From NCBI GenBank assembly GCA_905147135.1, contig LR990058.1:13987349-14051348 (forward strand): a stretch of 64,000 nucleotides of DNA, in the 5' to 3' direction. The first letter of the stretch is position 1. Every line of letters starts with the position of its first letter. Below the pieces are notes generated by a model. The model made no database searches and was not told the origin of the DNA. It saw only the letters and a list, made by a program, of their open reading frames with translations. A program made the position numbers and the translations under genes. This stretch comes from Blastobasis lacticolella. Lineage: Eukaryota; Arthropoda; Insecta; Lepidoptera; Blastobasidae. This document shows positions 1 through 64,000 of this stretch, in pieces.

Positions 1-1049
1 TAGGTAAATTATGCTGAGGGGGTCCAGTTGCACTGGTAGCCGCGACACGTTTAAACAATGCCACTGGGAATAAAGTAAGGAAAATTGTAGGCATGTACAT
101 TTTTATTTTTTATGTTTTTTTAACATTATTTTTAGTTTTTATGTATTTTGTTCTTATTTAGTTCAGTTTTTTTTGTACCAAATTGTCGTGTCGTGGTGTC
201 TTTGTGCAAAAAAGGTTTTGTTTCTTTCAAATGTTCGTCACAAAAGCCATAACTCCCAAAGGACTGCGGATATATTTAAAATAGTATTGTTTTGCTGCGG
301 TATCCCGTAAAAATTTCGCCCTTGTCGCTAGAGCAATCACCATTTCTGTCAAAAATCCGCTTTTGCTTAAACTTAATTTTTAATATACTAGCTTCTTTCT
401 ACTTCGTCCGCAAAATATCCGGACCCGTTACATTGAAATTCGGATTAAATACTAACCTATGTACTATTCTAGACTATACGCTACAGTTCTACAAAATGTC
501 ATCAAAATACATTCAGGCGCTGTCGTATTTGCCAACGGTCTTACAACGGGTGGCTCTCAGGTGTCCCATTGGTCGGGTGATGTCCGCGTTACGACCACAG
601 TCGCACGACTCTTGCCAATTAGTACAGCGCCTCAGCAGTTTTTGTGTGAAGAAGTACCAAATATCCTAACAAACTTCAAAATTATAGTGGGTAGGAGTGG
701 GATTTTCTTGTAAATAGCAATAGATTAGACTTCTATTGAGTTACAGGTCGCAGAACAGATTTTTTGAGCCGATTCGAAATGCCACGCTCCCCGCGACCGC
801 TACATGAATTCCAATCGGAGCCGTTTTGAATAATTAATTAATCACGGGCAGGTTGTAAATCGTTTAGTTATCCCGGGCCCAGCCCCCATTCGGTAATCCC
901 TTTTAAATCTCAGATTATCTGGTTAATATTTCATTCGCACAGTCATAATTCAACACGTAGGAGTCAGCGGTGGTATTTAGCTTTACGCGGATATTTTGGA
1001 CCATTGAATGCTTGACATGTGAAAATAATTGGGTTAATTATTGAATTTA
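1..1049. other. AT-rich DNA with no recognisable gene
   Basis: Overlapping open frames of 84 and 125 codons at 292-713 show no motif I recognise and no splice or start context that would favour them. The stretch near 160-215 (GTCGTGTCGTGGTGTC) resembles the 3' end of the LINE tail seen in reverse at 12619-12730, so the first 250 bases may be an old LINE 3' untranslated region. The rest is unassigned. Confidence 0.4.
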
Positions 1050-1605
1050 TAGCGCGAAAACTCGCCATCGATAACCACCGATAACCATGTCGATGTTCGT
1101 CCTTACACCTTGGAACAGAAATGGTTAAGGTGCAGGTGAGTAAGGTTACCAGTGCTGTATGGGGTGAGGATTTTCGGAACGATAGCTTAGCCAGTGGAGG
1201 GACGTTTGCCTTTTTGCTCTCAGAGAAACGTATTATAGATTTGGGCAACGCATTGGCGATCTCCCTGGTATTTGTTTAAAATAAAACTCGCGTTCTTTAC
1301 ACATATTGTTATATTCAACGGGACTCACACGCGACGTACCTTTTCGATTTGTTTTCCCGACGTTTTGGCAGGGGTACACCCACCGTGGTGAAGTGAAGGC
1401 TGCTGTGACCGGACCGGACAGGACCGCACCGGACAGGTGATAATTGCAATGATGGGCGGGTAGACTCCCTACCTTCACATGGATGTAGGTAAGCGTGCCA
1501 ACCTTACATGGAATTGTCAGTTTGTTGTTGTAATTTCACGGCATACCCAGGGGTAAACCGGTGTTGCTAATGTCTAGGCAGCGGTAGTGACTTTCCATCA
1601 GGTCT
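1050..1605 (+). mobile_element. Old LINE 3'-end fragments (LINE-G plus Jockey-E scrap), interrupted
   Basis: Bases 1130-1275 align by eye with 53105-53240: GTGAGTAAGGTTACCAGTGC, a G-rich stretch, then GGGCAACGCATTGGCGAT. The expected continuation, GGTGTTGCTAATGTCTA, appears only at about 1558-1605, so roughly 280 bp were inserted between the two parts. The first part (1055-1130) resembles the Jockey-E segment at 18135-18185 (CGCCATCGA, then CCTTACACCTTGGA). The inserted block has a GGACCGGACAGGACCG run and is not identified. No coding capacity remains. Confidence 0.5.
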
Positions 1606-1671
1606 CTACCGCTGGTTCTGTAAATCTGCCATGATGCAATGATACAGCCATAGCGGTGGGAAGTTAGAGCC

Positions 1672-1770
1672 AAGTCCTATAATCGCACCGCTCGCCATCG
1701 ACATAGAGTTAATCCTCAACCCTTTGAAAATAATTGGCCTCGAACTGTGTTCCAAAGGGACTGTTGTAAA
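1672..1770 (+). mobile_element. Jockey-E LINE fragment
   Basis: Matches the upstream part of the Jockey-E copy at 18118-18210: CGCACCGCTCGCCATCGACA, then CCTTTGAAAATAATTGG, then CGAACTGTGTTCC. It is a decayed scrap of LINE coding sequence with no intact frame. Confidence 0.5.
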
Positions 1771-1776
1771 ACATTC

Positions 1777-3369
1777 TTACGCCTGAATACTCGAATATCT
1801 CTTAATTTTAAGAGCTCATTACATATCATGCTATTCCTTTTGAATGTCAAAGATTTGAAAGAGCAAAATCTTTAAGCAGCCCTTTAAGTTAAGAAACATT
1901 CCAGCATTGAGGCGTTCATGTTATAACAAAAAAAGTAAAAAAACAAAGCTATTCGCTGTCACTCTTTTCTTCAGGCTCAAAATAAGAAAATAAGGAGCAA
2001 ATTCTAATATAATCTCTACGGCTTAATACACAGAATATTTGATGATGGCAAACGTCAGCCACAACAGGTTACACAAATGATCTCAACAAATGAATCAGAA
2101 AAAAATATTCTGAAACCCCAGCTAAGCCGCGATTTTCTCAAAGAGATTAAGCATAATGTCTTTCATACTTTTTTCAGTGGTGACAGTGATTTGAGGTTTC
2201 CCGTACAAGGACACGTAAAAAGCTGGCGCGGGGACACACAGGTCGGTAGAATGACGGATGTTAGTAATTATTCGCACGGTTTGATATAGACATAGACATA
2301 TATTTATTGGTAAAATACTTTACAGGTCAGTATCGTATTCAAACGTATATTGCGCTTAGATACATTTTTACAGTAAATAATCCATTAACAATTTGTACAA
2401 TAACATATTAGGTATACCTACGCCTAATCTTCGCAAAAAGTGTCTGACATTTACAGAAACGAGGTACTTTTTCCCTTGTTAAACCTGTTCCTGATAGACT
2501 AGGAATTGAAAGTAAGCTGCAATGCTGAATAAAAATCCCTTATTAACAAAACTCAAAGCAATGGGATACTAGTACATAACAGTTTTATCTACCTCTATAA
2601 TTTAATATGGGATAATATGACAATAGTTCATTAATCGAAACGTTAAGTACTGTGCTAGTTCTTAACAACTTCCGAACAAACCGTCAACTCTCAAAAAAAC
2701 CCGGCCCTCCCAATAAATATCTCGTACCTACATTTATCGAACATCGTAACTTAGTTCCGCGAACATCGTCCATCAATTGGCGTGATAAAACGTTACCAAC
2801 AAAGCTGTAATAAAAAAGTGATAACAATAAAAGCACTCGCGCTCGCTCAACGAAGAGTCAGTATGCCCCATGCGGAGCCAGCGGTATTTTTAATAATCCC
2901 CAAAGCTTTATATGGCTCAACTTTTCACAGCGTGATGATTGATGACGGAAAAAGTTAGATTACAAAAATGTCATACGGCGCTAAATCCACGATAGTATCT
3001 TGTGATAGCGCCCCGGGCCTCCAAGGGCTGTAATGTGAAATTTTTGATGTCCACCCCTCGCACATTTGCGGGCTAAAATCGAAAAAGTTTCCCCGTTAAT
3101 GATGCTTAGTCGCCGCACCAGGAATTGTGAATCAGATTCCCGGAATTATAAATTGGAGATTTGTCTTTGTAAGCACTAAAGTACTGAGGCTGTGGAGATT
3201 ACTTTTTATGTGTTACTCAAATAAGTCTTAAGGGAGGCTTGCACCAAATTCTTAAACGAATTTAAGCTGATACTTAAATAAAAAACTGTTATCAATTTTG
3301 ATTTTTTTGTAATTAAATTACATAGCGACAATAAGCGTCATACATCATGTTTGCGAACTCCACGCTATT
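1777..3369. other. AT-rich intergenic DNA, mostly unassigned
   Basis: No exon or repeat is clear. At 2283-2315 a GACATAGACATA run followed by TATTTATTGG looks like the reverse of a LINE 3' tail ending in repeated TATGTC. A 70-codon frame at 2077-2289 has no recognisable motif and is probably chance. Confidence 0.4.
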
Positions 3370-3722
3370 TAAATGAAAATGCTGCGGTGAATGTGTGGCG
3401 TTACGCAACTTGATCGAGTACGTAACGAGTACATCCGTGGCAGCCTTGGCGTAAGAGATATCGCGGATAAGATCGAAGAGGCACGGCTGCGCTGGTTCGG
3501 TCGTTGGATTCGTGGGAAATAGGTGTCTAAACCTGCCTGTATCAGGAAAGAGGTCCCGCGGGCGACCTAAGAAGCGATAGATTGACATCGCCGAGTTGGA
3601 CACGAGTGTTAACGGCTTACGAGAAGATGCCAAAGATCGGGCAAAGTGGAGGAAACTAAGCAGGAAAGTGGACCCTGGTAGTAGCCGGGATTGACCGCTC
3701 GTAAGATGATGATTCAGCCTAA
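3370..3722 (+). pseudogene. RTE-type LINE, C-terminal region of the ORF, decayed
   Basis: Translating the plus strand in shifting frames gives blocks typical of the C-terminus of Lepidoptera RTE-type reverse transcriptases: VGNRCLNLPVSGKRSRGRPKKR, read in two pieces around a stop, then REDAKDRAKWRKLSRKVDPG. The same blocks occur at 42731-42905 and 58435-58790. Stops and frameshifts break the frame. The 176-codon minus-strand frame over this interval is antisense to it and not a gene. Confidence 0.8.
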
Positions 3723-6708
3723 TACAACAAAATATTAAATTTTTCGTGACGAAAATTAAAATTAAAAACCGTTCAACTCGAGGCGAGCGGTTCAAAAATA
3801 GAATCCCTGGTCTGCAACAAAAAACTGTAACGTAATTGGTCAATATTCACTAGTAGTAGACACTGCGGTATTTAGGACGAGAGCATCTTCCGTAGTTTCC
3901 TGAACGCTGTCCAAGATTGATTCGTCAATAGACCTCTTTCTCGAAATATGGTACGTTTGGACTACCCATGGTACTACTGACCTGATTACGACAACTCTTT
4001 TACAAACTGGAAACTACAGTCGTCCCGAGTACAAGTATAATAGAGTATTTTATACGTCGATTATTTCAGTCGTCCCGTGACCATGATGCATGCAACTATG
4101 TCGAAATATCGGGCTACTCGTAAGCAAGGGTACGCGGTAGGAAACCCGGAACATACCCTTAAAATGTGTAATAATAACCGCGATAGTTTAAAACATTATA
4201 TTTTATACTACAGCGAAAAAACAGAAACCCGAGGGAGATTCGTAGGTGAATAAAGTTTCGAAAGCACCCGGGAGGTCATCGCGCCGATGACCGCTAGTCA
4301 AAGAGAATTTTCTTCTCAATCCAAATATTGATCAGCTGTCCAAAAAAAATCCGGGATAGCAGAGCTTCCAAAAATCTTTTAATCTTCCATCCTTTGATCT
4401 TGTCATTTACGGACTCCAATTAATAAAGACTGTCATTCTGATCTTGTCCCAATTATTTTATTTATACCTTTCTTTTAAGCACAGAAAACAGTGAAGCTTC
4501 ATTAATTGGTACGCCTTGAGAGGTTGATTCAAAAATTTATTTAGCAATCCGCCCGTTGTCGTGTCAGTATATCAGCTTGTTATTTTTGATGACCAACCTA
4601 CTGATTTTATTATTTACTAGTGGACTCGTTCGCGTGCACCTACTTTACCCCTACGCTTTTTTACTTGCTTATAAAATAAACTTTCCTCTTGAAACACTCT
4701 ATTTATTATTAAAAACCGCATTATAATCCTTTAAGCAGTTTAAAAGATCTAAGCGTACGTAGAGGCAGACAGCGGGAAGCGACTTTGTTTTATACTACGT
4801 ATACATTTTTTAGAAAAAGAAATAGTCTTACATAAGTAATACACATACCCAAAACATTTTAACTGACTTACAGTTCCACTTTTAATATTAAAAAAGTCTA
4901 ATAATTTTTAATATTTAAAAATTCTAATAATTTTTATTATTAAACCGTCATTTTATTAAAATGAAATACAACAAACACAAATCTGAACACGACATAAGAC
5001 CATATTTAGGCGTCGGTTGCTTATTTACACAAACATTTAGCCAAAATTATGCATGGCCATATCATACAGAAATAAATAACCCTTTAACGATGTCATACAA
5101 GACACAGTAAAAATCGAGTCATCAATACTTGACATAACATGTACGAACAGTCCGTCGTAAAATTCTTACCTCGGCAACTACTCTACCAAATGAGCTGAAG
5201 TTCCTTTCAGACATCTTAAACTAGGTATTTACGACGCTATAGCAAGGGACAATATCTTGCAAGACCGAAGAACTAGTCCGTGGCTAATTGGACCGGTTTA
5301 GTGCGTTTTTATTGGTCCCTGTCGAGTTACGACCGCCCAACAGGTCACGGGAACGCGTTCACTAAATTAGTTGACAGACTCTGACTGTTTTTCGACGCCC
5401 CTAGATTCGGATTGCAAGTGTTGTGGGATTACGGATTCATTATGTGATAAGCTCGGAAGGCATTGGTGGGATATTAACATATTATTTTTATTTCGTCGTT
5501 ATTTAGGATAATAGGCATGATTTTCAGCGATAGTGCGACAACGCCCTGGTGTGGTTATTTTGGGTCTACGTGGCTGATTAGGGTGTCAATAAACGCGTCT
5601 CGACGAGGGCTACAAAATGTAAAAAAAAAATTTAAAAAAAATTTATCCAAGAATTGTTTTTCACTCGGTTTCGGTCAGAAAAAAATTCATATCTCGGAAG
5701 TATCCTCATAACCTCGGGTCTTCAAGTCAAGAGTGAAAAGGTATCTTCTAGGCACGCATGCTACATCTTCGATCTCATCGTCGTATTCCATCAGGTTAAG
5801 GTTAGAGATGAAATTAAAGATAAAAAATGTAAACACACAACTGTCATTGTCAAAGAAACTATCAAGGGGTATGAAACATTTTTTATCGAAAGTATTTATT
5901 TACAAAATGGTTATGCATCACGCACACTTTTCAGAGTGCTTTACAATGGCTGGTAAACTTTCGAAAACCATACAAATCGATTTACCCCCATTTATTCAAT
6001 TGATATAAAATGTAATGAGTAACTCCGAAACTATTAGTCCTTGAATACTAGTTAGAAAACTTCAATATAAGAAAGATTTGGCTGCCATTTTGAAATTAGT
6101 CTTATTTTATGCATTATTATTTGAGAAAAGCAGTATATATGTCTCGGCGTCGGTCAATCCTTAACTTTCCTAGCCTTTGCAATAATGTACGGTAACAACG
6201 AGCCAAATGTTTAGAATTTCTTACCATTGCCAGTGTCATAAACGAAAACTACACATATTTTGTCAGCACAAATACGAAACAAACAAACATGGTTCCCAAT
6301 TTAGTTCAGCAATATATTTATAAATTTTCATATGACTTTATTTTAAATGATCCACCATTTGGGTTATTTTTTTTATAGTAGCAACACATTTTTTATCTTT
6401 AATTCGATCTCATACCTTAGTTGCGAACAAATCTTAGAGAAAAAATTGTATCTACTTGAGGATCAAATGCAAGATTTTTGACAATAATAATAAAAAAGTA
6501 AGCACTGTGTGTGGATGTAGACAGTTTTTCGGGTCACAACTTTACAAGCATGATGGATGAGTCGCCGGTGTTGTACAAACTGATACTTCCTACTAGTTGA
6601 CATATCTCATAGGTACCTGGTATTTTAATTTAGATAAAATATACTGTGGTATTGACATATAAAATCGAAATATCGTGGCGTACATAGTAGGGAGGATTGA
6701 TACAGAAG
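3723..6708. other. About 3 kb with no recognisable gene
   Basis: Very AT-rich. Bases 4860-4960 carry an imperfect tandem of about 28 bp built on TCTAATAATTTTTA. A segment at 4755-4800 (GGCAGACAGCGGGAAGCGAC, then TTTTATACTACGTA) recurs in diverged form near 18830-18860, 41760-41800 and 47950-47985, so it is a dispersed repeat of unknown type. Overlapping frames at 5517-6008 are low-complexity and probably chance. Confidence 0.4.
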
Positions 6709-7210
6709 CGTCGGTGGCCGAGCGGGTAGTATATCCGACTCGAAAGCAAGAGGTACCGGGTACGAATTCCGCTGCGGCCATGTATCAATGACTTTTTTTT
6801 CATTTCCTGTAATGTTATAAATTGATGCAAGAAAGAGATTACATACATACATACTCCTTTCTGAGTTATGTAGGTACATTAGCTGTGGTGTGTGGTGCCG
6901 CCACCTCAAAGAATAGCACCACCCCATCTCTTCCCGTGGGTGTCGTAAGAGGCGACTAAGGGACAAATCCGAAAGATGGGCAGCAGCATCTTTCTGGGTA
7001 GATTTACATCAACTGCACTGCGATCTCCAACCCGCCTGCCAAGCGTGGAGATTATGGCAATGACCTCCCCTTTCGTGGGAGAGGCCCGAAGTCCTGCAGT
7101 GGACTGTTATGGGCTGTGATGATGATTAGCTGAATACTAACCGATGCTCTTACGGTGAGGGAAAACATCGTGATGAAACTGAACATTCAGGCGACTGAAT
7201 GCGTCAAAAG
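6709..7210 (+). mobile_element. SINE-F, tRNA-derived, interrupted by a SINE-D2 copy
   Basis: The head is tRNA-like: GTCGGTGGCCGAGCGGGTAG resembles box A of a class II tRNA, and GGTACCGGGTACGAATTCC is a damaged box B. The body continues with ATGACT...TGAGTTATGTA and, after the insertion, CTAACCGATGCTCTTACGG and CATTCAGGCGACTGAATG. Related copies are at 11063-11351, 33955-34243, 47570-47825, 53395-53685 and 56190-56515. The body is split by a younger element at 6886-7124. Transcription by RNA polymerase III is expected for the class but not shown here. Confidence 0.75.
6886..7124 (+). mobile_element. SINE-D2 copy nested in SINE-F
   Basis: A 239-bp element starting near TGGTGCCGCCACCTC and ending in a GATGATGAT-type tail. 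It is flanked by the 8-bp direct repeat ATTAGCTG (6878-6885 and 7125-7132), which marks its insertion into the SINE-F copy. It is nearly identical to 47996-48229. Its 3' half (from CTGCGATCTCCAACCCGCC) is shared with SINE-D1. The TGATGA tail suggests it uses an RTE-type LINE machinery, as RTE fragments here end the same way. Confidence 0.75.
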
Positions 7211-7570
7211 TGACATTAAGCATACACCTGGAATTTGTGGAAGTACATTTACATATAGCTTGTACGTTGGGAACTAAAATATTTTTAAATGAACAGGTTT
7301 ACGCGTTTGTGGAATAATACCAATATATAAAAAAAAATAACGTTCTCATAAGTAAGAAACGTAGGTTAGGGTAGGTAACTCTTTGCAGTTTACATGGATC
7401 ACTTACCTGAAAGAAATGATAAATAATTTATTAGAACTGGTGTGTTTATACAATTATTTGGAATTTTACCTTAGAATATAAAATAGTTCTCTAGTAAACT
7501 TTTAGTATGGTGATCATTAAAACTTTGAGATTCATAAGTCTTTGTCTTAATTTCTTAAACAATAAGTTTA

Positions 7571-7886
7571 ATCATCATCATCATCATCATATCAGCTAAA
7601 AGACGCCCACTGCTGGGCATAAGCCTACCCTATAAGATCACCCGCATCACAAACGCCGGTCCTGTGCCTACCGCATCCAGCTGGTACCTGCAATCTTTAC
7701 CAGTTCGTCGGTCCACGTTGTGGGGGGCCTACCCACGCTGCGTCTTGCGGTACTTGGTCCCCACTCGAGAATTTTACTGCCCCATCGGCCACCTGTTCTT
7801 CGAGCTATGTGCCCTGCCCACTGCCACTTTAGCTTGGCAATCCTTACGGCTGTGTCGGTGACCTTGGTTCGCTTGCGGAGCTCCTC
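7571..7886 (-). mobile_element. 5'-truncated RTE LINE with 12-bp target duplication
   Basis: The reverse strand translates to KLKWQWAGHIARRTGGRWG followed by SVGRPPTTWTDELVKIAG and then stops. This is the well-known C-terminal block of Lepidoptera RTE endonuclease-reverse transcriptases. The element ends in a TGATGATGATGA tail (7571-7590 on the plus strand reads as ATCATCATC). The direct repeat ACAATAAGTTTA flanks it (7559-7570 and 7887-7898). Only about 316 bp of the 3' end was copied; it is a dead fragment. Confidence 0.85.
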
Positions 7887-8238
7887 ACAATAAGTTTATT
7901 CATAGGGAAATATGTATGTCTGTTGGTTTTGAAACGCAATCGTAATTATTATTGTATGCATAAGCTCGACCTATTCTAAAACATCCCGTAACAATTAATT
8001 TCATGTACGAAATGCAGCACATTAACCCACCCACTACCGGTATAAAATGAGCACTCAAAATGAAAATGAACAAAACCTAAAAATGTAATACATCTAGCGG
8101 CAATACTAAAGGCTAGTAAGTAAGACTAACTAACAATCACTATGGATGCGCTTACAATTCGGAGACGGTCCAAAGTCTAACCCTATCTAGACTAGATTTA
8201 GGCTGGCCTTCCGTACTGTAGCATGTGCTCGGGCAGGC

Positions 8239-8340
8239 CTTAGGTTAGGTTGGCTCTAAGATAGGCTCTCGGGATAGGTTGGTGCTCCCATAGGCTGGGC
8301 TTTAGTAGGTTAAGTAGGTTGAAGCAAGTAGGACGTAGGT
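8239..8340 (+). other. GGTTAGG-rich pre-insertion sequence
   Basis: The stretch contains TTAGGTTAGGTTGG and several spaced TAGG and TAGGTT motifs. TTAGG is the usual insect telomere unit, but only two perfect units are in a row, so this is not a telomeric array. It ends with GGACGTAGGT, the target copy used by the adjacent LINE insertion. Confidence 0.3.
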
Positions 8341-8520
8341 TGTGTCGTGGATGACAAGGCTTCGGCTGCTCTCATGACACCTCCATTCAGACGTCGTAGG
8401 AGCGCCGCGGGGTTTAGTGGGTAGACCGGCCAATACCGGGAGTCCCACACAGGCCCTTCGTCCCCCAACGGAGGGTATCGTGCGTAATGCATTCCCCGCG
8501 TTAAAAAAAAAAAAAACAAA
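8341..8520 (+). mobile_element. 5'-truncated LINE, R1-like 3' end, with 10-bp target duplication
   Basis: An insertion of 180 bp ending in a 14-A run (plus CAAA) is bounded by perfect direct repeats GGACGTAGGT (8331-8340 and 8521-8530). Its body (GGGGTTTAGTGGGTAGACCG, then GGAGTCCCACACAGGCCC, then TAATGCATTCCCCGCGTT) resembles a 3' end common in Lepidoptera genomes, which I associate from memory with R1-clade LINEs. The clade is tentative; the truncation, poly-A and target duplication are directly visible. Confidence 0.7.
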
Positions 8521-8530
8521 GGACGTAGGT

Positions 8531-9944
8531 CTATAGGCTGCCTCTATGAGCACACATAGCATATTTTAATTCCCAGTCGGGAATGCAAATGTGTTCCATT
8601 TAAATTAAAAGTAAGGCATCTTTCATATATTATGGCATTCTTTGTTATACTTTGGTCAATACAGTTTCAATAAAGCAATTTATATCTTTTACTTAGAATC
8701 AACACCCCCCCCCCGGTGTTACAGTACCTATATTATTTTCAACTGTAGCACGTTTATCTGCGTCTACGGGATGACGAAGCCGAGATAACTACTCTCAACA
8801 ACAGGAAGAGGATATGGGTGGATGAGATGCTAGAAATTTCAACGAAATAAGTCGAATTTAAATGTGCGATAGGTATTAGATTGATAAACAAAAAGGTATG
8901 AGTAATAAAAAATCATTCAACACTCCATACGTCTATTGTATTACATTGCCGTCTTTTATCAAAGTAATAACAGTAAATATGGGTTATAAATTATTTACAA
9001 ATGTAGCGCTTTTATTATCGCTAAGGAAAAAGCATTCGACCTTGACTTCGACCTGAATCACAAGTGCGCGCCACTCGCGCGCATCTACATAGCATTGAAT
9101 GAGCGAAACGCAAGCTTCTGTACATTGCTATTCAGTGTAACTCACGATTCACACGTGACAGCGCAGTGTCACTTGCGTGTATTTATTGAGTTTGTCTACA
9201 ACAATCGATCCATATTAAAATAGGAGTCAATTGGACGATATTTATAGTAAAAATAAGCAAAAAGAATTCTGGAATGCCCGTTGGAACGACAAGTAAGAGA
9301 CGTTCATCGTATTCACGTCAAATGGATGCCAAGGTCGCACCGTCCCACCCATCGGCCCGTCCGTATTTGAGAGCGGGACATGGAGGACAATGCTCAAAGG
9401 GGCAAGACCCCGACACAGCTTCCCCATCTCTCAGAGGTGACGAGAAGAAATCTGGACGGCTATTATTATCCCGATATTTCCTACCTATTTGAGCTCATGT
9501 TTACGGTATTCGTAGGAATATTTCGATAAAATTGAAGCACAAAAAGGCAGCCTGTAAAGACATAATTTTCTTAACAATTACGTTATAGGAACAGCTGCAG
9601 CTGCGGGGATCAGAAATGAAATTTACTCAATATGACAGATTGTCATCTCCGATTCTGTCTCTCTTTTTCCGTATTCAGGTATTTATATAAGCATGTTGTT
9701 ATGGTGACACAATTTCCAATATTCGAGCGTTTGAATCTGGTAGACTCTCTTAGAAAATGGACTGTAGGTCACATATGCACTGCCATAGGGCGGGACAGTT
9801 TTACAACAATAAAGCGTTAAAATTTAAATGTACATGTATTTGTTTTCAATGTAGGTATATAGGTATGTATTAATTTATGTATTATATTAGTTAAGCATCA
9901 TTATTTTGTTTTTGCTGCTGTGCATGTCTTTACTGCATTTAATT
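8531..9944. other. Unassigned intergenic DNA
   Basis: A C homopolymer of about ten sits at 8705-8715. Bases 9285-9450 are more GC-rich than their surroundings and open on both strands for 60-70 codons, but I recognise no motif. GTGACAGCGCAGTGTCAC near 9155 is a small 6-bp-arm hairpin. No exon can be supported. Confidence 0.4.
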
Positions 9945-10072
9945 GTCACGATCTCTCTGCTGTAAGATATTTCTTTATGAAATAAGTTGGCCTGTTGTGT
10001 CTGATACATTGTGTAATATACTTTTGTAACAATCTTGTGTACAATAAATGGTTAAATAAATAAATAAACAAA
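9945..10072 (+). mobile_element. Probable LINE 3' tail ending in an AAATA run
   Basis: The segment ends ACAATAAATGG followed by TAAATAAATAAATAAAC. A polyadenylation-like hexamer next to an AAATA microsatellite matches the style of LINE 3' ends at 17547-17669 and 41532-41669, although the upstream part differs. Classification is by form only. Confidence 0.4.
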
Positions 10073-10079
10073 TTGTATG

Positions 10080-11062
10080 TAATTAAACTGAAAAAGTTGT
10101 TTATTTATATAAGTCAGCAAGTAAGTTATAAGTATAAACGAGTAGATTGCCCACGTGATAATCAGCTGACCACATATTTTTCTTCCTATACAATACACTT
10201 AGGAACAATAAACTGAGTCTATTCGCAGGAATTTTGACACAAATCGTTGCTAAGATAGATTCCTTCTATTTTCTTTAGATTCGAATTTATTTTGCACACT
10301 TATAAAAGGTATAGACCGACAGACCGATTTTTACTTCTATAACTTTACTTACGTAAATAAACGACTATTTCTACGAAAAATTGAAATTTTGGGTCGCTAA
10401 AACAGTTCGACTTTATTGAACGCACCAGGTTGTGTACGGGCAAAGCAACGTTTTGTGGGTCTACTAAACCTCTGCTATTTGTATAAAATGGCTCTTGTAA
10501 TCTATAAAGTAGGATAACCTTCACCTCACAGTCTACATGGAAAATCGCCCATGGAGCCGAATATCCACGTCAATTTAGTCAAGAATTTAAGTAAGTTACA
10601 AAAATAAAAAGAAACGCTAAACAGAATCCCAAACGCTCCCGAATAGCCAACAATTACAAGTCTAGAGATCCAAGGCTTACACATGCGTATAATAAACAAC
10701 ATGATTCGGCTTTTTAAAATTCCATTGCCAGTATTCCTCGGATAATATTAAAGGAAGAACGAAATCGAGCACAATTCCCATGTTGACAAAGGATAGACGA
10801 TACAAAAAAGGAAAATGAACAGAAAATGTTCTGAATCATCGCAATTTTTTCAGTACCTATACGTGTGTTTATGATTTTTATTTCCCCGGCTACTGTTAAA
10901 GGAATTAGGTTAATTGAAGAGGAATTGGTGCGATGTTAGCCTTAGGGAAACAAATGAAGCGCGAACGTATAGATAATGCGAACGTTTTGTTATTTAGTAG
11001 GTTACAAGTGTTCAGTTCTGTCCTAGTTAATGGCCACAGAAGGATATATGAGTATATAAAAA
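10080..11062. other. No recognisable feature
   Basis: AT-rich DNA without long frames, clear repeats shared with the rest of the window, or inverted repeats that I could see. Confidence 0.4.
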
Positions 11063-11351
11063 TAATCATCTTGGCGTTAATGTTCCGGTTGTGCTCTCGC
11101 GAGGCCTGATGTCCGCCTTAACCATGATCCAGGATTTAGCAGATTACAATTACAGTGAAGCGACATTTAGTCGCCTGAATGTGCAGGTTTCATCACGATG
11201 TTTTTCCTTACCGTAAGCAGTCGGTAGTCGGTTAGCATTCAACTAATGTACATAACTCAGAAAAGAGTCATTAGTACATGGCCGCAGTGGGATTCGAACC
11301 CGGTACCTTTCGCTTATGAGTCGGGTACCTCAACCACTCGGCCGTCGACGT
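11063..11351 (-). mobile_element. SINE-F, nearly complete
   Basis: Read on the minus strand it begins with a tRNA-like head: GACGGCCGAGTGGTTGAGG (box A-like) and GGTACCGGGTTCGAATCCC (a good box B). It then runs through CATGTACTAATGACTC, the conserved CATCGTGATGAAACCTGC and CATTCAGGCGACTAAATG, to CACAACCGGAACATTAACGC and a GATGATTATT tail. The head looks derived from a class II tRNA with a long variable arm (Ser- or Leu-like). It is the best preserved SINE-F copy here. Confidence 0.85.
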
Positions 11352-11359
11352 TCTTAGAA

Positions 11360-12317
11360 AGGATAAAATAATAACCATCCGCATATGATAGGGTGTAAAG
11401 ACTGGGCAGAAGAAGCTGGGATTCGGAATTGCAAACTTCTGAAAATGTCTGCTTGGATGACGACGATGAATCTGAGTGAGAATCATACATCAGCTTAAAA
11501 TTTTATCAATTTTACAAAATTCTAAGTGTGTATCCTAATTTTAGGGCTACCACATAAGTTTCAGGTCCAATTCCATACGTTTAAAATGATTGTAAATATA
11601 TCTCCATAGGAATTACAAGGCAAATGTTTAGCTATAAAGCGCCATATTTGCAAAGGAATGGCCGCTTACAGTCTAAGTAGTGGAAGAGATGACCCTCTTT
11701 ATTGGGTACTTGACTTTTTAGGGTACCTTATATATCCCTAATAATTCTCACGCCCGGGAAAATTTCATTCTATTTATAGATTATGGTCATCCTTATTTTG
11801 GTTGTAAAAGCGGACCTCGAGGAAAAATCCGGTTTTGTTTTTCCTAGTTTTTCCGGCTGTAGGAAGTACAAAGAACTGGACGGAAATTTATGATAGATTT
11901 CTTTTAACAGTCTCATCTTGTTTACTCCTCGGGTATGAGGGATGGACAGAGGCATGACCTTATGGTACAAAAAAACGTACAAAAAACTGCATAGGGGCGA
12001 AGTCTGGGGTGCTGTCTGCTTTGTTTTCCACTGAATGGTTCAAAAAGAAACTAATTATTCAGTGCTATTACTATTAATTTCTATGTATAGCAATGGATGA
12101 TCTTTAGGTATAGCAATATATCTCAATATGAATAGTGCGAAGCTGAGGCAGATCTCTACTAATTATTGTTTAAAAACTAAAGGTCGGAGTCTCTCTGAAG
12201 GATAAAATTCGAAACGAAGTAAACAAACAGAGAACCAAGTCACATCTAGAAAAGGATAACTTGGGAAGTGGTATCTAAACGTCAAAAGAGCCAAATTTAA
12301 CCGAAACTGCGCTTAAA
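11360..12317. other. No recognisable gene
   Basis: Short frames at 11271-11486 and 11770-11982 have no motif, and the first overlaps the SINE. No repeat in the window matches this stretch. Confidence 0.4.
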
Positions 12318-12510
12318 ATGAGGAGTTTTCCAGTAGGTATTGATAGTTGGTTTCAAAAAGCATCAACAGACGCCGCTCGTACAATTTTGGTAATCTTTTT
12401 ATAATTTGTATGATGGTGGCAGTGATTTCATGCAGCCAACTAATAATAAACTTAAAAATAAAATGTTTATTAATATAAACATTACCGTTAAATGTTGAAC
12501 GAAGTGTAAA

Positions 12511-12554
12511 AAGAAATATTTATAGAAGTTTGCCAACTTCTATAAATATTTCTT
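12511..12554. repeat. Perfect 20-bp hairpin unique to MITE-A copy 1
   Basis: AAGAAATATTTATAGAAGTT is followed by the loop TGCC and its exact reverse complement. The other two MITE-A copies have only one arm at this place, followed directly by GGCACTATG. The second arm is therefore a local inverted duplication acquired by this copy. Confidence 0.85.
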
Positions 12555-12618
12555 GGCACTATGTTCCATTATTATTACAATCTCTAAAATGGTTGAAAAC
12601 TATTGACCAATACAATAA

Positions 12619-12730
12619 TAGAAAGAAAGAAAGAAAGAAAATATTTATTACAAAGGACGCCACGACATGATAATTTACATTTAACACAAAAAAAAAGTAC
12701 ACAAAACACGGAGACAATTATAGGGTTCCC
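12619..12730 (-). mobile_element. Truncated LINE 3' tail nested in MITE-A
   Basis: On the minus strand it reads GTCGTGGCGTCCTTTGTAAT, AAATATT and then a repeated TTTC tail (plus strand GAAAGAAAGAAAG). It interrupts the MITE-A sequence between CAATACAATA and ATATTATCCAATAC, which are contiguous in copy 3 (ACAATATTATCC). Repeated AATA/ATA at the joints could be a short target duplication. The LINE clade is not identifiable from 110 bp. Confidence 0.65.
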
Positions 12731-12879
12731 ATATTATCCAATACAACGTAACCAGTGTTCATATCCTGTTTGCTAAGAACCTATTTCAAGCGATTATCAA
12801 TTACCAAAATTGTCGGGGCGCCATCTAGTGAGTGGTTAGGAATGCTTTAGCTAGCTATTGGAAAACTGCTTATTATCGA

Positions 12880-13755
12880 GCTTATTGGAAAGTCTTTGTA
12901 AACGCAATTCAATTAAGTTAAACATTGTTTGTTTTGGTAACGAACTTTTTATACTTAAAACGATTAGTATATGTCAATTTGACTTTGACAGTTCTCTTGC
13001 CATCTCACCTTATCTGTGTGCTACAACGTTCGATGAATAAAATCATTGAATCTCTGTAAATTCAACCAATCTTTTATTATTTCACCTAAAACCCTTCAGA
13101 GCTGAAGTAGTTAGTAGTGGACTGGCCATATTTGCCGAAGAACCGCATGGGTAGGTAAACGAGCTCGTGAGAGGAGCGAGCGAAGTGCAAATGCCGTCCG
13201 GCAAAGCCTTAAGTCGTCTAATTTACCAATTTATCGATTGAGTTGTAATTGGATCGCAATTCCAGCTAAATGGCAGTTTCTGGTATTACAAATAAAACAT
13301 TACAAAGGTATTACAAAGTCAAAATATTTCCATTAAAACTTGGATACACTACACAGTATTTAAAGACTCCTCTCTCAACTACAATAACGATGTAACTTGA
13401 AAAATGAAAAAAGCTAGCAATTCAAATGTAGCAACTTCCACCCTCAGATATCTCTGCGTCCCTTTAACTTTTTAATGAGTTTAACAAGGAAACTGTAGAG
13501 AGTCATTATCAGGCACGGCTTAGAATTAAGCTGGCTCGGCACGATCGCGAATGCCAGTTGCGTATTGTTAAGTCTTTCCTCGTCTACTATTAGATTACCA
13601 CCTCCAGAAGTAAAATATTTTTTTTTACATTTTCAGTACTACTGACAAATTTTAATGAGCACACCCACCTGATGATTAATGGAAAGTGGAGTTGCCCATA
13701 ACTAAGAGTCACGTGCTTAGGTTTCTTAAAACAAAATTGTTGAACCGCATGGTTG
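12880..13755. other. Mostly unassigned; possible RTE scrap
   Basis: Bases 13110-13210 read GGACTGGCCATATTTGCCGAAGAACC, quoted here only in part (GGACTGGCCATATTTGCCG). This is reminiscent of the RTE block W-GHI-RRT, but it is too decayed to assign. Nothing else is visible. Confidence 0.3.
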
Positions 13756-14165
13756 GTTTTTTTTATACTACTAAGGTGGCAAACAGGCTTATAGCATGCC
13801 TAATGGTAAGCAGTCACCACAGCCTATGCACGTTTGCAATACCAGGGGCATCACCCACGCGTTGCCGACACCGTAAAAACCGCTTCACCCTGATCTTGAA
13901 GAACTCCATGTTGTACTCTCCAGGGAGACCTTTCTAGGTAGTTTATTCCACAACCTTAGTGTGCGTGGGAGAAAGTTCCTTTGGAACCGCACAATTCGCA
14001 CAGTTGTTATTAGGTACGAAGACTTGTGTTGGCTGGTTAAGGATAGTATCTGTGATTCTTCTACCTTTCGCTTCAAACTAGAACACAACAATGCAAAATA
14101 GTGCCCGCGACTCACCAACAGGCGGCTTGTCAAGTCGCATGACAAAAATAGGCTTCATCTTTCTA
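13756..14165 (-). pseudogene. Jockey-E LINE 3' end
   Basis: The minus strand encodes, with frameshifts, TVRIVRFQRNFLPRTLRLWN and KLPREVSLES, then KKGVKRF-like and RLR-stop segments, ending TTAGTAGTATAAAAAAAACC. The block FLPRTLRLWNELP is typical of the C-terminus of Jockey-superfamily LINE reverse transcriptases in Lepidoptera. The same 3' end recurs at 18110-18428, 21791-22040, 24598-24796 and 44938-44975. It is a dead fragment. Confidence 0.75.
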
Positions 14166-14169
14166 GATG

Positions 14170-15094
14170 ATCTTTCTTTCTGTTTCGACAGCCTATTCAT
14201 TCACCCTAGGTGTAGATGAAGATATTCAGAGTACAAAGCTTAGGAATACTCTCGTAAGCAGCATTTCAGTCTAATTTATTGTACATGGGCGTTATGGGCG
14301 TATCGTATATGGGCGACCAAGTTTCGAGGAAAATGTTACGTTGTAACCTAAAGAAGAATTCGATAATACAGTGATATTGAATAGGACAAACATGGTTTAC
14401 TTTGATTCAAAAGGGAATTTGCTAGTAGGCTGATTTTATTTTACCATCTACAGAAGTTTTGTAGTAAATAGCGCTGTATGGACCCTTTTCTGTATGGATA
14501 ACAAAACATTCCCGACGATGTTCGGTTAGCGAATTACGTATTAGCGGTTAGCGAAGGTTAGAATACCTTTTGTATTCATCCGACACTTTTAGGCAAAAAT
14601 ACAGTAGCGAGGCAAACCTTTAATAAATGATATCGTCCAGAGTGAAACATGAGGAGGTCCTTTTAATAAAAGAGAGGAAAAAAACCTTGCTCCCACGAAT
14701 CGGGAATGGAAAAATAAAAATGTCAAACTTTTACAAAATTGGAGAACAAAGAAAATAAGTTGGGAGGGGATTCGCAAATTTTTCTTGAGCTATGAATTAT
14801 TACTTGGTCATAGGAGAGGTCTTTCTTTAGTAATAACTCAGAAACTTCCTTCGGAAGAGGTGGGAAGGAGTCGTTTTTGTTTGTTTCAGGTGGAAAAGGG
14901 CCGTGTTTCCCCGTTTGCGTGAATATACTTCCGAAATGTGGTTGTTTGCTAAATAATACGTTGTCACACAATTGTTGTCCCCATTTTTACTTACCGACGT
15001 CCCCTTTGGCAGTTTTATAACATGTTTTCGATGAATAAATCGAAATGTTCGCAGTAACCTGAAATATTACTTTTTATGTAAATGTTATTTTTTA
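14170..15094. other. No recognisable gene
   Basis: AT-rich DNA. GGTTAGCGAA-like units occur three times at 14523-14560. Minus-strand frames at 14589-14971 have no motif. No exon or repeat is supported. Confidence 0.4.
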
Positions 15095-15235
15095 TGTTAT
15101 ACGGCAGATAAACAGGCAAGGCCACCTTGTGGAAAGTGGTCGCCGCAGCCTATAGACATCAGCAACACCAGGGGCGCTACTAGTGGGTTGCTCGCATCTG
15201 GAGAGACCTCTAATATACCTGTGGTTATTATTGTG
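15095..15235 (-). mobile_element. Jockey-J LINE 3' end fragment
   Basis: The plus strand TATGTTATACGGCAGATAAA, CAGGCAAGGCCACC, CAGCAACACCAGGGGCGC, TTGCTCGCATCTGGAGAGAC is the reverse of the 3' end seen complete at 37505-37660. Translation of related copies gives GGQRISDSPGVADVHRR. It is fragmentary and non-coding. Confidence 0.7.
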
Positions 15236-15283
15236 GGGTCGTGGGGTGGTTATTATTATAGTATTATTAATTAAATTATAATG

Positions 15284-15524
15284 GCCGTGTGGTGTCCGGC
15301 AGAGTAGAATAGAACCAACCTCTTACACTCGTGGGTAACTAATGTTTTTAAGGCAAAAGATTTCCGTAGGCTGGAAAATGGGCAGCTGCGTTTTCCATTG
15401 TTATATTTATAACACAGCGATCTCCAACCCGCCTGCCAAGCGTAGAGATTATGGCAATAACCTCTCCTTTCGTGGGAGAGGCACTTACTCCTGCATTAGA
15501 CTGCTATGGACTGTGATGATGATT
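15284..15524 (+). mobile_element. SINE-D1 copy
   Basis: It starts GCCGTGTGGTGTCCGGCAG and ends GGACTGTGATGATGAT. A small deletion removes part of the GTACAAGGCG segment. The shared core TCTCCAACCCGCCTGCCAAG is present. The neighbouring AATTAAATTATAATG and TTAATTAAATAAT could be remnants of a target duplication. No tRNA-like promoter is obvious in the head, so its origin is unclear. Confidence 0.75.
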
Positions 15525-15529
15525 AATTA

Positions 15530-16457
15530 AATAATACCCACCAGCAAACCAAAAGTAGACTGAAGGGGCTCTTTCTAGAGCATATCGTCACTTATCACAA
15601 AGTGCGGCAGTTAACTGTCTGGCTCTCGTGCAGTGAAAACCTTATCTGATCCGGTGACAGCGTCGCTACAATACCTACATATCATTGCATTTCATAATAA
15701 AATGCACGTAAAGTGCCACAAGTTTTCCACAGTTCCAGTATCGGCGACCGGGTCAGGCAACTTTGTATCACAGTACAGTAAATAAAACTTCAAGATACGA
15801 CGTACACATATCTCAAAAGTTAGCGACACATTCACGACTCCCCTGCAACTGCCTGGGTGTCTATGGGCAGAGGTCATTAAGTTGTACCTATATTTGATGC
15901 AGAATCGATCAAAAATAGATCATGATATCAAAAGTATAACCAGTCAAATGTAGACTAAACGGTTTGCTGCGTTGTTGGCCTCCCTCTAGTACAAATCACA
16001 AACAACCTGACACGCAAATCAACATCACAGCTATACATTACAATGTACCAACAAAGCACCACATAAACCTAATTGTTAGGACATGAAGGCCGAATCGGAC
16101 CGCACTAAACATCCGCCGTCGACTCATAAAGAGAATGGCTGACGCGCACGTACCTCCTTGAGGAAGGGACACACTACATCAATTGAAAACCTCTATTTTT
16201 CTCCCTAAACCGCCTTAGTTCGTAAGCAAGCCATAATAAACTGGCATGTTACAAAGCACCGAAGCCCAACAGCCGTAAGGGCTGTAAATCCGTGGTCCGT
16301 CGTAACAGCAAAATGAATGTACACGCAGCGGAGATCGATCGGTCGTACGCCGGTCTCTTGGCTGGTTAGGGCCGAATTATCTGTGTAGTACTCGATATAT
16401 TGTTAGAGACTTTCTTTTTGCAAGCTTTTATTTAACTTGCACTGTTCGTATCTAAGT
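15530..16457. other. No recognisable gene
   Basis: Unique-looking sequence. GTCAAATGTAGACTAAACGG at 15945-15964 recurs at 18886-18905 (one mismatch), hinting at a short dispersed repeat. Nothing else can be assigned. Confidence 0.4.
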
Positions 16458-16745
16458 TACATACATATATAAAGCTGACGCCAGTGTCCCACAGGTGTGG
16501 TAGGCAGAGACTATGGACCGCCACTATGCTCTGCCCTGACACAACTCCCTAGCCTCGTATATATCCACAACTCGTATGTAAGTTGTCCATCAAAATTTGC
16601 GAACCATTTTTCGACCATTTTTTGGTGTCCGATTGAGCTGAAATTTGGTATACTTAAGTAACTTGACAATGCATTAATATGGTGCCATGAGCTGGTCTGA
16701 CCATGGAGTTACAAGGTGGTCATAGGAACTAATGAATGCAATAAG
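16458..16745 (+). repeat. Dispersed repeats H and O
   Basis: Bases 16475-16580 (AGCTGACGCCAGTGTCCCAC, AGGCAGAGACTATGGA, ACAACTCCCTAGCC) match the H repeat cluster at 36255-37400 and the reverse copy at 57165-57295. The following 16615-16745 (TCCGATTGAGCTGAAATTTG, ACAATGCATTAATATGGTGC) looks like another moderately repeated Lepidoptera sequence, recalled from memory and not repeated in this window. Neither shows coding capacity. Confidence 0.5.
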
Positions 16746-16859
16746 ATAACCCCATCCCGTAAGGGCTCTTTGGATTTTGATGAGTAGGTATTATACCACG
16801 CAATAAAAGCTTGTTATTAAAAAAAATATTTTTCATTTGAGAATTTATTAGTTAAGTCC

Positions 16860-17005
16860 ATTGTTAGTATTTAGACGCGTTCCTACGACGTTTCACAGTG
16901 CGCACGAACGCATAGGGTTCCAATGAACGATACTTGAATGGCGATATTTACTATGCTTCTGTCAAAATGAACGAACTTGACCAAACATGGAGCCGTATTG
17001 CTATT
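16860..17005 (+). repeat. Dispersed repeat N, copy 1
   Basis: Shares CACAGTGCGCACGAACGCA, GGTTCCAA, GATACTTGAATGGCGAT and TCTGTCAAAATG with 24895-25020, and the first part also with 43105-43200. The family is not identified and no ends can be defined. Confidence 0.55.
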
Positions 17006-17127
17006 TTACTTCGACAAGTAGTGCTTGTGAATACTCCTACTTTTAATTTTCTTATTTTTTTCCTTGTACGTCTTTTCCATCCCTTTTCTTCATAAAGCCT
17101 CAAGTACCTGAATATTTTTCTAAAACT

Positions 17128-17456
17128 CATCATCAACACAGCCGGTTACAGTCCACTGCAGGACTTACGGCCTCTCCCACGAAAGGGGAGGTTATTGCCA
17201 TAATCTCCATGCTTGGCAGGCGGGTCGGAGATCGCAGTGTTTAAATAACAATGGAAAATGCTGCTGCCCATTTTCCAGACTACGGAGACTCTTGATCTTT
17301 TGTCTCGAAAACATTAGTCGCCTTGAACGACACCCATGAGTGTAAGGGGTTGGTGCTATTCTACTCTGCCGGACACCACACGGCCTACTCTGCCGGACAC
17401 CACACGGCCTACTCTGCCGCACACCACACGGCCTACTCTGCCGGACACCACACGGC
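17128..17456 (-). mobile_element. SINE-D1 with tandemly amplified 5' end
   Basis: The 3' tail is at 17128-17140 (CATCATCAACACAGCC) and the body is typical of SINE-D1. The 5' terminal 24 bp, which in other copies is present once as GCCGTGTGGTGTCCGGCAG plus AGTAG, is here repeated four times (17361-17456). The minus-strand open frame through it therefore shows an eight-residue repeat (RPCGVRQS), which is not a protein signal. Confidence 0.85.
17361..17456. repeat. Tandem array, 4 x 24 bp
   Basis: Units at 17361, 17385, 17409 and 17433 read CTACTCTGCCGGACACCACA plus CGGC. Three are identical and the third has one G-to-C change. The unit equals the 5' terminus of the SINE-D1 element in reverse. 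This recent expansion could be due to replication slippage or repeated template switching during insertion. Confidence 0.95.
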
Positions 17457-17546
17457 CTTAAGTAAATGTCAGTTACTTGATTGTGGTTGAATAAGCTTAT
17501 GTGTAATCTTTGCTTTGCTTTGATGATGAATCTTTGCTTGTAATCT

Positions 17547-17669
17547 TCCTGCACCGCATACCTATTTTATAAATTGTTATTTCTTCTGGTAGCTGGTAGA
17601 TAATGCTATTTTAGCTTTAAGTCCGCCATTGTACTGTTTGTGCATTAAGTATAAATAAATAAATAAATA
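17547..17669 (+). mobile_element. LINE 3' tail, type L
   Basis: Parallel to 41532-41669. Shared blocks are TGCACCGC, GGTAGATAATGCTATTTTAG, CTTTAAGTCCGCC, TTGTGCAT and an AAATAAATAAATAAATA tail. The shape is that of a 5'-truncated LINE with an AAATA-repeat end. No coding part remains. Confidence 0.6.
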
Positions 17670-17781
17670 CGGGTATAAGCTCGCTACGTGATAGGATCAG
17701 AAACGTAATCTGTAGCAGAACTAAAGACACCGACATCGTTCAATGATCACAAAACTGATGTGGTACCCTCATTGGGTAAGT

Positions 17782-17818
17782 TAAGTTTAGCATGAGCTCA
17801 TTGCTCATGCTAAACTTA
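17782..17818. repeat. Perfect hairpin, 16-bp stem, 5-nt loop
   Basis: TAAGTTTAGCATGAGC, loop TCATT, then the exact reverse complement. It lies in otherwise unassigned DNA and is not related to the MITEs in the window. A bare inverted duplication or a tiny foldback element are both possible. Confidence 0.8.
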
Positions 17819-18109
17819 TTAGCTCTTTGAACCGAAGGCCGATCGACGTTAGTTCGAAGCCAATCGCAGCATAGGACAGCTTCCTACGCGATGAATATTT
17901 TATTTTGGGAAGGCCGTAAAGAGCATGCAAGAGGCACAAATAGAATCAAATGCAGAATCGTTCAATAACCGTTCTATTAGCTGAACCGACGCAACTTCGT
18001 TCGCTTGTTGTCCTGCCTTATAAATATTCCTCTTGAATGACTATCTATTGTTAGGTTCAAAGACATTTATTCTCATTAAGACAATATTACAATAGGCCTA
18101 TGATGCCTA

Positions 18110-18428
18110 CAGCTACATTCTATCATCGCGCCGCTCGCCATCGACAGGGAGTTCATCCTCACACCTTGGAGCCAAATTGGTCGCGAACTGTGCGGTTTCA
18201 AAAGAACTTTCTCCAATGCATACTAAGATTGTGGAATGAACTACCTGGAGAGGTTTTCCTGGAGAGTACAACATGGAGTTCTACAAGAAAGGGGTTAAAA
18301 GGTTTCTACGGGGTCGGCAACGCGTGGGTGATGCCCCTGGTACTGCAAACGTCCATAAGCTGCGGTGACTGCTTACCATCAGGCAGGCCGCAAGCTTGTT
18401 TGCCACTTTAGCGGTATAAAAAAAAGGC
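18110..18428 (+). pseudogene. Jockey-E LINE 3' end with poly-A
   Basis: Longest Jockey-E copy here. Plus-strand translation in shifted frames gives HRQGVHPHTLEPNWSRTVRF, FLQCILRLWNELPGEVF, then KKGVKRF, and ends TTTAGCGGTATAAAAAAAAG. The domain order (VRF..NFLPR..RLWNELP) matches the C-terminal end of Jockey-type reverse transcriptases. The frame is broken, and the copy is 5'-truncated within the ORF. Confidence 0.75.
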
Positions 18429-18675
18429 ACTTATTATAACCTTTCCAATCATCGTTCCAATCACAAAGTAGGTAGGTAACAACATTTGTGATACGTATAG
18501 CACTATGGTTGACCACATATATACTACACAATATGAGAAAGATACAGACCTCCCCATAATACACTATTGCACTTAGGTATTTAGTATTTAATCGGCTAGT
18601 TTTGTTGTTGAAAACAGTACTAAAATCCGTTGCGTATTTTAAAATATCTAAACGTATATAATACGTACAGTAGGC

Positions 18676-18814
18676 CTAGCACAAGTTGCTCTCGCGCGCG
18701 ATAAGCGAGAAAAGGCACGACATAAGTATTGCTATCTCTTTCGTTTTAGTATTGAGAGAAAGAGACAAACGCTCTCTCGCAGAGCGAGCTTTGTCGCGGA
18801 CACACTTGTGCTAG
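18676..18814. mobile_element. Short foldback element, CTAGCACAAGT termini
   Basis: The ends CTAGCACAAGT (18676-18686) and ACTTGTGCTAG (18804-18814) are perfect inverted repeats. The inner parts, rich in CGCTC/GAGCG and AGAGAAAGAG, are partly complementary. The size (139 bp) and lack of coding capacity fit a MITE. No target duplication is obvious. Confidence 0.55.
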
Positions 18815-18819
18815 CGCCA

Positions 18820-19480
18820 CAAAGGGACAGATGGCGGAAAGCGACTATATTTTATACTATGTACTATAGATTATGTCAGAGGTCAGTCAAATGCAGACTA
18901 AACGGTCGATTGCATTGTATAGAAGTAAGGTTTTGATGACAGTAATGGCCGACGGTGGACATAAGGCATCATTGTAGCAGATAACCGAAGAATCAGAAAC
19001 ATTTGTTATACACAAGATGGTGCAAAACACTCCAGATGAAAACAAAATGTAACGACGTAAAAGCGTATACGTAGACAATTTACTTTACTTTTACCTTTTT
19101 GTTTAGTTTGCAGAGACGCTGTATTTTGCTATAATTGCCTTCTTTATACGTTATTTGCGCGGCAAATACGCTGCAAATTGGATCATTAAGAGCTTACGCT
19201 GCCTGCCCGAACTTGGTATAGAAAATGTCTCCTCCTAATTAAGGCAAATTATTCTCTCAATTGTTATATTCTCAATGATTATAGTAAAAGAGTGTTTATC
19301 ATTCTTGCAATTTCCAATCAAATTTGGAATACTTACGGGTTTGAAAGAGTGAACATTACATTCGTACAAATCCGGGAAAATTCTGTTGCAAGTCTTTTTT
19401 TATTAGTCTAGCCAGACTCAATATTTTGCACTGCTCTATGTCCAAAACATTTGCCTTGACAATCGCTTTAAACGTATGGA
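18820..19480. other. Unassigned intergenic DNA
   Basis: It begins with a diverged copy of the GACAG...GGAAAGCGACTATATTTTATACTATGTA dispersed segment and the GTCAAATGCAGACTAAACGG motif shared with 15945. No gene or complete repeat is visible. Confidence 0.4.
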
Positions 19481-19898
19481 ATGAGCAGTTTTCCAAAAGG
19501 TATCTAAAGCATTCCTAACCACTCACTAGATGGCGCCCCGAATATTTTGTAAAAGATAATCGCTTGAAATAGGTTCTTAGCAAACAGAATATATAAACAC
19601 TGGGTACGTTGTGTTGGATAATATTGTATTTGTCAATAGTTTTCAACCATTTTAGAGGTTGTAATAATAATGGAACATAGTGCCAACTTCTATAAATATT
19701 TCTTATTACATTTTGATCAACCTTTAACAGTTATGTTTATATTAATAAACATTTTATTTTTAAGTTTAGTATTAGTTGGCTGCATGAAATCACTGCCACC
19801 ATCATACAGATTAAAAAAAGATTACTAAAATTGTAGGAGCGCCACCTATTGATGCTTTTTGAAACCAACTATCAATACCTACTGGAAAACTCCTCATT
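19481..19898 (-). mobile_element. MITE-A copy 2
   Basis: A 418-bp copy in reverse relative to copies 1 and 3. Ends are ATGAGCAGTTTTCC and, on the right, GGAAAACTCCTCAT. TGGA precedes the left end (19477-19480) and follows the right end, which could be a 4-bp target duplication, but the other copies do not show an equivalent. The conserved interior includes CCAACTTCTATAAATATTTC and CAGCCAACTAATACTAAAC in reverse. Confidence 0.85.
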
Positions 19899-19954
19899 GG
19901 ACTTGAAACTTATATCGTACGTAGCACAAAAAAATGTTTTTGTTTAGCCAGGAA

Positions 19955-20290
19955 ATTGACTGCCATCTCACGAGGTGGTAAGTGACGCTTCGGCCGAAGA
20001 TGGAGCCTGTTTAGGCACCATTCGCCATACGCATTGTACAGGTTGAACCAAAGAGGCTCGTAAGTAGTACTATTTCTACGACAGCAGTTGTCATTCCAAT
20101 GGCGGTGCCTTGTTCATACACTTCGTCTAAATTGGAAATACAGTACCATCAAACAAACCGTTGCCGGTTGCGGTTGCCGGATCGACGATGCCGGGGCGCA
20201 AAGCATTTTTTTTGTATTGATGTTCATAAGTGTTTGTATAAACCTAACTTGAATAAAAATATTTTGACTTTGACTTTGACTTTGAAAACT
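19955..20290 (+). mobile_element. LINE fragments ending in a TTTGAC repeat
   Basis: TGCCATCTCACGAGGTGGTAAGTGACG, quoted in part (CACGAGGTGGTAAGTGACG), at 19961-19988 resembles a common Lepidoptera LINE 3' segment recalled from memory. Further on, AACTTGAATAAAAATATTTTGAC plus repeated TTTGAC (20245-20285) is a typical LINE terminus with a hexamer tail. Whether the two belong to one element is unknown. Confidence 0.4.
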
Positions 20291-20532
20291 CTTTGGCGTA
20301 AACGCTCTAATAGACTGTGAGAGCACCGTTGGTTATCCTACGTCATCGAGTACAAGAAAAATTTCACTTGGTAGCGACAGTAGACGTTTGAGAGACCCAC
20401 AAATTAGTCACCAAAAAGAAAAGTGACTTTAATGAAGCTAAAAACTGAAACTGCCATGAAGATGTGAGGTATAGAACCTAAACAAGAGGATATGTAGGTA
20501 CTGCCAGCCACATTACTACTACTGCTACTATT

Positions 20533-20662
20533 ATAATAAGTATGTATTTTAACGTATATAAAGTAGTTTATCAGTTATCTAGCATCCATAACACAAGCTT
20601 TGCTTACTTTGGGGCTAGATGGAGCTGTGTGAATTTGTCCACGATTATTTATTTATTATTGC
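20533..20662 (+). mobile_element. SINE-B, 3' part only
   Basis: Matches the 3' half of full SINE-B copies: AATAAGTATGTATTTTAACG, TTATCAGTTATCTAGCATCC, then GGGGCTAGATGGAGCTGTGT and GAATTTGTCCACGATTATTTATTTATTATT, quoted here in part. The tRNA-like head is missing. The peptide MELCEFVHDYLF that starts inside it is repeat-derived. Confidence 0.85.
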
Positions 20663-21057
20663 TACTATCGCTAAAAAATGGAATTTTCTTGTACTCAATG
20701 ACGTAGGACAACCTACGGCACCCTCAGTGTATAAGAAACTGTTTGTTTATAGCATTCAGGTCTACAAAAAAGACATAAAGGGCAATTTATTGACTGTTTA
20801 TTCCAGTAAATATGGAAAACATAGCCATTTATTGGCATCCTCACGTTGATTGTTCAGAACAAACATATCGAGCTACATTTAAGTGAGTACTAACTTTGTA
20901 AGTAAATATTTGTCCTGTTATTTGCTCAAATAAAGGGTGTGAGAACTGCTACGTTCTGGTCAGATGGTAAAGCAACACAACTACGTACCACCGCCATTCA
21001 CCATCTACCATGTACCAGATTTTGTAGCAATGAATCATTCATTCATTCGTTCATTCA

Positions 21058-21111
21058 TTTTGGTAAGGCCACAGTAACTCAAAATTTTGGTAAGGCCACA
21101 GTAACTTAAAA
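21058..21111. repeat. Direct tandem duplication, 2 x 27 bp
   Basis: TTTTGGTAAGGCCACAGTAA plus CTCAAAA at 21058-21084 is repeated at 21085-21111 with one change (C to T). It follows a short ATTC/TTCA microsatellite (21033-21058). No function is suggested. Confidence 0.9.
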
Positions 21112-21692
21112 GTAAATTTAATTTTCGTCTCTTTAAAATTTCTTGATTAGTTTACTACCTACCACCACCTTCACAAATGCTTATTAAGTGTCGCTCCTCA
21201 CTAGTAACGTGGACCGAAATAGTGTCGATAGTTCCCCTGGCAGTTGATAAACAAAATGCAACTATTTGTAATAATACGAACTCGACAACCCTATCTGTAT
21301 CATTAATTCTATTGTATTTATTGTCTTTCAAAGTTCTCGTTCCTCATAATTTTCGGATTACCCATTATGGCACTTCAATCTTTCTTTCGCTCTTCTAATG
21401 AAGCCCTTTCAAACCTCCGAGTCAAAGGGCTGTTCTGTTTATTTGCATAATTTCTTTGAGGAGATGGATAAATACTTTACCAGTTTGTGTTTTATTTCGC
21501 TTCGACGCTTATATCGTTCGGCTCTCATCGACAATTACGGGCCAATACCCGAAAGTTTCGGATGCAAATGACCGTAACTTCCACCTTTGCGAATTCGTCC
21601 GTTGTTTAATTAACAGCCAGTTTTCCAACTGTATTCCGATGAACGGCCTCTTTTACTCGTTTTTCGAGTTAAATGGAAATATAAATGATAAC

Positions 21693-22204
21693 GTGGTGTC
21701 CGGCAGAGTACAGTAGCACCAACGTAAGTGTAGAAGTAAACAACGTAAGTAGAAGGCGACTAATGTTTTCGAGGCAAAAGGTCTAGAGTCCAAAAAAAAT
21801 TTCACAAACAAAAAGGAACTTTCTCCCACGCACACTAAAGTTGTGGAATGAACTACCTGGAGAGGTTTTCCCTGGAGAGTACAACATGGAGTTCTTCAAG
21901 AAAGGGGTTAAAAGGTTTTTACGGGGTCGGCAACGCGTGGCTAATGCCCCTGGTATTGCAAACGTCCATAGGCTGCGGTGACTGTTTACCATCAGGCAGG
22001 CCGTAAGCTTGTTTGCCATCTTGGTGGTATAAAAAAAAAAGTCTCCGTAGACTGGAAAATGGGCAGCAGCGTTTTCCATTGTTATGTTTTTAACACTACG
22101 ATTTCCAACACGCCTGCCAAGCGTGGAGATTATGGCAATAACCTTCCCTTTCGTGGAAGAGGCCCTAAGTCCTGCAGTGGACTGTTGCGGGCTGTGATAA
22201 TGAT
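21693..22204 (+). mobile_element. SINE-D1 split by a Jockey-E insertion
   Basis: The 5' part (21693-21790) begins GTGGTGTCCGGCAGAG and ends GGTCTAGAGTC. The 3' part (22041-22204) resumes GTCTCCGTAGACTGG and runs to the shared SINE-D tail. Comparison with 27357-27615 (AAGAGTCTCCGTAG) shows the two parts were contiguous. The GTC (or AGTC) repeated at the joint is a minimal target duplication. Confidence 0.85.
21791..22040 (+). pseudogene. Jockey-E LINE 3' end nested in SINE-D1
   Basis: 250 bp ending in ten A (22031-22040). It contains GTTGTGGAATGAACTACCTG, GGAGTTCTTCAAGAAAGGGG and CGGGGTCGGCAACGCGTGG, which encode parts of LWNELPGE, FFKKGVKRFLRGRQRV in the family frame. It begins with an A/T-rich non-template-like stretch (CAAAAAAAATTTCACAAAC). 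The insertion is younger than the SINE-D1 it interrupts. Confidence 0.85.
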
Positions 22205-22229
22205 AAACGATAGTGTTTTGGGTGATATT

Positions 22230-22497
22230 TAATAAATAAATAATAAATAAATATTCGTGGACAAATTCACACAGCGCCATCTAGCCCCAAACTAAGCAAA
22301 GCTTGTACTATGGGTGCTAGATAACTGATATACTATTTAAATACATTTTTTTTAAATACATACTTATTATACATAGAACACCCAGACCCGTAACAGAAAT
22401 TAAAATTCATCATTTCAATTTCTGCGCGGCCGGGAATCGAACCCGGGACCTCTTACGTGGCAGACCGGCATGATGACCATTGAACCACTCAGGTCGT
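22230..22497 (-). mobile_element. SINE-B, full-length, tRNA-derived
   Basis: On the minus strand it starts ACGACCTGAGTGGTTCAATGG, quoted in part, with a box A-like segment, and has a perfect box B in GGTCCCGGGTTCGATTCCC. Then come GCAGAAATTGAAATGATGAA, TTTCTGTTACGGGTCTGGGT, and the tail half ending GGGGCTAGATGGCGCTGTGT, TTTGTCC and an AATAAATAAATA-like tail. Close copies are at 56904-57158 and 53735-53940. The MALCEFVH peptide on this strand is only the SINE tail in translation. Confidence 0.9.
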
Positions 22498-22689
22498 AAT
22501 TTTGCACACTGGCTTTACTTTTGTTCGTCCAAGTGACGTACTCGTACCCCATATGACACAAAATAGGAATATTGAGGAATATTGTGGCTTTGCTTCGTAT
22601 ATGATATGCTCCACCCACGGTACGTGTTCTGTTTTTTAAGAACGGGATCACCTTTTGTACTGATCTGTCGTAATGTTGTGTATATGTGT

Positions 22690-22750
22690 ATTACATTTAT
22701 TTATATCAGCCCGAATCATCCCACAGCTAGGCAAAAGCCTCCCCTATATT
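22690..22750 (-). mobile_element. RTE-type 3' end fragment
   Basis: ATCATCCCACAGCTAGGCAAA and CCTCCCCTATATT resemble the CCCACTGCTGGGCA..GCCTCCC segment seen at the 3' ends of RTE-type elements here (27655-27690, 45555-45590). It is a short decayed scrap. Confidence 0.4.
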
Positions 22751-22802
22751 CTATGTGTATAAAAAACTAAAATCCCGTGACAAGTTTATTTTTAACACTT
22801 TC

Positions 22803-22835
22803 ATGATTATGTACCTATAAAAGGTACATAATCAT
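22803..22835. repeat. Perfect hairpin, 14-bp stem, 5-nt loop
   Basis: ATGATTATGTACCT, loop ATAAA, AGGTACATAATCAT. It is not followed by a T-run and lies in AT-rich unassigned DNA. Confidence 0.75.
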
Positions 22836-22839
22836 AAAT

Positions 22840-23872
22840 TCTATGTTTATGTAAACCTACTTGCTTTTGTTGATTACTTCTTAATTGAAAAACAAATTAT
22901 TCGTTTGTAATAACGAGACGGACTTTAGAAGGTTTACTTTCTGGCTTTTAACTTGATTAATTTCCTGAAAATATAGCTATTAATTGCTGTGCGGAATTCG
23001 AACACCGTCAAATTGTAAGAAGTTTTTTTTGTTTATTCTACTTAACAAGTGGACACTGGACTGTTTATTGTATGTTTTTGTAGTGTAAGTATTTATAACT
23101 GACATATTGATGTGCCGTCACAGTTTCAGTATTAACTGGTTAGTTCATTTGACGAGATTTTTCTGAGGATTGTGTATCTGGTCAGGTTTATCTGACAGTT
23201 GCTATGATATCGATTTGATAAATCTCACGTATCTAACTGACCAAAGTACGTAAAATATCTGTACACTTAATCCATAAAGTAAAAATTGCGGGCCGATGGT
23301 TAATCTAAAGTTAAAAATGAACTGTGCCCATATTGCAATTATCATCATAACTATCAACCTACATTAGTATGTTACAAGATTTCAATATATTACCGTTATC
23401 CGTATGTAATGCCCTAAGTCTACCGCCGGGACACACAGGATTTGTTATAAAAAATCATGAATGTATTACATTAAGGAGACTTTTGCTATGCAGCAGGGAG
23501 ACGATATGTGCAGTCAAATAAATGAATTGAAAGTGAAACACAGGTTTTCAACGAGCGACAAGATCTCAGTTGAGGCATTATGCTGAGTGTGGCGCTACTA
23601 CACGGCTCCCAGTGGCACAAGTAACAATGGTCACATTACGAGATCTTGCAGCAAGTATTGCTAAGTTCATTTTGTGTCTCTGTACTTTTGTGTATTGTGT
23701 CGTGCCGCACGTGAGCGCATGGTTTAATCTTTTTTAACAATATTTGATATTTATTTCAGTAGCATTGAGTACTTTAATTGGATTTCGGTATACAGGTGAA
23801 TACCGCAAGTAAATTATTGTTCATACCATAAAGTATGCATGTGCTCGTGATAAAAAACAACTTTTAGGTACT
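22840..23872. other. No recognisable gene
   Basis: AT-rich unique-looking DNA without long frames or repeats shared with the rest of the window. Confidence 0.4.
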
Positions 23873-23990
23873 ATGGCACCAAATCTGAAATCGCGAAAAA
23901 AAGTCAACTGTTTCATACAAAATTGCAAAACAATTCAGCCAAAACATATGGGACAGCTGATTTTTGTTGCGATTTAAAAGTTGGTGCCAT
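23873..23990. mobile_element. Palindromic MITE-like element, about 118 bp
   Basis: The left arm ATGGCACCAAATCTGAAATC pairs with GATTTAAAAGTTGGTGCCAT on the right. The inner AGTCAACTGTTTCATA matches, reversed, TATGGGACAGCTGATTT. The whole element folds into one long imperfect hairpin. A GGTGCCATTTCCATATTT segment near 34900 may be half of a relative. No target duplication is clear. Confidence 0.6.
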
Positions 23991-23999
23991 TGCCATATT

Positions 24000-24597
24000 T
24001 TATTAGAGTAATAGACCTTCACAATGACATTTTAGCGAAAATAAAAATTTCCTTTCCGGTCTAAAAATTTAAATGTCCATCGAAATGGACGTCAAGTTCC
24101 AAATGTTGTTATTTGGTTAGGTATAACGGCATCCCGGCGTCCATTAACAAGGATGCCAGGTACGATGGGGTTAAGGAAAATGCATTTGTAAATAAATAGT
24201 ATCGAAACAATACACTATAACTTTTACAAGTCCCAAACTCTCCCAACAAAGCTCGCGTGATCGCACCCCTTCCCGCTCGCAACCTGGAGGCGAATATAAA
24301 AAATGTATTGAAAAGAAATGAAGCCCATAAACTAACGCTGGAGTCAGATAATCTCGCGAGGAGGAGGCCTCCAGCCCATATCCGTCGCAATAGACTTTAG
24401 CTCGTAAAAAGAAGTAAAAGTCGGCAAGCGAACGCATAAAACCGGGAATCTGACGGTTTTACCATCATAAAAGCGGCGTTCCGGCGAAATAACTTTGCAG
24501 CGTAAACAGGAGCGCGCCACGTGTCTGCGCATAGTCGCGAGTGTGAGGTGCGCGGGTCGCGACATTGTTGCACTTACGTCGTTATTGGAAAGGTGAA
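24000..24597. other. Unassigned, moderately GC-rich DNA
   Basis: Bases 24230-24560 have elevated GC and overlapping minus-strand frames of 73-93 codons (24109-24565). I recognise no domain in them, and no frame has splice or codon features that set it apart. Confidence 0.35.
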
Positions 24598-24796
24598 TAG
24601 TTTTCAGGCATTGGTTCGACGTACCGTTGAGCTTTTCCTTGAAGAGTGCAACATGGAGTCCTTCAAGAAAGGGGTGAAAAGGTTTTTACGGGGACGGCAA
24701 GGAGTGGGTGATGCTGCTGGAAATGTCCATACGCTGCGGTGACTGCTTACCATCAGGCAGGCCGTAAGCTTGTTTGCCACTTTAGTGGTATAAAAG
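24598..24796 (+). pseudogene. Jockey-E LINE 3' end
   Basis: Plus strand: GTGCAACATGGAGTCCTTCA, AGAAAGGGGTGAAAAGG, then GGTGACTGCTTACCATCAGG and GCCACTTTAGTGGTATAAAA. It encodes SFKKGVKRFLRGRQGVGDA in the family frame. 5'-truncated, with little poly-A left. Confidence 0.75.
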
Positions 24797-24894
24797 AACG
24801 GAGTGTACCGTAGTATTTAATTTGATTTGTGGATCGCGTTATTTTTCGCTGTTAAGTTCTAACACCCGTTCTAACACCCAGACACGTTACTATA

Positions 24895-25020
24895 AGATGT
24901 CATAGTGTCGCAAACGCACAGGTTCCAACAGACAATACTTGAGTGGCGATCGGCGCCTGCGTCTGTCAAAATGCACGATGCAAACATAGATCCGTACCAA
25001 ACATGGTTACCGTATTATAA
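24895..25020 (+). repeat. Dispersed repeat N, copy 2
   Basis: Shares CGCACAGGTTCCAA, CAATACTTGAGTGGCGAT, TCTGTCAAAATG and ACCAAACATGG with 16884-17005 in the same order. Unclassified. Confidence 0.6.
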
Positions 25021-25785
25021 AATCAAAACTTCGCACGCAACGCACGAGCAGTGAGAGTGAAGCGAGCGTGTAGCAGCGGCCGGCACTCGCCAGAAACAAT
25101 TAACAGGCGTATTTGCTAATTTATTTATTTATTTATTCGTATGGTATATAATTATTATTTATCTATTAAACCAGTTTATGATTAATAATTTGGGCTTTGA
25201 ACGATTTGATCAACAGTGCAAATAGATAATTTGGTCTGTTGAACTTTCCATCCATTGTTATTTTAAAATTTGATAATTTATTCATATATAAAGGCTAACC
25301 TTTCCACGAGTAAATAATTTAATTTAATTGTAATTGTTCCATCGGTTGAATACTTAATTCAGTTTGCTGAAAAGTACAAATTGTGTTAATTTTAGATAAT
25401 GTGGTGAACCAATTATTAAGCGAATGCTACCAGCTTGTTCGGTTTCTGTGGTCAGCTCATTAAAGTGCCGCGAATGAAAATTCCATGTATTTCCAACATG
25501 GCATTTGCATGCAGATTTATTAGGTGTACGAATAAATGTGCATGGGGTCAGACAATAATTATCTGCGAGTCAGGGAGACATGACAGCAGAGGGGAGACAT
25601 AATTATGGGTACTTCCGAAAATATTTTAGGAAAGTTAAATAATTAATGGTGTACAATACAAACTTGTAATTTACAAGCGGACCGCCCCGGCTTCGCATTG
25701 GTGTCCTCGGGAGTTTTGGTTACCATGTATTACACAATAAACGTTTATGAAGAATTTTTTAAATGATAGTGAAATATCTATGACC
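25021..25785. other. No recognisable gene
   Basis: Includes a TTTATTTATTTATT run at 25120. No coding or repeat assignment is possible. Confidence 0.4.
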
Positions 25786-25890
25786 TGAGTTGGTTCAGTT
25801 GGTTAACTGCCACGCAGATTCCAGAACGGGCAGAAATTGAAACGATAAATTTTAATTTTTGTTACGCGTCTTGGTATTATACAGTAATTG
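25786..25890 (+). mobile_element. SINE-B head, decayed
   Basis: GACCTGAGTTGGTTCAGTTG, GTTAACTGCCACGCAGA, then GGGCAGAAATTGAAACGA and AATTTTAATTTTTGTTACG follow the SINE-B order (compare 54974-55100). Box B is destroyed. Confidence 0.65.
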
Positions 25891-26099
25891 AAATCTCATA
25901 TTCTACCCATGAAACTGAACAACTTTCCCCAACAAACATACCCGCGGAAACTCATAGTTAAGGCAGAAATTGAGATTAAAAAAAAAGTTGTATTTTTGTA
26001 CTAAAAAATATCAAGTATCAATAACTACATCATTCACAATTAATTTAGACACTCAAAGTTTAAATTTAAGTTGAAATAAATGCACTTTAAGTAAAAGCA

Positions 26100-26210
26100 C
26101 GCAATGTAAAGCGAGCAGACCGGCCGGCCGCGCGCGGTCAGTGGCCAGTGGTCACGTGGGCGAGCGAGGCGTGCGCCGGACAATGTACATTGCGCGTCGG
26201 AATTAAATAT
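26100..26210. promoter_or_regulatory. GC-rich island, possible promoter
   Basis: In strongly AT-rich surroundings, bases 26105-26200 are GC- and CpG-rich: CCGGCCGGCCGCGCGCGG, CACGTG, GAGCGAGGCGTGCGCCGG. The CACGTG E-box core and the palindrome CAATGTACATTG (26182-26193) are present. A short ORF with a good donor follows at 26231. Promoter function is inference only. Confidence 0.3.
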
Positions 26211-26230
26211 TTATTTTAGGTAGCGAAATT

Positions 26231-26248
26231 ATGAACTCATTTCCGCAG
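26231..26248 (+). CDS. Possible 18-nt first coding exon (MNSFPQ)
   Basis: ATGAACTCATTTCCGCAG is followed directly by GTATGT, so the junction CAG|GTATGT matches the splice-donor consensus well. It lies about 30 bp downstream of the GC-rich island. Six codons in phase 0 cannot be told from chance without transcripts. Its phase does not fit the LRR exon at 48615, which needs a phase-1 donor. Confidence 0.15.
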
Positions 26249-26869
26249 GTATGTTTCTTGGGAAAAGTTGTTGGAAACTTGGACTTAAAAAATAATACTA
26301 TAGAAGGATAAGGATAGCTTTACCTTGAATTTAGAATACTTACTATACTACTTAAGATTTAAGCTTTGCGGCACATTATAACATATGAACACGAAATTCT
26401 ATTTTCCAAACGTCACCCCTGAAGAAGCCAGTGGAAGTACAGACAAAAGCAAATGTCATTACCAGCCCTGTTTACGCGGCGCTGGAAGACATTTCCCTCC
26501 TGAATTTATTATTGAAATGTCGATTCTAAACGTTGTATTGACTTTTGTGCGCGTGTGTATACATTGAGATCAATTAGCTTTGTGGACTTTGTGAATTATT
26601 TAATATAGACGTTTTGAAAGGCAAGAACAGGTCCCATAGCTGGCGTTGGCTGAAATTTGAACGTATTTCGTTATTGCTTTGAATGGTTCCATTTTGGCGG
26701 TTCAAATTCACTTATTAATTATACAATCGTATTAAATTGTATGATGTGGGAAGCAAAGGGTTTGGAAATAATCAATTAATAGTCTAAGGCGATAGTTCCT
26801 TTGTACTAACATCTACAAGATGTAATTGCACACTTCACTATGTTATTTATTTGTCTCTATTAAGGGTGG

Positions 26870-27022
26870 TCGTGTGGCTGTAAAATGGACAGCAGCGTTT
26901 TCATTGTTATATTTAGAGCACTGCGATCTCTAACCCACCTGCTAAGTGTGGAGATTATGGCGATAACCTCCCGTTTTGTGGGAGAGGGCCTAAGTCCTGC
27001 AGTGGACTGTTATGGGCTGTGA
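26870..27022 (+). mobile_element. SINE-D1 with internal deletion
   Basis: A CGTGTGGC head is joined directly to the middle part GTAAAATGGACAGCAGCG, then the common 3' half to GGGCTGTGAT. About 100 bp between head and middle are missing relative to 27357-27615. Confidence 0.75.
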
Positions 27023-27356
27023 TCACGAATTTGATTAGTTTGACAATCTGAGTGGTTAAGCTGGTTAACATTTACTTGACATTTAATTTACTTGCCAAAA
27101 CTTCAGCTTCGACGTATCCACTCACCTGAAAAGAAAGATAAAGATTTTATTAGAACAATCTGAAAACATTATAAATTGTTTTCGTTACCATATCTGGCTC
27201 GTTAATAAAAATTATCCGATATAGAAATGGCATAGTGTAGACGAGGTTTCGCTTGCGACTATATTTAATTTCGAAATAAATTTAAAAAATGTGATAAATT
27301 GAAATAAATAACTATTAAAAAAAAATTAGGTATTTAAATTTAATTAATTATAATTA

Positions 27357-27615
27357 GCCGTGTGGTGTCCGGCAGAGTAGAATAGCACCAACCCCTTACA
27401 CTCCTGGGTGTCGTACAAGGCGACTAATGTTTTCGAGGCAAAAGATCAAGAGTCTCCGTAGTCTGGAAAATGGGCAGCAGCATTTTCCATTGTTATATTT
27501 AAACACTGCGATCTCCAACCCGCCTGCCAAGCGTGGAGATTATGGCAATAACCTCCCCTCTCTTGGGAGAGGCCCTAAGTCCTGCAGTGGACTGTTATGG
27601 GCTGTGATGATGATG
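27357..27615 (+). mobile_element. SINE-D1, full-length reference copy
   Basis: 259 bp from GCCGTGTGGTGTCCGGCAG to GGGCTGTGATGATGATG. Perfect 11-bp direct repeats AATTATAATTA flank it (27346-27356 and 27616-27626), fixing both ends of the family. There is no poly-A; the tail is a TGATGA repeat, as in the RTE fragments, and no clear tRNA promoter is seen. A non-autonomous retroposon mobilised by an RTE-type LINE is the likely explanation. Confidence 0.85.
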
Positions 27616-27639
27616 AATTATAATTAATTAATTAAGACA

Positions 27640-27725
27640 ATTCTTTTTTATGAGCTATCTGTGTCCCACTGCTGGGCATACGCCTCTCTCCCATTCTTCC
27701 ACTTAGACCTATCTGTTGCCTTATT
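27640..27725. mobile_element. RTE-type 3' end scrap
   Basis: GTGTCCCACTGCTGGGCATA, CGCCTCTCTCCCATTCTTCC is the conserved 3' segment of RTE-type LINEs also seen at 45550-45600. Only about 80 bp are recognisable. Confidence 0.5.
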
Positions 27726-29352
27726 CAATTAATTAATTTTTTTTAATTAATTGTAGCTAACTGAAAATTTTAATCAAAATACTGGAAAAGTCTAGTAAAA
27801 TCTAAAGGATCTAAACACGAGTATGTACACAGGATGTTCTCTAAACTACATTATCAAGTCTCCGAACTGGGAGTAACTTTACAATTTCAAAATTTTAACC
27901 AGAAGTGACGTGTAAAATCTTGTTAGCACAAAGTTTATACTTCCACAGTAAACAAACTAACATCAAATAAACTTTCGCGCAGGCTGCGACAACTAACGAA
28001 ATAAACTTTGGCGAACTAGCTGAAACTACTGTGCGCTTTTGTGCCGAACTGTACTTACGTAGTAATTTTCGCTACGGCGCGGGTGGGAACATTTTACTGT
28101 ACGCCCTTTAAATAATAATAATAATAATTCCATTAATTTTTTATGCAAGTAGGTATTGTATAATTACTTTTAATTTTTTTTGTTTTAATTTTTTATAATT
28201 TGTATACATATTTTATATTTATATTGTAAAAAATATATTAAGGAAGAAATAGTGAATAAAGAGATAGTCATAATTATTAAATGGAATATTAAACGAATGA
28301 TCTTTTGATATTTTTAGTAAAGTTTAAAAACCGACTACATAAAATGATCCATGAAATACATAGGTATACCTTATATATACATTTCTCCCAAATATAGGGC
28401 AGTTATGTATCGACACTTTATTGTCGCGTACGGCCTATCTGATACAAATTTTCCATCGATGTACCCAAATGGAAAATTTCAATGATAATTGCACGTTAAG
28501 CGAAACAATTTGGAATACTTAAATTGATAAAGAATAATAGCAGAGACTAATATGTTAGCGATTTGTATATCGTTTTAAACAAATGGATAAATTTAAATAA
28601 TAATTGAGTAACTATTTGATGTCAAAATTTACCCTAAAAATTTATAAATCCAATTAGTTTGCGTTTCAAAGAATTCATTGGATTCGTAACATTTTTTACG
28701 GCAAAAAGGTGGCAAGAATCTACCCGTAAATCCACACAGGAAAAGTTTACGGAACTGATAGAATATTTAAATCGCAACTCCGACGTAGCAATCTAGAAGT
28801 CTAGGGTGATTGAAAAGAGAATGAAAATACTTAATTTAACTTTCATGTTCGTTCGGTTTCAATGTAAGATAAGTACGTGAAATTCAAAATGTAGGAAATC
28901 ATCCTAGGAAAAAGAAACGAAAATACTTTACTTAACTCTGAAGTTCTTTGAGTGTAGGTACTTCGTAATAGATTTCTTTTTTACCCTTCGTTAAGTGTCC
29001 TAAACATCGCTGCTTGCTTAGCTCGGCGCAAAGATATTGGACTTACATGGATAGAGAATGTGCACTGTCACTATTATCCGATGTTTTTTATTTTTTTATT
29101 TATCGTAAATATAGGTATTTATTTGTATAATTTTTCCAAACTGTAAAACAGTTGGTTGGCGAAGGTTTGCACTCTCTATTCGCCTTCAATATATTTACCC
29201 TACCAACATAGTACAAAAAAGAAAAAACTAATAATAATAAACACTTATACCTAATTTGCAAATTAGATTTCCTGGGCATAGACTCCGAATGAAGTTGTCT
29301 ATCAGCAGGCATTTCAGCTTTGACTTATAAGTATGTCTGCTCTCGGTTGCTT
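27726..29352. other. About 1.6 kb without recognisable features
   Basis: Very AT-rich. AATAATAATAATAAT at 28109-28125 is a short microsatellite. A minus-strand frame at 29100-29312 has no motif. Confidence 0.4.
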
Positions 29353-29355
29353 CGG

Positions 29356-29551
29356 TTTAAACTGACTTGTTTTATTTTGTGAACAAACAATGCCCAAAAT
29401 CACGACTCGCCGTATCAATCACGCTACGTATATTGTGTATAGATGTCGAGAATTATACAAGAAACACATAGAATGTGAATTTCAACGAATACTGCTGCGT
29501 ATCTATTTAAATACACAATTTCCTTAACCAAATAAGACAAGTCAGTTTAAA
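29356..29551. mobile_element. MITE, 196 bp, TTTAAACTGACTTGT termini
   Basis: The left end TTTAAACTGACTTGTTTTAT pairs with the right end ATAAGACAAGTCAGTTTAAA with one mismatch over the first 20. CGG flanks both sides (29353-29355 and 29552-29554), consistent with a 3-bp target duplication. No coding capacity. The superfamily is undetermined. Confidence 0.7.
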
Positions 29552-29748
29552 CGGATCATACGTCGTGACACAACTATCTACAATTGACTCAATGTTATAC
29601 AAAAAGCTAGAACATTAGTAGACCAAGGCCACAAAATTTGATAATAGCAACGGTTATGGAAGGGTATATTTGACAAAGTATAGCTAATCGCCGTTACTTT
29701 TGAACACGTTATATATTAAAAGAAACAAAATAAATTATCTGCTGTGAG

Positions 29749-30072
29749 CATAGAGAAAATATTTACTAAAGTAATAGAGGAGACACCGCAAGTATTTTCT
29801 TTGAACTTTGCGGTCCATGGACAACAGTGGCCGCAGTCAGTTCTGAGACATTGCGCGACGCGGACCAATCTGACAGTGGCTTGGATATTCAACAAAACGC
29901 CATCTTGTGCATTAAAAACTGTACAAACCATTCGAGGGCCAAAAATAAAGAAAATGATAACATTTCATCGGTCATTCTATGACTTAGCAGCCTCCCCCCG
30001 CATGTGACAGGTTGGTACAATATTTTTGTTTGTGATGGCTGCTCTATTACGTTAGTAAATATTTTCTCTATG
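29749..30072. mobile_element. DNA transposon derivative, 31-bp TIRs and 8-bp target duplication
   Basis: The left terminus CATAGAGAAAATATTTACTA plus AAGTAATAGAG (29749-29779) is matched by its reverse at 30042-30072 with one mismatch in 31. Perfect 8-bp repeats GCTGTGAG lie outside (29741-29748, 30073-30080). An 8-bp duplication is the rule for P and hAT superfamilies. A 31-bp TIR starting CA resembles P, while the lack of a CAGNG-type end speaks against a typical hAT. The 87-codon frame at 29744-30007 begins in the TIR and has no THAP or transposase motif. Non-autonomous, 324 bp. Confidence 0.75.
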
Positions 30073-30080
30073 GCTGTGAG

Positions 30081-30685
30081 TAGGCTTCTACTATTTCTTT
30101 ATGTCCAATTTCTTTAAGTCGGCGTAATAACTCATTTCAATCCTGAATGTCGATAATAAAATCGTCAAACATTTGTCATTTTGCTTGCTCTGAACATGAT
30201 TTCCAAATCAATTTTCCAATCATCACAAGTGCGGTTCGAAAATTGCGTGTTTATTATAAGCACATCAATAATCCACCGCACAAAATATCGACAGAACCCT
30301 CGCTTGACGTTTAATCAACACAGTAGGCCTCGTAATTAACTTGTTTTACCTATGTAGGGATTCGTCAACCGACCAGGTTAGTGAGACCCCAGTGTTCCCT
30401 TTACAACTCACGGTTTCCTTCAGTGATAATAAGCGGCGGGAGGTCACAGTAAAGCGGCTATACGACATTGTAAGTGATGCGTGAATTGCTCCTCGGAACC
30501 CGAAGCTCATTCATATACATTTTTTGAGCTGATTTCTATTACTGGTAGAGCCTCTTTCAATTCTTCAGATGATATATTTATCGACGCTTTTTTATGGGAA
30601 GGTCTATTATTAGCAATGAGTAGATATATGAATATGGAATAAGCAAAATAAGTGTGCCCAGATCGTTGTTTCTCTGCCGTGTGGT
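30081..30685. other. No recognisable gene
   Basis: Unique-looking DNA. No repeat or exon is supported. Confidence 0.4.
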
Positions 30686-31080
30686 TGCATCAACATCATC
30701 ATCATTACAGCCCATAACAGCGCATTGGTGACTCCCCTGGTGTTGCTGATGTCCATAGGCGCCGGTGACCACTTACCATCCCATCAGGTGGCCCGCTTGC
30801 CTGTTTGTCTGCTGTGTAACATAAAAAAAATAGTCCACTGCAGGACTCAGGGTCTCTCCCACGAAAGAGGAGGTTATTGTCATATAATCTCCACGCTTGG
30901 CAGGCGGGTTGGAGATCGCAGTATTATAAACACTAGTGCTACAAACGTGAAAATGCTGCTGCCCATTTTCCACCCTACGGAGACCCTTAGATTTTTTGCC
31001 TCGAAAACATTAGTCAGCTTGTACGACACCCACAAGTGTAACGGGTTAGTGCTATTCTACTCTGCCGCACATCACACGGC
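30686..31080 (-). mobile_element. SINE-D1 split by a Jockey-J insertion
   Basis: The tail is at 30689-30720 (CATCATCATCATTACAGCCC, ATAACAG) and the body from 30831 (TAGTCCACTGCAGGACTC) to the 5' end CACACGGC at 31080. In intact copies ATAACAGTCCACTGC is contiguous. GTGTGGTTGCA occurs just outside both ends (30680 and 31091), with a 10-bp gap on the 5' side, so it may be a target duplication. Confidence 0.8.
30721..30830 (+). pseudogene. Jockey-J LINE 3' end nested in SINE-D1
   Basis: CGCATTGGTGACTCCCCTGG, TGTTGCTGATGTCCATAGG, CATCAGGTGGCCCGCTTGCC and a tail ATAAAAAAAA. It codes for the family ending GDSPGVADV in one frame. 110 bp, severely 5'-truncated; younger than its host SINE. Confidence 0.8.
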
Positions 31081-31650
31081 TATGTTGGTGGTGTGGTTGC
31101 ACATGTGCACACAAAGCACAGCTGCGGGTGACATAACCTTAGCCCCACACTTGCCTCGAGCTGTACAGCTGTCGAGCAGGATTTTGCCCTCCCAACAATA
31201 AATATACCTGCGCCTGGCCTGAGCAACGCCGCTCAGAGATCAGTATAAATACAGCTGCCATGTCTGTAGGGGGAGTTGGACCTCGAGCTCTCCCACTCCT
31301 CGAACAAAGCATAGAAGCTTATAGCTGGGTCTTCTGTGGGAGAAGGTTACTTCCCCAGGTACGTCGCCCCATTTATGCTACAATCAACGATATACAGGAA
31401 TATACAGTCAGCTGCAGAGTGGCATGCCCCGCATAGCATACATTAAATGTATGGTGTGGGATTCGTTTACTTTGCAGCCGACTGGAAAGCAACAGACCGA
31501 GCAGTGTGCTGCGAATCCTCAACCGACGACCTCGAGCAATCTGTCAAGCGATTAGCGACTTAGAAGAACCGAAACATAAGCATAACAGCGACGAAGTTCC
31601 AATGTAGTTATCACTAGATGGTTTGTAAGCGGCAAAATGGAACGCCTTTG
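31081..31650. other. GC-richer unassigned block with TATAAATA
   Basis: TATAAATA at 31242 is followed by CAGCTGCCATGTCTG and several CTCGAG-containing stretches. The base composition is unlike the flanks. It could be a solo LTR or part of an old retroelement, but I could not find matching termini (TG...CA) with a target duplication, so it stays unclassified. Confidence 0.25.
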
Positions 31651-32634
31651 ATCTTTGGAGGCTATAATAGCAAGCTATTACAAGCGCCTGTTCTCAAAAG
31701 GCATAAAGGTACACAGTTGTTTTGTCGATTAGTAATTGGACCGTAGTGAATTAATTAACAGTAAAAGCGATTACGGACCCGAAAATTTCCAGTCTAAAAT
31801 CCGTAAGTACGTATAAGTTGGTGTTTCAATTGCAGCGTCTCCGACTTACGAATCAGTTCGTTTTAACCCATTTACAGGGACCGATCGTTATAAAGATAGA
31901 AAATACGTCTTACAAATACGCCCTATTTAAAATTCTAGTGAAAGGAAACCTTGTGATTATTGTTCAGATATAGTCGCAGTAAACGTTTGACAGTCTTTCG
32001 GAATATAGGTAATTAACTTATGATTGTAACTTCAAAGTGATTTTAGTGTTTATATTGGTATGTAGAAAGAACGCGTCTTGAAAATAATAATAAAATATTC
32101 ATTTATTTTTCTTCCCATTTACAATAATTGTTACTATTACTTTTACATAGTTATGTCTTATGTATGTGGAGAGTGGAGCCTGTATTAGATTACGAGTAAC
32201 CTATGTGACAGGTCTCCAGGCCTCCAAAAACCACCGGACTTAACCAAGGGGTACCTATTGCAAATTGTATTGTGAATAGTAAGTTTTTATGAATTTGATT
32301 ATTATTCTACATTAATTTATTCATATTTTTATTGCTTTGTAACCTTTCTGACAAAACTATAAAATAAAGAGTGGTAGTTTTCCTATTTTTCTTACAAAAA
32401 ATTATGATATATTTTATGATCGTTATAACGATGGGTAGTAAAATAGGGATGTATTTTGAATTTTTAGACCCAGGCATACTAAATTATTTTCACAATGATA
32501 TCATTGACGAATTGGGACCACTACATTATTATGCCCCATTGTCATGAGATTTGACCATGTTAGCACCTTGCTTTCGGTTATTATCTCTTAGAAACAAGAT
32601 ATAAAATAGGTTGATTATTTAGGTACATAAAATC
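31651..32634. other. No recognisable gene
   Basis: AT-rich intergenic sequence without motifs. Confidence 0.4.
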
Positions 32635-33215
32635 TCTGACTGCCGTAGATGCTCACCAGGGCTCCGGCCTGTACCCCTACTATTTTCTGTATTGTCCTCG
32701 ATGTCCTCTCAGCTAAAATACCGGCTCATATTACCATGGATCATGGAACATCGCATTAGTGAACAAGGGGCTTAGACAGGAACTTGATATCAATGTAAAC
32801 ATGTGTAAGGAAGTTCTAGATAACGGCGGTTTGAAGCTGAACGTCCCCAGAACATAGTATATAGCTAGCTGCAGCGTGGATCTTCAAACCATTTCCAGCG
32901 TTGGCGAAGCAAGTCTACGAACTCCGCACCAACAAAATAAAAATGCAGTGGTGGACGTGCGAAGTTATGCGACTTGATGGACTACGTAACGGATGTATCG
33001 TCTCAACCTAAGAAACATCGTGGACAAGAATGAAGATCTGCTCCGTTTGGTTCGGTTTTGCGCAACCATGGATATGCGGGTATATAGGTGCGTAAACCTG
33101 CGCGAGAGAGGCCTAAAAACCAATGGATTGACATCATCATTCATTTATTGAAGCCGAAGGCCGGGCGAAGTAGAGAAGTAAGAGTAGGAAAGCAGGCCCT
33201 GGTAAAGTGTCCCTG
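32635..33215 (+). pseudogene. RTE LINE reverse transcriptase remnant
   Basis: The plus strand reads, across several frames, GAHQGSGL-like (CACCAGGGCTCCGGCCTGTA), then a FSIVLDVLSAKI-type block, NGGLKLNVPRT, MQWWTCEVMRLDGLRNGCI and RPKNQWIDII. This is the order of the RT palm and C-terminal region in RTE elements (HQGS, VLDVLT, GLKLN, RWMCGVTRLDRVRN, RPKKRW). Internal deletions and stops have destroyed it; the catalytic YADD is not recognisable. Confidence 0.75.
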
Positions 33216-33219
33216 TGGC

Positions 33220-33954
33220 TTTCGAGTCCTCCTTTTCTCAAATAGTGCATTGTTTACAACGATGTACTTCAATATAGTAAGGTACCACAGCTTCATTAAT
33301 ACTGGACATTTCTTCTGAAGTAGCCATATCAGGCTTTTCATTCAGCATAAAATCGAAAAGTGGTTTGGTCTTGGCAAATTTGTCGCTTTCCGTAGGTATC
33401 TCTACAGATACCTTGATAAAAATAGGGTATAATTGATGAACCTACCCGCCTATTACTACCGATCGTTAAAACGATCCACATTTTCCGAGCTTACCGGAAA
33501 ACTTTGAGTTTTTTATATATTTTTTCAAGGTCTATTTGCACTAGTTGCATATACATTACTATATGCTTGATGGTAACAATATCCAAAAATTACGGTGATA
33601 CGAGAGATAAAATAGTATCAGCAACAACTGGATTAATACGAAACACAGTAGTATAAAAATTAGTTCGATTTCTAGCCACGCTAAAATTGATAAGAAAAAA
33701 CTTGAACAAAACATGGATGTCGTATGCGTAAGCTGTCATATAAATAGTACTATGACTAAAGCCTGACCAGGGATGTAATAGGTCTGTCGATAATGTCAAG
33801 AGGGAGCTGCTGTTGTTGTTATTTGCTGTTGCCAGTGTAAATAATGAGTTCTAGAAAAATCCGCAATATGGCGGCACCTCATAGACATTGGAATATTCCA
33901 GGGTCACGCATTAAGAATTGAATCAGTGGTAACCTTCCTGATAAAGGTGGCTTC
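33220..33954. other. No recognisable gene
   Basis: No repeat or exon visible. The short minus-strand frame at 33590-33799 has no motif. Confidence 0.4.
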
Positions 33955-34243
33955 TTCTATCTTGGCGTTTATGTCCCGGTTGTGCTCCCGGGCCCAAGGG
34001 CCCGCCTCCATGATCTAGGATTTGGCAGATCAGGTAATTACAGTGGAGTGAACATGACCCGAACGGATCATGGTTACACATTCAGTTTCATCACGATGTT
34101 TTCCCTCACCGTAAGAGCATCGGTTTGTGTTCAACTAATCATCACGAAAAGAGTAATTCGTACTCGTACATGGCCGCACTGTGTTCGAAACAAATACCCC
34201 TCGCTTACGAGTTGGACGCTTTAACCCCTAGTCTACCGACGCT
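33955..34243 (-). mobile_element. SINE-F, decayed
   Basis: Minus strand order: AGCGTCGGTAGACTAGGGG (damaged head), TCGAACACAG (damaged box B), CATGTACGAG, CATCGTGATGAAACTG, AATGTGTAACCATGATCCG, then CACAACCGGGACATAAACGC. It follows the 11063-11351 copy throughout but is more diverged. Confidence 0.8.
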
Positions 34244-34249
34244 CCTGAT

Positions 34250-35668
34250 AAAGGTATTATTGTACACAATTGATAATTTATCACGTGCAAATTGAATTAT
34301 TGTACCGGGCGCCTTCGTCAAACCGTCTTCAGATTATATAAGATCGCCTGAGAATCTGTCAATCTGCCTGACTACCTGTGATTCATCCTTTATCTTATCA
34401 AATCTGTGACTGGCAGGTTGACTTAATTGAGTTTATAATATCCCTTATTCTACTATTCTGTTATTCATTGGGCTTTTACCAAGAATATCGAAGAATTATA
34501 TAGTACTCGAGTAATACTGGTTAAATTATTTACTTTCATTGAATAAATATTAATTGAATGTACCCTAGTATTAACATGTTATACCTATCATTGTTGATAT
34601 TATTACAACTTGTCATATATTTGTAGTTATTGCCAAATAAAAGCTATGTCTATGTCTTACTTAACTAGCTTTTGCCCATTACTTCGTCTACGTGGAAATA
34701 GTTTTTAGGGCAGCTTATCTTTTTCCCGAGCGACACTTGTAAATGACCTCCCCAATATATGAAAGCTAGTACTACGGAGATGTCCAGCTGTATCTCTAGT
34801 TCAACCCAACCGAATTAGATGAAAAATGGCCAAGATTTTAAGTTGGACCCGAACTACCAAACTATGGAAATCCCACCAAAATCCATTCGGTGCCATTTCC
34901 ATATTTCTTATAGTATAGCTGGTCTATTATAGTTCTACATCAGGTGTTCTAGTATTCAAAATCAATTAATGCCTAGGCTTACAAAAAAAACGTTTCAGTC
35001 AAATCCGTCCAGTAGTTTTGGAGATTAGCGAAAGAGAAGAGAGAAAGTTATTAGTCTAATACTATTTCTTCGTCGCTTTAAATTATGTTTTTGTAAATAT
35101 ATCTGTCCGACACACTTTTATTACTGTTTTATTATATGTATATAGTTATTTACCTATTTTATTTACTCATATTTTTCACACAGCACGGATCACATGTTCC
35201 TTGTTCCATGTTCCATTGCGTATAAGTGACGTCACGTAATGTGTAGGCGTGGCGGGCGATGTGATCGATGGTTGTTATGATGGCTTTATTATGTCATTCT
35301 CATAGTAGATCGTATGGCGGTCTATGGAGACTCCAATATAGCGTACTGTGCTAAGCTAACAGCTCATTCTGATAGTGTACAGCGTATAATACTGTTTACA
35401 ATGCTAAGAAGTGATGATGAGTAGTGATGATGACAGGGAAAAATGCTGATTGAGGTCCTTTTTACACACACAGTACACCACAACACAACCACTGTGTAAT
35501 GTTTATTTTTGTACTTAGGTCAGTATTGTAGTAGATTTTTTATTTTATTTACGTTCGTCTTCTTCTTCTTTGTCGAGTAAATTTTCAAAAACCCTATTTA
35601 TTTAAATTTACGTTTGCGGTTTTTACGCAATTCAAAATTAATTATTCGATTAGGTTTTGTTCTTAAAT
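34250..35668. other. Intergenic DNA with old repeat scraps
   Basis: AAATAAAAGCTATGTCTATGTC at 34636-34657 is a LINE-like 3' end. Bases 34985-35035 (CGTTTCAGTCAAATCCGTCC, AGTAGTTTTGGAGATTAGCG) are a sequence widely repeated in Lepidoptera genomes as I remember them. Bases 34860-34920 share GGTGCCATTTCCATATTT with the palindromic element at 23873. No exon is seen. Confidence 0.4.
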
Positions 35669-35718
35669 GTTTATAACGGTGGAATAATGCCAGTAGTTGA
35701 CCGAGAGATCAAGGTACG
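35669..35718 (+). CDS. Exon-like block, copy 1 (MPVVDREIK, then GTACGT)
   Basis: A 50-bp block repeated at 35954-36003 with two differences. It contains ATG at 35687 and nine codons (MPVVDREIK, 35687-35713), directly followed by GTACGT, an excellent donor after AAG. Outside the block similarity falls off quickly. Of the two differences one is 5' of the ATG and the other is silent (GTT/GTC). The pattern suggests a duplicated first coding exon in phase 0, but no downstream exon was found, and it does not fit the LRR exon's phase. Confidence 0.35.
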
Positions 35719-35953
35719 TTAGCCTATCCATTTGGCATTGAAATCTACGATGTTAGTTACGCTATGAAATACTAACTACGAATCACATTTAAAAAATATG
35801 CTTGGACAAATTCAAAGTATGCAAAGAATGTGTTATGGGTGTTTTGCGTCATAACTGATAAACTAGAGCCCCAGAACTAAATTGTAAGAGGTCAACGCGA
35901 TAGCTGTAACGCTTTAAATAGTTGCATTTGTTACAATTTAACGAAATATAAAA

Positions 35954-36003
35954 GTTTATAACGGTAGAATAATGCCAGTAGTCGACCGAGAGATCAAGGT
36001 ACG
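35954..36003 (+). CDS. Exon-like block, copy 2
   Basis: The second copy: ATG at 35972, codons to AAG at 35998, then GTACGA. The ORF would read through the donor for 88 codons, but nothing beyond MPVVDREIK is shared with copy 1, where the frame stops soon after the donor. If expressed, splicing at 35999 is the likely course. Confidence 0.35.
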
Positions 36004-36254
36004 ATATTGTCTATCAATTTGGCACGAACTAAAGCCACAGTACTATTTCTTCTCTGCCCGAGTTTCCTATATAATCCGTCATGTTCCCGAACTAATTTCG
36101 ATAGTGCGGTATTTCATTCAGATGAAGTGCTTGTATGGGAGGCGATGCCATGGGAACGCGAATTTAATCTTGTTTACTTTTACGAACACGGATCGAATGC
36201 AGTACGAAGAAAAAAAAGAACTAGTGCACATTAGGTAGGTATATACATACAAAA

Positions 36255-37400
36255 ATACGCCCGTTTCCCACAGGGGGCCATCCATAAATTACGTCACACG
36301 AATTTTAGGACTTTTGAGCCCCTCCCCCCGTCCTTGTCACAGGTTGTCACAATTTTATAATCCCCCTGAAATATTCTTAAATTTATCCATGTATTTTAGA
36401 ATAATTGAAAGAAAACAGCTATCGTCATTTTTCATAGTGAGATAATTTTAGTGAGAATGCGAAATTATTAATAAATATGGATCAAGTTCGTTAAATTTTA
36501 AGATTTTTTATTTACATCTAAACGTCGCGTTTGATTATTAATTTTTAACATGTGATGTCACAAAATTTTTGACCCCCCCTGCCCCTTGTCACATTATGTC
36601 ACATTGCAGTAATACCCTCCCTCCCTATTAAGGTGTGACGTAATTTATGGATGACCCCCAGGGGTAGGCAGAGACTATTGAGTGCCACAAGCTACGATCC
36701 TGACAGCTCTTTAGCCTCTTCCACATCTTTACATCTTCTCATACTCGTACATTTGGGCCGATTGATAGTACTCCTGACCTGTCCTTTTTAATTAACAGAA
36801 TTATAAAATTCAAGCTATGAACAGGATTTTATGAAATTCAACAAATGACGGGCGATATCCTAACTTGAAACCGACGAAAGAAACACTTCATACATACATA
36901 ACATCACGCCTTTTGCATATAGGGGTAAACAGAAACCAGATCGTTCCACTTGCTACTTGCGTCCAGATAGATCTCTCGCTTCTTCTATGTTAATTATTTA
37001 ACCTTTTCATACATGAACGTCGGTTTAGGGTACTCTTGACCTGACATTTCTTTAAAATGTCGATTTTTTCGTGACACGGTCGTGTTTATAAGTGCAAGCC
37101 CTTAAAGTTAATATTCCTGTGTAGCTGTTAAAAGGGTTTTATAGCTCATACTCTCTACATGCCTAAACTAGATAAGATTTCCTTTCTCTATCCTAGCATC
37201 TTCTGTCACTCCACTTTAAACACAATAAATAAAGCTCACGCCTGTGACCCACAGGTGGGGTAGACAGAGACTATGAAGCTCCACTTTGTCCTCACATAAC
37301 TCCCTGCTTCGCATATATCTACAACACTTTTCATAGATCTCCTTTTATTCTTGCCAATTCGGACCCCAGCTTTTTTGAGAGCATTACTGATCTCAGTGGA
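36255..37400 (+). repeat. Cluster of three H repeats
   Basis: Three diverged copies follow each other: one at about 36255-36835 (split by the MITE at 36274), one at about 36895-37110 and one at about 37222-37400. Shared order: CACGCCTGTG-type start, CCCACAGG(T)GGGGTAG(A/G)CAGAGACTATG, a TCCACTTTG/CTCCC block, CTCATACTCGTACATTTGGG or CATACATGAACGTCGGTTTAGG, then (A/C)TACTC(C/T)TGACCTGACATTTC. Other copies are at 16475 (+) and 57165-57295 (-). The family is not identified. Confidence 0.55.
36274..36658. mobile_element. MITE with GGGG(C/T)CATCCATAAATTACG termini
   Basis: The ends are inverted repeats of 27 bp with one mismatch (left GGGGCCATCCATAAATTACG, plus TCACAC). CAG flanks both sides (36271-36273, 36659-36661), and removal restores an H-repeat sequence, CCCACAGGGGTAGGCAGAG. 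Inside, both halves carry C-rich TCCCCC/ACCCCCCC and TTGTCACA motifs. 385 bp, non-coding. The type is familiar from insect genomes, but I cannot assign a superfamily with certainty. Confidence 0.8.
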
Positions 37401-37504
37401 CAACAGAAGTTGACATATAATAATCTTACAGTACTCTAAATTGGTAGACTCGGGGCCAGATAATTTTGCTTTGAGGTTATGGCGTCCTTGTCATTGTTTA
37501 TTTT

Positions 37505-38200
37505 ATGTTACACGGCAGACAAACAGGCAAGCGGGCCACCTGATGGAAAGTGGTCACCGCCGCCTATGGACATCAGCAACACCAGGGGAGTCACTAATGC
37601 GTTGCCCGCCTCTGAAGAGACCTCTAATATACCTCTTGAACGATCCCATGTCATAGTCCAAAGGAAACGCTGTGGCTGGGAGCTCATTCCACATCCGAAT
37701 CGTACGAGCGCAAAACATTCTTTCGAACCTTCGCGTCTACGCTGACCAACAGAAGGTCTACGTAGTGAGGATGAATACCAAGCCCACGGCGGGTGGTGCG
37801 ATGGCGAAATTGTGCTGTGGGCACCAGATCGAAAAGTTCCTCGGAACACTCCCCATTGTACAGCCGATAGAACACACACAGGGAGCCAAAGTCCCTTCGG
37901 TTTGCCAGTGGTTCCAACTTGCGTGTTTGTATGGGATCATCGACAATTCGTACGGCGCGTCTTTGTACGGAGTCCAGAGGATTAAGCAGGTCGGCAGTTT
38001 CGCCGGCCCAAAGATGGGAACAATACTCCATATGTGGCCGCACTTGTGCTTTGTACAGCAGCAGGCGCTGCCCTGGGGTGAAGTATCGCTTGGACTGGTT
38101 AAGCACTCCAAGCTTTTTCGAAGCCAGTTTTGCCTTGCCTACCAGGCCAAACTGGCTTTGAAAAAGCCAGTTCGAAAAGTAACTCAGTTGGTTTATATTG
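37505..38200 (-). pseudogene. Jockey-J LINE, C-terminal part of the reverse transcriptase ORF
   Basis: The minus strand has an open stretch of 140 codons (38106-37684) with YFTPGQRLLLYKAQVRPHME, YCSHLWAG, LDSVQRRAVRIVDDP, and CVFYRLYNGECSEELFDLVP, followed after a frameshift by a degenerate WNELPA region and the Jockey-J 3' end (GVADVHRR-type). This is the thumb and C-terminal region downstream of the RT palm in Jockey-superfamily LINEs. It is 5'-truncated and frameshifted. At 38150-38175 a small hairpin (AACTGGCTTT, GAA, AAAGCCAGTT) lies at the 5' end. Confidence 0.85.
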
Positions 38201-39935
38201 TTGACTGTCTGTCAAAGGTAGTGCCTTTCCTATAACCAGTATCCAACGTAGATGACATATTGCAGAATGATTAAATGACAAATTAAGTTGTTACTGACTT
38301 AGACAAACTGAGTTAGACAATAGCCCCGCTGATCAGTGAATGTTTAATAAACGGCGACAAAACAAAACTGTACCTACACATTTGCACAGTCCACCAAATA
38401 CTTTCGCAAACCAATTGGGAATCCAATTTGCGTGACACGCACAAACTTGCCAAGTTTATTAAATACGACTTCAGGCGACTTTGGGGAGTCCATTAAAAAT
38501 GGAGGGGAATTATGTGAGAAGGTGAGTAAAATAAAGCCAAGCGGTAAATGTTTAACGTGACGATACAATTGGAGGGTAGGTTTGGGCTTAACAGTCTTTT
38601 TGGGCACTTCCACCACTTTATGGGCCCGTTGTGGCCGTTGACAGCGAGGGCTGTGGCGTAAGAGGAAAGCGGGGTAAGATCAGATACATAAATAAATACT
38701 AAATAGAAGACTGTATGGAATTAACATTCTGATTTATATTTCACAGTATTATTACTTAAAATATAGCGCCCTCGCACAATATGACGAATGACGATTCACT
38801 TTCTGCACAGATTCTAGTATTTGACTAGTGCTATAAATAGACTCGTTCGTATCTTTATTTACTTCGCATATAATGAAAGAGGTAAAATAAGTAAATTTTA
38901 TGATGTTTCGTAAAGTCTCAATCATCATATTATTTATTTTCACATGACTTCGCTTAGTAAATTTGCAACAACAAACAGCCATCTCAAGTATTCACGTCAG
39001 ACAGCCTGAGGTTATCCAATCATAATATTCGCACACACAAATATGAGAGCGTGGGAAAATGATATGAAAATAAATAAAATCCTTAAAAAATAAATAATTC
39101 TATGAATAACAATACAATCCATTTTGATATACTTTGTACGCTTTTATAATGAATCAATGCAAACAGTATACGGTTAAGCCGAGAGTAATTGTAGCTTTTT
39201 CAGTATTTGTTTCATTCGGAACATAGCAGATTAAATTGCACGCCACGCAAATGCTAACGCAAAATCATATAGTATCAGTCACATTTCACACATATCCATC
39301 CATCCATACATACATATCCATCGTTTCGACACGCGAGCCGCCCACATAGATACTTTATCCAGGCATACAACTCACAGCTAAACCAACACCCACATCGCTT
39401 GTACCACCGCTGCGCGCCTAAAGAATTGCTTCGTATAATTATTCCCTTGTCTGTAGCTTGGACGTAAATCCGGTGTTGTGCCTTTTACAGCGCTGCGTAG
39501 ATTTGCCCGAGCCTCCCCTTAAGGCTAATTTACGCTCAGAGACGCTCAGATTTCGGATGCAGATATTCACTGCATTGTTTGAAGGTTTATCTCGTTGGTG
39601 CTGAAGTAGATTTTGTACTTTAATAGGCTGCCGGCTTATCTGCTTAGGCGAATCACTTTTAGAGCCCGTGGACGGCCGTTGGATCAGTGTTTTGTGAATA
39701 CACTATTTTGTACCTATTTAGTTATAATAGGTTGTTTAGTTTCTAACTTGTGAAGTGGCTGGTTGGTACGTATCGGTAGAGCGATTTATACAACCTTATT
39801 TAGAAATAGAAAAATTGTAATATTTGCTCGGAAAAGTATTTTTAGAAACCTTATGGTCCGATGTCGCGATTCGTTTGACAGAGAATCGTCTATAGTCTAT
39901 CGGGTAAGTTATCATATGAAACTGTTTTAGTAATG
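38201..39935. other. No recognisable gene
   Basis: Unique-looking DNA between the Jockey-J fragment and the P-like element. CATCCATCCATACATACATATCCATC at 39295-39320 is a small microsatellite, quoted here only by type. No exon found. Confidence 0.4.
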
Positions 39936-39943
39936 GTCGTACC

Positions 39944-39974
39944 CACAGAAATGAAACAAAAACAGAATCCATGT
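39944..39974 (+). repeat. Left 31-bp terminal inverted repeat
   Basis: Starts CACAGAAATGAAAC and ends AGAATCCATGT. Identical in reverse to 40755-40785 with no mismatch in 31. The 8 bp before it (GTCGTACC) are repeated after the right TIR. Confidence 0.95.
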
Positions 39975-40110
39975 TACCTTAAAGAGATGCGGTGCATGCA
40001 AGGTGTGACAATCTCCTTTGTTGTACATGACATACACTCATCGGGTCTTACAACGCGCCGCCATTTCGTAGCGTTCGGACATATTTTTCCTCGACGAAAA
40101 ATATTTTAAA

Positions 40111-40187
40111 ATGCCGTCATGTGTAGTGAAATCGTGTAAAAGTTACTGGAAAAAATGTAACAAGGCAGGAGGAATTACCTACCACGC
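40111..40187 (+). CDS. THAP zinc-finger first exon of a P-like transposase
   Basis: 25 codons plus 2 nt, starting after AAATATTTTAAA. The peptide begins MPSCVVKSCKSYWKK and ends GGITYH, and the exon stops at GTAAGT (40188) in phase 2. The THAP fold is a C-x2-4-C-x35-50-C-x2-H zinc site; here the first pair is Cys4 and Cys9 (x4). MPxC....C at the very N-terminus followed by a basic stretch and I-T-(F/Y)-H is the standard THAP opening. The second half (Cys, His, AVPTIF box) would lie in a following exon, which I cannot find in the element. The most likely reason is internal deletion; a host THAP gene is the alternative, but the TIRs around it argue for a transposon. Confidence 0.7.
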
Positions 40188-40754
40188 GTAAGTAATTATG
40201 ATTCGTGCTACTTTTTTTATTAATGTTTTATTTACTTTTGTGCAAATTTCGAACAAAAGTACAACGATGTGGCTACCTGTTTTTCGGGAAAATTCCCATA
40301 AAGTGGGGAATTCTTTATTAAATTTGTGACTCAAATCAGGTTCCGAATTTTTATTACCTAAGTCGCTTCATCCATATTTAAGGCGAGGACGGCTCCATTT
40401 CATCGAAACGTATGATTTTTAAACGTGTAGATTGATGCAGACGTATAATGATTCGATAGCTAAATAACTAGATTACTATAATGACTGAACACGTCTACAA
40501 AATTTCATTGATTTTTATAGCGCTATATTGAAAATAAGATCAAACTTCATTTGTCAACATATTTCATTACTTAAGAATTTTTAAATAAATAATTATAATC
40601 AGAAATTAATAATTTTTATTTATTTATTATTGTAAAGTTGTATTGCTAACGTAATACATAAAGAGGGCAAAATGGATCATGTATATGGACACCCTAAAAT
40701 TACGCAGACATATAAAATGGCGGCCATTTCTAAGCTTCCCTCATGACTTAAGAC

Positions 40755-40785
40755 ACATGGATTCTGTTTTTGTTTCATTTCTGTG
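40755..40785 (-). repeat. Right 31-bp terminal inverted repeat
   Basis: Begins ACATGGATTCTG and ends CATTTCTGTG. Exact reverse complement of the left TIR. Followed by the target duplication GTCGTACC. Confidence 0.95.
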
Positions 40786-41089
40786 GTCGTACCTAATTCA
40801 AGTAATGGTGTATAAATCAGCAATTCTGGCCCCTCTTAAACATACAATACAACTTATATAACCTAGCCGACTGATGTCGGAAAACCATGGACGAAGATAT
40901 AAGCTACTGAATCAATTTTAATGAAACGAAGCTACTTTAATCGGTTTATTATTAATGAAATTTAGCCAGTTTAATCTTAAGAAACCATATCGAAATCTGC
41001 CTAGACGTTAAAGAGATATAAGACCATAAACATATACATAGACACGTGTCAAACTTATAACATCTTATATTATCTCTGGTTCGGCTATA

Positions 41090-41505
41090 ATGAGGAGTTT
41101 TCCAATAGGTATTGATAGTTGGTTTCAAAAAGCATCAATAGATGGCGCCCCTACAATTAAGGTAATCTTTTTTTAATCTGTATGATGGTTGCAGTGATTT
41201 TATGCAGCCAACTAATACTAACCTTAAAAATAAAATGTTTATTAATATAACCATAACTGTTAAAGGTTAAACGAAGTGTAAAAAGAAATATTTATAGAAG
41301 TTGGCACTATGTTCCATTATTATTACAACCTCTAAAATGGTTGAAAACTTTTGACAAACACAATATTATCCAATACAACGTACCCAGTGTTATATCCTGT
41401 TTTCTAAAAACCTATTTCAAGCGATTATCAATTACCAAAATTGTTAGGGCGCCATCTAGTGAGTGATTAGGAATGCTTTAGATACCTATTGGAAAACTGC
41501 TCATT
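41090..41505 (+). mobile_element. MITE-A copy 3, uninterrupted
   Basis: 416 bp from ATGAGGAGTTTTCCAATAGG to GGAAAACTGCTCATT. Both arms contain AGATGGCGCCC followed by TACAATT..GGTAAT / TAACAATT..GGTAAT in reverse. It is the best reference for the family, lacking both the nested LINE tail and the extra hairpin of copy 1. About 300 bp from the P-like element but with unrelated termini. Confidence 0.85.
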
Positions 41506-41531
41506 GCATAAACAGTTCCCCTCCTCCATCT

Positions 41532-41669
41532 TGTTTAGTAGCTTCTCTTGCACCGCCTTACTTTTTCTTTACCGTTTATCTCCTGGTTGACTGGTAGATA
41601 AGGGTATTTTAGCTTTAAGTCCGCCTTTGTACTATTTTGTGCATGAAGATTTAATAAATAAATAAATAA
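41532..41669 (+). mobile_element. LINE 3' tail, type L
   Basis: CTTGCACCGCCTTAC, GACTGGTAGATAAGGGTATT, TTAGCTTTAAGTCCGCC, TTTGTGCATGAAG and the tail TTAATAAATAAATAAATAAC match 17547-17669. Non-coding end of a truncated LINE. Confidence 0.6.
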
Positions 41670-41679
41670 CACCCTCTTT

Positions 41680-42470
41680 TTTGCTTCAAGGGTTAAAATA
41701 GCAAATTCCTCCAGTCATAGCCTGACTCACGCTCTGACGAATCTTTTTCTTTACATTGTTCAAAACAAAGTCGCTTCCCACCGTTCTGTCCCTATGTATC
41801 GTAAGTACGTTTAGATCTTATAAACTATACGGGGTGTTACAAAATATATGTATGAAGCCGTGAACCGGATAGAGTGCTAAATGTATGAAAACAAGGTACA
41901 ATTATTTCTGTCGTACGTGGAATTTTTGCTTATTGGGAGCTGTATAATCAATTTTAATGCAGTTTTCAATAAGAGTAGATAGAGGGATTCAAGAGGAATA
42001 AGCAAGAAAAAAGAAGGATATGCAAGAGTAAAGTAGGTGTAGGGTAGGTCTACACCTAGGTGTACTCTACAGTAGATGTGGAGTATGTGTAGGGTAGAAC
42101 AGAGTATTGAAGGGGTAGGGCAGCGTAAGGGTAGAACGCTACGCGAACGAAGTCGCGCCGGGCCCACTAGTACGCAATAAGTAAACATAAAAACAGCCGT
42201 AACATTCGATCACCACGTTTCATTAGCTACTGAGAAGCATCAATGGTACATAAACCCGGGAACTCGGGACCAACGGGATCCCATACGGCTTTGTTATGAC
42301 GTCATTGGCCCGGCCCGTTATAATCAATGACGTAAAATTTTATCTCCACCGCCACAGTTAAACGGTATTGGGTCGTAAAAAGAGTTGTAAAAACTATAAG
42401 TTGGTGACGAAAACACTTGTCTTACATACCTGTGTTTTAGTTTGTTAAAGTTTTTATTGACTGTTATAAA
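41680..42470. other. No recognisable gene
   Basis: Contains a diverged GACAG/AAGTCGC/TTATA dispersed segment near 41775 and an imperfect repeat of GTAGGTGTAGGGTAGG / GTGTAGGGTAGA at 42030-42100. The 103-codon minus-strand frame at 41877-42188 runs through this low-complexity stretch and has no domain. Confidence 0.4.
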
Positions 42471-42527
42471 TTGTGCTCAAATGTTTTACTGTTTTACGAG
42501 TATCGATGGGAAAAAAGGGGTGTAACT

Positions 42528-42710
42528 TATGTCCATCATCATCATCATATTATCATCCGAAAGACGCCCACTGCTGGGCAAGGACTCCCTCAGAGATCTC
42601 CACAAAGGCCGGTCCTGTGCCTTTCGCATCCAGCTGGTACCTGCGATCTTTACCAGATCGTCGGTCAACCTGGGAGGCCTACTCACGCTGCTGTAACTCA
42701 TGTATTTTAT
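42528..42710 (-). pseudogene. RTE LINE 3' end
   Basis: Minus strand: RLTDDLVKIAGTSWMRKAQD, RPLWRSLRESLPSSGRLSDD and a TGATGATGATGA tail. It is the same element type as 7571-7886 and more complete at its 3' end, where the ORF runs into the repeat tail. 5'-truncated. Confidence 0.85.
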
Positions 42711-42730
42711 CCCAATTCAAGATTACCACC

Positions 42731-42905
42731 CATGGGAAATAGGTGTCTGAATGTATCAGGAAAGAGGCCCCGTGGGGGACCCAAGAAGCGAGGGATTGGC
42801 ATCGCTGAGTCGAATTCGAGAGCCAACAGCGTACGAAGCGAGGATGCCGAAGACCGGGCAAAGTGGAGAAGAATGAAAAGCGGACCCTGGCAGATGCCGG
42901 GATAA
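42731..42905 (+). pseudogene. RTE LINE C-terminal fragment
   Basis: Plus strand: MGNRCLNVSGKRPRGGPKKR, then GIGIAESNS, SEDAEDRAKWRRMKSGPWQM and a stop. It matches the fragments at 3370-3722 and 58435-58790. The frame is open in this short stretch and fused by chance to antisense of the neighbouring RTE fragment, giving a 144-codon frame that is not a gene. Confidence 0.85.
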
Positions 42906-42959
42906 ACGGTAGGATGATTATGATGACAAGATTAACATACGTATTTAAAAATACCAGCC

Positions 42960-43095
42960 ACAGTGTTTCCTTTGGATTATGACAAGAGATCGTTCAAGAG
43001 GTATATTAGAGGTCTCTTCAGAGGCGGGCAACGCATTGGTGACTCCCCTGGTGTTGCTGATGTCCATGCTTGTATGTCTGCCAATAACATAAAAA
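42960..43095 (+). pseudogene. Jockey-J LINE 3' end
   Basis: Encodes VFPLDYDKRSFKRYIRGLFR, GGQRIGDSPGVADV, then a short deletion and a tail ACATAAAAAAAAA. This is the terminal part of the ORF whose upstream portion is seen at 37684-38106. 5'-truncated at the codon for the final domain. Confidence 0.85.
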
Positions 43096-43104
43096 AAAAT
43101 TACT

Positions 43105-43200
43105 GTGACGTCTCACAGTGCGCGCGAACACAAGAGGGTTCCAAGCAAAAATAATAACATAAATGGAGCCTCGTCCTATACAGAATGTACACTGTAGACT
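43105..43200 (+). repeat. Dispersed repeat N, copy 3 (partial)
   Basis: GTCTCACAGTGCGCGCGAAC, GGGTTCCAA and AAATGGAGCC match 16884-17000 in order. The middle part is missing. Confidence 0.5.
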
Positions 43201-43209
43201 GTCAATCTG

Positions 43210-44123
43210 TCACAACTTTTTTTTTATTTTTTTTTTATTTAATTTAGACATAACAACAAATATGACAAATCAATTAGTTCAGTTAGTTATATAAATATCT
43301 CTATGTATCACAGAAAGCTACTATACATACCGTAAAAGTAAAAAAATATGTTAAAATCCTCATAAATGTGAGTGATAAGACCGCCCATTGTACTGTATCT
43401 TGTATTTTTTTGGTGTGCAATAAAGTGTTCTTGTATGGTAATAGTAGTTTATGCAACTGTCATATAAAAAGGGGGTATTAAAACATGAGTGTCTGTTTAT
43501 CATACGAGGCGTGAAAAAAGTGTACCATTAAACGACTGTTTTCGAATATGTAATTGGAACATTACGCTATGAGTGTAGATAAAAATAAAATAAGGTTCCA
43601 CCGAAAATTCCTTGTAAGTTTTACGTACCTACCCTTGGGGACCGAAGTATAAAAGTGATATCGAAATAAAACTCCTCGACTATAATTAGCAATGAACATT
43701 GTGCATCGTTCAAATGTGTGTACTGCTACAAACTTATCTGTCCCAATGAGGGCGTCGCTGTTATTGAATTTAGTATTGCAGTTAAATTATATTTCAATTG
43801 GCGATACTTAGTTCCACTTTTGGTCACCGGATCAGATACGTGGCACTTTAATTCAATCAGTGGAGCAGACCGAGCACTCGGATGTTAGTAGTGATAAGGA
43901 CATCCTCATTCCGGAATGACAGGAGATGTAAAATATAAGTATGTATAAAAAATAATTAAAATCCCGACTGGTAGGTTTGATTTTTATGTAGGTATGAACT
44001 ATTAGTGATACCAACACGAATGATCCATCAAATAGTTGTAATACGTGACCAAGAAATAGACATATATGCATACATGCTATCACACATACACTCGAAAATC
44101 TGGCAAAAATATGGCGCTGATTT
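43210..44123. other. Unassigned, with a LINE-like tail
   Basis: Long T runs at 43219-43242. GTGTGCAATAAAGTGTTCTTGTATGG at about 43413-43438, quoted by type, resembles a LINE or host 3' end with AATAAA. No coding exon seen. Confidence 0.35.
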
Positions 44124-44126
44124 CAG

Positions 44127-44347
44127 TAGGCTAATTGCGTAACGCTGTTGCCAACAAATGTCTTATTTCAATGATTGAAATTGTTACTTTAGCGATTCCG
44201 TAACATCAATTTCATGGGTTCAGTTGCTAACAAAGTTCCATTGCTATAAACTGAAACTATTAAATCGATCATATGTATACGCAAAAGTATCAATTTCAAT
44301 CATTGAAATCAGATAATTGTTGGCAACAGAGTTACAGAATTAGCTTA
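44127..44347. mobile_element. Palindromic MITE, 221 bp, CAG target duplication
   Basis: Arms of about 58 bp: left TAGGCTAATTGCGTAACGCT, GTTGCCAACAAATGTCTTAT, TTCAATGATTGAAATTG; right is the reverse complement with about 9 differences. CAG precedes (44124-44126) and follows (44348-44350). The inner TTTCAAT-G-ATTGAAA is itself a palindrome present in both arms. No coding capacity. Confidence 0.75.
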
Positions 44348-44411
44348 CAGGTCCGTGGTGCTGATCTTATCAGATAATATGGTATGGTAGAGGTAAATAA
44401 TCTCTCTGAAA

Positions 44412-44495
44412 ACTAACACTTAGAACACAAGCTTTGCTTACTTTGGGGCTAGATGGCGCTTGTGTGAATTTGTCCAAAAATATTTATTTATTATT
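44412..44495 (+). mobile_element. SINE-B, 3' tail only
   Basis: AACACAAGCTTTGCTTACTT, TGGGGCTAGATGGCGCT, GTGTGAATTTGTCC and a TATTTATTTATTATT tail. Same 3' end as the copy at 20533-20662. Confidence 0.85.
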
Positions 44496-44756
44496 TATTA
44501 AACCACCGCTGCCTATGACCACCTTCAAAGCCCCTGAAATATTGGTCTGGCAGCAAACAGGCAAATGCTAGCATTAGCATTAGTACCGAGCCTAGGCCCG
44601 TCCACTGCTAAATCCACTGCACCCCACCCCATGCGGCAATGGAGAATTTGCTCACCGCTTACTTCCCCAGTAATGGGGCTCCAATTCCAACGGGATATCC
44701 CACTATGCCCACTTCTCTTGCTAATGCGCTTAGTACACTAGGCTAATGTCAGTCGT

Positions 44757-44935
44757 CTAAGCTCAGAAGCAAAAAGCGTGAGAGGAATTCAAAGTGGAAT
44801 GTATTGCTCATAGAATTAGGTAAATTTTTGTCTAACTTATATTACGCTTCGCCCCGCTTTTCAATAATGGACTTTATTCTACGAGCAATACATCACGCTT
44901 TTGTTTCTGCATTTAGCAAAAGCGCATAAGCTAAG
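44757..44935. mobile_element. Foldback element, about 180 bp
   Basis: The left arm CTAAGCTCAGAAGCAAAAAG, CGTGA, GTATTGCTCATAGAAT pairs with the right arm ATTCTACGAGCAATACATCA, CGCTTTTGTTTCTG. The left arm carries an 18-bp extra stretch (GAGGAATTCAAAGTGGAA). Termini are only roughly defined. Confidence 0.5.
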
Positions 44936-44937
44936 AT

Positions 44938-44975
44938 TTTTTATACCACTAGTGTGGCAAACAAGTTTACGTTAT
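44938..44975 (-). mobile_element. Jockey-E 3' terminus scrap
   Basis: TTTTTTATACCACTAGTGTG plus GCAAACAAGTTTACG is the reverse of the Jockey-E end (GTAAGCTTGTTTGCCAC.., TATAAAAA). Confidence 0.6.
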
Positions 44976-46311
44976 GTGTTTAGTTAACAAATAAATAACT
45001 TATTTAACCTAACTTTGACTTCACACGAATCAAGTCTGGTTGCTGTAATGCTAAACAGCCGTGGACGCATATTTATTATTAATACTGTATCTGTACCAAG
45101 CGTGTCTACTAACAATCCTTGCTATCTGCGTCTGTATGCATTCAGATTCGGTCGCATGGTTGTCAAAACAAAATTTACGTCGTCATTCAGTGGTACAGTG
45201 AAGGGGCAGGCAGAAGTCCGTAGCGAAACAATTATCGAAACAATCTGAAAAACTTAAATGACATTACATTTAAATGTTATTGAGATTTAAATAAGAAGTT
45301 TTAATCAAAGAAAAGGGGTGTGTGAATTAAAATAGCAGTGAATGATGTGATTTTTTTTCGTTGTTTTTTACTCAATCGGATTACAGTGTAACACCATGAT
45401 TCAACGACAGTTTTTGTGTGAGTACCTATTTTTGTTGATCAGTTTGTCCTTGCGACTTTTTTCCACACAAGTATTTCCATATGGGAAGTTGTTTCAACAC
45501 AATTCATAGCCTTCACGTGGGAAATAATTATAACGATTATTATTTTTAGCCATTTCTGTCCCACTGCAGGGCAAAGGCCTCCCTTTCAATAATTTTAATA
45601 AATTCGAAATTAGTGAGACCTAAAATACAATGAAGAGACCAGTTTTTGGCATTCAACAGTGACTGGAAAACCTGACTGGAAAACCATAGTCAACGATTGC
45701 GAAGTATGGAAGAATAGCCAACAGTGGGATGATTCAGGCTAATATAAAAAAATAAATATAGTGGGCATACTTTCAAGTGTTATAAATTCTGGAAAAATAT
45801 TCACCCCACGTTATTTACGAGTATGTATGTTTTCGAAGTAGGTTCAGTAGATTCTTAGTTTATCCATTACAAACCAATATAATATTTTTTACCTTTTTCT
45901 TTGTGATCCGTGCGATTTTGGATAGATTATATAAAAGAACAGCTCCCCCAATAATTTGACATCTCAGCCATATTCTCGAAATTGTGACAAATGAATGACT
46001 TGGATATAACATGTAACAAATGGAGGGTCTAGTTGTAAAAGCCCCAAGTTACAAAATTGGATTTTATAGTAGACCAGAAAAAGAATTAAAAAGGGGGTTG
46101 GAAATAAAACTATAATGACAATTAAAATATTGCCTCTTAAAAAACACGTTCACTAGTTTAAGAGGCAGGCTATATAGATAATTATTGAGCAACAACGGAA
46201 TGTAACTTGAATTATTGTAACTTTTTGGATCAATAAACGTTTTTTAAAATTTAATTACTAGAATCCTAAATTCACTTTGTTTTAACTTATCTACACACTA
46301 AACATTGTCAT
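44976..46311. other. Mostly unassigned; RTE-like 3' scrap at 45540-45745
   Basis: CTGTCCCACTGCAGGGCAAA and GGCCTCCC (45556-45585), followed by GGAAGAATAGCCAACAGTGG and GATGATTCAGGCTAA (45705-45741), are typical of Lepidoptera RTE-related 3' ends. Both ends contain the CCCACTG/CAGTGGG pair. The 77-codon frame at 45015-45248 has no motif. Confidence 0.4.
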
Positions 46312-46500
46312 CATGCATAACTTAGGGTTTCTCCCACGGAAGGGGGAGGTTATTATCGCAATCTCAGGCAGGCGGTTTGGAGATCGCAGTGTCATAAATA
46401 TAACAATGGAAAACACAATTTTCTAGCCCATGGAGACACTAGATCTTTTGCCTCGGAAACTTAAGTCGCCTCTTACTACACCCACGTCAAGGGCGAATTA
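46312..46500 (-). mobile_element. SINE-D1, decayed, lacking both ends
   Basis: Reverse order of the SINE-D1 core: CTTAGGGTTTCTCCCACGGA, GGGGGAGGTTATTATCGCA, GGCAGGCGGTTTGGAGATCG, then TTTTGCCTCGGAAAC and GTCGCCTCTTAC. Confidence 0.7.
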
Positions 46501-46689
46501 GGACAGAAACTGAGTCCACAACATCCACTAGGTTTCAGATTTTTTCGAATCTTTGTATTGCCAATGTTCCCTGGTGAGCTGTAACCGAAACCAACCCAAA
46601 TAAATGACAGTGAAAGTGTATGAAGTTGACCTGGTTATCTAGTTTGTGCCATACAACATAGAGCCCATTGTATACAGGAAGAATATAAA

Positions 46690-47545
46690 AATTGAGTCAT
46701 GTTATGTTCCCCATATAACTTGCCAATCTGCGCAAGACGTGGCCATACCATCGAAGGCGGCATTTTGGTAGCTTATCTGCGATGTCACGGACGCTAAGAC
46801 TACCCCGGATGTAGGCGTTCCAAACGCGATCCTTTCGTGAAACTCCACACATCCACCGCAGCATCTTCATTTCCGTGACGCGCAGCCAGCTTCTGTTTCT
46901 CTAGTATAGGCCAAGTCTCGCTACCGTATTGGAGAGCAGGTCTAATGATCTGTCCCTTCAGCTTTATCGGCATTTTGAGGTCACAAATGACACCTGTTAC
47001 CTCCCGCCATTTGGCCCAAGCCTCGGATATTCGGGCCTTGATATTGCTATCGATGTCCCCAGTTGACCTAAGTACAGATTCAATCTATCTGACCTGCTCC
47101 GTGCACTTGACTTCATATTCGCCTATGCGCACGGTTAGGAAGGGGAACTGCACTGTTGCAGGCCATATACTCTGTCTTCGCCACATTAATATTCAGACCG
47201 CCGTGCTCAAGTTCCTCCTCCCACTTTTTTACACGTTGGACTAGTTGCACCTTGTCATGAGTAGCCATGGAGGTACCTCATGATAATCTCGGATGCAGTC
47301 TGACAATACGTCTAATATCACTTTGAACAGAAGTGGGCCGAGGCCAGAGCCCTGGTGAACTCCAACGATAATCGGTAAAGGCACTAACGGCAGCCCTAAC
47401 TATGGAATCGGAATCGTGGTACATGTCTCAGACCTCCTCAGAATATAGACCTCCTGTATCGACTTGGACCGCAACGCTCACCATATAGTCTCCCGATGGC
47501 TACAATCAAAGGCCTTCTGCATGTCCAGAAGCAGGAAATGCAGAC
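46690..47545 (-). pseudogene. RTE LINE reverse transcriptase, inactivated
   Basis: Minus-strand translation in shifting frames from 47545 down: LHFLLLDMQKAFDCSHRETI (palm motif A with its catalytic Asp), IIVGVHQGSGP (motif B region), KWEEELEHGGLNINVAKTEY, MACNSAVPLP, then an IR-QMAG-N-CHL-PQNADK-EG region matching the RTE thumb. The YADD box is missing; the segment between HQGSG and KWEEELE is shortened. Multiple stops and frameshifts. This is the longest RT remnant in the window. Confidence 0.8.
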
Positions 47546-47569
47546 AGCCCACCTGATGATAAGCGGTAA

Positions 47570-47825
47570 CTGTAGTTGAATGCTAACCGGTTCTCTTACG
47601 ATGTGGAAAAACACCGTGATGAAACCTGCAAATTCAGGCGACTGAATGTGTAACCATGATCCAATTTGGTCAAGTTCTCCTGGTAGCAGGGTCACGGAGG
47701 TTTAATTGTCGCTGCTCCACTGTAATTACCAGATCTGCCAAATCGTGGATCACGGTCAATGCGGACCCCGGGCCCTCGTGCGCGTGAGCACAACCGGGAT
47801 ATTGACGCCAAGATGATTATTCATT
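47570..47825 (+). mobile_element. SINE-F body, headless
   Basis: GTTGAATGCTAACCGGTTCT, CACCGTGATGAAACCTGCAA, ATTCAGGCGACTGAATGTG, CACTGTAATTACCAGATCTG, AGCACAACCGGGATATTGAC, GCCAAGATGATTATT. The tRNA-like head is absent. The copy adjoins the RTE fragment, whose end overlaps it closely (47545-47570). Confidence 0.8.
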
Positions 47826-47995
47826 ATACAACCTTATACCAACATTATACCTTCCCGAAGAAATTCTCTAATTGACTTGAAAATCTTTCTAAAACCGCTT
47901 TAAAATACGTTGTGTGGTAGAAGCAGTTAGTAGAAATACCTACAGACAGACAGACGAAAAGTGACTTTAATTTATACTATGTATAGATAAGTTTG

Positions 47996-48229
47996 TGGTG
48001 CCGCCACCTCAAAGAATAGCACCACCCCATCTCTTCCCGTGGATGTCGTAAGAGACGACTAAGGGACAAATCCGAAAGATGGGCAGCAGCATCTTTCTGG
48101 GTAGATTTACATCAACTGCACTGCGATCTCAAACCCGCTTGCCAAGCGTGGAGATTATGGCAATGACCTTCCCTTTCGTGGGAGAGGCCCGAAGTCCTGC
48201 AGTGGATTGTTATGGGCTGTGATGATGAT
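47996..48229 (+). mobile_element. SINE-D2, full-length with 11-bp target duplication
   Basis: 234 bp from TGGTGCCGCCACCTCAAAG to GGGCTGTGATGATGAT, flanked by perfect repeats AGATAAGTTTG (47985-47995, 48230-48240). Almost identical to 6886-7124, so both are recent. It lies less than 400 bp upstream of the LRR exon, within its presumed intron. Confidence 0.85.
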
Positions 48230-48240
48230 AGATAAGTTTG

Positions 48241-48614
48241 GATTTTTCACCCAGTCAGTATCTGTTGCCGGAATTTCTTGGACATCGGGAGAAACCCTCG
48301 AAGATAATATTACGCAGGTATAGTTTGTGATAATAAGATTAACTCTAATGAAAGTTTTGAAATTATCTACTTACGCGCTTATCACTGAACATTTTTAAAG
48401 GAAATTTTTTTTTTTTTTTTTTAAATTAATTGATTTTAGAAACACACAGAATACACAAAAACTTATTAACATGGTCCCTTGGAAAGGTATAATGTCGTCG
48501 ACGAACTAGTCCATAAATATATTTTTTTAATTAATATTTTAACACTTACTATAATAATCGAATATGTATGTTAGAAACGTGTATCGGTAATTTTTACATT
48601 TCTTTTTTCCACAG
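48241..48614 (+). other. Presumed intron end before the LRR exon
   Basis: Contains a 22-T run (48407-48428) followed by an A-rich stretch that looks like a reversed LINE tail, and ends in TTTTTACATTTCTTTTTTCC-ACAG, a strong polypyrimidine tract and acceptor. In the LRR frame a TAG at 48572 closes the upstream reading frame and there is no ATG after it. Confidence 0.6.
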
Positions 48615-51316
48615 ATGTGACAGCTGTTGTCCTTTGGGCGGGATCTGCCTCGGCTGTAACCAGTTGTTTAATCACCGACAAGCAAGAGAATATATGCAAC
48701 TACACCGTCACATGCGAATATTTTGCGGGGAGCGCCATGCCACTTCATTGCAACGGCGACCCATACGTTACCTTCATCATGACTAAATCCACAATGCCTA
48801 CGCTTACTTATGGGTTCTTCGGCTCTACAAACTTCGATTCCAGAGTAAGAGTTTTCAAAGCCAGAGATAACTCGTGGGACGGAATAGAAGCGATGACATT
48901 CAAATTCTATCCGAAAACGCAACACATTGATATATCTGGAAACGGTATCAAATTTATAGAGAATGAGGCATTTAGGTATTTAACATCACTTGAGACATTA
49001 AATATATCTCATAATAGTATTCGTACGTTGAACCTGAAAGCTTTTCTTATAAACGACTATCGTGGAATAGATTTACAAGTGCTTGACCTCTCATTTAATA
49101 CAATAAACGAATTGCGTGGTGAACTTTTTAGTTACATACCCAGTTTGAAAATTTTGTATTTAAATAATAATATGATTTCAACAATCGGAGAGGAATGCTT
49201 AAGTATCACCAGAGATATGACAAATTTATACTTGCAACACAACCGTATTAATGCCCTAAATATGACTTTGATAAATTTAAAATCATTGAAAGAGCTAGAT
49301 GTCTCTTTCAATTCACTGACGAAATTAGTTGATTATGAGATATCTCGTCTAGTTGAATTGGAAATATTCAATGTGTCATATAACCAAATCGTAAGCATTG
49401 ATATACATTCATTTAAACAGTCGCCTAACCTACAATATTTAGATCTCAAATACAATAATATTAACTCAACCATTGAAAACAACTTATTTGTAAATAACAA
49501 AAATCTTACATATTTGGATCTAAGCCACAATCATATAATTCATTTACAAGACAACGTTTTTAAAGACCATTCTTTAAATTACATTAATTTGGAAGATAAT
49601 AAATTACAGGGATCAATAACGAATACGACATTATCTGGTTTCGGAAATATAGAAACATTGAATTTATTTAATCAAAGCATTACAGATATAAAAAACAATG
49701 CATTTACTAATCTTGATAAATTGACATATTTAAATCTGAGCCACAATATCATAGCAGATGTAGAAATATCCGGCTTTAAAAATCAAAATACAATAAACGT
49801 GTTAGACATGTCATGGAATGCCCTTTCAAGTATATATTTTTTACAAGGTTGCTTAGCAAATTTAACCGAGTTATTCTTAAATAATAACAATCTTACAATT
49901 ATACTAAAAAACGCGTTTGTTGAACAAAGTCAGTTGCAAAAATTGGACATATCTTACAATAAAATAACTGTTATTGATGAAAATGCATTGCCTGTATATA
50001 ATTTGCAGTATTTGAAAATTTTGAATAACCCAGTTACTGGGGTTCTAAAAGAAAATGTTGTTAGTCATGCAAATTATTTAAGGTATTTAGATTTAAGTAA
50101 CTTTAAACTAAACAAGGTCGATGCGAATGCTATCACTGATTTGCCTCGTGCCGCGCGATTGAATATTTCACACAACGAGATAGAATTTATCCACCCAAAC
50201 AATTTTAAAAATATGAGTAACCTCTACAGTTTCGATGTTTCATATAATAAGCTCTCTATCTTAGATTTGGATAATGTGAGTTTGAGTACCTTACAAGCGA
50301 TTTATTTAAATAACAATAATTTTACAACAATTTCTGAATCATTACTCAACATAAACAGTTTGTTACATGTAGATCTTTCATATAATGAATTAAAAGATTT
50401 GTCTGGGTCCGACTTCACGCAGTGGACGAATGTACATAGTTTATATTTATCGCATAATCAAATCACATATTTTGGAGATTCAATTAGTTCACATTTGTCT
50501 GAATTGATATTTCTTGATTTGTCTTCCAATTTAATAACAGATATTAATCTCAGTTACTCTAAGTCGATCGTTTATGTTGATTTGAGTATTAATAAACTAA
50601 ATAAATTGAATTACACTTTATTTAATAATCTTGATAAATTAGTGTCATTAAATCTCAGCAATAACAATATTTTAGAGTTAAGCCCTGGATCTTTTAAAAA
50701 TGTGCAAATTTTGAAGATTCTCGATTTGTCCCATAATCATGTGTCAGAATTAAGATTTGGTACTTTCAAGGGGTTGAACAAGACTGAAGTATTAGATCTA
50801 TCTGGCAATGACATATCAAGTATCGATGTCAATGTGTTCCACGATTGCTTTGAACTTAAGAAGCTAATTTTAGACTATAACCTATTAAAAACTTTGGATG
50901 TTGAAGGGTTAATATTAGCAGTTCCCAAGTTGACCAGTCTTAGCTTAGGTGGTAATCGCATTTCGTGTAGTGAAATTGTTCTGAATGTGAGGAAAATTAA
51001 TAGTTCTACGAGTAGAGTAGTCGAAGTTACGTCTATAGATAAGGTGTATCACGAGGACAATGTGCATGGCATCAGGTGTGGAGACGTTGTTCGCACAACT
51101 CAGAAACCTGAAGCTGAACAATCTGGAGAAGCATCAGCCTCAACAGGTTTAATTATTGGATGCACAATTATTGTTCTCTTTGTCTTTGCTGGGGTTGCTT
51201 TTTACTTCTATAAACGTAAAACGGGTTTGGGATATTCTAATAGAGAAACAGTGAGACAATCGCGGAGTTCTCTTAACCTGAACGGTTCAGACTTTCAAGA
51301 AGATTTGTTAGGTTAA
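48615..51316 (+). CDS. Leucine-rich repeat type I membrane protein, large 3' exon
   Basis: 899 residues are open from 48617 to the TAA at 51314, entered through the acceptor CAG|AT GTG (phase 1). Numbered from the Val codon at 48617, residues 1-13 (VTAVVLWAGSASA) are the hydrophobic core and an A-S-A cleavage site of a signal peptide whose start is in a missing exon. Residues 17-45 hold four Cys (17, 27, 33, 45), an N-terminal cap. From about residue 105 to 785 I count about 29 LRRs of 23-25 residues (LxxLxLSxNxIxxI, e.g. LQVLDLSFN, LKILDLSHN). Two Cys follow (ISC, IRC), then a polar stalk, a helix at 844-865 (GLIIGCTIIVLFVFAGVAF), and a 34-residue basic and Ser-rich tail ending EDLLG. There is no TIR domain, so it is not a Toll receptor. 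Chaoptin-like adhesion or pattern-recognition receptors are possible relatives; the family cannot be fixed without a search. Confidence 0.93.
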
Positions 51317-51540
51317 CCTTTATTTAAAATAACTTAAAGTTTTATCAAGTCAGGTACTTTCTTGTTGTTAAAAAAAGTAGTGATTAAAATTTTTGTAAAA
51401 TAATTTTAATTTAAAATTTATGTGAGGATTTTTTTTCATTTAAGTATGTTAGGTTAGTTAAGGTATGTGTGCTGTGTCTAGTTTAACTGTCTGTGATCAC
51501 TGTATTTAATTTACTTTGAGTAAATATAAAAAGTTAATTA
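51317..51540 (+). terminator. 3' UTR and probable poly(A) signal of the LRR gene
   Basis: AT-rich downstream of the stop. There is no AATAAA within 400 bp; the variant AATATA at 51523-51528 is followed by TTATATTTTGTGTTTGATTTTTT, quoted by type, a T/GT-rich downstream element. Cleavage near 51540-51550 is inferred. The first canonical AATAAA is at about 51727. Confidence 0.4.
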
Positions 51541-51544
51541 TATT

Positions 51545-52845
51545 TTGTGTTTGATTTTTTATTAATTTTCCATATGATTCTTGAAGAACCAAATGAGGTT
51601 TAATAGCAGTTTAAAGGCGCGAGGATCTAGCCTAATGTATATTGACTTAGATACTTTGACTCGTATTATAAATTGGTTCAACAGAGGTTTCGCTAGAGAA
51701 TAATTAAGTAGAACAAGTAACGGGATAAATAAACAAATAGTAATCTTAAACTTGGTGACAACAATGTACCCAAAAATAATTCATATTCACCTTATCGGAA
51801 AGCACATGAATAAAGAGTATGTTCCAATAACTGCAAGTAAACTAAACCCCAACAAGGCTGAAAACTTTTCCCCCCACCAACATTGTTCCACTAATAAAAC
51901 TCCAACAAACATGGACAACGACGCTCATCCTCTATTTCTTGGAACATAATAATCGTCCATCGTATTTAATCTATATCTGATCGCTGTTTGGATCCTATTA
52001 GTGATACATATGTCGACATGGCATCGGATAACAAACCCAATCTCCTATCTAATAAGGGCCAATCGAAGTTGCTAGTTAGAAGAGCAGTTACTTACATAAT
52101 TGGATGACGTTTTATTGATATCTTTTGATTGGTACTGAATTGCTTATGGGTTTTGTCTATGGGATAATACCATGGTTGAGTGGTTTTGCTAAATTAACTG
52201 AGGGAGGACTATTTTTGCCGAAGTGGTTTACTTAGGATTGGTGTTACCGTTGGAATCTTGGAACGGAATCAGGTACTTGAGTTTTATTTTATTTGAAGTT
52301 CGTGCAAAATATAGTAGAATGGTGAATTTAAAACGTTATCTAGGTATATAACAGTCAGTCGGGTCAATTTTGTGTCATGATAATATATAGGTACTGTAGC
52401 TAAGGTAGCTAATAAAGTTTAAACTGAAATCATAGGTTAATAAGTTTGGCCGATATAGAATTTAAAGTATAGGTACGTAAAAAAAAATTTTAACTGGAAT
52501 GGTTAGTCGACATTTTTTATGTTACCATAGTGGTCAGAAACGTTTTGAAAATGTTAAACATTTTCATGTTATACGAATTGAACGATGTTCACACAAGAGA
52601 TTTATTGAAAGACTAATAAAGTAGTTTTGGGTGTAAAATATTGTTATAGCTTAACCGCGACAGAGGTTTGTTGTTTAATTGTGGCGCTAGTTCTGCGTTT
52701 TATGTAGCAACACCAGAAGGATGTAGTATTCTGTTATAGAATTCGAAAAGGAATATGATGAAAAAAGAAACTAACACTGTCTCGATTGCGAAATTAGCAT
52801 AATGACGACGAATTTATTTTTTTGGTTTCGTGGAGAAAACCTGCG
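51545..52845. other. No recognisable gene
   Basis: AT-rich intergenic DNA downstream of the LRR gene. A 65-codon frame at 51752-51949 has no motif. Confidence 0.4.
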
Positions 52846-53345
52846 ATCCAGGTACCCAACATCTTGGGGAAAGAGTTGGGTTATGTAGGACTTCTACCCA
52901 CTACAAACTCCACGGTAGTCCACCTCGGTGCAGTTCGATGGGCTCCGGGATCTCAATAGAACGCAACCGGAACCCTTCTAACACTTTAAGAGAGGTAGGG
53001 CATAGCGGGGTATCTCGTTCGAATTGGAGCCGCCCGACTGGGGAAGTACCTCCACCTTACAGAATATCGCAGCTAAATAATACTCTTTTAAATAGTATTG
53101 TGTTTCTGCCGGTGAGTAAGGTTTCCAGTGCTCCATGGGGTGGGGATTTGGGGAACCGTGGCTTTGGCAGTGGAGTGGCATTTGCTTTTTGCTGCCAGAG
53201 CAACGTGTTATAGAGGTGGGCAACGCATTAGCGATACTCTTGGTGTTGCTAATGTCTATAGGCAGTGGTGACCACTTTCCATCAGGTGGCCCGCTTGCCT
53301 GTTTGCGTTAGGCAAATGTATGACATAAAAAAAAAAAAAAAAAAC
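52846..53345 (+). mobile_element. LINE-G 3' end with poly-A
   Basis: About 500 bp ending TATGACATAAAAAAAAAAAA. Translation of one frame gives SRPTGEVPPPYRISQLNNTL, LNSIVFLPVS, and the following GGGCAACGCATTAGCGATAC, TCATCAGGTGGCCCGCTTGCC-type end is like other Lepidoptera LINE termini. The RPTGEVPPxYRxSQLNNT string is one I recall as very common in Lepidoptera genomic repeats. A diverged, split copy is at 1130-1605. The 127-codon frame is repeat-derived. Confidence 0.7.
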
Positions 53346-53394
53346 TGCGCCCGAAGGCCCATCGCGGGGCAGGTTGTGTACTGTCCAATCTGCC

Positions 53395-53685
53395 AGCGCC
53401 CCCTTTATGGATTTGGCAGATCAGATAATTCAAGTAGAGCAATTGCCATCCGACCTCTGTGCCCCTGTTAAGGGGAACCTGACCAGATTGGTACACGGTT
53501 ACACATTCAGTCGCCTGTATGTACATTACAGGTTTCCTCACGATGTTTCCTCTCACCGTAGAAACATCAGACAATTTAACTTGTACATAACTCAGAAAAC
53601 ATCTCTGGGGATCGAACTCGGTACGTATCCGTTACGAGACCCAGTCGCTAGTCATCAAGCCACCGACGCTTTCCGCATTTTAGTC
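53395..53685 (-). mobile_element. SINE-F
   Basis: Minus strand: AGCGTCGGTGGCTTGATGAC (head), TACCGAGTTCGATCCC (box B), GAGTTATGTACAAG, CATCGTGAGGAAACCTG, AGGCGACTGAATGTGTAACC, then GATCTGCCAAATCC. The 3' tail is replaced by a GGGGGCGC joint. Confidence 0.8.
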
Positions 53686-53734
53686 CTACTGTCTTGTTAT
53701 AAATAAATTAATATCTATGCTAGGAGAATTTTAT

Positions 53735-53940
53735 TCAAACACCGCCATTTAGCCCCAAAGTAGGCAAAGCTTGTATTAGGGGTGCTATATAGATAACTGA
53801 TAACTTATATACTTATTTAAATACATACTTATCATACATATAACACCCAGATCCGTAACAGAAATTAAAATTCATCTTTCGTGACCGGGAATCGAACCCG
53901 GGACGGGACATCTACGTGGCCAACCGTCATACAACCTAAA
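53735..53940 (-). mobile_element. SINE-B, nearly complete
   Basis: Minus strand: GGTTGTATGACGGTTGGCCA, CGTAGATGTCCC, box B in GTCCCGGGTTCGATTCCCGG (one G more in the flank), then AATTTTAATTTCTGTTACGG, ATCTGGGTGTTATATG, TTTGCCTACTTTGGGGCTAA. The final GTGTGAATTTGTCC is missing. Confidence 0.85.
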
Positions 53941-53944
53941 ATAA

Positions 53945-54973
53945 AATATTTGCTGATATCTCGTTATACAATTCCACTTCAAAACACATTATTTCCTCTC
54001 TATAAAGAAGCTGTTCACTGCATCGTATCAATGTTGAAGCATCCACCATGCGCCTTATTCTCTTGTGCGAAAATTATCCAAAATATCACATTTCGAGCCA
54101 GAGTGTACACCCAGGGAATTATTCAGCGTCGTTTGTCCTGAATGATTGATGGCCGTGGAGCGTTTTCTCCCTGACTGTACCCATTTTTTCAGAAGATAAC
54201 TTTATATCTCGCCGTTCCATCTGCTTTTTGTGGAGTCTTTAAACATGATTTTATTACTTGGTCCGACAATGTTTTTTGATGGTGATGTCGAGTTAAATTA
54301 TTCATGTTCAGTAACTCTCTTTTTTCGTGTGACTTTTTCGTTTTATTCTCCGTTATGTTCGCGTCTATGTTTATTGGGTGTAATTTTTTATTGCAAGGCC
54401 TTTTTGTGTCTGGTTGCAAAACTGGGTTGCAGTAGACACCCAAGGCACAAATTTTATTTAAAAAATACTCAAATTAAAAATATTTTTTCACAATAAGCTT
54501 TTGTCACGCGTTCTTTACGATAAGTCAGAGTACTTGTCAGGACTAATTAAACGAGCCCAAACTCGATGGGTTAACCATGCGTAGTCCAGTCTCCATCAAC
54601 AGATCAGCTCAGTGGTGCTCAGCATGGCATAAGCTAAATAAATGGTTGTAATAAAAGCATAAACTATAATAAAAATTCCCCAATACTAAAACGGAACCAA
54701 TTCCGATAATTCCTCATAAAATAATTATCCCTTTCACTCAGTTGTAAATATTACTTAAGCTGAACCAATGATCAGAGAACAACGTTGAAGGTAATCCCAA
54801 AGAAAACAAATTGCCTTTCTATTAAAATTAATTGCTTACTTAATGGAAGAGAATAAACAATGGAAATATTACTCTGTTTTGTTGGAAATAAAAGGTGAGC
54901 CTACCAGGCAAATATCGAGCGAGATACGAAAGGCACACACCTATTTACAAAATTGCAACAATTATGCTTTAAC
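53945..54973. other. No recognisable gene
   Basis: Short frames of 84-88 codons on both strands (53881-54496) have no motif and overlap each other. No repeats matched within the window. Confidence 0.4.
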
Positions 54974-55630
54974 GACCTGAGTGGTTCAGTTGGTTAACAA
55001 GCGGGCCTGCCGCGCAGAGGTCCCGGTTTCGATTCCCGGCCGGGCAGAAATTGAAATTTAGTTTCTGCGAAATGATGAATTTTAGTTTCTGTTAAGGGTC
55101 TGCGTGTTGTATATGTCGCAGTAGGATGGTTAAATTAGCTAGTTAATTAAATGGCTAGCCTTTTAAGCAATTATTTAATTAAATATTTGTCAAATCAATA
55201 AACTTTGAAAGTTACGTCTAACGAACGATATTGCCCCGAGTTTATGGAGCTCCTCCACACATTGTCACAACACTAACCTAACCCAACCGAATTAAAACCT
55301 AATGCAAACTATTATTATTTTTTGAGATTACTGTGATTAAGTTAGCATTGTGACAATATTTGGAGGAGCTTCGTAAACTCGGGTCAATTTCGTTCTTTAA
55401 ACATTACTTAAAAAATTCTTGAAATGGGCAAATTTTCAATTAAATAATAACATGCGAAGCTAGCCTTTTAATTAACTGGCTAATTTAACCATCCGGCTGC
55501 GACATATATACGAGTACAATAAGTAAGTATTTAAAAAATATTTCGTAGTTTATCAGTTTTCTGACACCCATAACACAAACTTTGCTTAATTTAGGGCCAG
55601 ATGGCGGTGTATAAATTGTCAAGCATATTT
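54974..55630 (+). mobile_element. SINE-B split by a foldback element
   Basis: The 5' part (54974-55114) has a good tRNA-like head: GACCTGAGTGGTTCAGTTGG, box B in GTCCCGGTTTCGATTCCCGG, then GCAGAAATTGAAATTTAG and GGGTCTGCGTGTTGTATAT. The 3' part resumes at 55504 with ATATATACGAGTACAATAAG and ends in AGGGCCAGATGGCGGTGTA and TTGTC. Joined, they follow the SINE-B order. Confidence 0.9.
55115..55503. mobile_element. Long foldback MITE nested in SINE-B, 389 bp
   Basis: The termini GTCGCAG and CTGCGAC (55115 and 55497-55503) are flanked by ATAT on both sides, a likely 4-bp target duplication. The inverted repeat extends almost to the middle: GGATGGTTAAATTAGC(T/C)AGTTAATTAAA(A/T)GGCTAGC at the ends, and further in CCCGAGTTTATGGAGCTCC, CACATTGTCACAACACTAAC against GTTAGCATTGTGACAATATT, GGAGGAGCTTCGTAAACTCG. 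Each arm is about 190 bp. No coding capacity. Confidence 0.85.
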
Positions 55631-56189
55631 TTTTACGGTGACAACTGAATGAACTCGGAAGAGAATCAATACCAGCGGTTCTATTGTGTAGTTTCAATAT
55701 AACCGTCTTCAATACGTCTTCCAAACGTGGAGATTATGGCAGGGCCTTTTAATAACGTGCAGGAAGCTCAAGGGCAATAGTGGACAGCCACGATTCTTGA
55801 AATCGGAACACAACAAAAGTTGTTGATACACTTTGTCTAGTTGCGCACAATCGTACTAGACAGATAACGCTCAACGAACCCAAACCAGCGAATGTATTAT
55901 TTACCACCGACGTCTCTGCATCTTGATTGATTTGAAATTGTTCAAAAATTGAGCGCGTGTATGAAAAATTATTTAGTTCTTTCAACGGACATAACATAAT
56001 ATATATAATGAATTTTTTGTTTTACATGTGCTGTTTTCTTTAGATGTTAATTCTTGTTAGCAATGTAGATGACAAGCGTACACAAGAACTAAGTGGAAAC
56101 TTTATTGGCTTGTGTATATCACAGATTGCAAATGTCATATCTTAAGCTGTTTGTTTCCCATAATAAATAAAAAATAACTAATAAAGCCT
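55631..56189. other. No recognisable gene
   Basis: CAAACGTGGAGATTATGGCAGGGCC at 55720-55745 recalls the SINE-D core, but only 20 bases match. The minus-strand 82-codon frame at 55749-55997 has no motif. Confidence 0.35.
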
Positions 56190-56515
56190 ATAAAGAGCGA
56201 GTTGTAAGCGAGAGGTACCGGGTTTGATACCCAGTGCCACCATGCACCAATGATTTTGTATGAGTTATGTACATTAGTTGTATACTAACCGTTGCTCTTA
56301 CGGTGAGCGATGACATCGTGAGAAAAACACATTCAGCACTGAATTTGTACCTAACCATGATCCAATTTGGTTAAGTTCCTCTGAGGCCAGATTGCAGTCC
56401 CTCTACCGTGATTACCTGAGCTGCCAAATAGGATCATGATCAAATTGCACCCTGGTGGTTGCGCGCGTGAGCACAACCGGGGTATTGACGTTAATATGAT
56501 GATGTAAGTATCCCC
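56190..56515 (+). mobile_element. SINE-F
   Basis: Head: GAGCGAGTTGTAAGCGAGAG, GTACCGGGTTTGATACCCAG (box B with one change), then CATGCACCAATGA, TGAGTTATGTACATTAGTTG, CTTACGGTGAGCGATGACAT, CATGATCCAATTTGGTTAAG, AGCACAACCGGGGTATTGAC and the GATGATG tail. A TAAATAAATAAATAAA run follows. Confidence 0.85.
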
Positions 56516-56519
56516 AAAC

Positions 56520-56903
56520 ACAAATAAATAAATAAATAAATTGTTATAATAGCCTATTTAATAAAATATGCTTGAAGCATTCAATAAATCAGTCTACTGA
56601 GTCTCTCTATCAAAGTAATTTATTGCACGGAAATCATATGGTCGTCATATCATAATGATATCACAAGCAATGTCGGAAGTCCTATCAACTTCGGAGTGAT
56701 ATAATAGTACCCACAGATGTTGTAAAATCCTACATAATGTACGTAAATATTTCACAAACAACTGTGTAAAGCAGAGCTGAAAGATTTGCAAATAAAAAAA
56801 AACCGCATTGAGCTATGATGCCACAGGCACACAGATGTATTACATTACTTAGGTACATCAGTAATGTTTTCAAAAAAGCCTGGGTCCGAAATAACAAGAA
56901 TAA
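56520..56903. other. No recognisable feature
   Basis: AT-rich DNA between two SINEs. Confidence 0.4.
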
Positions 56904-57158
56904 AATAAATAAATAATCATGGACAAATTCACACAGCGCCATCTAGCCCCAAACTAAGCAAAGCCTGTACTATGAGTGTTAGCTAACTGATATTCTATTT
57001 ATATAGTTTTTAAATACATACTTATTATACTTAGAACACCCAGACCCGTAACAGAAATTAAAATTCATCATTTCAATTTCTGCCCGGCCGGGAATCGAAC
57101 CCGGGACCTCTTGCGTGGCGGACCGGCATGCTGACCACTGAACCACTCAGGTCGTCAA
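56904..57158 (-). mobile_element. SINE-B, full-length
   Basis: Minus strand: GACGACCTGAGTGGTTCAGT, GGTCAGCATGCCGGTCCG, CAAGAGGTCCCGGGTTCGAT (box B intact), then GCAGAAATTGAAATGATG and the common tail to TGTGTGAATTTGTCCATG. Nearly identical to 22230-22497. Confidence 0.9.
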
Positions 57159-57164
57159 AAGGAG

Positions 57165-57295
57165 ATGTATAAAAAGAGTTGTGGATATGTGTGAGGTTTG
57201 GGAGTTGTCAGGACAGAGCAAAATGGCGGTCCATAGTCTCTGCATGCCCCACCTGTGGGACACAGGCGTGAGCGTTATATATGTGTATGTGGTAC
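57165..57295 (-). repeat. Dispersed repeat H
   Basis: Minus strand: AACGCTCACGCCTGTGTCCC, ACAGGTGGGGCATGCAGAGA, CTATGGACCGCCATTTTGC, CTGTCCTGACAACTCCC, ATATCCACAACTC. The best-preserved H copy, matching 16475-16580. Confidence 0.7.
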
Positions 57296-57299
57296 ATAA

Positions 57300-58434
57300 C
57301 AAGAATATCCATTACAGAAACTCTTACCAAAAATTTGCTCCAATAAAACACGGCGCCACACCACACACTCGATCACGCCTAAATGATTTACACCGAAAAT
57401 ATCGACGCCACATTCATCAAAGCCCATATTGGTTGTTTACTGGGGGAGAACAAAATTTTAAATAGCAGTGCTTCGAACCGCCGGGGAACACCGGTATCCT
57501 TTTAGCCTGAGCGTGTGGGAAATTTCCAGCATTCAAGTAATTACCGCCCACTCCAGGCGAAAGTCTTCGAAAGAGTTTCCTTGACGCCCAATCGAGGACA
57601 GTGATTTGTCAGGTGTTCCATTTGGCTTGGCGTACCTGTTTTCTAAGTATGTACGTGACAATTTTGTTGCCAAGCAAAACTAAAACATAACTAGTCGATA
57701 TCTTTTGCCTTCGAATGTAGTGCCTGTCGGTGGGTCCATGAGTACATAGCGGCGCCGATCTGTATTAGGCCACGCTGGCCACTGCTCTTTTTGGGAGGCT
57801 GTTGATATCAATATAATGCAATCGAAAAATATGGTACAGTTAAAAATAAAGATAATCTTAAGTCCTATATTTCAAGAAAAAGAATTACTCGAGCAGATTC
57901 ATTCGTCATTGAATTCCCTCTCGGCTACAAAGCGAACGCGGAATCTTTTGCATGGCATATCCTGACTTCTGACACGGGTGCGCCTTGTCATGTCATTCAA
58001 GGAGAACAGCTTTGTATTATCTATTCTCAAAAAAAGTAAGTATGTAGCCTGAATTCAATAAAAATATATACACACTACCTTTCCTACCAATTCTTTGTCG
58101 TAATCCTAAGCTATTTTACCCAAATTGAAGTACCGCCTGGCAAGGTTCCTCTTTATATTGTCACAATACAAGGCTTACTAGAAATCAGTCTTCTTTTATG
58201 CCTTGTAACAATATATAGTTTTTAAACTTCTTGTACATTGTGATTAGATTTTTGTTTGATTGTTGGACTGATTTTCATTCTGATTGTTGGCTCTGTTATA
58301 AATTTTAACTCTACGCATATTTAATTTATGGATGTCGACATATCAATACGTATTTCGATATATACCCGAACACAAAACAAAAAACAATCTCACACATTTT
58401 TTGTCATTTAGCTTAGATATAGGACGTACGATGA
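57300..58434. other. No recognisable gene
   Basis: A plus-strand frame continues from the H repeat to 57465 (94 codons) with no known motif. The rest is AT-rich. Confidence 0.4.
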
Positions 58435-58790
58435 AAACGCCAACGACATGAAAATGCTGCGATGGATGTGCGGAGTCACGTGACTCGACCGAGTACGTAA
58501 CGAGTATACTCGTGGCAGCCTTGGCGTGAGGGATATCGCAGATAAGATCGAGGAGGCTCGCCTGCGCTGGTTTGATCACGTGTTGTGTAAGCCCCAGGGA
58601 TACGTGGGAAATTAATGCCTGAACCTGCCGATATCAGGAAAGAGGCCCCGTTGACGACGCAAGAAGCGATGGTTGATGATACAGCCACGGGCTTACGACG
58701 TGAGGATACCGAAGACCGGGCGAAGTGGAGAAGATGAAGTAGGAAACCCTGGCAGAGGCTGGGATAAGCGCTAGGACGACGAAGATATAG
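58435..58790 (+). pseudogene. RTE LINE C-terminal region
   Basis: Plus strand: MKMLRWMCGVT, stop, LDRVRNEYTRGSLGVRDIAD, KIEEARLRWFDHVL, then YVGN-CLNLPISGKRPR, RRKKRW, EDTEDRAKWRR in shifted frames. This is the longest copy of the C-terminal block of this RTE type in the window, with a stop after GVT and an 11-codon indel. Dead. Confidence 0.85.
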
Positions 58791-60641
58791 GAAGTAGGAT
58801 CTCATAGTTTATCTGCTGTCCGAACTAGTTGTTTACAAATAGGAAGTCAAGACGGACGGTACGGTAGAATGTTTAGATATTGATTATGTTGATGCTTTGA
58901 TAACTGTGTTATCAAAATATGATCACAGGTACGACTGTCTTAATTAGACTCACTCTTATATTATGTTTAAAATAACACCATGATGGTTCTCGCGACTTCT
59001 TTCGCATAAAATTCGAATATAACGTGTTCATTTGGCAACTACATTGAATTTTAGGCTAAAAGTGTCATGATCCGTGTTAACCTTAGCCGTTTTATATGTA
59101 CTAACAAACATCTAAATTTTTATATTTAGAATATTTATGTTTAGCTGTAGTGTGGGCATAGAGTTAAGGTTCGTTTTGGACTAACTTCTAGTATTATTAA
59201 GAAGAAGTATTATTGTAAACTATTTTTGGAATTTCTCTTTTTTCCTCTTCTAATAAACCTACGATTTCTTATTTAAGCTCCCTATTAAGTCACGCTGATT
59301 CAGCATTTTTCAATTTACCAACTGGACCTGGGGTACAAGTTTTCCAGAGGTCACTGAGTCCAATTACTTTGCCGATGTATATGGTGGAAGGCGAGTTGAA
59401 TAATGCGCGTGTTACTGGGCCCAGTTTGCCCAGCCGAGCTGCTGCCGTAATGTAAACCTAGGTTTAGGTTGCTCTAGACAAAATATGGCGTAAATTTGAC
59501 AGCTTTTTCGGGTCTAGCAAAGTGTTACTCTAGAATATAAAACAGTAGGCAGAAACATGAAAGTGTCTGTAACCTTAAGGAAACCTTTATAAAATTCGTG
59601 AGTTCTTTTATAACAGTAGTTAATAGTATTGTAAACGCTACATTTTATCTTACTGAAAATTCAGCCTTAAGTTAAGCCAAAAACTTTAGACTTTGAAATA
59701 TTCAGAGTACTCAAAAGTATTGAACTCTACGTATAACCAGTTTCAGACGCTGATGAAATAAGTTTTGAGTTGTAACAATACACTTCAAATAGAAATATCT
59801 ACTTGAATTCTTCAATTGCAAAATTCTTTGCAACAATTATTCCATATTGGAAATCATTCGATAAAACAACATCTTAATAAGCACTGAAGCGCCAGAAACT
59901 ATCTAATCTATCTACAAACGGACATGAAATGTTCAATGTTCTCTTCGTCTATTAAGGAAATACGTACATCCACGTCTTTAGCTATCTACAAACGTTGCGC
60001 GAAGGTATGGGGTCACTCAGGGTAGCACGTTAGGCCCAACTTGTTTAAGCCGAGCACGTGACGAGAAAAAGTAAATGCAGCGCTGAACCCTCCCGTGTAA
60101 CCTCGCGGCTGACGTCACAGACCATCAGTCATCCTGTCGTTCCCACAAAGGCAAGTGACGAATTTCCTTTTAGACGAAACAATGGAATAAAACAACAGAC
60201 GAAAGAGACCACACGCTCACTGAAATTATGGGGCAAACGACGTAAATATAGCTGCGATTTGGCGAACTCGCAACAGATTGAGATCGACGAGGTTGCTGGA
60301 AATTGGTGTTCTGTGTTGTAGGTGGAAGGGTTCGGATTCACTTGCAGGTTTAAGTTTCACTTGATGGGTGTATGATTTCTCTTCTATTATATGACTGCTG
60401 CGTGGTTAATTAAAAACAATACTCGAACATTATTATACAGGTCGTTTAGCTAGACCATAACAACATCAGAAGATACTGAAACTAGTATTTACTAATATTA
60501 CTATTTGTAAATACTAGTCTTTGTCTCCTTTTCTTGATTTTAGGTCATTTAAACAATTTTATCTTAGTGTTATCACCGACCGTCTGCCTACACATATTTT
60601 GTTTGTAAAATAGGTACCAATATTTCTCAAAACACAACAAA
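58791..60641. other. No recognisable gene
   Basis: AT-rich, unique-looking. The 87-codon frame at 60058-60321 starts at GTG and has no domain. No repeat matched. Confidence 0.4.
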
Positions 60642-60851
60642 ATGTCTGTGCAAACAAGTAACGGGCCCACCCCGTCGTTTAAAACCGCTTCGCAAGAATT
60701 CCACTCGGTCATGTCACGGACGTCGTGTCAACTAAAGTTCTTAGCAAAGATGTTCATAGCTCAACCGAGTTGGGGGAACAATGTTAGGAATGCCCATACC
60801 GCTCTACACCATGCTCAAGTATGCGGGGGGCGGGGGTGTTACACCCCCTGA
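60642..60851 (+). CDS. Small ORF of unknown nature, 69 codons
   Basis: It starts AACAAAATG, a favourable insect start context, is more GC-rich than its flanks and encodes a peptide beginning MSVQTSNGPTPSFKTASQEF, with GRGCYTP at the end. No homologue is recognised. CAA|GTATGC at about 60819 could be a weak splice donor, making it a first exon. Chance cannot be excluded. Confidence 0.2.
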   Translation: MSVQTSNGPTPSFKTASQEFHSVMSRTSCQLKFLAKMFIAQPSWGNNVRNAHTALHHAQVCGGRGCYTP

Positions 60852-61598
60852 CGATGAAAAGGAAAACGGCTCAACTTGAAACAAACTTCCGTCAAAGCGA
60901 ACTTGTCTGAAGAGCCTAAGTTAGTTATAACAGTTGCCTAATTTCGACGTATCTCGCGAATCTAAAACGCTGATGGATGCGGCTCCGTTATGGGATTACG
61001 GTTCGGGGTGGGACTGTGAGCGGGTGCGCAATTAATATGGGGTTAATTTTATGACTGCAATGAAACAGAGTTTAGCTCGATTAGACTGTTGTCAAATAAA
61101 GTTGCTCGGAGGCAGTATGTCATCGGCGGGATTTGGGAGACGGGTAAGGCTGGAGGCGTTGACTTTTAACCGATGATATTAAAAAGAGATTAGACTTACA
61201 ATGTACTCCATTTGAGTTTTTGGTACGAATAATTTTATGACGACCTTGACTTATATTTTAATCCGCAATCCCTCGAATTCACATATCACATGCAATGAAT
61301 ATATATTCCTAGACTGCGTCGTTGTTTGCGAGTTGCGAGTTAATAGCCGACATGCACTAAAAATTGGACTTTCGTTTGCCAACATGACCGTGATCGTTTA
61401 ATACGTTTAACGACAATAGAAAAATTATTATCAAAACCCCATTACTATTCCTGGGTTAATAAATCTCTCTCCCTTCATTGCACAAAATCACACCCACCTT
61501 TTAATGATCCACTGCTGGACTCGAGCCTGTTCCACATCAGCGGAGTGATTTGTCATTATCTTCGTGTTTGGCGGACACATTTGAATTCTCTTCATACT
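60852..61598. other. No recognisable gene
   Basis: No long frames or repeats. Confidence 0.4.
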
Positions 61599-61786
61599 TT
61601 CCTACTAATATTATAAATATGAAAGTGACTCTGTCTGTCGGTTACGCTACCACCGGACTAAACCACCGCACCGATTTTGATAAAATTCGGTGTTTAGATA
61701 GCTTAGCATCTGACGATGGACATAGGCTTCCCCTCGCTCGATATAAAGTGTAGTCCACGCGGGCGGAGCCGTGAGCGGAAACAAGT
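61599..61786 (+). mobile_element. Non-autonomous Helitron-like fragment
   Basis: CCTACTAATATTATAAATAT, GAAAGTGACTCTGTCTGTCG, CACCGATTTTGATAAAATTC and CCACGCGGGCGGAGCCGTGA follow the order of a very abundant Lepidoptera repeat that I remember as Helitron-like: a TATTATAAAT start, a GCGGGCGGAGCCGC hairpin and a CTAGT end. Here the 3' end is AACAAGT, so the terminal CTAGT is degraded. The classification rests on memory of the repeat. Confidence 0.5.
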
Positions 61787-61789
61787 TTA

Positions 61790-64000
61790 TACTACTAAAA
61801 TAATTCCGCCAAACGCATCTCTTTACAATCTATACCAACCGTAAATACCTTTCGTCAGGTTCACAGAAATTGAAGAGACGATGACGCCTGGGCCTTCAGA
61901 TTACGAATATAATGGTATCAAGACTTCGGCGCCTGAGATTAGAAACTTTAACAGAATTAATTTGTACGTTTTAATTTGGTGAGGTAAGAAGGATCGACTT
62001 TGTTTCTACTACTTAATTGAATTCTGATTGGGTGTCAAGTGCACACTGAGGGTTCGGATCTGTAATTTTGTTAGAGGAACTAGGACTTAGCGAATTTAAT
62101 ATCATGCTCACAAAAGGTATTTTTGAATAGAATAACAGTTCAACTTTTCTTTTAGCTGTTATTTTTATTATAATATCAAACGAATCAGCCTTTGCTTTAC
62201 AGACTTCGATCAGTTCAGAAAGATAAACTCTAACTAAAGGCTTCAAGCGAGCAGAATAAAAATAAAATTTGGATCCGCTGCCAAATTTAATTGAAACTGG
62301 AGATTTCCCCTCGATATTTTCTAAAGCCCATACGTTCTTGGTAAAGTTCGATAGTTTACATTGGGGGTAAGTCAGTGGGCCGAGTTATCCTGGCAGCGAG
62401 CCCAGCGAGCGTTCGCCCGAGGAGTTAACTTCCAAAACTTATGATTTATTTGTTTTATCAACACGCTCGATTTACTGGTCGATTTTGAATAAACGAAAAT
62501 TTGGCTCCGGTTGAATATTAAGTTTACTTTTTGATACTTTGATCGGTTTTCGGAATTGAGTTTACTCTTATGGACGGACCAAGTTGTCAGGGGATGATGA
62601 TTTATTAAATGAGAATTCGGAAGTTGATTTAACAAAATAAGAAGCACATAAAATCAATCACAAAATTGCACAATATTTCATAACGATGTTATTGCTAACC
62701 AATTTATTGCTAAGCATTAGGCAGCGCTGATTAAACAATCGTAGAGTAAGTAAGGATGGCCAATGTGACGGAAAGGTTGACGAATGTACCGGTAATCTCA
62801 ACTCCATTAGGAAGAAGGAAGGATGACTTCGTAAAGGTCGTACGGAGTCGATCGGCGTGGAAGATGCCTTGGTTCAGAATTATCATCAGGAAGATGATGA
62901 TGAAAGTATGGGCCTTAAAGCCCAAGAGCAGAAATGAGGCGTATAAGACGGAATCTAACTGCACTGGCAAGTAGGGAAACTCTCCCACTGTCTATGTGTC
63001 AGCCGTTCGAAATGGAACACTCATCGCTATCGCTAGGTGCATAATTCGCGAAAGGGGTCTCCAATTATAGACTTTCATTGTCAATTATTGGAGGTGTGGA
63101 GAAAAGTGTACGTAAAGCAAATCAGTACTTCCACAAATGGTGCAGGAAATTCGCGAGGAATGTACGAAAATTCACGATAAAGAACGGAGCTAAATACAGC
63201 CTCAATTTTAGGAGATATTGTGGAAAAGGTCGTGAAGTTCATTCGTGAAATCGCTCTTTGTGCTTTTGGGGTTCCTACTAGGTGATTAGGTACCACTTGT
63301 TACTATAATTAAAGGGACATTTATGTAGCTAAAGCTTCTAGACTGACAATAAAGGTAAAGAAGAAGTTACTCAATTCCAATAGGACTTAGCGGTGAAATT
63401 TTATGATACGGCTTGGAGCATAGTTTGCAAAATTGCTTGAATATAAATGGCGATTATGTAGAAAAATGTATTAAGTTTGGTTTATGTTAATGTCAATAAT
63501 GTTTAATGTTAATGGACAAATATTTATAATAAAATATATATTATGGACGCCTTTACGATTCTGGTAATAATCTAGAAATAAATTTATAAAATTATTAAAA
63601 TGCTATGAAAATAACATAAACATAAACATAAGAACCATAACATAAGAAACATAAATCAAGAACACATAATTGATAAAACATGTTCAAATCTAAAAATTCT
63701 GTATTTAAGTTCAAATAGAACATAATCGTAGAGTTCATCTTATCCATGTATTTTCTAAGCATAGACTTTTCTCGTAATACCTAATTTCAATGAAAGAGCT
63801 CAAAGTATTTATTCACAAAGTAAAATATGAGTGCCCAGATTAAAAGGATTATTTACTTAAGAGAAAAGGGTTGCTGATAAAAAGAATGTTGAGTAGATTA
63901 ATAAAACAGATTACTTTTAGAAACTGTACTCAAGATATTTTTAGAAACAAATCACTCCGTTTTTTAGTAAATTGTAACTTAAAGCACGAAATGACGAGGC
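61790..64000. other. No recognisable gene
   Basis: AT-rich to the end of the window. The frames at 62013-62246, 62372-62647, 62731-62988 and 63081-63296 are unremarkable and without motif. An ATAAACATAAACATAAG-type microsatellite is at 63610-63650. Confidence 0.4.

What the first reader, a model, noticed from the sequence alone, without database searches (positions are those of the whole stretch)
39936..40793. P-superfamily transposon with perfect 31-bp TIRs, 8-bp target duplication and a THAP exon
Seen directly: two exact 31-bp inverted termini beginning CA, flanked by exact GTCGTACC copies; inside, an ATG at element position 168 opening MPSC-x4-C-K-S and closing at a GTAAGT donor. These are the features of the Drosophila P element (31-bp TIRs, 8-bp duplication, N-terminal THAP). 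P elements are best known from Diptera. A member in a presumed lepidopteran, with exact TIRs and duplication, would mean recent movement and probably a full-length partner elsewhere. At 842 bp it is an internal-deletion type.
Basis: partly seen in the sequence, partly recalled or inferred. Interest (0 to 1): 0.88.

Follow-up and report, generated by a model that had tools for sequence, protein, structure and literature searches.

The report
Deleted P-element copy, ZAD-carrying transposon family
The window holds a short, internally deleted "jumping gene" of the P-element type, one of many copies in this genome, and a full-length relative is predicted to make a cutting enzyme with an extra zinc domain (ZAD) that was not seen in the other P-type enzymes compared here.

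Summary
Window 39944-40785 is an 842-bp element with perfect 31-bp TIRs and an exact 8-bp duplication (GTCGTACC). It belongs to a large P-superfamily family: the TIR matches 296 + 287 places in the genome at up to 3 mismatches (control 0 + 0). All 18 two-ended copies examined have exact 8-bp duplications. Two have related empty sites.

A transposase-bearing copy exists (C9:5811418-5819432, 8,015 bp, GCAATAGT). Its predicted gene joins two THAP exons, a 48-nt exon, a ZAD (zf-AD) exon, two small related exons and a 799-codon exon with P-transposase domains and the DDE triad. The window copy keeps blocks 1-417, 6369-6485 and 7688-8015 of it, with only THAP exon 1, so it is non-autonomous.

P elements in Lepidoptera are already in print. 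The unexpected part is the THAP-ZAD-P gene: zf-AD is in none of the 16 THAP-annotated proteins among 120 listed homologues, nor in 25 other P loci held. A Parnassius apollo protein shares THAP, ZAD and coil. ZAD-domain dN/dS is 0.32. Splicing is inferred, with no transcript evidence.

The parts
39936..39943 (.). left target-site duplication GTCGTACC
39944..39974 (+). left 31-bp terminal inverted repeat
   Evidence: 583 matches of its first 30 bases genome-wide at <=3 mismatches
40057..40066 (+). left subterminal inverted repeat GCCGCCATTT (element 114-123)
   Evidence: same place in 18 of 18 copies examined
40111..40187 (+). THAP exon 1 (77 nt, MPSCVVKSCKSYWKKCNKAGGITYH-A), followed by a GTAAGT donor; no partner exon remains in this copy
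40358..40360 (.). older deletion junction (full-length position 417 to 6369; bases 415-417 align to both sides); its exact 26-nt sequence is in 11 of 16 fetched two-ended copies
40474..40486 (.). younger deletion junction (full-length 6485 to 7688), not present in L009, with about 13 bp that align to neither side
40487..40785 (+). right-end segment of the element (full-length 7688-8015; 86% to the C9 copy, 89% to L009 with one 30-nt gap)
40715..40724 (-). right subterminal inverted repeat (62-71 from the right end)
   Evidence: exact at this place in 16 of 18 copies; one shifted to 73, one with 1 mismatch
40755..40785 (-). right 31-bp terminal inverted repeat
40786..40793 (.). right target-site duplication GTCGTACC
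41088..41506 (+). interspersed repeat that is a related EMPTY site for another copy of the family (L027): single TATGTTCC, no insert
19480..19898 (-). second copy of the same interspersed repeat, also an empty site for L027

Best explanation
The window element is a non-autonomous, internally deleted member of a P-superfamily cut-and-paste transposon family. A full-length copy (8.0 kb) is predicted to encode a transposase with an N-terminal THAP domain, a ZAD zinc domain, a coiled coil and the P-type HTH, RNase H and GTP-binding-insertion core. The enzyme supplied by such copies would bind the ends through THAP, pair and cut them, and insert the element with an 8-bp stagger, mobilising deleted copies that keep both ends. 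Shown here: ends, duplications, empty sites for two copies, copy number, open reading frames, domain matches, DDE residues, deletion joints. Inferred: splicing of the exons, expression, mobility in trans, and that the ZAD acts as a dimerisation module helping to pair the two ends.
For: 31-bp TIR and 8-bp duplication. 92 matches of the 842 bp in the genome, only 40 of 1,430 candidates scored. TIR 30-mer: 296 + 287 matches at <=3 mismatches, control 0 + 0. Duplications exact in 18 of 18 two-ended copies examined (16 fetched, window, C9); left subterminal repeat in all 18. Related empty sites for L027 (single TATGTTCC) and L011 (the 8 site bases differ by 1-2). Full copy C9:5811418-5819432 with 31/31 TIRs and GCAATAGT. 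Gene model of 7 exons, six GT/AG introns, 1,069 aa. THAP 8.6e-11, zf-AD 2e-6 (2.9e-8 for the open frame holding the exon), Tnp_P_element, RNaseH N and C, GBD, THAP9_C. PDB 6p5a Drosophila P transposase 1.1e-29, with D230, D303, E531, D339 and D444 aligned to D, D, E, D, D (residue roles from PMC8230255, passages). The window copy equals three blocks of the full copy (97%, 92% and 86% identity). ZAD exon: 5 near-identical places, all open, 97-100%; ZAD-domain dN/dS 0.32, bootstrap 95% 0.15-0.60, against a diverged relative on C30 (whole exon 0.49, 0.28-0.87); THAP-ZAD-coil protein P0124 in Parnassius apollo, 48% over 253 and 60% over 126 residues.
Against: No transcript data, so the exon joins are predictions. 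zf-AD in the full model scores 28.4 bits against a cut-off of 28, which is marginal (34.3 bits for the open frame alone). No PDB sequence matched the ZAD exon at E<=10. Of four near-identical copies of the last exon (L032-L035), two show the 799-aa frame (L033, L034) and two do not (L032 395 aa, L035 354 aa). Only one copy was read end to end. 4 of 20 fetched loci showed only one TIR in the piece held, and 30 of the 100 exact TIRs listed found no exact partner. The window site has no paralogous empty site, so its own movement rests on the duplication alone. The tail of the ZAD exon shows no constraint (dN/dS 1.4).
Confidence: 0.9

Rival explanations
1. The element is a P element, but the ZAD exon in the full copies is a passenger (a trapped host exon or a nested gene), not part of the transposase.
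For: zf-AD is in none of the 16 THAP-annotated proteins among the 120 listed homologues, nor in the 25 other P loci held. Exons are predicted only. The stretch behind the domain evolves without visible constraint (dN/dS 1.4).
Against: The exon is phase 0 on both sides with GT/AG borders and has no ATG ahead of its first cysteines; the TAG of its acceptor closes the frame upstream. It is open in 5 of 5 near-identical places, its domain shows dN/dS 0.32, and Parnassius apollo P0124 has THAP, ZAD and the same coil in one annotated protein.
Confidence: 0.17
2. The TIRs and 8-bp duplication belong to another superfamily with 8-bp duplications (hAT), and the THAP resemblance is chance.
For: hAT elements also make 8-bp duplications (recalled knowledge).
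Against: The copy with the same TIRs encodes the P-transposase domains and matches the Drosophila P structure 6p5a. No hAT family was among the Pfam matches of the model at E<=0.001.
Confidence: 0.01
3. The THAP exon belongs to a conserved host gene or a domesticated P derivative, and the TIRs are incidental.
For: THAP host genes exist in insects (PMC9810180, passages).
Against: A THAP query of this family gives 150 scored hits of 543 candidates across the genome. The exon-1 stretch sits between TIRs with 0-1 mismatches in all 16 two-ended copies fetched and in the C9 copy. The window flanks have no other full match. No other exon of the gene model is left in the window copy.
Confidence: 0.01

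Closest known systems
Drosophila melanogaster P element (review PMC7776569, passages seen)
   Same: 31-bp TIRs, subterminal (11-bp) inverted repeats, 8-bp duplications, THAP transposase with DDE RNase H core, small non-autonomous copies
   Different: 8.0 kb against 2.9 kb; ZAD domain and two related small exons added; THAP split over two exons here (that it is not split in Drosophila P is recalled); different TIR sequence (recalled)
Anopheles gambiae P subfamilies and P-MITEs (PMC1562414, passages seen)
   Same: 27-31 bp TIRs, 8-bp duplications, masters of 4,178-7,545 bp with related deleted families of 205-2,450 bp in the same genome
   Different: genes of three putative exons (one with an additional intron) and 876-895 aa for three reference elements; the words zinc, ZAD and zf-AD do not occur in that paper's main text
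Zebrafish Pdre2 / THAP9 (PMC10983969 and PMC7776569, passages seen)
   Same: 8-bp duplications, subterminal repeats, internally deleted copies
   Different: 13-bp TIRs; no ZAD mentioned in the passages seen
P superfamily in Helicoverpa armigera (PMC7764229, passages seen)
   Same: P-type DNA transposons in a lepidopteran; 15 reference sequences, 12 full-length, 6,103 copies
   Different: counts only in the passages seen; no domain architecture
Parnassius apollo protein P0124
   Same: THAP, ZAD and coiled coil in one annotated protein, 48-60% identity in the ZAD and coil parts
   Different: two ZADs and one THAP, ends before the RNase H core; looks like two merged copies (inference)
Drosophila CG6689 and CG10431, THAP plus ZAD-ZNF host genes (PMC9810180, passages seen)
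   Same: THAP and ZAD in one protein; [quoted passage not shown]
   Different: host zinc-finger genes; a transposase part is not mentioned in the passages seen

Membership tests
P superfamily of DNA transposons | 8-bp target-site duplication | tested here: met
   18 of 18 two-ended copies examined
P superfamily of DNA transposons | terminal inverted repeats, 31 bp in D. melanogaster; start CA (recalled) | tested here: met
   31 bp, start CA; 0 mismatches between ends in 14 of 18 copies, 1 in 4
P superfamily of DNA transposons | subterminal inverted repeats | tested here: met
   GCCGCCATTT at 114 from left in 18 of 18; right side exact at 62 in 16 of 18, one shifted, one with 1 mismatch
P superfamily of DNA transposons | N-terminal THAP domain | tested here: met
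   gene model of the C9 copy 8.6e-11; the window copy keeps only its first exon, which alone gives no match
P superfamily of DNA transposons | transposase core with HTH, RNase H and GTP-binding insertion | tested here: met
   PF12017, PF21787, PF21788, PF21789, PF22824 over cut-off in the C9 copy
P superfamily of DNA transposons | DDE catalytic triad | tested here: met
   D230, D303, E531 of 6p5a align with D, D, E
P superfamily of DNA transposons | GTP-dependent excision and integration | not testable with these tools
   needs biochemistry
P-derived non-autonomous element (deletion type / P-MITE) | both ends kept, coding interior lost, repeated, same duplication length | tested here: met
   three blocks of the 8,015-bp copy; 35 end pairs of 1,451-3,156 bp among the 100 exact TIRs listed; no second 842-bp copy was seen
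ZAD (zf-AD) domain in the transposase | PF07776 match with four cysteines (CxxC ... CxxC) | tested here: met
   34.3 bits for the open frame, 28.4 in the full model, cut-off 28; the four cysteines also stand in L062, L063 and P0124
ZAD (zf-AD) domain in the transposase | spliced into the transposase mRNA | not testable with these tools
   no transcripts held
hAT superfamily | hAT transposase (hATC dimerisation domain, recalled) | tested here: not met
   only P-type, THAP and zf-AD families matched the model at E<=0.001

The most novel reading that the evidence does not exclude
A lineage of P transposons captured a ZAD dimerisation domain between THAP and the coiled coil and kept it under selection, so that its transposase is a THAP-ZAD-P chimera with a second means of pairing transposon ends. 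The lineage predates the split between this host and Parnassius, or has crossed between lepidopterans. Such elements are a possible source of host genes that join THAP and ZAD.
Probability: 0.6. Interest if true: 0.62.

Novelty: new variant of a known kind. Interest (0 to 1): 0.5.

Why it matters
P transposase is a model for THAP binding and DDE chemistry. A natural version with a ZAD between THAP and the coiled coil would give a direct test of how end pairing is organised, and shows a host-type regulatory domain inside a mobile element. The family is little diverged, in many copies, with at least one intact-looking coding copy and many deleted derivatives in one chromosome-scale genome, so repression and cross-mobilisation of P elements could be studied outside flies.

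Tried and rejected
A related empty site for the window copy itself: the joined flanks match only their own two halves plus 7 short weak places, so empty sites were shown for L027 and L011 instead. A viral carrier for horizontal transfer: 600 stretches matched a pattern in viral contigs, none a relative by tblastn. Phage collection: no match. Rfam over the window at gathering scores: nothing. PDB for the ZAD exon: nothing up to E 10. THAP search by a short protein: 3 hits among 3 candidates, held small by the length limit. dN/dS of the ZAD exon among the near-identical copies: too few changes (0-2 synonymous, 0-4 other per pair). Downstream transposase at the C30 relative: none in the 2.2 kb fetched, and 2848501-2849999 was not read. 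Four window open frames given to Pfam beside the LRR frame: no family.

Full report
Observation. Inverted arms are 100% complementary; with the duplication set aside the TIRs are 31 bp at 39944-39974 and 40755-40785, and GTCGTACC flanks both ends. The TIR 30-mer occurs twice in the window and in none of 100 shuffles. The ATG at 40111 opens MPSCVVKSCKSYWKKCNKAGGITYH-A up to the GTAAGT at 40188. By itself this exon gives no Pfam match.

The family. The window is C19:13987349-14051348 of a 577-Mb, 45-contig genome. The 842 bp gave 92 matches, with only 40 of 1,430 candidates scored. The TIR 30-mer at up to 3 mismatches has 296 forward and 287 reverse matches, with 0 and 0 for the reversed control. 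Of the first 100 exact TIRs listed, 70 form 35 inward pairs spanning 1,451-3,156 bp and 30 stay unpaired in that exact-only list. Of the 20, 16 show both ends and 4 show one in the piece held. These 16, the window copy and the C9 copy have exact 8-bp duplications in 18 of 18 cases. TIR mismatches are 0 in 14 and 1 in 4. A subterminal repeat GCCGCCATTT stands 114 bp from the left end in all 18 and 62 bp from the right end in 16.

Movement. Two fetched copies lie inside other repeats, which gives related empty sites. The joined flanks of L027 align through the join, with a single TATGTTCC, to window 41088-41506, window 19480-19898 and L015. The joined flanks of L011 do so with L019, L011 and window 47573-47820, with 1-2 differences inside the 8 bp at the three sites shown. 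The window flanks have no second full match. First 400 bp of 18 copies, 153 pairs: 94.75-100% identity, median 97.75%.

The transposase-bearing copy. PF21787 gives 103 matches in the genome. Four of these places (L032-L035) lie 2.3-3.2 kb downstream of THAP exon 2 of this family. L032, L034 and L035 are 98.4-99.8% identical to L033 over 3.4 kb; L033 and L034 show a 799-aa open frame, L032 and L035 shorter ones. A fifth, L048, aligns in two pieces only. Reading C9:5811250-5819500 in contiguous pieces shows a copy at 5811418-5819432, 8,015 bp, ends 31/31 complementary and 1 mismatch from the window TIR, GCAATAGT on both sides. The predicted gene has seven exons with GT/AG introns and 1,069 codons: THAP exon 1, THAP exon 2, a 48-nt exon, a 351-nt ZAD exon, two related small exons and the 799-codon exon. 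Pfam finds THAP, zf-AD, Tnp_P_element, RNaseH N and C, the GTP-binding insertion and THAP9_C. The Drosophila P transposase structure matches at 1.1e-29. D230, D303 and E531, with D339 and D444, align to identical residues; their roles are from PMC8230255 (passages).

How the window copy arose. It equals positions 1-417, 6369-6485 and 7688-8015 of the full structure at 97%, 92% and 86% identity. The first joint is older: its exact 26 nt are in 11 of the 16 fetched two-ended copies. The second is not in L009, the nearest copy compared, and carries about 13 bp aligning to neither side, as expected of gap repair with filler (inference). L009 differs at two of the first 530 positions and has one 30-nt gap and 6 mismatches in the right segment. 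With only THAP exon 1 left the window copy cannot make a transposase or a whole THAP domain.

ZAD. The exon is found in this family's loci (L032-L035, L048, a decayed one in L023) and gives no significant match in the 25 other P loci held, of 103 PF21787 matches and within about 3.4 kb each. In the genome it has 76 matches of 83 candidates: six in 128-130-codon open frames with 89-100% identity, many with stops or partial, a relative at 68% on C30 beside a THAP exon, and matches at 32-41% in mostly long open frames, five of them in a cluster on C28, which I take for host ZAD genes. Between the C9 copy and the C30 relative the ZAD domain has dN/dS 0.32 (bootstrap 0.15-0.60, 1 of 1,000 at or above 1), the whole exon 0.49 (0.28-0.87, 5 of 1,000) and the tail 1.4; against the C10 copy the exon gives 0.49. 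The last exon of L033 against L035 has dN/dS 0.15 over 787 codons, one codon dropped. The only database match to residues 84-260 of the model at E<=1 is P0124 of Parnassius apollo, one of 205 candidates, with two ZADs, one THAP and the same coil. For the 799-aa exon 176 homologues were found and the best 120 listed; 16 of these carry THAP and none zf-AD. Many of the rest come from contigs of a few kb, so their lack of ZAD says little. The Chilo suppressalis fragment P0004 (79%) appears to begin inside the small exons, so whether Chilo has the ZAD is open. PMC9810180 (passages) states that ZAD binds zinc by four cysteines and can drive dimerisation and nuclear localisation; that this happens in the transposase is my inference.

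Known or new. P elements with deleted derivatives and 8-bp duplications are known from Drosophila, Anopheles (PMC1562414) and zebrafish, and P-superfamily copies are tabulated for Helicoverpa armigera (PMC7764229). I found no paper describing a ZAD in a P transposase. One search listed 15 of 55 papers holding at least three of its four terms, with 'ZAD domain' in none of the 15; two searches returned none; two searches returned only the cucoid paper PMC9810180, which describes THAP-ZAD host genes. That library lacks most subscription journals, so the claim is limited to it.

Verdict. The window element itself is a new member of a known kind; its family is a new variant because of the ZAD, if the predicted splicing is right.

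Noticed in passing
window 48575-51316 (+): Open frame of 913 codons without a stop, full of leucine-rich repeats (LRR_8 3.1e-96), with a hydrophobic stretch near its C-terminus; probably a host LRR membrane protein.
   Followed up: partly
L029-L031, L036-L047, L049-L058: The same genome holds other P-superfamily lineages; open frames reach 844 aa in these loci and 852 aa elsewhere. They are about 24-50% identical to this transposase over matched pieces of 100 residues or more, with no significant ZAD match in the stretches held.
   Followed up: partly
genome-wide: 34 of the 103 PF21787 rows have an open frame of exactly 101 codons matching about positions 6-104 of the family: apparently another short, multiplied P-derived family. 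Their sequences were not compared.
   Followed up: no
L059 about 1000-1700: A GC-rich tandem array (variants of ggggtacggcagg) fills much of the predicted intron after THAP exon 2 and is kept in part in deleted copies L024, L027 and L028.
   Followed up: no
C28:1045046-1099547: Five ZAD-like matches in open frames of 266-591 codons (33-41% to the transposon ZAD): perhaps a cluster of host ZAD genes.
   Followed up: no
window 41088-41506, 19480-19898, and 12317-12883 in two pieces: Copies of an interspersed repeat about 420 bp long, the first beginning about 300 bp from the P element.
   Followed up: partly
insertion sites of 18 copies: The 8-bp targets look weakly palindromic (T at position 3 in 10 of 18, A at position 6 in 9 of 18), and the second base outside on either side is A or T in 17 of 18. 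Small sample, not tested against background.
   Followed up: partly
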